Positions 1 to 45,455 of a DNA stretch of 45,455 bases are shown one piece after another. The notes beneath the pieces are model-generated. The model made no database searches. It was given only the letters and a program-made list of their open reading frames with translations, and was not told the DNA's origin. Within the stretch, counting starts at the first letter, position 1. The number at the start of each line of letters is the position of its first letter. Origin of the DNA: Nitrospirales bacterium. Its GTDB lineage: Bacteria; Nitrospirota; Nitrospiria; Nitrospirales; UBA8639. The stretch covers positions 1 through 45,455 of the forward strand of contig BQIW01000030.1 in assembly GCA_021604105.1 (NCBI GenBank), given 5' to 3'. The position numbers and the translations under genes are program-made.

Positions 1-1154
1 CGCTTGATGAAATCATTCAACTTACCTTACGCCACAACCCCCTCGTGAAAAAAGGGGAAGCCTTTATTGAACAGAAGCAAAGCCAACAGGTCATCGCTGG
101 GGCATATCCAAACCCGAGACTGAATGTGCAATCCGGCTATTCAGAATTTCGTGACTCTGCAGACTCGATCACCACGATTGAACGGTATGTGACTCTCAGT
201 CAGCCACTGGAATGGCGACCCAAGCGTGAGGCCCGGAAGCAGGCTGCGCTGGAAGGGCTTGGGAGTGCCAAAAAAGCATTTGAAGAAACACAGATTCATT
301 TAAAAGCGGCTGCGAGGCTGGCGTTTTATGACCTCTTTCTGGCGGAGAAGCGGACTGAGTTGGCCATTCAGAATTTGAAAGTTGTAAAGGAATTACAGCA
401 AGCGGTGAGAAGTCGTGTGAAGGCCGGAGATGCGCCGCCGTTCGAGGAAGTGAAGATTAACGTGGAGCTGTTAAAGGTCCAAAAAGAAATTACGGGTGCG
501 CAGGGTGCTGTCCATGCCGCAAAGGCGGCCCTCGACTCCCTTACAGCTGGGACACTGGGGTTGCAGTTTAGTATTCATGGGCGTTTTAAGGCCTGGCCTG
601 AGAATTTGGATTTACGGGTTCTTACAACCCAAGCATTAAACCAGCACCCCACACGAGAGAAATTTCAGAAACTCCTGAAGCAGGCCCGGCACAGCCTTAT
701 TCAAGAAAAGGAAGCTGTTGTCCCAAATGTCACCCTTAGCGGCTCTTATCAGCGAGATGCCGGACGGGAAGCTTTTCTGGGAGGGTTGACCGTTCCGCTT
801 CCGCTTTGGTATCAGCGCGACGGCGAAATCGCCGACGCGTTAAGCACACAACACGAAATCGAAGCTGATCTTTTGCAATGGAAGCAGAATACGATGAAAG
901 ACGTCGCCGGGAGTTTTTATCAGTCGCAGGCTGCCGCGGCACAAATCAACACCTATAAAAATGGTTTACTCAAACAAGCTAAAGAAGCCGTACGAATTGC
1001 CAAAGTCAGTTTCCAATATGGCCAGGCCAGTCTTCTTGAAGTTCTGGACGCGCAACGTATTTTCTGGCAGACCATACTAGGGTATGCGCAAGCGCAATAC
1101 GACCTTTCCATTGCGCTCACCCAACTTGAGCGTTCGATTGGCGGGGAAATCTAA
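1..1154 (+). CDS. TolC/CzcC-like outer-membrane efflux channel, 5' end outside the window
   Basis: The reading frame is open from the first bases (it reads LDEIIQLTLRHNPLV before the first GTG at 45), so the gene starts upstream of the window and only about 383 residues are seen. The start LDEIIQLTLRHNP is the usual first conserved helix of TolC-family proteins. Two long alpha-helical, Gln/Ala-rich repeats follow (about residues 60-165 and 265-365). The stretch VPLPLWYQRDGEI is typical of the CzcC/CusC branch, which forms the outer-membrane duct of metal-exporting RND pumps. The C-terminal QYGQASLLEVLDAQR segment is also conserved in the family. Partner pump genes, if adjacent, lie to the left of the window. 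The metal specificity is inferred from family resemblance only. Confidence 0.88.
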   Translation, partial: LDEIIQLTLRHNPLVKKGEAFIEQKQSQQVIAGAYPNPRLNVQSGYSEFRDSADSITTIERYVTLSQPLEWRPKREARKQAALEGLGSAKKAFEETQIHLKAAARLAFYDLFLAEKRTELAIQNLKVVKELQQAVRSRVKAGDAPPFEEVKINVELLKVQKEITGAQGAVHAAKAALDSLTAGTLGLQFSIHGRFKAWPENLDLRVLTTQALNQHPTREKFQKLLKQARHSLIQEKEAVVPNVTLSGSYQRDAGREAFLGGLTVPLPLWYQRDGEIADALSTQHEIEADLLQWKQNTMKDVAGSFYQSQAAAAQINTYKNGLLKQAKEAVRIAKVSFQYGQASLLEVLDAQRIFWQTILGYAQAQYDLSIALTQLERSIGGEI

Positions 1155-1169
1155 TAGCCATTTCCGGAT

Positions 1170-1412
1170 ATGACGACAATCAGTATGATGTTGGTTGTGG
1201 GATTTGTGGGATATGGAGTCAGTGTTGTGTCGGACATTTATGCTCTGCGCATTTCCGGTACAACCCGAAAAGCCGCATTTTTCTCTACGTCTCCGTATTT
1301 CGGCGCTTTGGCTGCCGTGCCTATTCTGGGGGAACATTGGAGGTTCAGGGAGTATCCGGCAGGATGGCGATGGCAGGAGAGGTTTGGCGTTTTCAAAGCT
1401 GATTCATGATGT
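1170..1412 (+). pseudogene. C-terminal remnant of an EamA/DMT-family transporter
   Basis: A short frame beginning 15 bases after the TolC-like stop reads VGYGVSVVSDIYALRISGTT, then AAFFSTSPYFGALAAVPILGE. This closely follows the last two or three membrane segments of EamA (drug/metabolite transporter) permeases, where an ALR-x-LGT-x-x-x-AYFSTAPFxGAL pattern ends in LGE. Intact members have about 280-300 residues; here only about the last 80 are left. After LGE the frame loses the family pattern near 1360, and a shifted frame gives RMAMAGEVWRFQS before a stop, which resembles the usual last helix. Loss of the first two thirds plus an apparent frameshift mean it is not functional. There is no clear ribosome binding site. 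Confidence 0.6.
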
Positions 1413-1464
1413 GGCCTTTTGTCCCCTCAGACAGACATTGCCATCTCCTATGCCCACAAAGATA

Positions 1465-2082
1465 TCAGGGCTTCCGCCTGGTAAAACGGCAATAGATAAA
1501 CGGTTGCTTGGTACCTTCCGGTGTCGTGTGGAGTTCTTCGAAAGACTCAATAAAGACAAAGTTGCTCCCGATGGCTAAGGTCAGAAATTCCGGGGAATAG
1601 CGTACGACCGGTAATCCACTGCATGTGGGTGGAGCCTCGTACGCAAACGTCGCAATGATCACATGGCCGTGCGCACTCACAGCCCTGTTCATGGTCTCGC
1701 AATATTTTTCCCGATCCTCTGCCTCCGTCAGAAAATGAAACACGGCTCGATCGTGCCACACATCATACGTTCCCGTTGAGTGAAAATCAGTGACATCGGT
1801 TTCGATCCACGTCACGTGATTCGCGCGATCGCCTAACCTGGCTTTGGCTCGTTCTAAAGCCACTCCGGAAATATCGAGTACGGTGACGTGACCGAACTGC
1901 TGCTCGAGGAGATGGTCAACCAGTGTCGAATCGCCTCCTCCCACATCGATGAGGCGTCCGGTTTTCTGAATACCTGTGGCCTGAATCAGGTTCAATGATA
2001 GGGTAGGGTGGGCTTGATACCATTCTAATGCCGGGGAGGCCGTGGTCCGATACACGTCTTCCCAATGTGTTTTCCTGTCCAT
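1465..2082 (-). CDS. class I SAM-dependent methyltransferase
   Basis: A 205-residue soluble protein with the Rossmann-type methyltransferase order. The SAM-binding motif I is DVGGGDS (residues 46-52), an acidic residue ends strand 2 (VTVLDIS), DVTDFH follows as motif II, and a DVWHDRAVFHFL segment serves as motif IV. The WYQ near residue 21 and the overall pattern resemble the thiopurine methyltransferase-like group, which methylates small molecules, but the substrate cannot be read from the sequence. The start has a weak AGAG-type ribosome binding site. It is not obviously in an operon: the next gene on this strand (AI-2E permease) ends about 395 bases upstream. Confidence 0.85.
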   Translation of the reverse strand: MDRKTHWEDVYRTTASPALEWYQAHPTLSLNLIQATGIQKTGRLIDVGGGDSTLVDHLLEQQFGHVTVLDISGVALERAKARLGDRANHVTWIETDVTDFHSTGTYDVWHDRAVFHFLTEAEDREKYCETMNRAVSAHGHVIIATFAYEAPPTCSGLPVVRYSPEFLTLAIGSNFVFIESFEELHTTPEGTKQPFIYCRFTRRKP

Positions 2083-2476
2083 GGGTCACTCTCTATTGTT
2101 GGTTCACGATCATGCGGTCGCGGAATGAAAGAGTTCGCCCATCTGTTCGGTTCTGGTGATCCGGGCCCCTTCTCGTTACCTGGCCGGATCGAGGAGGGTC
2201 GTATCTCAATTCATCTTAAGCCCAGTCCCAACATGTTTGTAGCACTGTTACTGTTTAAACGAGTGTGGAAAAAGGGTCGCTGGTGTTTGGAGCGTGTGAT
2301 TCATCGGATGAGTTGATTCACCGTCTGGTGAAAATTCTGTCATCTTGGGTATATAACCCAGAATTGATTTCATTATCTGGTTGGTTGCCCGATCAGGCTG
2401 TTGTGATATTTCTCATTGTCGCACATCATCGGTCACATCTAAGTCCTGACCGTTTTCCTTCATTGCTGGGTATGGT
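2083..2476. other. intergenic region, no gene seen
   Basis: About 394 bases lie between the methyltransferase start and the stop of the permease gene. Short open frames here have no recognisable domain and no ribosome binding site. A weak 5-bp stem (TGGGT/ACCCA around 2347-2361) is the only structure noticed. The methyltransferase promoter is presumably here but no convincing -35/-10 pair was found. Confidence 0.5.
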
Positions 2477-3598
2477 TCACGTAGTGCCGCCCCCCGCTGG
2501 AGTGGATGATTCGACCTCGAGCCAGGCGTTGAATACCTTGAATCCCAGTGCCAACACGACGGCACCGACGAACAAACCGATGATGCCGAACATTAAGAGG
2601 CCACCGATCGCGCCCAAGAATATCACGATCATCGGCACGTCGAGACCACGGCCCAGCAACAACGGCTTCAAAAAGTTATCAAGTAGTCCGGTAAAAATGC
2701 TCCATATTAAAAACAATACTGCCGGAAGCGTGTCACTGGTCAAAAACATGTAGACCACAGCCGGACCCATGATGAGCAGGGGGCCGATTTGAATAATGCA
2801 CAGAATCAGGGCGATCACCGTCCATAAACCTGCAAGCGGTACTCCGGCCACGACCAGACCGAGACCCGCGGCACTTGACTGGATCAGGGCTACGCCAAGG
2901 ACCCCTCGTACGACATTACGCATGGTGGCTTCGGCAAGGTCTACCAGCTCAACTCCCTGCTGATCCGCCAACCTCCTGCCAATGGCCCTGAATAGTCGAT
3001 AGCCCTCTTCCGAATACGCTAGAAAGACCCCTGACAATATCACCGCCACGATTAATTGCAGGATATTTATCCCCACTGTTGCCGCTGCCCCAAGGAGGGG
3101 AGAGACAAATGCACGCAGCTGTGGGGTGATCTGTTGAATAGCAACCTCAAGATTTTCAGATGCCATACTCCAGACCTTTTCAATCGAATCGCCGATCATC
3201 GGCCACCCTTTGATTTCTTGAGGAGGCGGGGGTACGACCAGCAGGCCTTGACGTAATTGATCAGAGACCACGCGGAGATTATCGATCAGCACTGTGAACA
3301 GAAACACTACGGGGAAAACCAGGATCAGCAGTAAACCCAGGGTTATCAAAGTGGCTGCCAGCCAGTTCCGTTCTGTTACCCACTGGCGCACCCAGCCATA
3401 TATCGGAAAAATTCCCACCGATATAATGATCCCCCATAAAATAGGTCCTGCAAAGGGGTGAATGATTTGAAAACACCACACGATGAGGAGGGCTATCAGG
3501 CCGATTTTTGTGACAGCTTCCAACGCACTTTTAGTGATTTCATCCTGGCGCATACGTCTCATTTTCAATTCAATCGGGTTGCCACCAATGAAGGCCAT
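2477..3598 (-). CDS. AI-2E family transporter (PerM/UPF0118 permease)
   Basis: A 373-residue polytopic membrane protein. An N-terminal pair of hydrophobic helices (about 28-70) is followed by a third (80-105), a soluble stretch (110-180, with a PPPPQEIKGWP segment), and a C-terminal block of four or five helices. That block contains ALIQSSAAGLGLVVAGVPLAGLW and ILCIIQIGPLLIMGPAV, the family's conserved core. Length and order match the AI-2E exporter superfamily, whose characterised members export autoinducer-2 or act as sodium/proton antiporters. The substrate here is unknown. The start is uncertain: ATGs at 3598, 3562 and 3553 are all in frame and none has a clear Shine-Dalgarno sequence. The N-terminus MRRMRQDEITKSALE (from 3562) looks most like family members. 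Confidence 0.88.
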   Translation of the reverse strand: MAFIGGNPIELKMRRMRQDEITKSALEAVTKIGLIALLIVWCFQIIHPFAGPILWGIIISVGIFPIYGWVRQWVTERNWLAATLITLGLLLILVFPVVFLFTVLIDNLRVVSDQLRQGLLVVPPPPQEIKGWPMIGDSIEKVWSMASENLEVAIQQITPQLRAFVSPLLGAAATVGINILQLIVAVILSGVFLAYSEEGYRLFRAIGRRLADQQGVELVDLAEATMRNVVRGVLGVALIQSSAAGLGLVVAGVPLAGLWTVIALILCIIQIGPLLIMGPAVVYMFLTSDTLPAVLFLIWSIFTGLLDNFLKPLLLGRGLDVPMIVIFLGAIGGLLMFGIIGLFVGAVVLALGFKVFNAWLEVESSTPAGGGTT

Positions 3599-3971
3599 AC
3601 AGGTGGGAAATACAGAAAGTTATCCTCTTTATTTAAACGTCACCGATTTCATGAGTATCGGAGATTGGCGTTATGGTGAGAAATTACCCTGGCATTTTAG
3701 TGTATTTCTCTTGACGAATCCAATCTACGTTCGACCATGCTGTCATGATTTTCACGAAGATGGATCCCCAGGATCTTCCCCACTGTTTTCGGAAGTCAGA
3801 GCTTGTAGGTTTCGAGCGTCTTTGGTTCTCTCAGGTTGGCACTCAACGCTTCCAGCCAGTGGATGAAGCGAGCCATGGGAAATCCCATAAGAAGGGCACG
3901 GAAATGGAGTAGATATCAAAAATCCGATGGCCTGGTCTGGTTGATGGGTAAGGGAGAGGGATGAAAATTTA
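3599..3971. other. intergenic region, no supported gene
   Basis: This stretch separates the AI-2E permease start from the promoter of the small lipoprotein. It contains only unsupported short frames. One on the minus strand (3796-3876) reads MARFIHWLEALSANLREP and looks protein-like, but it has 26 codons and no ribosome binding site. Confidence 0.45.
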
Positions 3972-4001
3972 TTGATTCTAAAAGAAGTTCGATAGTATAG
4001 T
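3972..4001 (+). promoter_or_regulatory. probable sigma-70-type promoter of the small lipoprotein gene
   Basis: TTGATT (3972-3977) and TATAGT (3996-4001) are separated by 18 bases, matching 4 of 6 and 5 of 6 consensus positions. They lie about 57 bases before the lipoprotein ATG in an AT-rich stretch. This is a sequence match only. Confidence 0.4.
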
Positions 4002-4057
4002 ATTTATCGTAGTCAACACTCATTATCGCAGAGGACGATTCAAAAAAGGAGAAAAAA

Positions 4058-4291
4058 ATGGTTCGAACATTTGCCGTTGTGATGGCCTTTTTGATTATAG
4101 GATTGGCGGGGTGCGGCTCCAGTCCTGAAGAACGAAAAGCAGAGGCCGATGCCCAAATTTCAGAAGAAAAAGTCAAACTCATGAAGCAATACAGTGAATG
4201 TCTGGCTAAGTATGAAGGGAAGAAAGACGTTTCGGAAAAGTGCGCCTCTTATAAGGAAGCCACTGAAACCTTCATAGAAAAAAGCGAATGA
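4058..4291 (+). CDS. small hypothetical lipoprotein
   Basis: A 77-residue protein with a short signal peptide ending in a perfect lipobox LAGC (Cys19), then SSPEERKAEADAQISEEK and a charged, Lys/Glu-rich helical domain with two further cysteines (CLAKYEGKKDVSEKC). It is preceded by an excellent ribosome binding site (AAGGAG, 7 bases before the ATG). After lipidation it should be anchored in the outer membrane facing the periplasm. The two cysteines could form a disulfide. It matches no named family that I recognise. The gene stands alone and converges on the cytochrome operon. Confidence 0.8.
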   Translation: MVRTFAVVMAFLIIGLAGCGSSPEERKAEADAQISEEKVKLMKQYSECLAKYEGKKDVSEKCASYKEATETFIEKSE

Positions 4292-4403
4292 AGGATTGAG
4301 AAGTATGAAGATGTCTAGAATTTCTCATACTCTGAGGTTGCCTTGACAGGCTACGTCTGACGAATTCTCTACTTGGCTCAATCCGATCTCCGGTTCGAAA
4401 TAG

Positions 4404-4438
4404 GGCGCAATCCTTCGCCTCAGGCGAAGGATTGCGCC
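4404..4438. repeat. perfect 17-bp inverted repeat between convergent genes
   Basis: GGCGCAATCCTTCGCCT (4404-4420) is followed by one C and then its exact reverse complement (4422-4438). It lies between the lipoprotein (plus strand) and the tetrahaem cytochrome (minus strand), which converge on it. Neither side has a direct T-tract, so it is not a textbook intrinsic terminator. It could still act as a bidirectional transcription barrier, an RNA-stabilising hairpin or a small repeat unit. Confidence 0.7.
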
Positions 4439-4601
4439 ACCATCTCAGGTATCATGTTTTTCGCAGCCTCCCAACATTTAGCCGGATGCCGTGCGTTACT
4501 TGATAGGACACAAGGGCAATTCGAATCCACCCTATCGATAATCTGCCTGCCTACTTGTGAGGGGGGAACGACAACACGGGTAATTTAATTACGTTCCTTC
4601 A

Positions 4602-5207
4602 CTAAAGGTTTTTGAGGTCCTCTTCATAAACAGGGGAATCTTCTTCATAGCCTTCCGGTAGCTTGTGGGCAATCCCCTTATGGCAATCGATGCAGGTTTT
4701 TCCTTCCCTCATGGCTTTCTGCATTTCACGTTGGGCCACAAGCGACTGGGCGTGCCAGTCCATCGCCTCATACGAATGACAATTCCGGCATTCTTGTGAA
4801 TTATTTTCTTTCATCTCCAGCCAAACTTTGACAGCAAGCGCTTCACGCTTGGCCTCGAATTTTTCTCTCGTGTTGATGGATCCGGTAATTTTACCCCATA
4901 ACTCCCATGTCGCCTTAATTTTCCTGATGACTTTCGGTCCCCACTCTTTGGGCACATGGCAGTCGGCGCAAATGGCGCGTACCCCTTGAGCGTTGGTGAA
5001 GTGGATGGATTGCTGATATTCCGGCACGATGAAATCGGTCATTTCATGGCAGGCGTTGGCGCAGAAGTAAAGCGAATTGGACTCCTCCATGGCGGTGTTG
5101 AACCCCCCCCAGAAAATAATCCCCGCTATCCCGCCAACGATGAAAATCGCTCCCCAGGAATATTTGCTGGTGGGGCTCCAAAACCATTTCCAGAATTTTC
5201 CGAGCAT
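4602..5207 (-). CDS. NapC/NirT/NrfH-type tetrahaem quinol-oxidising cytochrome c
   Basis: A 201-residue cytochrome with one N-terminal membrane anchor (about residues 16-36) and four haem motifs: CANACH (49-54), CADCH (80-84), CRNCH (140-144) and CIDCH (172-176). The last is followed by KGIAHKLP, the family's usual ending. Such proteins take electrons from, or pass them to, the membrane quinone pool and serve a periplasmic multihaem partner. That partner is encoded 33 bases upstream (the octahaem HAO-like protein), so the two form an operon. The first motif is unusual: CX3CH instead of CX2CH, while the following EM keeps the HxM arrangement that in NrfH supplies a haem ligand. The closest functional analogues are cytochrome cM552 (CycB) of ammonia oxidisers and NrfH; which one applies is not decided. 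Confidence 0.9.
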   Translation of the reverse strand: MLGKFWKWFWSPTSKYSWGAIFIVGGIAGIIFWGGFNTAMEESNSLYFCANACHEMTDFIVPEYQQSIHFTNAQGVRAICADCHVPKEWGPKVIRKIKATWELWGKITGSINTREKFEAKREALAVKVWLEMKENNSQECRNCHSYEAMDWHAQSLVAQREMQKAMREGKTCIDCHKGIAHKLPEGYEEDSPVYEEDLKNL

Positions 5208-5240
5208 TGAGTTATGTGAACCCTACATGCGGATTCATGT

Positions 5241-6773
5241 TTATTTCAATGAGTTCTTCCCGTAACGGGATTCAAAACCCTTTCGAACGGCGTCAAGTTG
5301 AGCAGGGTCCATCCCCTCGAAGTACCAGGCATGCCCGGGGATGGGTTTAAAATGCTTTTCGAGTAATGCGTTCGCGTCTTTTTCACCCGCGACTTTTTTG
5401 AGTTCTGGAATGAATTCGAAATAGGTGTGCTTGGCTACTTCATACATCCCATGCCACCACGTGTAATCGGGACCACTCATGGAGGCACCATGCCGCGCTC
5501 GACGACCTTCATGATGCCAGATTTCCCACCAGATCCATTCGATCTTTTCATCGAACGGGGCCGGCGTGATGGTGCCGGCCTTCTTTAAGTCACCCATGAT
5601 GGCGGCAATGGGCTTGGCAAATTTATCGTTATAAAGGTCCACCACTTTATCAAACTGGTTGTAATGGCCCAGTATCACTGAATCCGTGTGACATGCCGTA
5701 CACACATTTTGCATTTTGAGGCGACGTTCTTTCCACGTCAGCACCTCAACCACTGCTGATCCCCTGGCCTTATCTCCAACCTTGGGCAATGGTTGCCCTT
5801 CCGGTACATCAAATTCATTGCCGTCTTTCAGTTTGACAAGATTGTTTTTGACGGAAATGGGTGGCCGCAATGTCCAGGAGATCCGTTCGCCCACATTGTG
5901 TGTCGGCTTTTCTCCTCCCCCGGCGCTCATATGGCAAGTGGCGCAGGTGGGCGCCGCCGAATAATCCACGCCCGCTTCCCATTTATCCGATTCGAGATTC
6001 ATCTCGGTCGTTTTGGCGTGGTAAATAATGCCATGCTTGGATTCGTTATAGACTTCAATCTGAGGATGATCAGGACCGACGTGACATTTTCCGCAGGTAT
6101 CCGGAGTTCGTGCCTGCGCTTTGGAGAAGCGGTGCCGCCCGTGACAAGCCGTACAGGACCCCTTAGACCCGTCTGGATTGATTCGTCCAATCCCGGTGTT
6201 GGGCCAAGTGGTGGGTAGAGGTTTCCCATCTTCACCAATTTCAATGGTTGAGCCGTGACATTGTTTGCATCCGGCGTTCACAGCTTCCGGGCCGCCTACA
6301 ACCTCCCCCAAAAGATTGTCAAATGATGCGAGAATTTCGCCCGCCTTCGAATGATGGGAGCCATCCATCTCTTGGAATTCCGTGGAATGACAGCGTGCAC
6401 AATCCTTGGGCGTTACAATAATGGAGATCAATTGTCCCTTGTGCCTGAACCCGTCCTTGTCTTTCCCATCCGCTTTGTGGCAATCAAGGCAATTCACCCC
6501 TCGTTGCCCATGCCTGCTTTGATTCCATTCCATATAGAGACCCGGGGTATGCTTGCGATGACAGACCACACATTCTTCCCCATTCGGATCACCCCAATCC
6601 TTCCCATATTCACCAGTAGGCATCGCACCCCGAGCTTCCCCAATGTGGGGAAGCAACGTCTTCCCATCCATGATGAGCAGCAGCGTCAGAATGCCGGACA
6701 GGATGAGTATTCCTGTACCCATCCATGCTCCATGGATGACTTTGCTCCAAGCACTCTTGTTCACCGTGTTCAT
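5241..6773 (-). CDS. octahaem hydroxylamine oxidoreductase-like cytochrome c
   Basis: A 510-residue protein with an N-terminal membrane helix or uncleaved signal (15-35) and exactly eight CXXCH motifs (Cys at 68, 95, 125, 169, 207, 227, 277 and 358). This is the haem count and order of the HAO family. After the last haem comes the family signature: HHEGRRARHGASM (420-432) and GPDYTWWHG (434-442). Tyr437 sits where the tyrosine that cross-links the catalytic P460 haem is found in genuine HAO; reductive epsilon-HAO proteins lack it. It has a perfect AGGAGGT ribosome binding site five bases before the ATG. It shares an operon with the tetrahaem quinol cytochrome. The usual haoB and cycA (c554) neighbours of ammonia oxidisers are absent. 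It could oxidise hydroxylamine (or NO/hydrazine-type substrates) or reduce nitrite; the sequence alone does not settle the direction. Confidence 0.9.
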   Translation of the reverse strand: MNTVNKSAWSKVIHGAWMGTGILILSGILTLLLIMDGKTLLPHIGEARGAMPTGEYGKDWGDPNGEECVVCHRKHTPGLYMEWNQSRHGQRGVNCLDCHKADGKDKDGFRHKGQLISIIVTPKDCARCHSTEFQEMDGSHHSKAGEILASFDNLLGEVVGGPEAVNAGCKQCHGSTIEIGEDGKPLPTTWPNTGIGRINPDGSKGSCTACHGRHRFSKAQARTPDTCGKCHVGPDHPQIEVYNESKHGIIYHAKTTEMNLESDKWEAGVDYSAAPTCATCHMSAGGGEKPTHNVGERISWTLRPPISVKNNLVKLKDGNEFDVPEGQPLPKVGDKARGSAVVEVLTWKERRLKMQNVCTACHTDSVILGHYNQFDKVVDLYNDKFAKPIAAIMGDLKKAGTITPAPFDEKIEWIWWEIWHHEGRRARHGASMSGPDYTWWHGMYEVAKHTYFEFIPELKKVAGEKDANALLEKHFKPIPGHAWYFEGMDPAQLDAVRKGFESRYGKNSLK

Positions 6774-6785
6774 GGGTTACCTCCT

Positions 6786-7108
6786 AGAGAAGGACATCAA
6801 GCGAATAATGGATTGGAATTGTTCGGTGGGTGCGAATTCTCATCATCCGGCCATTCGTGTTGTGAGGATCGGTCCCTTTTACCAAACAATCCAGGTTCGT
6901 TCAACTGAATTCCTGAAAGCCGCAAGCCAAAATATTCAATCCACTGATTCTCAAGGATCTATTGCTTTATGCCATGCCGCTCAATTTGGACAAGGGGCAC
7001 AGTGGTTCATATCCTTTTTGGCTCCCTGATTCCATCCTACGATATTTGGGTTTGGGAGGGAACCCTTTTTCAGCTCGAAGGGAAATTGTCACTTACTATT
7101 TACATTGT
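6786..7108. other. leader region of the cytochrome operon, no gene seen
   Basis: About 320 bases lie between the HAO-like gene's ribosome binding site and the first dispersed repeat. No convincing open frame and no clear promoter were found, although the operon promoter should be here. Confidence 0.45.
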
Positions 7109-7323
7109 GGGTCTGTTGAAAAAAGCCGCCAGCGGCGTTCTCGCCATTTTCCCGTGCTCACGTACTACGCGTACGCTCCGCGCGTACAAACGGCTGCGGC
7201 ATTACTGGACGGACCCTTCGGGAAGACTCAGGGCATGCTTTTTTGAACCGACCCGTAGCCTTTGATGAATAATCTCATCCTGCGCAAATTTTCCCTTGAA
7301 CATCCTTATAATTCAACACTCCC
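7109..7323 (+). repeat. dispersed repeat, copy A (core 7109-7254 plus side module)
   Basis: A 146-base core begins GGGTCTGTTGAAAAAAGC and ends GCTTTTTTGAACCGACCC, so the ends are near-perfect inverted repeats. Inside are further GC-rich palindromes (CCGCCAGCGG, CGTACGCTCCGCGCGTAC, CCCTTCGGG). A side module (7255-7323) running to TTCAACACTCCC is shared with copies C and D. It lies 172 bases beyond the 3' end of the DUF3313 gene. It has no coding capacity. Confidence 0.9.
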
Positions 7324-7495
7324 ATTGTGGATGGAGTAAAAACCCGACTATCGAATCGGTAACAGAGATCGGAGCATTGGGGAAAGAAACAACACATCGG
7401 GAAAGGGCCTTGAGGCCATAGGGTAGGAAAGGGGGTGAGGCCGACAAGTTTCTCCAGGGGAATGGATGTTCTGTGCCGACCTCACCTCTCATCAT

Positions 7496-8206
7496 TCAGT
7501 CAGGGCTTTGACAGTTTGTTTCGCCACGCTGTTTGCACAGACGCCAGCGGATTTTGGCTGCCCAATAGTCAAAGATATTTTCCACGTCAGCCCAGTAGCC
7601 GAATCCTTTTGTAAGGGTCTTACCGCCCGCTCGCCGGTCAATACCTGCGCCCAAAATCTTACCGGATTGCGAATCGACCGCCCTGACCTCAACACTGGCC
7701 CCACCTACAAACGCGTGAGTTCCTGAAGCCAGTTTCTTTCCTTCGGAGGCAATATGCGAAACGGGATGAAGGGTGGAAATCGTATCCAACACCGGCATCC
7801 CATGCTCCACATCCGAAAGGGCGGTTGAAAGTCGCATCACTTCCGGTCCAGATTCCTGGACAAGGGTATAATCCTTAGACAACTCGGCAGAGAGTTTTTG
7901 ATAGAACAAATTGGCAAGGTCTCGAACATCCTCCGGTGGCACCACCCCTGTATCTTCGGCCACGGAACCTTTTCCGAGCCAAACGGTTACCGGGTCAAGC
8001 ATCATTTTATTGTATGTTTTCCATCGCGCGTCGGGGTTGAGATAGACCAGGTTGGCTTCTCCCTCTTTTCCTGGTTTCATAAGCGGATACGTATTGACTA
8101 GAAAACCCGTTTGTCCTACATCGCCTTCCACTTGATAGGTTTTGGCACATCCTCCGCTCACCAAGGCCAATCCAAGCACGCCGACAAGGACCTGCAAACT
8201 TCTCAT
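7496..8206 (-). CDS. DUF3313 family lipoprotein (first copy)
   Basis: The frame opens at 8269, but the ATG at 8206 is preceded by AAAGGAGG and starts a signal peptide (MRSLQVLVGVLGLALVSGGC), so that start is chosen, giving 236 residues. Cys20 is the likely lipidation site, although serine at -3 makes the lipobox weak. The mature part has the DUF3313 pattern: GFL near the start, MKPGKEGEANLVYLNPDA, a middle VPPEDVRDLANLFYQKL helix, and the C-terminal ASVEVRAVDSQSGKILGAG, RRAGGK and WADVENIFDYWA. Members are outer-membrane-associated and of unknown function. A divergent second copy is encoded at 28942-29688. Both have a dispersed repeat just beyond the stop codon. Confidence 0.85.
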   Translation of the reverse strand: MRSLQVLVGVLGLALVSGGCAKTYQVEGDVGQTGFLVNTYPLMKPGKEGEANLVYLNPDARWKTYNKMMLDPVTVWLGKGSVAEDTGVVPPEDVRDLANLFYQKLSAELSKDYTLVQESGPEVMRLSTALSDVEHGMPVLDTISTLHPVSHIASEGKKLASGTHAFVGGASVEVRAVDSQSGKILGAGIDRRAGGKTLTKGFGYWADVENIFDYWAAKIRWRLCKQRGETNCQSPD

Positions 8207-8668
8207 AATTCCTCCTTTGACCTCACCCCAACATCCCGAAGGGTGAAATGAATTTTGTTGTCCATTCATGAATAGCCATTCTCATCACAACTTACCTTCC
8301 GGATGTTTTCAGGTAAGCCGACTGACTATCTCTACATTCCAATTTCAGTTCACTGAAGGGCGTGCTCGCCAAATCCTTTTCCTGGCAAAAAGAAAATACC
8401 ATACCGAGATCTTTAAAATCACGTCCCACACAGGCCTTTTTAATCAGAGAACGAGTTTTTCTCTTTATCTTCTTAGGAAATATTTTCCGGCACAGATTTC
8501 CCCTGGGTATGAAAAACGGACCATACTGTTTTCTTGTGCAACCCACTTCTTCCCTATCATCCTGCGGTCTTGACCAAGCTCGGGAGCGGCCCAGATCGGA
8601 ATCCGGACGAATGTGACAACTGTGGGTCAATGCGATTAGGGATTCTTTCCCTTGAGGTTTGCCAAATA
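8207..8668. other. intergenic region, no gene seen
   Basis: This stretch holds the DUF3313 ribosome binding site (around 8212-8218) and presumably its promoter, followed by AT-rich sequence up to repeat copy B. The overlapping open frames on both strands have no start signals or family resemblance. Confidence 0.45.
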
Positions 8669-8791
8669 GGGAGTGTTGAAAAAGGCCGCCAGCGGCCTTC
8701 TCGCCGCGTGGTCGTGCTCACGTACTCCTTCGTACGCTCCGCTCGCCCAAACTGCTGCGGCCTTGCTGGACGAGCCTTTTTGAACACTCCC
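8669..8791 (+). repeat. dispersed repeat, copy B (short form)
   Basis: A 123-base version of the repeat bounded by GGGAGTGTTGAAAAAGG and CCTTTTTGAACACTCCC, complementary apart from one position. The interior keeps CCGCCAGCGG, CTCACGTACTCC and CTGCGGCCTTGCTGGACG. It lacks the CGGACCCTTCGGGAAGACTC part found in the long copies A, D and E. Its terminal bases differ from those copies but are still paired with each other. Confidence 0.88.
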
Positions 8792-9163
8792 TTGTTTTTC
8801 CACGTGCGAGGTTCTGTTAAAAAATCTAAAGATGAAAAGGCAAAGCACGCGGAATATTCAACAGCCTCATATAGGAAAGCCATGTTGAAGAACTGAGCGC
8901 GCATTGTGGAGTGCTCAAGCAAAGGCCATAAGGAGGCGACCAGAGACATGCGTGGTGCATCAAAGGACTGGATTATGCTTCCCCGGTAAAGGATAATGGG
9001 TTTGGCGTGGGAGATCGTCACCATTATTTACGGTTGGCAGAAGGAATGACCATGAGAAAGAGGTTGTCCTGAAACATGAAATGATTTGGGTGATGTGGGA
9101 AAGGTACTTTGCCAATTCGGTCTGACGTTTGGGACCTTGAGGGCTCTCAAGAACACATGAATC
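8792..9163. other. intergenic region before the SYLF gene
   Basis: About 370 bases without a supported gene. The only functional signal seen is the AGGAGGG ribosome binding site of the SYLF gene at its end (9164-9170). Confidence 0.45.
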
Positions 9164-9177
9164 AGGAGGGCAAGACC

Positions 9178-9933
9178 ATGAAGAAACACAATCTCTATGC
9201 GATTTTTCTTTGTGCACAAAGAACGCGTCTGATGAGTCTGTGGGTATGGGGATTGTTGGCTATGAGTTTCCTGATCAGTCAAGGCCTTGGAACAGACTTT
9301 AGTTCCCGAGCATGGGCGGAAGACGATCTGGTTGATGAACAGGAGGAGCAAAACGTTGCCTATCAAGCTGAGTTGGTGATTCTCGATTTAGCAGCCAATA
9401 ACCAATGGTTTAACAGACATGCAAAGGAAGCCAAAGCCGTTTTTATCGCTCCCCAATTGTATCGAGGCCGAGTGCTGACAGGAGGAAGTGGTGTGCTTCT
9501 CGTTCGCCGGGAAAACGGCTGGTCCCGAAAAGCGTTCTACAGGGTGGAAGTTCCTGATTTAGGTTTACAGTTAGGATCTGATCGAGTTGCGATCGTGCTT
9601 CTTATAAATACCCACCTGGGTTTGACTTCTTTTTATAGCGGAAGCTTTATTTTAGGCAGTGATTTGCGTCTTGCCAGGGGACCGATGGCCGGTGACCCTC
9701 CCATCGGCGATCTCAAGGGGGATGTGGTGGCCTTTACCAAATTACAGTCCCAAAAAACTTATACAGATCTTCCGGTACAAGGAATACGCATTGCGGTTTC
9801 CAATGATTTCAACCAAGCCTATTATGGCAGGTCCTTCCAACCTAAGGAGATTATCAGCGCCAACGCCGTGTCGGAACCGGGGCTTTCCGGACTGATATCA
9901 GCCTTGCGTCATCAACCTGTCCGTTCTGAATGA
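9178..9933 (+). CDS. SYLF/Ysc84-type lipid-binding domain protein, secreted
   Basis: The start at 9178 is chosen because AGGAGGG stands 7 bases before this ATG and the protein then opens with a signal peptide (MKKHNLYAIF and onward, probably cleaved after SSRAWA), giving 251 residues. The mature protein follows the SYLF (YSC84) pattern: EAKAVFIAPQLYRGRVLTGG, GVLLVRRENGWSRKAFYRVE, LGLQLGSDRVAIVLLIN, a glycine-rich SGSFILGSDLRLARGP and a final NQAYYG. Bacterial members are periplasmic or outer-membrane lipid-binding proteins of poorly known role. A decayed copy of its last 50 or so codons lies at 25751-25915. It has no operon partner. Confidence 0.85.
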   Translation: MKKHNLYAIFLCAQRTRLMSLWVWGLLAMSFLISQGLGTDFSSRAWAEDDLVDEQEEQNVAYQAELVILDLAANNQWFNRHAKEAKAVFIAPQLYRGRVLTGGSGVLLVRRENGWSRKAFYRVEVPDLGLQLGSDRVAIVLLINTHLGLTSFYSGSFILGSDLRLARGPMAGDPPIGDLKGDVVAFTKLQSQKTYTDLPVQGIRIAVSNDFNQAYYGRSFQPKEIISANAVSEPGLSGLISALRHQPVRSE

Positions 9934-9997
9934 GTCAGGTAGGCCAATAGAGCAAGCCCTGAAGGAACCTCTTCCTCTATGAAGAAGGTCATGCAAC

Positions 9998-10020
9998 GTC
10001 TTCAGGACATTCCTGAAGAC
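9998..10020. repeat. 10-bp perfect hairpin after the SYLF gene
   Basis: GTCTTCAGGA (9998-10007), loop CAT, TCCTGAAGAC (10011-10020). It lies between the convergent SYLF and atpG genes. No T-tract follows on either strand, so a role as terminator is possible but weakly supported. Confidence 0.5.
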
Positions 10021-10180
10021 TGAAACGAGTTGATGTTGATGCCAACTGCAGAAACTGTGTCCCATAAAAGAGGGGTACAAGGGGCACGGTATCATTCAGG
10101 GTTCGATATCACGATCCACCAATTTCCGACAATCAACTCTCGATACGTATCGCTCCCGTCCGGTATCGAAATTAAAAAAG

Positions 10181-11053
10181 TTATTTCAGCGCTTCCGCCC
10201 CGCCTACAATATCCATCAGCTCCTTGGTAATGGCCTCCTGACGGCTCCGGTTATATTTGAGGCTGAGTTGCTTGATGAGTTCACCGGCGTTGCGAGTGGC
10301 GCCATCCATGGCAGCCATCCTTGCGGCTTGTTCGGCGGCCGATGATTCCAACAAAATGCGGAAAACCTGAGCCTGTGCATACTTGGGTAGCAGGGTTTCG
10401 ATCAATTCCTCCTGGTCGGGTTCATACAGATACCCACCTCCGGTTTGGACCTCAGCCGCCCCGAATTCTTTCAGTGGCTCGATGGGGAAAAGTTTTTCCA
10501 CAATCACCCGCTGTTGAATGAGGGATTTAAATTCATTATAGACAATATACAACTCATCAAAGTGGCCTTCCTTAAACGCTTCTACCCCGTTCAGTCCGAT
10601 TTCAAGAGCATGCTCATAGGTTAATCGCTGAAACACGTTGACATTCGGGTCGCGAATAGGCCAATGACGCCGTCGAAAAAAATCGTTGGCTTTTCTCCCG
10701 ACGACGCCGACGGTTACTTTGGCACCCCTCGCCTCACATTCATGGATCACCTCGAATGCCTTTCGAAACACGTTCATATTGAACGCCCCGCACAGTCCTC
10801 GGTCGCTTGAGACCACGGTCACCTGGATAACCTTGACCGGGCGTTTTTCAAAAACAGAGTGGATGGATGGATTAACCCGACCACTCAGATTTGCGAGGAC
10901 CCGACGTAATTGCTGGCCATATGTGCGATAAGCCAAAATCCGTTGTTGGGCCCGACGGAGCTTTGATGAAGCCACCAACTTCATCGCTTTCGTGATTTTT
11001 TGCGTATTTTTGACCGACCCGATTTTACGGCGCAAAGCTTGAAGACTTGCCAT
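10181..11053 (-). CDS. atpG: F1 ATP synthase gamma subunit, encoded alone
   Basis: A 290-residue full-length gamma subunit, the central rotor stalk of F1. The N-terminal helix MASLQALRRKIGSVKNTQKI, then TKAMKLVASSKLRRAQ, VVSSDRGLCGAFN in the Rossmann-like domain, and the C-terminal helix ARMAAMDGATRNAGELI with LSLKYNRSRQEAITKEL are all intact. The start at 11053 is preferred over an in-frame GTG at 11068 because it matches the family N-terminus and has GGGAGG in front. Oddly, none of atpH, atpA, atpD or atpC is next to it, while in most bacteria atpG sits inside that operon. It could be a separated member of the main complex or a second copy. Confidence 0.95.
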   Translation of the reverse strand: MASLQALRRKIGSVKNTQKITKAMKLVASSKLRRAQQRILAYRTYGQQLRRVLANLSGRVNPSIHSVFEKRPVKVIQVTVVSSDRGLCGAFNMNVFRKAFEVIHECEARGAKVTVGVVGRKANDFFRRRHWPIRDPNVNVFQRLTYEHALEIGLNGVEAFKEGHFDELYIVYNEFKSLIQQRVIVEKLFPIEPLKEFGAAEVQTGGGYLYEPDQEELIETLLPKYAQAQVFRILLESSAAEQAARMAAMDGATRNAGELIKQLSLKYNRSRQEAITKELMDIVGGAEALK

Positions 11054-11488
11054 CCCCCATCCTCCCACATCTTGAATATAATCTTGTAAACTGAATCATT
11101 GGTTTCCTATTTTCTTATTCTTACCTTTTTTCTAATTCTGCCATTCTCCCTACATGGAATTCCATGCCCTCTCATTCTGATCATGATCAGACGCAGAAAA
11201 TCTGCGGACTAGAACCGTGTGCTACCCGATCGGATTCTAAAAACCCTTTTTCCCTTTTTAAGGGGGCCCATGGCAAATCGAAAAGTAAAACAGATAGAGA
11301 CGGCGATTTAACCCCATGAGACAGGAATGCGGAAAAACATTGTGCATGGAATGAAGGAATGTTGCAAGAGGATGTGATGAGAAACTCAATGGGACGACTT
11401 CACGGGAATCGTGAAGCCGATCGGCACTGAAATTTTATGATTGCCGGTTACATCAACAAACCGTATTTGCACCAAAGACGTCGTGTGT
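11054..11488. other. intergenic region upstream of atpG
   Basis: This is a 435-base region between atpG and the end of the efflux operon. It contains a 14-bp perfect palindrome CTGATCATGATCAG (11177-11190) followed at once by a CGCAGA-AAA-TCTGCG hairpin (11192-11206), and a small CTTCACG/CGTGAAG stem (11398-11416). Any atpG promoter must lie here. No gene is supported. Confidence 0.5.
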
Positions 11489-13006
11489 TCAACTGTTTAG
11501 TTCCGGCTCCATTTCACGGTCCCTTGGACCCTGATCGGAAGAAGAAGGTGTGGAGACAGGCTGAATTTCGTTCTCAGTCGGTGACCAACCGCCTCCCAGG
11601 GCTTTGTACAACCGGACAATGGAACTCAGGTGTTGCTGCTGGGTTGACACCAGCCCTAGTTCGGCCTGAAAGAGATCCCGTTGGGCTGTTAAGACATCCA
11701 GATAAGACGCGAACCCTCCGCGATACCGTTTGTCCGCAAAGTTCAACGCGGACTTGAGAGATGCCACCTGAGATTCCTGTGCTTCGGTTTGCTCGTGGGT
11801 CTTCTCGATCGTGATGAGCGAGTCCTCAACTTCTCTAAAGGCATTGAGAATGGCCAACTCGTACCGGGCCAGGGCCTGTTGCTCTTTAGCGGTCTGGACC
11901 CCGACACCGTAGCCAAGTGCCGTCGCGTTGAGAAGCGGACCGGTTAAGGTGCCTGATGCGCCAACAGTCGCAAACGGCCCCGTCCCCATTGAGTTCAACT
12001 GAAAGCCGGCTACCCCTCCGCCGGCATTGATACTGAATTGCGGAAACCGTTGGGCCTGCGCCACGCCGATGTTGGCGGTCGCCGCGGCAAGTTTTTGTTC
12101 CGCTTCAAGGATATCCGGGCGTTGACTCAGGAGACTGGAAGGTAATCCGACCGGCACTTCAGGCGGGAGAGGCTGTTCCGTGAGGACCAACCCGCGGGGG
12201 ATCGCATTCGGTCGGTGTCCCAACAGGACGCTGATCCGGTTCTCCGCTTGTACCACCTGCTGCTCCAGATTTGCCAACTGTGCTCTGGTGCCGGCTTGTT
12301 CGGCTTCGAAGCGATCCAGATCAAGTTTAGAAGTATACCCGTGTTTATATTGTGACCGGCTCAACCTCACGGCCTCATTCCAGACTTTGAGCGTGCGTTC
12401 GGCAATCTGCACCTTGAGATCCAGAGCCCGGAGGGTAAAGTAGGATTGTGCCACGTCGCTGACCAGGGCGATGACCACCCCCCGCTGGTTTTCCACCCGC
12501 GCCAGTAACTCCGCCCGTGTGGCTTCGACATTCCGGCGAATCCGGCCCCAGAGATCGATTTCCCATTTGACGCCACCCACGAAGGATTCCCTCGAAAAGT
12601 CAAGGTCACCCCGTCCACTTTTTCCGCCGGCTTCACCTGGAATAACGGCCCCGTTTCCGGTCGACAACCCGTTATTCGTATTGTGGTAGTACATTGCCTC
12701 TCCTTGATACCCGAGGGATGGGGCAAGATCGAATTTGGCAATGATGAGTTGGTTGTTGAACTGCTCAACAGCCGCGGCGGCAACCCGCAGGTCAAGGTTT
12801 TCCTCTAAGGCCGTGCGGATCAGTTTCTGAAGTTCTTCATCCTTGAACAATTCCCACCAGGGCATATTGGCGATGGATTCCGAGGTACCGGGCGCGAGGC
12901 GCCAGGAATCGGATGTCGGAACATCGGGTCGCTTATAGTCCGGTCCCATGGTACAGCCCCAGGCGATCAGAAGACTCAACAGGATAGGGGCAGATCTTCT
13001 AGGCAT
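11489..13006 (-). CDS. RND efflux outer-membrane factor lipoprotein (NodT/OprM family)
   Basis: The chosen start at 13006 lies one base past the stop codon of the pump gene and has GGGAGG about 9 bases ahead, giving about 505 residues. It is a lipoprotein: MPRRSAPILLSLLIAWGC, with Cys18 followed by TMGPDYKRPDVP, the classic start of the OprM/NodT branch. It carries the duplicated coiled-coil domain of TolC proteins, including PGLV-type hinge prolines and FPQFSINAGGG. It forms the trimeric outer-membrane exit duct for the pump encoded directly upstream. Translation coupling with the pump gene is likely from the spacing. Confidence 0.93.
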   Translation of the reverse strand: MPRRSAPILLSLLIAWGCTMGPDYKRPDVPTSDSWRLAPGTSESIANMPWWELFKDEELQKLIRTALEENLDLRVAAAAVEQFNNQLIIAKFDLAPSLGYQGEAMYYHNTNNGLSTGNGAVIPGEAGGKSGRGDLDFSRESFVGGVKWEIDLWGRIRRNVEATRAELLARVENQRGVVIALVSDVAQSYFTLRALDLKVQIAERTLKVWNEAVRLSRSQYKHGYTSKLDLDRFEAEQAGTRAQLANLEQQVVQAENRISVLLGHRPNAIPRGLVLTEQPLPPEVPVGLPSSLLSQRPDILEAEQKLAAATANIGVAQAQRFPQFSINAGGGVAGFQLNSMGTGPFATVGASGTLTGPLLNATALGYGVGVQTAKEQQALARYELAILNAFREVEDSLITIEKTHEQTEAQESQVASLKSALNFADKRYRGGFASYLDVLTAQRDLFQAELGLVSTQQQHLSSIVRLYKALGGGWSPTENEIQPVSTPSSSDQGPRDREMEPELNS

Positions 13007-13007
13007 A

Positions 13008-16000
13008 CTAATGGCCTCCCTGGAGTTTGAATTGAGTCCTGGCGTGTTTTGTCTGCGGGGAAACCAAGGATTCTTCATCATCTTCCAGTAATTCGGAATC
13101 CTCAATTTCATGGCCGTCGGGATTGTGGTCAGGGGGGTCCTCATGGCGGTGGATCAACCGCTCTATCACATAAAACGCGACAGGGATCAGGAAAATGGCA
13201 ATAAAGCTGGCGGCGATCATTCCACCGATCACGGTGACGCCCAGAAGGATTCTCCCATGTGCCCCTGATCCCGAAGAGAGGACAAGTGGAACCACTCCGA
13301 AGATAAAGGCAAGGGATGTCATGAGGATCGGTCGCAACCGCAGGCGGGCTCCGGTCAGAGCCGCATCGACGAGAGAACGACCCTTTTCATACTCCATTTT
13401 GGCAAATTCCACAATCAGGATCGCGTTTTTCGCCGACAGTCCGATAAGCATGACGAGACCGATCTGGGTGAACACATCGTTTTCCATGCCAAGGGCCAAC
13501 AAGGCGCCGAAGGCACCGACGACGGCAATCGGCGTACAGATGAGAACACTGAACGGAAGCCCCCAACTCTCATACTGGGCTGCAAGAATAAGAAAGACAA
13601 AGAGCAGAGAGAAGCCGAAGATCACGCTGGCCGGGACTCCTTCGGCGGCAACTTTCTCTTGAAAAGACATGCCGATGAAGTCATATCCCATCTCACGGGG
13701 CATGGTTTCGGCAAAGACCTCTTCCAGGGCCTGCATAACCTGACCGGAGGTGTATCCGGGTGAGGGCGAAACAAAAACCTGGGCCGACCGGTAGCCGTTA
13801 AATCGCATCGTGAATTCCGGTCCGGAACTTTTTTCCATTGTTACCAGCGTGGAAAGCGGGACCATTTCGTCGGATTCATTCCGGACATAAAATTGCCCCA
13901 CGTTTTCAGCCTTGGTCCGGAATTCCCCTTCAGCCTGCACATATACCTGCCAGACACGGCCGAACCGGTTGAAATAGTTCACCATCACCCCGCCCATAAA
14001 GGTTTGCAGGGTTTTATAGACATCTTCAAGTTTGACACCTTGTTTAAGCACTTTGTCCCGATCGACCCGGGCAAAGACCTGTGGGACGTCGGGGATGAAG
14101 GTGGTGTTCATGGACGCGATTTCGGGACGCTGTCGTCCGGCTTCCATGAATGTCTTGAGGTTGTCGGCCAGGAAGGCCACATCCTGTCCGGCACGGTCTT
14201 CGAGAATGAAAGATACGCCGCCTGATGTGCCTACGCCGGGAATGGCCGGCGGTGGGAAAAGAAAGGCGTTCGCTTCGGGCAATCCGGCGAGTTTCTTGTT
14301 CACATTTTTGAAAATAGCCTGAAGTTTTTCCTCGGGTTCGGTTCGTTCCTCCCATGGATCGAGGGTGACAAAAAAGAATCCGTTATACGTCGTTTGGACC
14401 GTGCTTAACAGACTAAATCCTACGATGGTACTCACAAACTGAATGCCGGGAGTGTCTGCAAGAATGGCTTCGATTTTCTTACAGACTTCATCCGTTCGTT
14501 GAAGGGACGCCGCCAAGGGCAGTTGGACGTTTAAATAGACATACCCCTGATCCTCCATCGGAAGAAATCCGGTTGGAAGTTTGGCACCAAGCAGACCGGC
14601 GCCTACCGCAGCCACAAGCAAAAAGATCATCGCCCGGCCCGACTTACGGATCAAGTGGTGGCAGTACCCGACATACCCGTCGGTGGCACGCCCGAACCAA
14701 TGGTTAAACCATCTGAAAAATGCCCCCATTGGGCCCCTGGCGGGAGTTCTTGGCTTCAGAATCATTGCGGAAAGCGCGGGGCTGAGCGTCAGGGCATTGA
14801 AGGCGGAGATGATCACCGATAAGGCAATCGTGAGTGCGAACTGTTGGTAGAGTCGCCCCGTAATTCCCGGAATGAACGCGGTGGGCACGAAGACCGCCGC
14901 GAGAATCAGTGCGATCGCGATTACCGGCCCGGAAACTTCCTCCATTGCTTTCCTGGTCGCATCCCTAGGGGATAGGCCGTTCTCGATATGATGCTCCACC
15001 GCCTCGACCACCACGATGGCATCGTCTACCACGAGCCCGATAGCCAGGACCAGACCGAATAACGAGAGCGTGTTGATCGAGAAATCCAACAACGGGAAGA
15101 TGGCGAACGTCCCCACCAGCGAGACGGGAACGGCTAACAGAGGAATGAGCGTGGCCCGCCATCCCTGTAGAAAAATGAACACCACAATGATCACGAGCAC
15201 GACGGCTTCAAAGAGGGTATGCACGATTTCCTTAATTCCCTCTCTGACTGCGAGCGTTGTGTCCAGGGAAACGGCGTAATCAAGGTCCTCGGGAAACCGC
15301 TGTTTTAGCTCCTCCATCAGCTTTTTCGCCCGATCCACCGTTTCAATCGCATTGGACCCCGGAAGCTGATAGACGGCAATGAGGGCACTGGGTTTTCCGT
15401 TGAGACGGCCGATCATACTGTAGGTTTGCGCGCCTAATTCCACTCGGGCTACATCCTTCAGCCGGATAATGGAGCCGTCGGGATCGGCCCGAACAATAAT
15501 CTGTCCAAACTCTTCTTCGTTAAGCAGGCGTCCTTGTGATCGGACCGTATACGTGAATTCCTGACCTTGGGGAACCGGTTGAGCTCCGATCTGACCGGCA
15601 GGGTTGACCGTGTTCTGCTTTTTGATGGCGTCGAGGATCTCGGTGACGGTAATGCCCAGTTTGGCGAGATGATCCGGTTCCACCCAGAAACGCATGGCAT
15701 ATTCGCCCGCCCCGAAGATCGTGACCTGCCCCACTCCAGGTACCCGCGAAAGGGGATCGTTGATGTTCACATACGCATAGTTGGCCAGAAAGATCTCGTC
15801 ATAGGTGCCATTCGGGGAATACAGGCTGAAGAGCATGAGAGGGCTGGTGGTGGATTTTTTGATGGTGACCCCGAAGTTCCTCACGTCGGTGGGCAACTTG
15901 GATTCGGCCTGCATGTACCGCATCTGGGTCAGGATCTGGTCGTCGTTAGGGACGGTGTTGACGTCGAAGTTCACGCGCAACGTCATCTGCCCATTACTGG

Positions 16001-16247
16001 CGTTCGTGGAGTACATGTAGATCGAGTTGTCCACCCCCGCCATCTGCTGTTCGATGGGGGTGGCAACCGACTGTTCGACCGTGACCGCGTCCGCCCCGAC
16101 ATAGGTGCCCTGCAGTTGGATTTCCGGAGGGGCGATGTTAGGGAATAAGGCTATGGGGAGTTGCACCATGGCGATCAGGCCGAGAATCGTCATGATGATC
16201 GAAATGACGATGGCGACGATCGGCCGGTCAATGAAGAATTTTGCCAT
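13008..16247 (-). CDS. RND multidrug efflux pump, HAE1 (AcrB/MexB-like) family
   Basis: A 1079-residue inner-membrane pump of normal length. It opens with MAKFFIDRPIVAIVISIIMT and has twelve predicted membrane helices in two halves, with large periplasmic loops after helices 1 and 7. The proton-relay aspartates are present as LVVDDAIVVVEAVE (Asp408 and Asp409), and the partner lysine is in LSAKNAILIVEFA in the second half. The conserved GATPIEQQM-like segment appears as VATPIEQQMAGVD. The family exports drugs, detergents and other amphiphiles by proton antiport. It is the middle gene of adaptor-pump-channel, 5 bases after the adaptor. The acidic C-terminal tail (HEIEDSELLEDDEE) is longer than in AcrB. 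Confidence 0.96.
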   Translation of the reverse strand: MAKFFIDRPIVAIVISIIMTILGLIAMVQLPIALFPNIAPPEIQLQGTYVGADAVTVEQSVATPIEQQMAGVDNSIYMYSTNASNGQMTLRVNFDVNTVPNDDQILTQMRYMQAESKLPTDVRNFGVTIKKSTTSPLMLFSLYSPNGTYDEIFLANYAYVNINDPLSRVPGVGQVTIFGAGEYAMRFWVEPDHLAKLGITVTEILDAIKKQNTVNPAGQIGAQPVPQGQEFTYTVRSQGRLLNEEEFGQIIVRADPDGSIIRLKDVARVELGAQTYSMIGRLNGKPSALIAVYQLPGSNAIETVDRAKKLMEELKQRFPEDLDYAVSLDTTLAVREGIKEIVHTLFEAVVLVIIVVFIFLQGWRATLIPLLAVPVSLVGTFAIFPLLDFSINTLSLFGLVLAIGLVVDDAIVVVEAVEHHIENGLSPRDATRKAMEEVSGPVIAIALILAAVFVPTAFIPGITGRLYQQFALTIALSVIISAFNALTLSPALSAMILKPRTPARGPMGAFFRWFNHWFGRATDGYVGYCHHLIRKSGRAMIFLLVAAVGAGLLGAKLPTGFLPMEDQGYVYLNVQLPLAASLQRTDEVCKKIEAILADTPGIQFVSTIVGFSLLSTVQTTYNGFFFVTLDPWEERTEPEEKLQAIFKNVNKKLAGLPEANAFLFPPPAIPGVGTSGGVSFILEDRAGQDVAFLADNLKTFMEAGRQRPEIASMNTTFIPDVPQVFARVDRDKVLKQGVKLEDVYKTLQTFMGGVMVNYFNRFGRVWQVYVQAEGEFRTKAENVGQFYVRNESDEMVPLSTLVTMEKSSGPEFTMRFNGYRSAQVFVSPSPGYTSGQVMQALEEVFAETMPREMGYDFIGMSFQEKVAAEGVPASVIFGFSLLFVFLILAAQYESWGLPFSVLICTPIAVVGAFGALLALGMENDVFTQIGLVMLIGLSAKNAILIVEFAKMEYEKGRSLVDAALTGARLRLRPILMTSLAFIFGVVPLVLSSGSGAHGRILLGVTVIGGMIAASFIAIFLIPVAFYVIERLIHRHEDPPDHNPDGHEIEDSELLEDDEESLVSPQTKHARTQFKLQGGH

Positions 16248-16252
16248 GGGTA

Positions 16253-17500
16253 TTAGGTAGCGGAGGGTTGTTCGGGAGCACTCTCAGCGTCGGGTTGCGA
16301 TTCTTCCGAAATCGTTTTTGGTGTGACCATCATTCCTTCACGAACCTTGAGAAGTCCCTCGACGACGACCATCTCGCCAGGTTGAAGGCCCTCGTTGATC
16401 AGCCAGAAGGAATCGATCCTGGGGCCGAGAGTCACTTTTCGAAATGCCACTTTGTTTTCCTCTCCGATCACCGCGACTTGATAGGTGCCTTGGAGTTCCT
16501 GGATGGCTCGCTGTTGGACCAATAGTCCTCCGGGGCGGGTTTCGATGGGAATTCGTACCTTGGCGAAAAGGCCTGGTCGCAGGAGGTTCCCGGGATTCGG
16601 GAAATAACTGACAATCGTGATTGTCCCCGTCTTGACATCAACCTGGCGATCGGCGAGGACGGCCCTTCCTTTATGCGGGTACACGCTTCCATTGGCAAGA
16701 ATCAGCTCAAGGTCACGGGAGGGATTGTATTTTTTCTGACCACCGACCTTTTCGATCCGTTCGGCGAGTTTTAGGTACTCCTGCTCGCTGATGGGAAAGT
16801 TGACTTTGATCGGGTCTACTTGAGAAACAGTCGTCATCGCCGTATTTTCAAGGATGAGGTCACCGATTTGCGCCGTGGCGATTCCTGCTATCCCATCGAT
16901 CGGAGACGTCACACGAGTCCAACCATAGTTCAATTGAGCATTATCAAGCTTAGCCCGTGCGGAGGCCACCGAGGCCCGGTTGGCAGCACTTGCCTGCATG
17001 GCATCATCCAGTTCCTTCTGGCTGATCGCGCCTTCTGCGGCAAGGGGAGTGTTCCGTTTGACGTCCAGCAGGCTCTTTTTGAAAGCCGCTTCAGCCCGGG
17101 CAAGTTCGGCCTTTGCTTGATCCAGGGCAGCCTTGTACGGTCGTGGATCGATGGTAAACAACAGGTCACCGGCTTTCACCACGGACCCTTCGGTGTAATC
17201 GCGGGACAACAGATAGCCCTGAATTCTGGCACGAATCTGGGCATCCACGTACCCGACAGTGGTTCCCACCCACTCCCCGTATATCGGCACGTCCTTTTGT
17301 ATTACCTCAGCGACCAGCACCTCAGGCGGCGGCGGTGTGGATTCCACTTCTTTCCGATCGCACCCGAAGACCATGGCCAACAAGAGGGGGACCACCAGAC
17401 CGCAAGGCAGACTGTGGGAACGAAAGACCGGACGGGAGAAAATTCTCGCGATAAAGGGTGTTGAGTGCTGCAAAGAAGAAACTATCTGCATGATTCTCAT
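16253..17500 (-). CDS. RND efflux periplasmic adaptor (membrane fusion protein)
   Basis: A 415-residue adaptor lipoprotein with lipobox VFGC (Cys47). Aspartate follows the cysteine, which in enterobacteria favours inner-membrane retention. Domains run in the AcrA/MexA order: barrel-sandwich start (VQARIQGYL-like QIRARIQGYLLSRDYTEGS), alpha hairpin (about 125-190, ALDQAKAELARAEAAFKK), lipoyl return (YGWTRVTSPIDGIAG), beta barrel and membrane-proximal domain (GTYQVAVIGEENKVAFRKV). It links the pump to the outer-membrane factor. It is the first gene of a three-gene operon. Substrate specificity cannot be read, and no TetR- or MerR-type regulator is encoded beside it. Confidence 0.94.
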   Translation of the reverse strand: MRIMQIVSSLQHSTPFIARIFSRPVFRSHSLPCGLVVPLLLAMVFGCDRKEVESTPPPPEVLVAEVIQKDVPIYGEWVGTTVGYVDAQIRARIQGYLLSRDYTEGSVVKAGDLLFTIDPRPYKAALDQAKAELARAEAAFKKSLLDVKRNTPLAAEGAISQKELDDAMQASAANRASVASARAKLDNAQLNYGWTRVTSPIDGIAGIATAQIGDLILENTAMTTVSQVDPIKVNFPISEQEYLKLAERIEKVGGQKKYNPSRDLELILANGSVYPHKGRAVLADRQVDVKTGTITIVSYFPNPGNLLRPGLFAKVRIPIETRPGGLLVQQRAIQELQGTYQVAVIGEENKVAFRKVTLGPRIDSFWLINEGLQPGEMVVVEGLLKVREGMMVTPKTISEESQPDAESAPEQPSAT

Positions 17501-18030
17501 CGATCTCTCACTCCATGTCTTCCCCGGTTGGGTATCTCTCCGGGCGAAAAAGGAAAGGGGCGCATTGTTTCATGTTTTCAGTCAATTCTCAAGTCGCAAT
17601 CCTGAATATCATATAAATGTACCATCAAAAGCCTGACGGTATCGATCTCGAAACCCTGTTCCCTCTGGCTTTTATTCTGATGTACACTGGGTCCTCGAAC
17701 CGGACTGTTCGCGACGAAGTCCAGAGGGGCGCACGGGCACGGATGAAGAAAAGGACACGGCCGATTTTCATATCTCCGGAGTGGATCGCTTGACCTAATC
17801 CACTTTGGTGACGCAATGAAGACTCCGTTTAAAGATAAATGGATCGTGAACCACTGTGGAATAATTTGGACTAGACTGGATGGGGGCGAATATGGTGCGG
17901 CGGCTCAAGAGAAGCCATCTCCAGCCATGTATCTTACGCGGGGAAGCGTATTCCCAGGTCAACCTGTTGTCAGCCATGCGATTCCCCTTCGGCGGCCAGA
18001 ACGAAAAACCCGGCAAACCATGAGTTTCCC
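17501..18030. other. divergent intergenic region between the efflux operon and zwf
   Basis: This 530-base region must hold promoters for both the leftward efflux operon and the rightward zwf gene. I saw no clear -35/-10 pair, operator or supported gene. Short frames here look random. Confidence 0.45.
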
Positions 18031-19410
18031 ATGAACACGCTTCAATCGAACGCCCTGGTCTTTTTCGGGGCCACGGGTGACCTCGCATACAAGAAAATCT
18101 TCCCGTCTCTCCAGGCCATGGTTAAACGCGGCAATCTTGATGTCCCGGTTATTGGCGTGGCCAATAGCGGGTGGAATCTCCAGCAGATGCGGGATCGGAT
18201 GCGGGACAGTCTCGAAAGGGACAGCAGGGGCCTCGACCGTTCGGCCTTCGAGAAGTTGTGCGGCCTGCTGCGTTATGTGGACGGGGATTATCAGGATTCT
18301 GCGACGTTTCGGGCGATTCGCCGGGAACTGGGATCCGCGACGCGTCCTCTTCACTATCTGGCGATTCCTCCATTGCTGTTCGGGACGGTGGTGGAGCAAT
18401 TGGGACAGTCCGGCTGCCATGAAGGCGGAGGCGTGGTGGTTGAAAAGCCCTTCGGGACCGATCTCGCATCGGCGCAGGAACTCAACCGCATTCTTCTCCG
18501 CACGTTTCCGGAGAAGTCGGTGTTTCGCATCGATCACTATCTTGGAAAGCGGCCCATCAAAAACATGTTGTATTTCCGCTTCGCGAATGCCCTTCCCGAG
18601 ACCTTTTGGAATCGTACCCATGTGCAGAGCGTACAGATGACGATGGCCGAGGAATTCGGCGTCCAAGGCCGAGGCGCCTTTTATGATAAAACCGGCGTTA
18701 TTCGTGATGTGATCCAGAATCACTTATTCCAGATATTGGCCAACCTCGCCATGGAACCTCCGATCGGAATAGACAGTGAATCCATTCGGGACGAAAAGGT
18801 AAAAGTTCTGAAGGCCATTCCACCGCTCGACGAACGCAATCTCATTCGCGGACAGTTCCGCGGGTACCGGGCGGAGAAGGGGGTGGCGCCGGACTCACAG
18901 ACAGAAACCTTCGCCGCTCTGCGATTGGAGATACATTCGTGGCGTTGGCAGGGAGTACCATTTTTTATTCGTGCGGGTAAATGTTTGCCGGTCACATGCA
19001 CGGAAATCCTGGTCCGGCTCCGCCAGCCGCCCACAGCCTATCCGTCTGCGAACCTGGCTCCGAATCATCTTCGATTCCGGGTCAGTCCCGACACGTCCCT
19101 CGCCTTTGGCCTGATGACCCCAAAAGTCGGGGAGGATATGGAAGGGCAGGCGTTCGAAGCGATGGTCAGCCGCCAGGCCCAACCTGATGAAACAGATGCG
19201 TATGAACGGGTGTTGACGGACGCGATGGCCGGAGATGCCACGTTGTTTGCCCGTCAGGATTACGTGGAAGAGGCCTGGCGAATCGTGGATCCGATTGTGA
19301 AACGGGTTACACCGGTCTATGACTACGAGCCACAAAGCTGGGGGCCCATGGAAGTCGAGTCAAACGTGGTGCCTCCTGACGGCTGGCTCAATCCGACGGT
19401 CTCTATCTAA
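18031..19410 (+). CDS. zwf: glucose-6-phosphate 1-dehydrogenase
   Basis: A 459-residue protein that oxidises glucose 6-phosphate to 6-phosphogluconolactone with NAD(P)+, the entry to the oxidative pentose phosphate pathway. The nucleotide-binding loop is FGATGDLAYKK (12-22), EKPFG is at 138-142, and the catalytic signature RIDHYLGK at 166-173 carries the substrate-binding and catalytic histidines. The C-terminal half (HSWRWQGVPFFIRAGKCLP) matches the family. It stands alone: no gnd or pgl is adjacent, though pgi is 7 kb away. The ribosome binding site is weak. The C-terminus (WGPMEVESNVVPPDGW) is the usual G6PD ending, so the gene is complete. Confidence 0.95.
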   Translation: MNTLQSNALVFFGATGDLAYKKIFPSLQAMVKRGNLDVPVIGVANSGWNLQQMRDRMRDSLERDSRGLDRSAFEKLCGLLRYVDGDYQDSATFRAIRRELGSATRPLHYLAIPPLLFGTVVEQLGQSGCHEGGGVVVEKPFGTDLASAQELNRILLRTFPEKSVFRIDHYLGKRPIKNMLYFRFANALPETFWNRTHVQSVQMTMAEEFGVQGRGAFYDKTGVIRDVIQNHLFQILANLAMEPPIGIDSESIRDEKVKVLKAIPPLDERNLIRGQFRGYRAEKGVAPDSQTETFAALRLEIHSWRWQGVPFFIRAGKCLPVTCTEILVRLRQPPTAYPSANLAPNHLRFRVSPDTSLAFGLMTPKVGEDMEGQAFEAMVSRQAQPDETDAYERVLTDAMAGDATLFARQDYVEEAWRIVDPIVKRVTPVYDYEPQSWGPMEVESNVVPPDGWLNPTVSI

Positions 19411-19970
19411 TCCTGCATGAATGCCCGTTAGCGTTTTTAGGCGCAGGATTACTATCCAGCATCCTGGAAGCTTCCCCGGTTGGTCCCTTCTCCTATGGTG
19501 CGATGACAAGGAAAACACCCGGCTATCACCGAGATCGTTTTTCCTCGGAATTAGTCAGTCATGCCGGTTGGCCGTGACCATCCCACTCATTCCCGTTTTG
19601 GTAACATGGATTGGGAATCGCCAATTTTGGCTTAATTCCGGTCTCGGGTTTTTTCGGAGACGCGGCGATCCCATGCGCACGGGGAAGATATTCGATTTAT
19701 ATCAACAGAACTCTAAGGAAAAATTTCCTTCGGAGGAACCGGTTATTATAGAAAGCTTCATTCGCTTCGTAGTCTAAATTGATAGTGGCCCCAACCAGGG
19801 GGAGCCAAGCATCACTCCCCGGTCCAAACGTGATCAGATCACCGGTTGGAGTCGAAGCGATAGCATTCCCGCTCCAATCCGGCATTCAGATTACCGTCGA
19901 TTGTACCCCCTTCCATAGCCGTGATCGTGTTTAACAACACCCTACGAACCGAAGGCATTTTTCAATATCG
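19411..19970. other. intergenic region after zwf, no gene supported
   Basis: This 560-base stretch lies before repeat copy C. A minus-strand frame (19697-19885) reads SGNAIASTPTGDLITFGPG and looks protein-like. It has no start signal and matches no family I can name, so it could be a fragment of a lost gene. Confidence 0.4.
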
Positions 19971-20159
19971 GGAGTGTTGAATAATAATAATTTCCAAGGG
20001 CATATTAACCCACAGGTACGTTGCATATGAGAGGCCTCGGGGCTGTTCAAAAAAGTTGTCCAGCAAGGCCGCAGTCATTTTTGCGCGCAGAGCGTACTTC
20101 TAGTACGTGAGCACGGAAAAATGGCGAGAACGCCGCTGGCGGCTTTTTTCAACAGCCCC
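19971..20159 (-). repeat. dispersed repeat, copy C (core 20039-20159 plus side module)
   Basis: A 121-base short-form core in reverse orientation, bounded by GGGGCTGTTCAAAAAAG and CTTTTTTCAACAGCCCC. The terminal seven bases on each side are complementary but differ from those of the other copies. The diverged side module starts GGGAGTGTTGAATAAT at 19971. It lies between the convergent zwf and oprB genes. Confidence 0.87.
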
Positions 20160-20244
20160 ATATCCGTTACGGATCGCTCGCGTATAATACCCTCATAGGT
20201 CATCCTCCGAAATGGGTGTTCCGGCACCACGAATTTCCCGACAT

Positions 20245-21594
20245 TCAGAAATCCATGACCAGCCGTACACCGGAAATGACCGCAAGGTCGTTGCGCTTCC
20301 GCGCGTTCTCGACGAGCTGGAGGTCCGGGGTCAGGTGGAGCCACTTGTTGAGCGCGATGTTATAGTAGAGTTCCACGCCCCATAAATTTTGAAGATCAAC
20401 CACCGGAGACACCAGATCCTTGAAATCATCCGAGAGCCAGTTTTTCCACCAGGCTACGCCCATTCGGTCATGCGGACGTGAGGCCATGACCCCGAAAAAC
20501 TCTACGTTAGCGAAGAGATTATATTGCGCAAACTGCGGATTGTCGGGGCCCACCGTCCCACCGATGAGAAGAGTGGCCTTTCGATCGGGGTTGCCCTCCG
20601 CCTGCCAGAAGTCCTGGTAGAGATAGAGGGCAATGTCCCAGGGCTTTTTCTCTTTGGTGTTTACCAGATTCTGCCCCGGTATCACGACAATGTCGTTGGG
20701 GTCGTTGGAGGGTTGGCCCTTCGTCGAGTATCCGCCGAAGACCATGAAGTAACCCATTTTGTCGTCCAGGTCCCAATAGAGCCTCTGGAACGCGGCCAGC
20801 CAGACTTCCTCGAATGCGTTGCCGAGGCTGCCCCACGATGTCGATTCGTTTTCCGTCCCGAGGACGACAAATCCGGTTTCGGGCCCCTGGTATGTTTGAT
20901 TGATGGTTGTCGCATAACCCCCATACAGGGAGAGGCCCCGAGCGGCGCCGAACCAGGGCAGGGCGCTGATTGTGGAGTTGATATTCCAAAAGCCTTCCTG
21001 TCCGAAGCCCAGATTGGGCCAGAACATGGTCAACGTATCGAGGAGGGACACTTGGCCAAGGGTGACGAGGGCGAGCCGATCATAGAAGAACGGGAAATAC
21101 TGCGAAGCGATGAGTCCGGTAATGTCCGTGCCGTGGTAGTCACCCGGAAGCGGGCTGAGCATCCCTGTGTTCTGAAGGACAAAGGGACCGGCATCGGCGT
21201 TGACATCTTTCCCAAACCGCGTTCTGGCATGGAGGTTGAACGACAAGCCTTCCCACAAGCCGAACACCTTTTTTCCGTCAAGGTTGACCCGATAGTCCAT
21301 CGTCCCGCCATACTCGCCGTTCTCGTTGACACCCCCGCTGGCGACATTTTGATAGTACTGTGACAGCCTGAGGCCGACGTCAAGCCCGTGGTCGTGTAGA
21401 TCCCTCCCCCAATTGCCGGTAAGCTTGTCACGATTCCAGATGTCCTTGAAGGACTCCTCCCAGGATTGATCAGGGGCCGCCGACATCTTGTGAACATGGG
21501 CACCCCTCTCTCCTGCATGAGCCGGCGTCGAAAAGAAGCCAGGCCCCCCGCTAGCCAGGACGAGAAAGCATGCGATGGGGACGCTTTTTTTCAT
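20245..21594 (-). CDS. carbohydrate-selective porin, OprB family
   Basis: A 449-residue outer-membrane beta-barrel protein with a cleavable signal (MKKSVPIACF and onward, probably cut after PAHA). It carries the OprB opening pattern LTGNWGRDLHDHGLDVGLRLSQYY, alternating aromatic beta strands and a C-terminal phenylalanine (RLVMDF) as the barrel-assembly signal. OprB porins let glucose and other sugars cross the outer membrane. The ribosome binding site is AGGAGG. The gene follows the decayed outer-membrane gene and sulfatase on the same strand. With pgi, zwf and the storage-sugar operon nearby, a sugar-uptake role is reasonable but inferred. Confidence 0.9.
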   Translation of the reverse strand: MKKSVPIACFLVLASGGPGFFSTPAHAGERGAHVHKMSAAPDQSWEESFKDIWNRDKLTGNWGRDLHDHGLDVGLRLSQYYQNVASGGVNENGEYGGTMDYRVNLDGKKVFGLWEGLSFNLHARTRFGKDVNADAGPFVLQNTGMLSPLPGDYHGTDITGLIASQYFPFFYDRLALVTLGQVSLLDTLTMFWPNLGFGQEGFWNINSTISALPWFGAARGLSLYGGYATTINQTYQGPETGFVVLGTENESTSWGSLGNAFEEVWLAAFQRLYWDLDDKMGYFMVFGGYSTKGQPSNDPNDIVVIPGQNLVNTKEKKPWDIALYLYQDFWQAEGNPDRKATLLIGGTVGPDNPQFAQYNLFANVEFFGVMASRPHDRMGVAWWKNWLSDDFKDLVSPVVDLQNLWGVELYYNIALNKWLHLTPDLQLVENARKRNDLAVISGVRLVMDF

Positions 21595-21785
21595 GGTTGT
21601 ATTCCTCCTCCTTTTTTCTTATTTCATGCCCGCATCACGCAGCTTTGGCAAAACGTCGCGTGCCCAACGGCATTACACGATTGTGGCGTCGGCATCTGTT
21701 CGACTTTCCGGGGTTCAGCTCCGGCCGAACAGCGGTTTTGTGGTCAACGATTGAATCACGGGGATGACGTTCAGTTTTAACAAGA

Positions 21786-23041
21786 GGGCACCTCTAAAAA
21801 CTACCGACAATGCCCGCCGACTCTGGCATAAGTCCTCGGAAGGAGGATTGACCAATGGCGCTACCCAACCAACTCGGCTTTTTTGATCTTGCCCGCCGCT
21901 ACGAGGCTCTCAGTCACCAGGGTGATCCCTTAGAACGCCTCGCGCAGCAAATCCCCTGGGCTCACTTTTGGAAACCGCTGGAAAAATGTTTGCGCCGCTC
22001 CAAGCGGGAGAAGGGCGGGCGGCCGCCCTTTGAAGCCGTCCTCATGTTCAAAGTTCTCGTCCTGCAAGCCCTCTATAACCTGTCCGATGAGCCAACGGAG
22101 TATCAAATCCGGGATCGGCTCTCCTTCATGCGCTTCTTAGACCTTGATCTCCATCAGCGGATTCCCGATGCCAAAACGATCTGGCTGTTTCGCGAGACCT
22201 TGGCCCAAGCCGGGGTCGTCGAGCGGCTCTTTCAGCAATTTGATAGCTATCCGGCTCAGCAGGGCTTGCAAGCTTGCGGCGGGCAAGTGATCGATGCCTC
22301 GCTGGTCCCGGTCCCCACCCAACGCAACACGCGGGAAGAAAACACCACCCTTCAAGCTGGAGCCTGTCCGGCCGGGTGGGAGGCGCAGCCGGCCAAGCGG
22401 CGCCAGAAAGATACGCAGTCGCGGTGGACCGTCAAGCATGGCGTGAGGCACTATGGCTAAAAGAATCATGTGAATATGGACAACCAGCATAACCTCATTC
22501 GGCGCTATACAGGGACCGATGCGGCGGTGCATGGCAGGCAAGTCCTCGAGGACGTATTGCTGGCCCGGCCCGCAGGTCGTGATGTCTGGGCAGATGCGGC
22601 GTATCGTTCGCAGGCCATCGAAGCCCACCTCACGCGGCGGCAGTTGCGCGCTCGCATTCAGTCCAAAGGCTATCGGCTCACCCCCGTAACGGCCCGGCAG
22701 AAGGCCAGCAATCAGAAGCGTGCGCGGACGCGAGCCCGCGTGGAACATGTCTTCGGCCACCACGTCATGGCCATGGGGGGGCAAACTCTTGCGCACGATT
22801 GGCCTGGTTCGAGCGCGGGCGAAACTCGGACTCCGCAACCTCGCGTATAATTTTCACCGATTCCTCTGGCTGACACGCTCAGCTCATCCGCAACCCGCAT
22901 AAATCGGTGAGTGGGGGAAGAATAGGATGCTCAAACAAGACAAAGGAAGCCCCTCCTCCTCCCGCTCCATCATCCAGTTTCCAGACTCGGCTGACATATC
23001 AACAAGAACACGAGGCACTCCCGGCGTTTTTAGAGGTGTCC
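21786..23041 (+). mobile_element. IS5-family insertion sequence, inactivated
   Basis: A 1256-base element. The left end GGGCACCTCTAAAAAC (21786-21801) and the reverse complement of the right end GGACACCTCTAAAAAC (23026-23041) match at 15 of 16 bases. AAGA flanks both sides (21782-21785 and 23042-23045) as a likely 4-base target duplication; the shared flank can also be read as CAAGAGG, so the exact edge is slightly uncertain. It encodes one DDE transposase, now broken. It sits inside the 3' end of an outer-membrane protein gene and points against it. Confidence 0.85.
21855..22902 (+). pseudogene. IS5-family DDE transposase with a nonsense mutation and a frameshift
   Basis: It starts at an ATG with AGGAGG upstream. 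The N-terminal part (KREKGGRPPFEAVLMFKVLV) and the catalytic residues are recognisable: the first Asp in VIDASLVPVP, the second in VWADAAYRS, and the Glu in RVEHVFGH. In-frame TAA at 22458-22460 replaces the tyrosine codon expected in the conserved GYKNHVN block (it now reads G-stop-KNHVNMDNQHN). Further on, a run of seven G (around 22775-22781) adds one base: the frame leaves at MAMGG and the true ending continues in the next frame as GKLLRTIGLVRARAKLGLRN to the stop at 22902. Both lesions would block a full-length enzyme. Confidence 0.88.
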
Positions 23042-23223
23042 AAGAGGCGCTGGCCGAAGGTCTCCTGACTGACGACCGAGTTTTCCACGCCGCATTGGAG
23101 CTTCACCGGCCGGTTCCCGATCTTTTTGGTCTTGGCAACACCAGCTCGATGGGGATGCTCCATTTGTCCCCGTCCGGGGTCTTGTTGTCGTATGTGTTAA
23201 TTGGATTGAAGCAGGGAATGGAA

Positions 23224-23251
23224 GCAGGGCGGCCCATTCGGGCCGCCCTGC
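23224..23251 (-). terminator. hairpin terminator of the sulfatase gene
   Basis: A perfect 12-bp stem GCAGGGCGGCCC / GGGCCGCCCTGC with a 4-base loop lies 18 bases beyond the sulfatase stop codon. On the minus strand it is followed by TTCCATTCCC, a modest pyrimidine tail. Stem strength and placement make it the best terminator candidate in the window. Confidence 0.75.
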
Positions 23252-23268
23252 ATGAGAACTCCCATGTT

Positions 23269-24882
23269 TTATTTCGATCCACCGCTCTCCTGAAGTTTAG
23301 TCATGACCTCATCCAGGTTGAAGCTGGCCGACTTCTGCCGCTGCGGATAGTCCTTGAACGTGGCCAGGAACTTGCCAACATAGGCCTGTGCCGGCACCAG
23401 CAGGAAGACGTGATCAATTAGCCAGTCGTAATACGTGTTCGACGTGATATCCGCCCGCTCGTAGGGGTCCGTTCGGAGATTGAAGATTTTCGGAATCCGG
23501 AGAGAGACGAACGGCTCGGCCCAGATGCGCAATGTTCCCGGCACTTGTTGCTCCATGAACACCAGCTTCCAGTTGTCGTAACGTAAACCGGTCAGTTGCT
23601 GGTCGTCATTGATATACAGGAACGATTCCCGCGGAGTCTTTGCGACTTGCCCTGTGAGGTACGGCACGAGATTCTCACCGTCGAGGTGGACCCTGTAGGT
23701 CATATCGCCGACCTTGTAGCCTTTCTTCAGCTTTTCTTTTACTTGCGTATCGCCGCCGATCGCCACCAGGGTAGGCAGCCAGTCGTGATGGGCGACCATC
23801 TCATTGGACACCTGGCCCGGTTTGATCTTGCCCGGCCAGCGGACCATGGCTGGTACCCGGTAGGCCCCTTCCCAGTTCGAGTTTTTCTCGTTTCGAAATG
23901 GTGTCATCGCTGCGTCCGGCCAGGAATTCATGTGCGGACCGTTGTCGGTGCTGTACATGACAAAGGTATTGTTTGCAATGCCCAGATCGTCCAATGCCTT
24001 GAGGACTTCACCGACATTTTTGTCGTGGTCGATCATGGTGTCATGGTACGGGCTTTGCCAGCGCCCGGACTGGCCGACGCTCTCCGGCTTGGTATGCGTC
24101 CGGAAGTGCATGTGGGTGAAATTCACCCAGACAAAGGCCGGTTTACCCGCTTTGTTTTGCCGCTGAATAAAATCCACGGCCCGGTCCGCAATGTCGTCGT
24201 CGATGGTTTCCATGCGTTTTTTGGTGAGCGGGCCGGTGTCCTCGCAGACCTGCTTGCCGACTTTGCCGAAGCGTGGATCTTCGGTGGGGTCGTCCTGTTT
24301 CGAGGCCTTGCAGTCCATCACACCACGTGGACCGAATTTGGCACGGAACTCGGGACTTTTCGGATAATCGGGCAACTCCGGCTCTTCCTCCGCGTTCAGG
24401 TGGTACAGGTTGCCGTAGAACTCGTCGAAGCCGTGGACGGTAGGCAGGAACTCGTTGCGATCCCCCAGATGGTTTTTGCCGAACTGGCCGGTGGCATAGC
24501 CTTGTGCCTTCAACAACTCCGCAATGGTCGGATCTTCCTTCTGCAAGCCTAACGTAGCTCCCGGCAAGCCGACCTTGGTCAGGCCGGTGCGTAATCCGGA
24601 CTGACCGGTGATGAACGATGCCCGCCCGGCGGTGCAGCTCTGTTCGGCATAATAGTCGGTAAACATCATGCCTTCCTTGGCGATTCGATCAATGTTAGGC
24701 GTCTGGTAGCCCATCACGCCGTGCGAGTAGGCGCTGATGTTCGACTGTCCGATGTCATCGCCCCAAATGATCACGATGTTGGGCTTTGTGTTTTCAGCGG
24801 CATCCACGGTCATGGGCAGCAACAGACACCCCCATATCAGCAGCGCGGTGATCAAGCGGGTTTTCATCTTCCACGGGTTCAT
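23269..24882 (-). CDS. arylsulfatase, secreted, with CTAGR active-site motif
   Basis: The start at 24882 is chosen because AAGGAGGTG stands just before that ATG and a signal peptide follows (MNPWKMKTRLITALLIWG and onward, cut near VDAA), giving 537 residues. The metal-binding start PNIVIIWGDDIG, the sulfatase signature SCTAGRASFITG (Cys83 to be converted to formylglycine), GKNHLGD and a later STDNGPHMNSW show a type I sulfatase that cleaves sulfate esters in the periplasm. The motif is C-x-A-x-R rather than the common C-x-P-x-R. No formylglycine-generating enzyme is encoded in the window. A strong hairpin terminator follows. The substrate is unknown. Confidence 0.93.
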   Translation of the reverse strand: MNPWKMKTRLITALLIWGCLLLPMTVDAAENTKPNIVIIWGDDIGQSNISAYSHGVMGYQTPNIDRIAKEGMMFTDYYAEQSCTAGRASFITGQSGLRTGLTKVGLPGATLGLQKEDPTIAELLKAQGYATGQFGKNHLGDRNEFLPTVHGFDEFYGNLYHLNAEEEPELPDYPKSPEFRAKFGPRGVMDCKASKQDDPTEDPRFGKVGKQVCEDTGPLTKKRMETIDDDIADRAVDFIQRQNKAGKPAFVWVNFTHMHFRTHTKPESVGQSGRWQSPYHDTMIDHDKNVGEVLKALDDLGIANNTFVMYSTDNGPHMNSWPDAAMTPFRNEKNSNWEGAYRVPAMVRWPGKIKPGQVSNEMVAHHDWLPTLVAIGGDTQVKEKLKKGYKVGDMTYRVHLDGENLVPYLTGQVAKTPRESFLYINDDQQLTGLRYDNWKLVFMEQQVPGTLRIWAEPFVSLRIPKIFNLRTDPYERADITSNTYYDWLIDHVFLLVPAQAYVGKFLATFKDYPQRQKSASFNLDEVMTKLQESGGSK

Positions 24883-25750
24883 TGAGTTCACCTCCTTATG
24901 GTTGTATGTTTGAACCGAGTTTCCTCCTATGACCATAAAAAAATCATAGAAATTAGTCATCATCAGGCGAACCTGTCCTCACCATCAATGTTTGGCATTG
25001 GATTCCCCTAAAGTTTGAAAATTGTTACCAGCTTGTTCAGCCCTCGAGGCTTGCCAATTCCGAATATGTGGTCATCGAGTGTTTGTGGATTAACCTCTTC
25101 ACCGGCGGCTCGAAACAGATACGATCCACATGGCCCGCTTTGATGAGTCGCCAGAGTAGGGATAACGATCGCCCTTCTCCCATTCGCGTTTGCACACTGG
25201 GTATCAACTGCCGATGGTGCATTGTCTCACCGTAACCAGCCAAATTTTTTTCAATGACCCATTGCCCTTTGGGTTCGGTCCTATCCAGCAGGTGAAGTTT
25301 GACCGTTCCTATCGCCTAATGCACGTGGTGCAGCGGTTGGAAACCAATGGGTCCGTTACGTCGTGATCCCGGTATTATGCTGGATTTCTTTGAGCTCTCA
25401 TCTGATAATCAGGAAACTACAAATTTTTGACTTTAGCCACCAATTTCGAAAATTTTTTAATGGTAGGCTAGAAACAGTTTTGATTTACAAACAAGATCAG
25501 ACGAGACAACAGGGCACTTGCCCCATTCCAGTCGTGAGAATTTTTCTATTCACAAGAGCCTCTTAGTACACAGGCCTGTTGAACCATGTGCTTTTCTATG
25601 GGCATAAACATCGTCATTATATAAAGGTTTTGAAAAAGGCTCAAATACAAAAACAGCAATTCATGGGGCATTTTAGGACACAAATCTTAAAAGGATGAGA
25701 GGCAAAAATCCTCACCTACTCAATAAGAATAGTTTCTACTTTTCCCCGGC
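24883..25750. other. long gene-poor region, left part
   Basis: About 870 bases from the sulfatase leader to the SYLF remnant. It is more AT-rich than the neighbouring genes. No open frame with a start signal or family resemblance was found. It may be eroded sequence, since a gene remnant follows directly. Confidence 0.5.
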
Positions 25751-25915
25751 GATATTCCCTTAATTTCCCCGTTTGGGGTTTCCGGTGATTTTAACCACGC
25801 CGATTATGTCACTGCTGTCCAACTAAAAAAAAGTATCAGTACCACCGCCGTGTCGGACCTGTGAATTTCCGGACTTGTATCGGCCTTGCGTCATGCACCT
25901 GTTCGTCATGAATGA
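25751..25915 (+). pseudogene. decayed second copy of the SYLF protein gene, 3' end only
   Basis: Reading in frame gives DIPLISPFGVSGDFNHADY, then ISTTAVSDL, a TGA stop, ISGLVSALRHAPVRHE and a stop at 25913-25915. The intact SYLF protein at 9178-9933 ends in DLPVQGIRIAVSNDFNQAYY, IISANAVSEPGLSGLISALR and HQPVRSE, so the match runs to the very last codon. The stop replaces the Pro-Gly of the intact copy, and about one codon is missing near the front. Nothing recognisable remains upstream of about 25740. Confidence 0.8.
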
Positions 25916-26372
25916 GAAATGAACACGGAGGGTGCCTCCATTCCATTGACCTAAGATTCCATACGCACTTGGCGATTGGAGGAGAGATCGGTTGAGCACT
26001 CCGGCCAGAACACAAGAGCACCGGCAACTGTGGGGTGAGATTCCTGGTCAGGATGGCTTTGATGCGGCCGAGGCTGAGGAGTGCAGCCAAGAAAGACACA
26101 GAAAGCAAAAAACGGAGCTTCATGTTGGGAACTGTCTGGAAGGGGGAGGGGAGTAGGAAAGGGCTGGAAAGCCATTTCACGTCCTAATTCGGCATTCGAG
26201 ACCTCTATCCTCATTCAGGAGGTTTTTGCGAGCCTCTAGCTCGTGGATTTTATAAGGCATTGAATCACAACCGCAGCAGTGATATTTCTGTAGCCTAATT
26301 GGCTGAGGGGTGGGGTTCCTTCCGATTATTCCACGACTGTCTGCAAGTATGTCCTCTATCCCTCCGCACCTA
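25916..26372. other. long gene-poor region, right part
   Basis: No supported gene lies between the SYLF remnant and the pgi promoter. A minus-strand frame from 26123 begins like a signal peptide (MKLRFLLSVSFLAALLSLG) but has no ribosome binding site and soon loses protein character, so it may be another fragment. Confidence 0.4.
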
Positions 26373-26400
26373 TTGACACTTTTCATTACACTGTTACAAT
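26373..26400 (+). promoter_or_regulatory. strong sigma-70-like promoter of pgi
   Basis: TTGACA (26373-26378, exact -35 consensus) and TACAAT (26395-26400, 5 of 6 for -10) are separated by 16 bases, about 97 bases before the pgi ATG. This is the best promoter match seen in the window and predicts high, largely constitutive expression. Confidence 0.6.
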
Positions 26401-26496
26401 CACGGGCCAAGAATTTCCTACAAAACCCTTTCCCTCTCAAAAGAAAAATTTCCAAAAATCTACCAAGGTACTAACCCATAAAAGGGAGCCTTCCTT

Positions 26497-28128
26497 ATGA
26501 GTTCGCTGATACAACAACCTGCCTGGAAATCCCTGGAGAAACATTACCAATCGGTCAAGGACCTCCACCTGCGCACGATGTTCGCTGAGGATCCGACGAG
26601 GGGGCAACGACTGAGTGTGGAAGCCCAAGGGATCTACCTGGATTACTCGAAGAACCGCATTACCGGTGAAACGCTTCGCTTGCTGGCCGACTTGGCAGAA
26701 AGCGTAGATTTACGGGGACGCATCCAGTCCATGTTTCGGGGAGAAAAAATCAATACCACCGAAGACCGCGCCGTCCTCCATACCGCCCTCAGGGCTCCCA
26801 GGAATACCTCCATATTGGTGGACGGCAAAAATGTGGTGTTGGATGTTCACGCGGTCTTGGATCGGATGGCGGACTTCTCCAGGAGGGTCAGAAGCGGGGA
26901 ATGGAAGGGCTATTCGGGAAAGCGGATGAGGAATATAATCAACATCGGCATCGGGGGTTCGGACCTTGGACCGGTCATGGCCTATGAAGCGTTAAAGCAT
27001 TACAGTGACCGCGACCTGATCGTCCGCTTCGTCTCCAACATTGACGGGACGGATCTGGCCGAAGCCACGAGGGATCTCGACCCTTCCGAGACCCTCTTCG
27101 TTGTTTGTTCGAAAACCTTTACGACAATCGAAACCCTTACAAATGCGGAATCGGCCCGGGACTGGTGCCTGAAAGCTCTCCATGACAAACAAGCCATTGC
27201 GAGACATTTCGTCGCCGTGTCGACAAACCGGGCAGAGGTCCAGAAATTCGGAATCGATCCGGCCAATATGTTCGGATTCTGGGATTGGGTCGGGGGGCGG
27301 TATTCCCTGGATTCCGCCGTCGGACTGTCGCTGATGATCGCTGTCGGACCAGACCATTTCCGGGACATGCTTGCCGGCTTTCACGCGATGGACGAGCATT
27401 TCCAATCGGCCCCGTTCCCGAAAAATCTGCCCGTTCTTCTTGGCCTTCTGGGTGTCTGGTATGTCAATTTTTTTCAAGCCGAAACCCATGCCATCCTTCC
27501 CTACGATCAATACTTGTGGCGGCTCAGCGCGTATTGCCAGCAACTCGATATGGAGAGCAACGGCAAACGGGTCACGTTGGACGGAACCTTTGTGGATTAT
27601 CAAACGGGGCCGATCATTTGGGGTCAGCCCGGGACCAACGGCCAGCACGCGTACTATCAACTGATTCACCAGGGCACCAGACTGATTCCTTGCGATTTCA
27701 TCGGGTTTTTCCGCTCTTTGAATCCCCTTGGACACCACCATGACCTGCTCATGGCGAATTTTTTCGCCCAAACAGAAGCTCTCGCTTTCGGCAAGACCCC
27801 CGAGGAGGTGGCAGCGGAGGGAATTCCGCCGGCCCTCATTCCCCATCGAACCTTTGGTGGCAACCATCCCACGAACACTCTCCTGGCGGAGGAACTGACT
27901 CCGGCCATGCTGGGAAAACTTATCGCCCTCTATGAACATAAGGTTTTTGTTCAAGGAACCATCTGGAATCTGAATTCTTTCGACCAATGGGGAGTGGAAT
28001 TGGGCAAGGTGCTCGCCAAACGGATTGCTCCTGAACTGTCGGTATCAGGGGAACCGGAATTGGACCATGACAGCTCCACGAATACGCTGATTCGACACTT
28101 TCGACAGAAGCGTCGGTCCCTGACATGA
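26497..28128 (+). CDS. pgi: glucose-6-phosphate isomerase
   Basis: A 543-residue full-length isomerase that interconverts glucose 6-phosphate and fructose 6-phosphate in the cytoplasm. Both sugar-isomerase domains are visible: [16 protein letters not shown] (151-166) and [15 protein letters not shown] (205-219) bind the phosphate, and [17 protein letters not shown] follows at about 262-278. [13 protein letters not shown] and a final [10 protein letters not shown] carry catalytic residues. The first signature has Asp where many enzymes have Trp (GGRYSLDS), which should not affect activity. AAAGGGAG precedes the ATG by about 10 bases. It supplies fructose 6-phosphate, a substrate of the phosphoketolase encoded in the nearby operon. 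Confidence 0.96.
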
Positions 28129-28168
28129 TATTCACGATCTGTGTTCTGTGAATACCCGGGGATTGCTT

Positions 28169-28204
28169 TACCTTTTTTCCCAAGATTCACGGGTAAAAAA
28201 GGTA
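28169..28204. repeat. imperfect inverted repeat after pgi
   Basis: TACCTTTTTTCCC (28169-28181) pairs with GGGTAAAAAAGGTA (28191-28204) with one bulged base and a 9-base loop. It lies 40 bases after pgi and before the small lipoprotein gene. It might attenuate or end pgi transcription, but the stem is AT-rich and no T-tract follows. Confidence 0.4.
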
Positions 28205-28248
28205 TGGAGTAAGCCAGGGCCGATACAATTATTGGAAGGGGTGAGGAG

Positions 28249-28524
28249 ATGAACAAACGGGTATGGTACGGGTTAGTGACCCTCCTGCTGGTGTCAGCCT
28301 GTGGTCCTTCCAAACAGTGGGTCAAGCCCGGGGCAACAGAGGATGATCTACGTTCAACGATTACTCTCTGCGATCGGGAGAACCGGCATTTCAATCGGGA
28401 AGGTATTAAGCATTTTGGTCCGGAAGATGAAACCGTCAGACCAAGAAACTATCGAGGAGGAGGGGACATGATGAGGGAGCAATGTCTGGAAAATCACGGC
28501 TGGACATATGAATATGTGCAGTGA
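28249..28524 (+). CDS. small hypothetical lipoprotein
   Basis: A 91-residue protein with signal peptide and lipobox VSAC (Cys18), then QWVKPGATEDDLRSTITLCDRE. This WxKPGATxxDxxxxxxxCxxE opening is seen in many small outer-membrane lipoproteins of unknown function. A second cysteine near the C-terminus (MREQCLENHGW) follows the pattern and may pair with the first mature-part cysteine. The ribosome binding site is GTGAGGAG directly before the ATG. It may be cotranscribed with pgi, 120 bases upstream, though an inverted repeat lies between them. Confidence 0.8.
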   Translation: MNKRVWYGLVTLLLVSACGPSKQWVKPGATEDDLRSTITLCDRENRHFNREGIKHFGPEDETVRPRNYRGGGDMMREQCLENHGWTYEYVQ

Positions 28525-28669
28525 ACCGGTGACTTATTACACTATATAGAACGTTCTGATGCGGATTAGAGTTTTATATGAATCGATATATATTGATTGA
28601 AGATACAGATGGGTGCCGTACCCACGATAGTACGCCAGGTCGTTTTGTGCGAGACGAGGCAGAAAGGTT

Positions 28670-28882
28670 GAGTGTTGAATGATAAGGATGTTCAAGGGCA
28701 AATTTGCCCAGGATAAGATTACTCATCAAAGGCTCCGGGACGGTTCAAAAAAGCATGCCCTGAGTCTTCCCGAAGGGTCCGTCCAGCAAGGCCGCAGCCG
28801 TTTGTACGCGCGGAGCCTACGCTGAGTACGTGAGCACGGGAAAATGGCGAGAATGCCGCTGGCGGCTTTTTTCAACAGACCC
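28670..28882 (-). repeat. dispersed repeat, copy D (core 28737-28882 plus side module)
   Basis: A long-form 146-base core in reverse orientation, from GGGACGGTTCAAAAAAGC to CTTTTTTCAACAGACCC, plus the side module 28670-28736 starting GAGTGTTGAATGATAAGG. It is nearly the reverse complement of copy A over its whole length. It sits between the convergent lipoprotein and second DUF3313 genes, 59 bases beyond the latter's stop codon. Confidence 0.9.
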
Positions 28883-28941
28883 TGCAGCGATCATGAAGGA
28901 CTTCAAGTTAATTATGTCGGTGCGGGAAGCGGGCTCTTCCG

Positions 28942-29688
28942 CTATTGACGAAGCCGTTTGGCCAATTGATCCGCCCAATACTCAAAAGCCTGGTGCACAT
29001 CGTCCCAGGAATCCATGGAACCATCCAGAGATCGGCCACCCACCCGGCGATCCGCAGCGGCCATCAATAAGGTTCCCGTGTTGCCATCGGTCAATTTTGC
29101 TTCGATGCTGGCCTGCCCCACAAACGCCTGCGTCCCTGTTGCCAGTTCTTTCGCTTCGGAGGCCATCGCGGCAGGCGGAATAATCGTCGACATGATATCC
29201 ATCCCGACGTCAGATGGTTCAGCCTCCGTCAGGGCGAGTTCAATTTGTAACGCCCCCGGAACAAGTTTGGGAACCACAAGAAAATCTTCTTTCAGTTTCC
29301 AAATGACTTTCGAACGTAGATCATTTGCCAATCGGTGTAACTTTTCCCGGGATACGGTGGATTGTTTGGATATCAATACGATGGTAGGCGCCACATATAC
29401 GGCCTGATACTGTGAAAAGTCGGCTTGAGAATTTTTGTAGATGAGAAGAGCTTCCCCTTCCTTTCCAGGTTGAAGAATTGAGTAGTCTTCGAGAAACCCC
29501 GAAGTTTCCACTTCCCTGGCCTGTTCAGTTTGAGCACATCCCCCTATCCCTTCCACCATGATCAGAATCCCCATCATCAAAAGCCATCGTGCAACCTGGA
29601 AACGTCCCGGGGTATATAACGCCCCTTCATCCTTACCCATGTGAGGAGTGCCATCGAGAGCGGGTCTTGTAACGTGTTTTTTTTTCAT
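28942..29688 (-). CDS. DUF3313 family lipoprotein (second copy)
   Basis: A 248-residue protein with a long N-terminal extension before the membrane segment and a lipobox IGGC (Cys51). GGAAGAAAG precedes the ATG at 29688; an internal ATG at 29640 is possible but has no better signal. The mature part parallels the first copy: GFLEDYSILQPGKEGEALLIY, KLHRLANDLRSKV, ASEAKELATGTQAFVGQASI, RRVGGRSLD and FEYWADQLAKRLRQ. Identity is roughly one third by eye, so the two are old paralogues or separately acquired. Function is unknown, probably at the outer membrane. Confidence 0.83.
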   Translation of the reverse strand: MKKKHVTRPALDGTPHMGKDEGALYTPGRFQVARWLLMMGILIMVEGIGGCAQTEQAREVETSGFLEDYSILQPGKEGEALLIYKNSQADFSQYQAVYVAPTIVLISKQSTVSREKLHRLANDLRSKVIWKLKEDFLVVPKLVPGALQIELALTEAEPSDVGMDIMSTIIPPAAMASEAKELATGTQAFVGQASIEAKLTDGNTGTLLMAAADRRVGGRSLDGSMDSWDDVHQAFEYWADQLAKRLRQ

Positions 29689-29993
29689 CGGACACTTTCT
29701 TCCGGTTCATCTGTTAAGGATAAATGTGAGAAGCCACTGCCTTAAGTCTATTCTCCTTTTTCCCCCTGATTCAAATGGTGTCCTGCCTGATACTTCTATT
29801 GGACATGCGTTCGGTTCAGGGGGTTGGAGAAGGACAGAAGGATCATCAGATAATTATTTTCTCACAGACCATGTTGATTGGACTGCTACAAGCCATCGGT
29901 TTTGATTGCCAAGTGGTGTATACGGTAGTTCGCAAAAGAAAGACGCCAGGAAAACTCCTCACAAAGCGGTTCGGGAGATGCGATGGCGATGGA
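29689..29993. other. intergenic region, no gene seen
   Basis: About 305 bases between the second DUF3313 gene and the cytochrome remnant. No frame with domain resemblance was found on either strand. Confidence 0.45.
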
Positions 29994-30269
29994 TTAGTCA
30001 TCGGTTTGGTGGACGGGTGGCCCATGACACCGAATACACGCGATAAGGTCTTGTTCCAAATCAATTGGTAAAGCATGGTGGCTTTTGATCCGTTCCGATA
30101 TTCTCGTTCCCTCATGGCAATATAGACAGTTGGAATTTGAATAACTGCCGACGAATGTAATCGGATCATTATAGGTCCCCGTCACGTCATACAACCATCG
30201 ACCAAAACCATCCTCCTTACCTTCGATGGTTCCGGTAACCCCATAGGAAATATGCCAATCGCTCCTTGG
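29994..30269 (-). pseudogene. C-terminal remnant of a multihaem cytochrome c
   Basis: An open frame of 91 codons reads SDWHISYGVTGTIEGKED, then YNDPITFVGSYSNSN, and ends in two haem motifs, CLYCHEG and CIRCHG, the latter followed by PPVHQTDD and stop. The spacing with intervening histidines (KSHHALPID) is typical of periplasmic multihaem electron carriers. There is no ATG, GTG or TTG before the middle of the frame, no signal peptide, and an in-frame TGA lies just upstream (30270-30272). It therefore looks like the surviving end of a larger cytochrome gene. A short functional dihaem protein starting at the TTG at 30194 is unlikely because it would lack an export signal. Confidence 0.6.
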
Positions 30270-30394
30270 TCATGACGTGCCCTCCCAAGCTTTAATGGAA
30301 AAAATAGGAGTGCCGACCGATTCGGAGGAGGTTCAGGTGATGCAGAGTTGATCAGATGGCTGGTAAGGCATCGATCACTCCTCCACGTAGTTTT

Positions 30395-31204
30395 TTAGAA
30401 TATTTCCGGGATAAACTTTTTCCCCTTCAGCGAAGCCTGGTCGTCGTACCGGTATTTCTTTGATCGTGCGGGCAGCTTCACTTTTTCGCGCTTCAACTTT
30501 TTGTAGGGGATCAGGCTGAGCAGATGGCTGATGCAGTTCAGTCGAGCACGCTTCTTATTGTCCGACCGCACAATGTACCAGGGAGCATGTTGTGAGTCCG
30601 TGGCCTCCAACATTTTGTCACGCGCGCGTGAATACTCGTACCATTTCTCAAGAGACGGCAGATCCATGGGGCTGAGCTTCCACTGGCGTACCGGATCATC
30701 CACACGGGCTTGAAAACGCCGATTCTGCTCTTCGTGGCTCACCTCGAGCCAGTACTTGATCAGGATGATGCCGGACTTTGTGAAATACCATTCGACATTC
30801 GGGGCGTGTTCGAGAAAGCCTTCGTATTGGTCTTTGGTACAGAAGCCCATGACGTGTTCAACCCCGACACGGTTATACCAACTGCGGTCCCAAATGACGA
30901 TTTCCCCGGCCGCCGGAAAATGCTGCATGTAGCGCTGAATGTACATCTGGCTCTTTTCCCGGTCTGAGGGGGCAGGGAGCGCCACGACACGGAAAATGCG
31001 GGGACTTACACGCTCCGTAATTGCGCGAATGGTGCCACCCTTCCCGGCGCCGTCCCGGCCCTCGAATACCACCATGATGCGTAGTCCTTTGGTTTTGACC
31101 CAGGCTTGAAGGTGGCATAGCTCGGCCTGAAGGCGGCGCAACTCCTTCTCGTATTCCTTGCGTTTGAGCTTCGATTCGGGTTGATCGTTCTGTTTCTTAG
31201 GCAT
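30395..31204 (-). CDS. ppk2: polyphosphate kinase 2
   Basis: A 269-residue PPK2 protein, which transfers phosphate between polyphosphate and nucleoside di- or monophosphates. Walker A is FEGRDGAGKGGT (47-58), Walker B is WDRSWYNR (105-112), and the lid region with basic residues (PWYIVRSDNKKRARLN) follows. The start at 31204 has GGGAGG about 10 bases ahead and is preferred over 31225. It is the last gene of an eight-gene same-strand run, 149 bases after glgP. Class I PPK2 usually makes ATP or GTP from polyphosphate; the preferred nucleotide cannot be told by eye. Confidence 0.93.
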   Translation of the reverse strand: MPKKQNDQPESKLKRKEYEKELRRLQAELCHLQAWVKTKGLRIMVVFEGRDGAGKGGTIRAITERVSPRIFRVVALPAPSDREKSQMYIQRYMQHFPAAGEIVIWDRSWYNRVGVEHVMGFCTKDQYEGFLEHAPNVEWYFTKSGIILIKYWLEVSHEEQNRRFQARVDDPVRQWKLSPMDLPSLEKWYEYSRARDKMLEATDSQHAPWYIVRSDNKKRARLNCISHLLSLIPYKKLKREKVKLPARSKKYRYDDQASLKGKKFIPEIF

Positions 31205-31353
31205 GGCTGTTTCGCCTCCCTTCATTTACTCATGAATAAAAATCTTCGATAACAGCTTTTCTCAATTTCCACGGCCACCCGTCTCCTCAGAGGACTGTTT
31301 CATCATGATGGAGTTCCGCCTTCAGAGGCGGGCGTGGATCGCAAGGCCCACGA

Positions 31354-33825
31354 TTACGGTACCGGGCATGGCTTGACATCCCAGATGTCCGCCGCGTACT
31401 CAGCGATGGTCCGGTCGCTGGAAAATTTTCCCGAGCCGGCGATGTTCATAATGGCCTTGCGTGCCCATCCATCCGGGTCGGCGTACACATCACAGAGCCG
31501 GTGATCGGCTTCAAGATAGGATGTGAGATCCGCCAGGTGCATGTAGTGGTCTCCACCGGTCAGCAAGGTGTGCCGCAGCGGTTCGAACACGCCCGGTTCA
31601 AACCGGCTGAAGTAGCCGGTGAAGATCAGGTCCAGCGCGGCCCGCGTTTCCGCGTCGTTGTCATAATGCCAACCCGGGCTATACCAGCCTCTGCTTTCTA
31701 CCACCTGGTCCGCCGTGAGACCAAAAAGGAAAAAATTCTCTTCGCCCGCCTCTTCTGCCATTTCAATCGTCGCGCCGTCGCGTGTGCCTAACGTCAGCGC
31801 GCCGTTCATCATGAACTTCATGTTGCTCGTGCCGCTGGCCTCATAGCCGGCCGTGGAAATTTGATTGGAAACATCGGCGGCTGGAATGAGCCGCTCCGCG
31901 AGGGAGACGCAATATTCCGGCAGGAAGACGACCTTGAGTCTCCCGCGAACGAGAGGATCGCCGTCGATGGTGCCGGCCAGATTGTTCAGGAATTTTATAA
32001 GCAATTTCGCTAAGTGATAGGCTGGTGCCGCCTTGCCGGCAAAGAAAAATGTCCGTGGGATCATCTTGAGCTGAGGATTCTCCCTCAATCTGTTATAGAG
32101 CACGATGATGCGCAGTGCGTTGAGAAGTTGCCGTTTGTATTCATGGATGCGTTTGACCTGGCAATCGAAGATCGTGTCCGGATCGACCGACTGCCCGGAT
32201 GTCGTTTTGAGCCACTGAGCAAACGTTGATTTGGCGTCGCGCTTTGCCTTGTGGAATGCCTGGCGGAATCCCTTGTCCCCCGCCAGTTTCTTGAGCTTGC
32301 CCAATTGGCTGAGATCGGTGATCCACCCGTCTCCGATGGCGTCGGTAATGGCGTGAGAGAGCGCGGGGTTCGCCAGGAGCAACCAGCGTCTTGGAGTCAC
32401 CCCGTTGGTCTTGTTGTTGAAGCGCGCGGGATACATCTCAGCCAGATCTTTGACGGTCATCGTGCGGAGTAATCCGGAGTGAATGGCGGCCACACCGTTG
32501 GTGCTATGGGTTCCAACAATGGCGAGGTTGGCCATACGAATTTTCCGCGTGGCGCCTTCCTCAATGAGGCTCACGCCGCCGAGGCGGCCTTCGTCGGCGC
32601 CGAAGTGGACGCGCGCTTGGGCGAGATGCCGGTCGTTGATGTCAAGGATTATTTCCAGATGACGGGGCAACATGGTTTCGAACCAGGCGAGGGGCCATTT
32701 TTCCAATGCTTCGGGTAGCAGTGTATGGTTGGTATAGGCGAGTGATCGTTGGGTCAGTTTCCAGGCCCGGTCCCAGTCGAGGCGGGCATCATCAAGCAGG
32801 ATCCGCATGAGTTCGGGAACCGCCATCGTCGGATGTGTGTCGTTCATCTGGATGGCGACTTTGCCGGGAAGGTCGTTCCAGTCGGTGTTGCCGCGCCGGA
32901 AGCGTCGCACGAGATCAGCCAGCGAACAGGCAACGAGAAAATATTCCTGCAGAAACCGCAACCCCTGGCCACGGACGGTGGAATCATCCGGATACAACAC
33001 CCGGGTGAGCGACTCGGCCGCAAGGGTACCGGCTAATGCGGCCGTGAAATCACCACTGCTGAAGCGCTGAAAGTCGAAGTAATCCGGCACGGCCGCAGCC
33101 CAGAGTCTGAGTGTATTGATGGTCTTGCCGCCATATCCGATAACCGGACGGTCGAATGGGATGCCAATAATGCTGGACGGCTGCCCGGGGACCAAGCGTA
33201 CGTCCCCCTCACGTTGCTCGAACGAACAGTTTAATTTCACTTCCACCGCTTCCTCGAGCCGTGTCACTTCCCATGGATCGGGGCGCCGCAACCAATTATC
33301 GGGTTGTTCGCATTGCCACCCGTCCTTGACCGTTTGCTTGAACATTCCATATTCGTAACGGAGTCCATAACCCATACCGGGGATCTGCATCGTCGCCATC
33401 GAATCGATGAAACAAGCCGCCAATCGACCGAGCCCTCCGTTCCCCAACCCGGCATCCGGCTCCATCTCGGCTATGGCGAGGGGATCTAACCCCCGTTTTT
33501 TCGCGGCCTCAAGAGCCAACGGCCCCAGCAGCCCGTTGGTAAGGTTGTTAGCCAGCGACCGGCCGAGCAGGAACTCCATCGACAGGTAATACACCCGCTT
33601 GGGATTTATTTTCTCGTAGGTGGTTTCGGTCTTGAGCCATCGTTGGGAAATGACGTCGCGGACCGAGCGTGTGACTGCCTCAAACTGGTCTCGCAATTCG
33701 GCCTTCTTGGGATCAATGACATGGTCGAAGATGAGATGGCGTTCATAGAGCGCATCCTTCGTGCCGGAAAATTTGATCGGTCCACACCCGTATTGTTCAA
33801 GAATTTCCTTGAGACGGTCTTTCAT
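31354..33825 (-). CDS. glgP: glycogen/alpha-glucan phosphorylase
   Basis: An 823-residue, full-length phosphorylase that removes glucose units from glycogen as glucose 1-phosphate. The N-terminal half has NPKRVYYLSMEFLLGRSL and GLGNGGLGRLAACF. The pyridoxal-phosphate lysine is in EASGTSNMKFMMNGALTLG, where Ser replaces the more usual Gly of GTGNMK, and the rest is normal. GGAGG precedes the ATG by four bases. It lies 61 bases after glgX, so debranching and phosphorolysis are probably coexpressed. Complete glycogen breakdown also needs phosphoglucomutase (alpha form), which is not in the window. Confidence 0.96.
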   Translation of the reverse strand: MKDRLKEILEQYGCGPIKFSGTKDALYERHLIFDHVIDPKKAELRDQFEAVTRSVRDVISQRWLKTETTYEKINPKRVYYLSMEFLLGRSLANNLTNGLLGPLALEAAKKRGLDPLAIAEMEPDAGLGNGGLGRLAACFIDSMATMQIPGMGYGLRYEYGMFKQTVKDGWQCEQPDNWLRRPDPWEVTRLEEAVEVKLNCSFEQREGDVRLVPGQPSSIIGIPFDRPVIGYGGKTINTLRLWAAAVPDYFDFQRFSSGDFTAALAGTLAAESLTRVLYPDDSTVRGQGLRFLQEYFLVACSLADLVRRFRRGNTDWNDLPGKVAIQMNDTHPTMAVPELMRILLDDARLDWDRAWKLTQRSLAYTNHTLLPEALEKWPLAWFETMLPRHLEIILDINDRHLAQARVHFGADEGRLGGVSLIEEGATRKIRMANLAIVGTHSTNGVAAIHSGLLRTMTVKDLAEMYPARFNNKTNGVTPRRWLLLANPALSHAITDAIGDGWITDLSQLGKLKKLAGDKGFRQAFHKAKRDAKSTFAQWLKTTSGQSVDPDTIFDCQVKRIHEYKRQLLNALRIIVLYNRLRENPQLKMIPRTFFFAGKAAPAYHLAKLLIKFLNNLAGTIDGDPLVRGRLKVVFLPEYCVSLAERLIPAADVSNQISTAGYEASGTSNMKFMMNGALTLGTRDGATIEMAEEAGEENFFLFGLTADQVVESRGWYSPGWHYDNDAETRAALDLIFTGYFSRFEPGVFEPLRHTLLTGGDHYMHLADLTSYLEADHRLCDVYADPDGWARKAIMNIAGSGKFSSDRTIAEYAADIWDVKPCPVP

Positions 33826-33886
33826 ACTGCCTCCACAAAAATTTTTAAAAATTCATATTGTCGGCAACCCGAGCCGCGGAATGGCT

Positions 33887-35971
33887 CTAGTGTCTTCCGG
33901 CGTCAATGCGCGCGAACGCCACCACTACTGAGCGTTCCTGGGCGCGGTACGTCTGACCGGGAATCGCTGGTGAGATTTCCCACGGGACGATGTCCTGCGG
34001 CGAATCACATGCCGTATCGATCCATCGGTGCCAGGTGCCTCCGTCACCGTTGAGAACCGGAGGTAGTTCGAACTCAAGGGGCTCCCAATAGGCGTTTAGA
34101 ATAAAGTGGACAAGGAGTTGGGTTTTGGGAAGTTCAACAGTCAACGCAAGGATGTGTGAATGCGGGCTCCAGTCCGGTTGGTTAAGTTTGACGCCGTGCC
34201 ACGCCTTATTCGCCTGTTGGATCAACTGGTTCAGACTCATCCGTTGCTGCTCTCGTTCAAGGTCCCGCAACAGCCGACGTGCGTTGAGCAGTGTCACGAA
34301 CCGATGGACATCCGCATGCTTCGCGGTCAGGGTCCAATCGAACCAGTTCGTTTCGTTGTCCAGGCAATAGGTGTTGTTGTTGCCGTCCTGCGTGCGCCGT
34401 ACCTCATCGCCCATGAGGATCATAGGCACTCCCACGGAAAGCAGCGTCACGGCCAAAAAATTCTTGACCTGCCGGTTTCGCAGCCGTTCCACGGCCTGGT
34501 CCTCCGTCGGCCCTTCAACCCCGCAGTTCCAGCTTTTGTTGTCATTGGCCCCGTCGCGGTTGTTTTCGCCGTTGGCCTCATTGTGTTTGTCGTTGTAAGA
34601 GACGAGATCGTTGAGCGTGAAGCCGTCATGGCAGGTCACAAAATTCACGCTCTGCTCCGGCTCCCGTTCTTTATGACCATAGATTGCCGGACTGCCGATC
34701 AAACGATCGGCGAAACGTGCCGCCGAACCTTCTTCACATCGGAAGAAATCACGGATATCGTCCCGAAACCGCCCATTCCATTCTTTCCAGCTATCCCCGA
34801 TAAAGGAACCGACCTGGTACAGCCCGGCAGCATCCCAGGCTTCCGCGATGAGTTTCGTTCCGGCCAGGAAAGGGTCGGAATCAATGTCCCAGAGAATGGG
34901 AGGATTCTGTAACGGCCGACCGGCCTCGTCGCGGGAGAGGATCGAAGCAAGGTCGAACCGAAAGCCGTCCACGTGCATCTCATCCACCCAATATCGGAGA
35001 CTGTCCATGATTAAACGACGGACAATCGGTTGGTTGGCATTTAATGTGTTACCCGTCCCGGTATAATTACTGTACCGGGTCCGGTCCTCCTCAAGGATGT
35101 AATAGGCATTATTTTCGAGGCCGCGATAACAGAGCGTGGGTCCATCCTCATTACCTTCGGCAGTGTGATTGTAGACCACATCAAGAATGACTTCGATGCC
35201 CGCTCGATGCAGGGCTTTGACCATGTCGCGGAATTCGTCAACCACTTCGAGCGGATTCTGACGTGAACTATACTGCGGATGCGGCGCGAAGAACGATATG
35301 GGCGCATAGCCCCAATAATTGTTTCGACCCGGGGGGCAATCTTGTGGATCGAAATGGAACACAGGCAGGAGTTCCACAGCCGTGATGCCGAGTTCCTGGA
35401 GATACGGAATTTTTTCAATCATACCGGCGTAGGTCCCCCGTGTCTTCTCCTCGACGCCGGAACTGGGGTGGCGGGTAAACCCGCGCACATGCATCTCGTA
35501 CACAATGGTGCGAATTGCGGGCCGTTTGAGCGGGGTATCCCCCTCCCAATCGTACGCGTCCACATCCACCACCACGCTTTTCATTGCTGTGGGGCAATTG
35601 TCTCCCTGCCTGGATGCCGCGACCCGGCTGTATTGCTTCGGTACGGCCACCGCCTTGCCATAGGGATCGAGCAAGACCTTCTCAGGGTCAAATCGCATTC
35701 CCCGTTGCGGCTCGAACGGCCCGTGGGCACGATATCCGTAGATCTGGCCCGGTCGAAGACCAGGGACGAAGATGTGCCAATAGTGGCCCGTCCGGTTCCT
35801 CCAGGAATCGAGGGGGATACTCGTCGCCGGCTTCGTCTCGTCCACGTCATTGAACAGCAGCAATTCCATGCGGGTGCTATTCTTTGCAAACACGCAGAAA
35901 TTGACCCCTTGAGGCGAAACATTGGCTCCGAGGGGGAAGCTCGTTCCCGGAGTGATCGGCCAGGTTTCCAT
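33887..35971 (-). CDS. glgX: glycogen debranching enzyme GlgX
   Basis: The frame opens at 36151, but the first 60 codons overlap the phosphoketolase gene and look random. The ATG at 35971 begins [16 protein letters not shown], the standard N-terminus, 19 bases after the phosphoketolase stop, giving 694 residues. An N-terminal carbohydrate-binding module (about 1-150) precedes the GH13 barrel with [45 protein letters not shown] and [20 protein letters not shown]. These hold the catalytic Asp and Glu and the transition-state Asp. It hydrolyses alpha-1,6 branches left by glycogen phosphorylase, which is encoded next. Confidence 0.95.
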
Positions 35972-35990
35972 CGTGAAGGTTTCTCTGCCT

Positions 35991-38399
35991 TCAGACGTTG
36001 TCGGATTCCGTAGAAGTTTTTCTTCGACCGGTGGGCGCACGTTGCCCCCATTGCCAACCGGTGATCTCGGGCATATCTTCGCCGTGCTTCGAGATGTATG
36101 TTTTGTGCTCCAAGAGCTTGTCGCGAATCGCCTGCTTGGCATAGGCGGCACGGGATCCGAGTTGCGGCAGCCGATCGATCACGTCACCGACGAGGTGAAA
36201 CCGGTCGAGGTCGTTCATGACTACCATATCGAAGGGCGTGCTCGTCGTGCCTTCTTCCTTGTAGCCGCGCACATGCAGGTTTTTGTGGTTCGTCCGCCGG
36301 TAGGTCAGCCGGTGAATAAGCCATGGGTATCCGTGAAACGCAAAGATGATCGGTTTGTCCTTGGTAAACAGTGCATCGAAGTCCTGATCGGACAGGCCGT
36401 GCGAATGCTCACTCTGTGGCTGCAGTTTCATCAAATTGACGACGTTGATGACGCGAACCTTTAATTCCGGCACATGCGTGCGAAGGAGGTCGACGGCGGC
36501 CAACGTCTCCAGTGTCGGTACATCTCCGCAACAGGCCATGACCACATCGGGGTCTCCCCCTTTATCGTTGCTGGCCCATTCCCAGATTCCGATGCCCGCC
36601 GTGCAGTGTTTGATCGCCTGGTCCATGGTCAACCATTGCGGAGCAGGCTGTTTGCCTGCGACGATGACGTTCACATAATTCCGGCTCCGCAAACAGTGAT
36701 CGGTGACCGACAGGAGTGTGTTGCCGTCCGGTGGTAGATACACGCGCACGACATCCGCTTTCTTGTTCACGACGTGATCGATAAACCCGGGGTCCTGATG
36801 GCTGAATCCGTTATGATCCTGCCGCCAGACGTGAGAGGACAACAGATAATTAAGGGAGGCGATCGGCCGTCGCCATGGAATTTCGTTGCAGACCTTCAGC
36901 CACTTGGCATGCTGGTTGAACATGGAATCGATAATATGGATGAACGCCTCATAGCAGGAGAAAAACCCGTGCCGTCCGCTCAGGAGATACCCTTCCAGCC
37001 ATCCCTGGCATTGGTGCTCACTGAGCATTTCCATCACGCGGCCGTCCGGAGCCAAATGGTCATCGAATGGAAAGCGATCCGCCATCCACGTGCGATTGGT
37101 CACCTCCATGGCATCCTGCCAGCGGTTTGAGTTGTTCTCGTCGGGACTGAACAGACGGAAATTGCGACTTTCCATGTTCCGCTTCATGGTGTCGGCCAGG
37201 AACTTTCCCATGAGGCGGGTGGATTCGGCCATAGTAGCTCCCGGTGTCGTCACCTGGACGGCATAGTCGCGGAAGTCCGGCAAACGCAGATCCCGGAGGA
37301 GGAGACCGCCGTTGGCGTGGGGATTGGCGCTCATGCGGCGTGCGCCCTTCGGGGGAAGATCAGCGAGTTCGGGCTTCAGCTGACCATGTTTATCGAATAA
37401 TTCCTCCGGGTTATAACTTTTCATCCACTTTTCAAGAAGTTTCACGTGCCCGGGCTTTTCATGCATTTCCCCCATCGGCACCTGGTGGCTGCGCCAGTAA
37501 TCCTCGGTCCGTTTGCCGTCGATTTCCTTCGGGCAGGTCCACCCCTTGGGCGAACGAAGGATGATCATCGGCCAGCGTGGTCGCTCCTTTACGCCCTTCG
37601 TCCGTGCCTGGGTCTGGATGTTATGGATTTCTTCCATGCAGGTGTCGATGGTCGCCGCCATGAGCTGATGCATCTTGGTCGGATCACTGCCCTCGACAAA
37701 ATGGGGCGTATAGCCGTAACCGCGGAAGAGCTGGTCCAATTCTTCGTGGCTGATACGTGCCAGCACGCAAGGGTTGGCGATCTTGTACCCGTTCAGGTGC
37801 AGGATCGGCAGCACGGCGCCGTCGGTTGCGGGGTTAAGGAACTTGTTGGAGTGCCAGGAGGTCGCCAGCGCTCCGGTTTCAGCCTCGCCGTCGCCGACAA
37901 CGCAGGCGACGACCAGGTCTGGATTGTCATAGGCAGCCCCGTAGGCATGAGAGACGGCATACCCCAATTCGCCGCCTTCGTGAATTGAGCCGGGGGTCTC
38001 GGGCGCCACATGGCTGGGAATGCCTCCAGGGAACGAGAACTGCTTGAACAGCTGCTTCATGCCTTCCTCGTCCTGTGGGATATTTGGATAGACTTCCGAG
38101 TAGGTGCCTTCCATGTAGGCATTGGCGACGATGCCTGGACCGCCATGGCCCGGACCGATAATGTAGATCATATTGAGGTCTCGTGCCTTGATCGCTCGAT
38201 TCAGATGGGCATAGATGAAATTCAATCCGGGCGTTGTCCCCCAGTGACCGAGAAGCCTTGGTTTGATGTGCTCTTTGGTCAACGTCTTTTTCAATAACGG
38301 GTTGTCATACAAATAGATTTGTCCGACTGACAAATAATTTGCGGCACGCCAATAGGCATTGATCAAGTCCAGTTCTTTTTTTGATAACGTATTCGACAT
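35991..38399 (-). CDS. xfp: xylulose-5-phosphate/fructose-6-phosphate phosphoketolase
   Basis: A thiamine-diphosphate enzyme of 802 residues that splits xylulose 5-phosphate (and often fructose 6-phosphate) with phosphate into acetyl phosphate and a smaller sugar phosphate. The start at 38399 has AAAGGAGG five bases before the ATG. Visible motifs are GPGHGGP (82-88), the ThDP loop GDGEAETG (169-176), [10 protein letters not shown], and in the second half [20 protein letters not shown] and [13 protein letters not shown]. Length and motifs match the family closely. The product is the substrate of acetate kinase, encoded 173 bases upstream in the same run. Confidence 0.95.
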
Positions 38400-38572
38400 G
38401 CTGTCCTCCTTTAATTTGACATCATTCAGCTTGAACACCTACTCAAGATAAATATGAATCCTCCGGTTTAAGTGTGGGGAAATTCCCGGGACAATATGTG
38501 AGACCCTACGCCGACACATTCCTCGCCTTTAAAAGGGAAAGTTGGGCGAGGGACAAACGGATTCATCGGAAC

Positions 38573-39826
38573 CTATCGGGTCCCTTCGAGACAACGTACC
38601 GTCTCACGGGCAATCCAGGTTTCTTCATCCGCAGCCCCGACATAGGCTTCCAATGATTGCTCCTCTTTACTGATTCTTGTGACATCTCCCGGCTGAAGAC
38701 CGACGGCTTCTCTATTGAGACTGGGATCCAACCGTAATCCGCACCATTCCATACCTTCACAGATTTTGCGTCGAATATCGGGAGCCGCCTCGCCGATTCC
38801 GCCCCCGAAGACGATGGCTTCGGCTCCGCTCAGCACCGCAAGATAGGCACCGATATATTTTTTTACACGGTAGCAAAACACCTCTATGGCCATTTGCGAT
38901 GGTTTATGCTGTTCACGGTTCGCCGCTTGCAGGAGTTCCCTCATATCATTCGTTTTTCCAGAAAGTCCCAGAAGGCCGGACTGTTCATTTAACCAGCGTT
39001 CCACTTCGGTCGGTTCCACTTTTTCCTGTTGACAGAGATAGGTGACGATGGAAGGATCCAGATCACCGCATCGGGTGCCCATGACCAGCCCTTCCAGCGG
39101 TGTGAATCCCATGGAAGTCTCCACGGATTGCCCATTTTTAATTGCGGATATTGAACATCCATTCCCGAGTTGCACGGTGATGAGTCGGGATGGTTCAGAC
39201 GGTCTTCCGGTTTTTTCAAAATAACTTCCAACCAAAGAGGCATGTGCGATGCCGTGGAACCCATAGCGACGAATGTGATGGCGATTGGCTAAGGCATGGG
39301 GCAGCGCGTACACTTTTGCATGAGAGGGCATGGTGTGGTGAAAGGCCGTGTCGAACACCGCCACCATCGGAATCTGTGGGCCCAGAATGGCCCTGACCCC
39401 CCGAATCCCTTCCAGGCAGGCCGGGTTGTGCAAGGGCGCTAATTCCCCAAGCGTATCAATCTCGCTCATCACTTCGTCCGAAATCACGACCGATTGAGAA
39501 AATCGTTCTCCTCCATGGACCACCCGGTGGCCGACGGCTTCCACCCCGGCGAGGGAGGCGGGATGGTGATCCGCGCTGTCGAGTTGTTCGAGTTGCTCAA
39601 ACAGCCAGCGAATAGCCTGATGGTGGTTAGCAATCACCCGGGTGATTTTCGTACAGGGTTTTTCTTCGACCGCACACTCAAAACTCGCCGTGTTGCCGAT
39701 GCCCTTCACGGCTCCTTTGATCAGTGCCCGATCCGGTCGAATTTCGCGAGGTGACGCTTGAGGATCAACATCGAGTACCCGAAACTTTACGGATGAACTT
39801 CCGCTGTTCAGCACGAGAATTCGCAT
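38573..39826 (-). CDS. ackA: acetate kinase
   Basis: A 417-residue ASKHA-fold kinase that converts acetyl phosphate plus ADP to acetate plus ATP, or the reverse. It has LVLNSGSSSVKF at the N-terminus (residues 4-15), GHRVVHGGERF, FDTAFHHTMP, YGFHGIAHASL and LGNGCSISAIKNGQSVETSM, all conserved. AAAGGGG precedes the ATG. It follows the GH65 gene by 13 bases and precedes phosphoketolase, the classic Xfp-Ack pair for making ATP from sugar phosphates without pyruvate. No pta is present. Confidence 0.96.
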   Translation of the reverse strand: MRILVLNSGSSSVKFRVLDVDPQASPREIRPDRALIKGAVKGIGNTASFECAVEEKPCTKITRVIANHHQAIRWLFEQLEQLDSADHHPASLAGVEAVGHRVVHGGERFSQSVVISDEVMSEIDTLGELAPLHNPACLEGIRGVRAILGPQIPMVAVFDTAFHHTMPSHAKVYALPHALANRHHIRRYGFHGIAHASLVGSYFEKTGRPSEPSRLITVQLGNGCSISAIKNGQSVETSMGFTPLEGLVMGTRCGDLDPSIVTYLCQQEKVEPTEVERWLNEQSGLLGLSGKTNDMRELLQAANREQHKPSQMAIEVFCYRVKKYIGAYLAVLSGAEAIVFGGGIGEAAPDIRRKICEGMEWCGLRLDPSLNREAVGLQPGDVTRISKEEQSLEAYVGAADEETWIARETVRCLEGTR

Positions 39827-39839
39827 GGTCCCCTTTGAC

Positions 39840-42233
39840 TCACAAAGCCGGCCAGGTTACGATCGGTCGAGTGATAATTGGAACCTCGGGCGAAAGGTGT
39901 AGCTCTTCATCTTCATGGCGGATCATCAACCCCTCGCCCTCCCGCAAAGCATACCTGGCGCCTTCGGGCCCCATTTCGACATCGAGGATTTGACCGTGAT
40001 AGGTCAAAGGAAAGCGTATCTTTGCCGGCTGATCCGGTTGACGTCTAGGCTTGAACGTCAGGATACCGTCGAAGTCGCGCATCCCGGCCAGGCCATACAC
40101 CATCGTCATCCAGGTCCCGCCCATTGAGGCAATGTGGCACCCGTCTTTCACATTTCCCCCCACATCGGCAAGATCCATCAACAAAGCCGCCCTTGCGTAT
40201 TCCAACGCTTTATCCATGTATCCTATCTCCAACGCGACAATACTCTGAATGCAGGATGAGAGAGAAGAATCACCTGTGGTCAGGGGGTCATAATAGTCAA
40301 AATTACGTTTTTTCTGCTCAGGGGAGAGTTCTTTTCCTATCAGAAACATGGCGAGAATAATATCCGCTTGCTTGATGACTTGATATCGGTAGATGACCAG
40401 TGGGTGAAAAAACAACAAGAGAGGAAATTTTTCCGGCGGCGTTGTCTTAAGGTCCCACACCTCTTTTTCTAGAAAGGAATCATCCTGAGGGTGAATCCCC
40501 CGATTTTCATCATAAGGGATGTAAATATTTTCCGCCGCCCTCCGCCATTCCTTAATTTCTTCCATTCCGACGCCGGTCTTGCTGGCAAGGGCGGCGAACA
40601 CCTCGGGTTTCTGCTCCCGTAATGTCTCGATCGTCGACACCGCATACTGGAGATTTTCCCGCGCCATGAGATTCGTATAGGTATTGTTATTGACGACGGT
40701 GTTGTATTCATCGGGTCCGGTGACCCCATGAATGCAAAACTTTCCCTTCTTGTCGTGGTCTTCCGAATAAAACCCCAGATCACTCCATAAGCGTGCCGTT
40801 TCGATCAACATTTCGGCTCCGTACTCATGCAAAAAATTCTCATCACCGGTTGCCTGGATGTATTTTCTGAGGGCATACATGATGTCTGCATTGATGTGAT
40901 ACTGGGCGGTTCCCGCAGCATAGTAGGCGGAGGCTTCTTCTCCGTTGATGGTCCTCCACGGAAACATCGCGCCCTTCTGATTTAATTCCCGGGCCCGTTC
41001 CCTGGCTTTGTCCAACATGCGAAAGCGGAACATCAGCAGGTTCTTGGCAATGGACGGAGAGGTATAGATCAAAAATGGCAGCAGATAGATTTCCGTATCC
41101 CAAAAGTATTGACCTTCATAGGCCTGGCCCGTCAGCCCCTTGGCCGGCACTCCGGTAGTATCAGCTCTGCCTGCTGCCTGAAGGATATGAAACAGGTTGA
41201 AACGAATGGCCTGCTGAATTTCAATGTTGGAGCGCTTCGCCCGTTTTGGATCCAAGTTGCTGACCTGGATATCGCTTCTTTGCCAGAATTCGTCCATGTA
41301 TTGCTCCTGGTCGGCCAGAATGCGAGGGAAGCCCTGTCCGAGGGCTCGATCTAAAGACCGTTCGGCCCTTGCACACAGTCCTTCCGGAGATGCGGTGTTT
41401 GTCGTGTGATAGGTCATGTATTTGAACAGCCGAATGGGAATGCCGGGCTTGGCCTCGATCGAGAAGACAATCGCCCCGAAATCCTCGTAACACTTGTCCT
41501 GAATGGTGTAGGAACAGTCGGTCACCAGGTCATGATCTATGCCGCACGCCAGGGTCATGTTGCTGTTCTTGGTACTGTGACACAGCACCACACGACGATC
41601 TTTGGCAATCTGTTTCCTGGGATGTAAGGTCCGGTCAAGTAAACCTTTGGCCAATCGAGGATCTCCATTTTCCTTCTGATGGTCATGAAGGTAGAGCATT
41701 TCAGAGGAAAGGACGACCGGCGCTTCTGCATTCAACACCGTCACTTCATAAAAGATGGCCCCAAGGTGGCGGTGGGGAAATGACACAAGGCGCCTGGATT
41801 TGATGCGCACCTGTTTCCCGGACGGGGTCTCCCACAAGACCTCCCGGTCCAGTGTGGCCGACTTCATGTTCAAACGTCGGTCGTAGTTCAACAGATTGGC
41901 GCTCGGCAGATAGAGAGGTTCATCGTCGACGTAGAGTTTGATTTTTTTGGTGTCCGTGACATTGACGATGGTCTGACCGGTCCGGGCAAAACCAAAGGCC
42001 TCTTCGCCGTAGACGATCGGCCAGGATTCGTAGAAACCATTGACAAAAGTGCCGTTTTGAACGGCGGGCACCCCCTCTTCCACGCATCCTCGCATGCCAA
42101 AATACCCGTTTCCTATCGCAAAAATCGTTTCGGTCATTTCGATGGCTGGAGGGTGGAATTTTTTTTCTATCAGATTCCATTCATCGGGAGGATAAATATG
42201 GGGAGGAGGCTTCACGCGCTCATGGTGTATCAT
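39840..42233 (-). CDS. GH65 alpha-glucoside phosphorylase (maltose/trehalose/kojibiose type)
   Basis: A 797-residue glycoside hydrolase family 65 protein. The N-terminal beta-sandwich (ETIFAIGNGYFGMRG, 35-49) leads to an (alpha/alpha)6 barrel with QAYEGQYFWDTEIYLLPFL (370-388) and HGVTGPDEYNTVVNNNTYT (502-520); Glu509 is the general acid. These enzymes split an alpha-linked disaccharide with inorganic phosphate and invert the anomer, giving beta-glucose 1-phosphate. The next gene upstream encodes beta-phosphoglucomutase, the standard partner for that product. Maltose, trehalose, nigerose and kojibiose are all possible substrates; which one cannot be told from motifs. Confidence 0.93.
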   Translation of the reverse strand: MIHHERVKPPPHIYPPDEWNLIEKKFHPPAIEMTETIFAIGNGYFGMRGCVEEGVPAVQNGTFVNGFYESWPIVYGEEAFGFARTGQTIVNVTDTKKIKLYVDDEPLYLPSANLLNYDRRLNMKSATLDREVLWETPSGKQVRIKSRRLVSFPHRHLGAIFYEVTVLNAEAPVVLSSEMLYLHDHQKENGDPRLAKGLLDRTLHPRKQIAKDRRVVLCHSTKNSNMTLACGIDHDLVTDCSYTIQDKCYEDFGAIVFSIEAKPGIPIRLFKYMTYHTTNTASPEGLCARAERSLDRALGQGFPRILADQEQYMDEFWQRSDIQVSNLDPKRAKRSNIEIQQAIRFNLFHILQAAGRADTTGVPAKGLTGQAYEGQYFWDTEIYLLPFLIYTSPSIAKNLLMFRFRMLDKARERARELNQKGAMFPWRTINGEEASAYYAAGTAQYHINADIMYALRKYIQATGDENFLHEYGAEMLIETARLWSDLGFYSEDHDKKGKFCIHGVTGPDEYNTVVNNNTYTNLMARENLQYAVSTIETLREQKPEVFAALASKTGVGMEEIKEWRRAAENIYIPYDENRGIHPQDDSFLEKEVWDLKTTPPEKFPLLLFFHPLVIYRYQVIKQADIILAMFLIGKELSPEQKKRNFDYYDPLTTGDSSLSSCIQSIVALEIGYMDKALEYARAALLMDLADVGGNVKDGCHIASMGGTWMTMVYGLAGMRDFDGILTFKPRRQPDQPAKIRFPLTYHGQILDVEMGPEGARYALREGEGLMIRHEDEELHLSPEVPIITRPIVTWPAL

Positions 42234-42338
42234 GAATTTTTCACCTTTCCATCAAACGCCGTATGCTTACACAATGCTGCCGGATATTTATCAGTGATGA
42301 CGAATCGAATAGAGGTATGAGGGAAACGGCCCGGCAGC

Positions 42339-43097
42339 TTAATCGAGCAATTCTCCAAGATCCTTGACTACGATATCAGCGCCATGGTTCCTGAGTTCTT
42401 CGGAATCTCCTTTTCGCGCGACTCCGATCACCAGCCCGAATCCGCCATTCCGTCCTGCTTGAACTCCCGAAATCGCGTCTTCCACCACCACTGCACGTTT
42501 CGGATCCACACCTAAGGATTTTGCTGCGGCAAGAAAGCCGTCCGGAGCCGGCTTTCCCGAGAGATGTTGGTCGTGGATGACGTTGCCGTCGACTTTCACG
42601 GTAAATAAATCTCCGATTCCGGCTGCCTTGAGCACGGCATCGCAATTCTGACTTGAGGTCACGACGGCGACGGCGATGCCTTCCCCGCGGATTTGACGAA
42701 TCAATGCGACACTTCCTTCGTAGGATTCCACACCATCAGACTCAAGGACCGCGTTGATCAATTCGTTCTTGCGGTTTCCCAGCCCGCACACGGTTTCTGT
42801 GTGTGGTGAATCATCCGGAGTGCCTTCGGGCAACTCAATCCCCCGGGACCTGAGAAAATCACGGACTCCATCAAACCGCGGTTTCCCATCCACATAGAGA
42901 CGATAATCCGTGGCAATCTCAAAGGGTTGAAACGGTTCACCTTTCCGGGACGCCAGGTTCTGCAGATATTCATCGAACATTATCTTCCAACACTTGGCAT
43001 GCACAGTAGCTGTTGCCGTGAGGACGCCATCAAGGTCAAACAGCACGGCATCAAATTTGTCGCGGGTTATAGGATTAGGTGACTTCCCTCCACTCAT
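42339..43097 (-). CDS. pgmB: beta-phosphoglucomutase-family HAD phosphatase
   Basis: A 252-residue HAD-superfamily protein with motif I FDLDGVLT (20-27), whose first Asp is the nucleophile, cap-domain segments, motif II VVTSSQN, and the later GKPAPDGFLAAAKSLGV and VVVEDAISGVQAG that bind magnesium. It has the beta-phosphoglucomutase pattern rather than that of a general phosphatase. It converts beta-glucose 1-phosphate to glucose 6-phosphate, and the gene directly downstream (GH65 phosphorylase) makes that substrate. The start at 43097 (MSGGKSPNP) has GGGAAGAAG ahead; upstream codons to 43154 are possible but lack a signal. Confidence 0.87.
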   Translation of the reverse strand: MSGGKSPNPITRDKFDAVLFDLDGVLTATATVHAKCWKIMFDEYLQNLASRKGEPFQPFEIATDYRLYVDGKPRFDGVRDFLRSRGIELPEGTPDDSPHTETVCGLGNRKNELINAVLESDGVESYEGSVALIRQIRGEGIAVAVVTSSQNCDAVLKAAGIGDLFTVKVDGNVIHDQHLSGKPAPDGFLAAAKSLGVDPKRAVVVEDAISGVQAGRNGGFGLVIGVARKGDSEELRNHGADIVVKDLGELLD

Positions 43098-43236
43098 GGT
43101 TGGTCTTCTTCCCGGCTGAGCGTTGTTGTTTGAGCGACAAAACTTTTCTTGCAATCGCCTTCAGAGTGTTTCAAAACGGACATGGGATGCTTGCCTCCAA
43201 ATCTCTTACCGGTAAAAAGGATTCGTCAAATGTAGT

Positions 43237-44304
43237 TTAGTCATCATGCCAGTCTGCACGGTGTGCCGGTGCCGTTTTCCGTGACAAATCCGCTTCCATC
43301 TCTTCTGCGTATTTCCCGAAGCACGCAGCTCCGTTACATTTGGCTCTATGGTAAAAAGCTTGTTGACCTGCCTGGAGGTTTTCGGCCTTCCCGTGCCAGG
43401 TCTCCAGCGCGGCATCCTGCAGGGCGCGGCCATAGGAAAAGCTGATTTTCCAAGGCTTCGGGGAGGGAAGTTGATTGATGGCATTTAAATGTGCGGTGGC
43501 AAGGAGATCATCTTGCCCGCCGGATAAAAAGACGATTCCTGGAACGGCTGAGGGTACATGCCGGCGAAGGCATTGCAACGTGGCTTGTGCAACGTCCTGA
43601 ACGGAAGCTTGCTTGGAACACTCCTTGCCGGAAATAACCATATTGGGTTTCAGGAGCATGCCTTCGAGGATGATGCTCTGGTCATATAGGGCATTGAAGA
43701 CCGTTTGGAGGACCTGAGCGGTGACGTCCTCACACCGTTCGATGGTATGGGGACCCTCCATCAGCACTTCGGGTTCGACAATAGGAACAAGACCCTGCTC
43801 CTGACAAAGAGCCGCATAGCGACCCAACGCGTGAGCATTGGCCGACACGCAATTTGGACTGGGCAACCGTTCGGTAATCCGAATAACCGCTCTCCATTTA
43901 GCGAACCGGGCTCCCATCCCGTAATACTCGCTCAACCTGTCCCGAAGGCCGTCTAATCCCTCCGTCACCTTTTCGCCGGGCGATCCTGCAAGATCCTTCG
44001 CCCCTGTATCCACCTTGATCCCCGGGAGGATTCCCGATCGGGTGCAGATCTCCGGCAGGGGAGTGCCCTGGGAGCCTTTTTGTCGAATGGTTTCGTCGTA
44101 CATGATCACGCCGCTGATAAACTCCGAAGCTCCCGGAGCGGTGACCAGCATTTCCCGGTAGGTTCGGCGACTGTCTTCCGTTGAACTGATCTTCAGGGAC
44201 TCGAATCGTTTCGTAATAGTTCCGACGGTTTCGTCGGCCGCCAGAATACCTTTCCCTTCAGCGACCAGGGCCTTCGCCGTCGCTTCAAGACTACCGTGTC
44301 TCAT
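43237..44304 (-). CDS. fructose-bisphosphate aldolase, class I
   Basis: A 355-residue metal-free aldolase. The family's first signature is GKGILAADETVGTITKRFE (18-36), then GIKVDTG (95-101), KWRAVI (136-141), VEPEVL (176-181) and the Schiff-base lysine in LLKPNMV (Lys219). FLSGGQ follows. It cleaves or makes fructose 1,6-bisphosphate in glycolysis and gluconeogenesis. GAGGGG lies before the ATG. It is the first gene of the eight-gene run, so an upstream promoter in 44305-44576 probably serves the whole group. The animal-type class I enzyme is less common in bacteria than class II. Confidence 0.93.
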   Translation of the reverse strand: MRHGSLEATAKALVAEGKGILAADETVGTITKRFESLKISSTEDSRRTYREMLVTAPGASEFISGVIMYDETIRQKGSQGTPLPEICTRSGILPGIKVDTGAKDLAGSPGEKVTEGLDGLRDRLSEYYGMGARFAKWRAVIRITERLPSPNCVSANAHALGRYAALCQEQGLVPIVEPEVLMEGPHTIERCEDVTAQVLQTVFNALYDQSIILEGMLLKPNMVISGKECSKQASVQDVAQATLQCLRRHVPSAVPGIVFLSGGQDDLLATAHLNAINQLPSPKPWKISFSYGRALQDAALETWHGKAENLQAGQQAFYHRAKCNGAACFGKYAEEMEADLSRKTAPAHRADWHDD

Positions 44305-44576
44305 GGTGTTCCCCTCAAATTTTTTACCAAGCCGAGTTCAATTGGGTTCAGATCAGAAATGATAATGACATAAAGTATCAACAAATAATAGGTCTAGGCT
44401 CTGGTGTTGGATATTTTTAACATATAATTAACAAATAAGATCCGCCAGTGTCATTTCCGGTAATGGGACTCATTCGCCTTGAACCAACCATGGCTGTGTC
44501 AGGGACTGCCTGTTGAAGGGTGGGACGATAAAGAGTTACAGTTTGGTCTGTTCTCGGAAATTTCTTTGGATCATCA
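44305..44576. other. divergent promoter region of the storage-sugar operon and the histidine phosphatase gene
   Basis: A 272-base AT-rich stretch (with TAATTAACAAATAAG- and TATCAACAAATAATAG-like sequence) between the leftward aldolase gene and the rightward phosphatase gene. It must drive both, but no -35/-10 pair with good spacing stood out. Confidence 0.45.
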
Positions 44577-45164
44577 ATGTCTAACAAACCTCAAGAAGTC
44601 TACGTCATTCGCCACGGGGAAACCGAATGGAGTTTGAGCGGCCAACACACGGGCAGCACCGATTTGCCTCTCACCGACAAGGGTCGAACATTGGCCCAAT
44701 TGCTCAAGCCCATGTTAGCGAATCACGCCTTTGACTTAATTCTCACCAGTCCTCTTCAGCGTGCCCGTGAAACCTGTCTTTTAGCAGGATTTGGCGAGAA
44801 GGCCGAGGTGGACTCCAATCTTGTGGAGTGGAATTATGGACAGTATGAGGGTCTTACTACCGAGCAGATCCATGAAAAAAGGCCCGGTTGGCTGATTTTT
44901 ACCGATGGCTGCCCTGGGGGAGAAACACCGGAAGAAGTCGGAGCCCGGGCCGATCGGGCCATTGCACGGGCTCGGACGGCAGGAGGTGATGTCGCGATTT
45001 TTGCTCATGGCCATATTCTCCGGGTGCTGGTGGCCCGATGGCTCGGGCTGTCGGCGAGCGGGGGGCGGCATTTTCTCCTTCACACCGGCACCTTGAACGT
45101 GCTGAGTTATTATCGGGGCATTCCGGCAGTGAAGATTTGGAACGCCCCCATGATTCAAGGATAA
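44577..45164 (+). CDS. histidine phosphatase family protein (phosphoglycerate mutase-like)
   Basis: A 195-residue protein with the catalytic RHGE (residues 12-15, His13 is phosphorylated), the phosphate-binding arginine in TSPLQRARET, an acid-base Glu in LVEWNYGQYEG and the second histidine in FAHGHILRVL. Family members include cofactor-dependent phosphoglycerate mutase, SixA and broad phosphatases. The short length and the EWNYGQYEGLT segment are closer to GpmB/CobC-like acid phosphatases than to a glycolytic mutase. A sugar phosphate substrate is plausible from context, since it diverges from the aldolase operon. Confidence 0.9.
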   Translation: MSNKPQEVYVIRHGETEWSLSGQHTGSTDLPLTDKGRTLAQLLKPMLANHAFDLILTSPLQRARETCLLAGFGEKAEVDSNLVEWNYGQYEGLTTEQIHEKRPGWLIFTDGCPGGETPEEVGARADRAIARARTAGGDVAIFAHGHILRVLVARWLGLSASGGRHFLLHTGTLNVLSYYRGIPAVKIWNAPMIQG

Positions 45165-45304
45165 TACCGCTTAGGCCATCTCCTCCTCGTTCTCTTTTCC
45201 CTCAATTGTCTAAAAAAATCAAATCGTTCATACGGATCTCTCATCGGTGCTCACGGTTCAATAAACTATCCTTCTCGTTGATCGTCACGCTTTTTGGCTT
45301 GCTT

Positions 45305-45450
45305 GGGTCGGTTCAAAAAAGCCGCCAGCGGCGTTCTCGCCATTTTCCCGTGCTCACGTACTCAGCGTACGCTCCGCGCGTACAAACGGCTGCGGCCTTG
45401 CTGGACGGACCCTTCGGGAAGACTCAGGGCATGCTTTTTTGAACCGACCC
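45305..45450 (+). repeat. dispersed repeat, copy E (long form, at window end)
   Basis: A 146-base core whose ends GGGTCGGTTCAAAAAAGC and GCTTTTTTGAACCGACCC are perfect inverted repeats of 18 bases. The interior is nearly identical to copy A. The last bases of the window (GGAGC) match the start of the side module seen in copies A and D, so the element probably continues beyond the edge. It lies 140 bases after the histidine phosphatase gene. Confidence 0.9.
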
Positions 45451-45455
45451 GGAGC

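Follow-up and report, generated by a model that had tools for sequence, protein, structure and literature searches.

The octahaem cytochrome-NapC gene pair of a Nitrospirales genome: a conserved tyrosine outside the P460 cross-link column and a probable reductive role

What does a member of the HAO family do in a canonical nitrite oxidiser? The question is raised by two minus-strand genes in the window analysed here, a stretch of 45,455 nt (contig BQIW01000030.1) from a Nitrospirales bacterium: an octahaem c-type cytochrome (OCC) gene at 5241-6773, and a NapC/NirT-type tetrahaem quinol dehydrogenase gene at 4602-5207, which begins 33 nt downstream of the OCC stop codon. An earlier note on this DNA described the pair as an “oxidative” active site combined with a quinone-linked operon, and offered two interpretations, a hydroxylamine-oxidising enzyme feeding the quinone pool or a nitrite reductase. 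The two-gene quinone-linked operon is borne out by the analysis below; the oxidative active site is not, since the tyrosine on which it was based falls outside the relevant alignment column and occurs clade-wide, and the nitrite reductase alternative is now preferred over the oxidative one. The pair is of a known kind, a reductive HAO-family enzyme with NapC, and has a published counterpart in lineage IV Nitrospira.

Both open reading frames were confirmed, at 510 aa for OCC and 201 aa for the NapC-type protein. OCC has an N-terminal signal or anchor helix and eight CXXCH motifs, a number not due to chance: shuffling the same residues 2000 times gave a mean of 0.02 and a maximum of 1. With its match to the Pfam HAO-family domain PF13447 and the HAO fold of its catalytic half, it is an HAO-family octahaem cytochrome in the broad sense, and corresponds to the gene named “ONR” in papers on Nitrospirales, an HAO-family member without the P460 tyrosine. 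Its best PDB sequence match is 4qo5 (1.6e-45), the Ignicoccus hospitalis octahaem cytochrome IhOCC, with HAO and HAOr at about 1e-17. The AlphaFold model, which contains no haems, has a mean pLDDT of 72.6; whole-chain TM-scores are low (0.35), while the catalytic half aligns well, again best with 4qo5 (Z 14.3, 3.3 Å over 226 residues) and with HAO close behind. Like OCC, this closest match by sequence and model has no tyrosine at the key site; unlike OCC, it is archaeal, has a tryptophan at the Tyr437 position and carries larger insertions. Identity with the Thioalkalivibrio nitrite reductase type (TvNiR) was also considered and ruled against, all eight OCC motifs being CXXCH with no CXXCK; there were no TvNiR chains among the PDB sequence matches.

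Much depends on whether Tyr437 is the P460 cross-link residue. The motif in which the earlier note placed it, GPDYTWWHG, is present (residues 435-442, PDYTWWHG, are encoded at 5448-5471 on the minus strand, with Tyr437 at 5463-5465 and Trp439 at 5457-5459). In Nitrosomonas europaea HAO (NeHAO) the cross-linking Tyr467 is the tyrosine of GWTYTEG, by counting W465-T466-Y467-T468 in PDB 1fgj; in comammox HAO the aromatic residue before TYT varies (Tyr or Phe) and the TYT tyrosine is constant. First alignments set Tyr437 of the window on Trp465 and Trp439 on Tyr467. With hhalign, a profile of oxidative HAO only put Tyr437 on the cross-linking tyrosine, at the price of several gaps, and adding HAOr returned Trp439 to that column; we judge the first of these registers to be weaker evidence than the HAOr-linked one.

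The register was decided by ungapped offset scoring on a panel of anammox HAO-family proteins. Between HAOr and the OCC clade, the gap-free alignment sets the first Trp of the HAOr WWW on Trp439 (scores +17 to +42, other offsets below -20); between HAOr and comammox HAO, gap-free over 64 residues, the same Trp falls on the cross-linking tyrosine (+26 to +28, others below -38). When OCC is scored ungapped directly against oxidative HAO, the values hardly differ from noise. In comparisons with NeHAO and several anammox oxidative enzymes, a loop that differs by one residue makes either Trp439 or Trp440 the equivalent residue, according to which side of the loop serves as anchor; twice the residue equivalent to Thr438 took this place, and the one equivalent to Tyr437 never did. 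Tyr437 is accordingly rejected as the P460 cross-link residue, contrary to the earlier assignment: the ungapped HAOr registers put Trp439 there, two residues away. A short tyrosine motif can thus be misread by two residues.

The wider clade gives the same picture. Among 88 OCC rows, the cross-link column contains Trp in 64, His in 19, Gln in two, Phe in one and Tyr in none (two rows are incomplete or masked), with His seen in the sister OCC groups (PDYTHWHG). A joint MAFFT alignment of these rows with five HAO slipped at the C-terminus and was therefore used for OCC columns only. Tyr437 itself is present in 81 of the 88, including phyla without nitrification, and the clade bearing it spans Geobacter, Desulfomonile, Thiomargarita, Verrucomicrobia and others. 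The Asp235-His236 pair (codons at 6066-6071, minus strand), common to oxidative and reductive members, is also kept, Asp235 being invariant and His236 present in 84 rows. Judged by alignment, Tyr437 is a general signature of the OCC clade and not the cross-link tyrosine; with no tyrosine in the cross-link column, OCC is left without an oxidative signature. A false lead is thereby removed, namely an “oxidative” HAO signature in a canonical nitrite oxidiser. Ancestral reconstruction published in 2025 places His at the key site of reductive HAO-like proteins, with Tyr arising in the anammox/AOB clade (PMC12758564).

Could OCC nonetheless work oxidatively, detoxifying hydroxylamine (or NO, or hydrazine) and passing the electrons to the quinone pool? 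The quinone pool of Nitrospira is menaquinone; if this holds here, hydroxylamine would have to pass its electrons uphill under standard conditions. The usual partners haoB and cycA (c554) are absent from the window, as the earlier note had remarked, and AMO was not found in the window's genome by a search in which three comammox control genomes were positive. Most non-anammox members of the family are assigned to the reductive form by the same ancestral reconstruction (PMC12758564). A precedent for oxidation does exist in the native orange octahaem cytochrome of Guaymas Basin Beggiatoaceae, which in vitro oxidises hydroxylamine and hydrazine as well as reducing nitrite (PMC6449678). Set against the missing cross-link tyrosine and the other points above, an oxidative use seems very improbable, and the sequence now gives no reason to propose an enzyme that oxidises hydroxylamine and feeds the quinone pool. 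Since the native Beggiatoaceae cytochrome works both ways, sequence is not a sure guide to the direction in which OCC runs.

The partner protein, called “NrfH-like” in the earlier note, is indeed tetrahaem, with four haems and a single N-terminal hydrophobic helix as anchor, but resembles NapC/NirT rather than NrfH. It contains a PF03264 domain (235 bits) and scores 261 bits against TIGR02161, under the curated cut-off of 310.6, versus 44 bits against the NrfH model TIGR03153 (cut-off 134.2); identity as NrfH was rejected on the latter score. Its first haem motif, CANACH (5046-5063, minus strand), is CX3CH in place of CXXCH, as in five of the six genomes of this family, f1 (CANACH, CGNACH or CGNVCH; the window, L002, L003, L004 and L006), with CXXCH in L005; CymA of Rhodoferax and ImcH provide precedents (PMC6295460). 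It is the sole convincing multihaem partner in the window, the other two-motif ORF being only a 91-codon frame, and NapC adjoins OCC in all six f1 genomes that carry an OCC gene. NapC neighbours also occur with OCCs of other branches (Shewanella, Aestuariirhabdus, Thiohalocapsa, Sedimenticola and Thiodiazotropha endolucinida), a scattering which indicates that the pairing arose more than once or has often been lost. In Sedimenticola endophacoides a second, diverged OCC (RRARMAASMMGPDITHWEG) lies on the opposite strand near the NapC-linked one (L091:11527-12987).

The pair probably forms a two-component, quinol-dependent periplasmic N-oxide reductase, most likely converting nitrite to ammonium. 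We infer the electron route, direction, substrate and physiological setting as follows. The membrane-anchored NapC-type cytochrome would take electrons from the quinol pool and hand them to OCC, which has the HAO-family fold and, by the haem presumed to be catalytic, the Asp-His pair. With Trp439 in place of a haem-linked tyrosine, this haem would be an ordinary one, and on our proposal should run in the reducing direction. OCC would then reduce nitrite to ammonium, perhaps leaking hydroxylamine or NO. In a nitrite oxidiser, such a system may come into play under oxygen shortage, serving as an electron sink, an ammonium source, or both. OCC has the sequence features of a reductive HAO-family enzyme, a residue other than tyrosine at the key site and a quinol cytochrome partner, and its activity is predicted from these. 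Counting against the proposal are the dual activity of the Beggiatoaceae cytochrome and the slight nitrite reductase activity of its recombinant form (PMC6449678), close gammaproteobacterial homologues that lack NapC (see below), the register from the oxidative-HAO-only profile and the near-noise direct scores.

Several characterised or proposed systems can be compared with this arrangement. NeHAO, which works with HaoB, c554 and cM552, shares with OCC the fold, eight haems and the Asp-His pair; OCC differs in lacking Tyr467, P460 and these partners, and in lying on another branch of the tree. Anammox HAOr (kustc0458, PDB 6h5l), a nitrite reductase although it has no cross-link (PMC12485887, PMC12758564), is like OCC in its HAO fold, its Trp at the key site and its gap-free C-terminal alignment, and unlike it in belonging to a different subclade, using kustc0457 as redox partner and producing NO (PMC12485887). 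Campylobacterota HAO, also without the tyrosine, reduces nitrite too, according to work cited in PMC9213671, so that tyrosine-less family members have proved to be nitrite reducers where assayed. In the reverse HURM pathway of Nautilia, HaoA with NapC/CycB was proposed, with expression data, to act as nitrite reductase (PMC3701875); like the window pair, this couples a tyrosine-less HAO-family enzyme to a NapC-family quinol cytochrome. The closest parallel is the ONR-NapC system of lineage IV, from the same order, with an octahaem gene, adjoining NapC and no petBC: it is the same system, and an electron route from NapC to ONR has been proposed for it (PMC12342949).

Where did the gene come from? 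A genome scan yielded more than 550 relatives. In the tree, built without Campylobacterota epsilon-HAO and BOGUAY_0691 (the Beggiatoaceae orange cytochrome), the HAO/HAOr and OCC rows stand apart with support 99, OCC grouping with non-P460 octahaem cytochromes, away from HAO; epsilon-HAO, the type of the Nautilia system, are placed by PMC9213671 in clade II of the family, apart from OCC. The window genome, of the same order as comammox genomes but a different family (UBA8639), is presumably lineage IV, the OCC-NapC pair having been reported only there (PMC12342949). Its OCC and those of the other lineage IV genomes, six in all, cluster together and are nested among sulfur-oxidising Gammaproteobacteria, in a clade with proteins from Chromatiaceae, Thiodiazotropha, Marithrix and Thiomargarita. 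OCCs from another Nitrospirales family (f3) form a separate clade; with few exceptions a cytochrome b gene adjoins them, and this locus is the published ONR-petBC. A single clade uniting lineage IV OCC with these petB-linked genes was rejected (AU p 1e-8), and with it the identification of the window OCC as a petB-linked ONR of the N. moscoviensis type. The lineage IV pairing was thus already known from a 2025 publication that treats all Nitrospirales ONR as one (PMC12342949); what is new here is that the lineage IV and f3 genes are not one clade.

The simplest reading is that the two Nitrospirales “ONR” genes were acquired separately, with sulfur-oxidising Gammaproteobacteria as the exchange partners of lineage IV; the direction of transfer is not proven. 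This suggests two systems wired to different electron donors, petB and NapC, which bears on whether marine-type Nitrospira make ammonium from nitrite once oxygen runs out. That a nitrite oxidiser took OCC from these Gammaproteobacteria, paired it with NapC and uses it to oxidise hydroxylamine or NO into the quinone pool without P460 is a long shot. One f3 genome, G077, has two such genes, an OCC from the wider window group, with 60% identity (L123), and an ONR of the petB-linked type (G077:C122:4049-4795). G034 has, immediately upstream of its OCC gene, a gene for a cytochrome with seven CXXCH motifs (L120:7242-8042).

Another possibility keeps this chemistry but gives it an assimilatory purpose: OCC would supply biosynthesis with ammonium derived from nitrite, the role put forward for ONR in N. 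moscoviensis and strain NJ1. The ONR of lineage II lies near amtB, glnK and glnA, and its expression has been seen when ammonium is absent (PMC5767232, PMC12342949), and AmtB, Rieske and cytochrome b genes precede OCC in one f3 genome (G056). The lineage IV gene, however, is of separate origin, with neither N-assimilation genes nor petBC beside it, and the window's genome has a separate NirA-like reductase gene with an adjoining formate/nitrite transporter gene. An assimilatory role is conceivable but rather unlikely. Neither an NrfA-type reductase nor Hcp (hybrid cluster protein) was found in the window's genome.

The gammaproteobacterial homologues raise a different question, that of substrate. 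They adjoin the flavoprotein gene of flavocytochrome c sulfide dehydrogenase, which is frequently accompanied by one for a dihaem cytochrome (L019, L026, L031, L040, L041), and none of the close ones has NapC beside it. Such neighbours, and the proposal that related Desulfobacterota proteins of the HAO family reduce sulfur (PMC9213671), could mean that OCC naturally acts on a sulfur compound or another oxyanion, with N-oxide activity a side reaction. For an organism that lives from nitrite, in an order whose other OCC clade sits by ammonium transport genes, this appears distinctly unlikely. The Thiomargarita and Marithrix homologues, 64-66% identical to the window OCC, share with it a supported 32-member clade, to which BOGUAY_0691 probably also belongs; the primer pattern of BOGUAY_0691 was looked for in four genomes and not found. 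The native BOGUAY_0691 protein reduces nitrite, whereas the recombinant form showed little nitrite reductase activity (PMC6449678); the Thiomargarita and Marithrix homologues, unlike the window OCC, have no adjoining NapC.

As to setting, two relatives (G015 and G017) have the OCC-NapC pair inside a glycogen-use cluster, flanked by phosphoketolase and glgX (L119:8122-10308, L122:7223-9410). In the window phosphoketolase and glgX are next to each other at 33887-38438, on the same contig and about 29 kb from the pair (4602-6773). Such proximity would suit anoxic use of stored glycogen, but is only a hint, because the pair sits elsewhere in two other genomes. An intergenic repeat is also scattered through the window, its copies being about 60-210 nt long, in either orientation and 83-97% alike (7108-7321, 8668-8727, 20058-20160, 28670-28882 and 45304-45455). 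One copy lies just upstream of the OCC gene, and the repeat may have mediated rearrangement. A transposase-like gene at 21855-22850 appears to be split into two frames (21855-22460 and 22470-22850).
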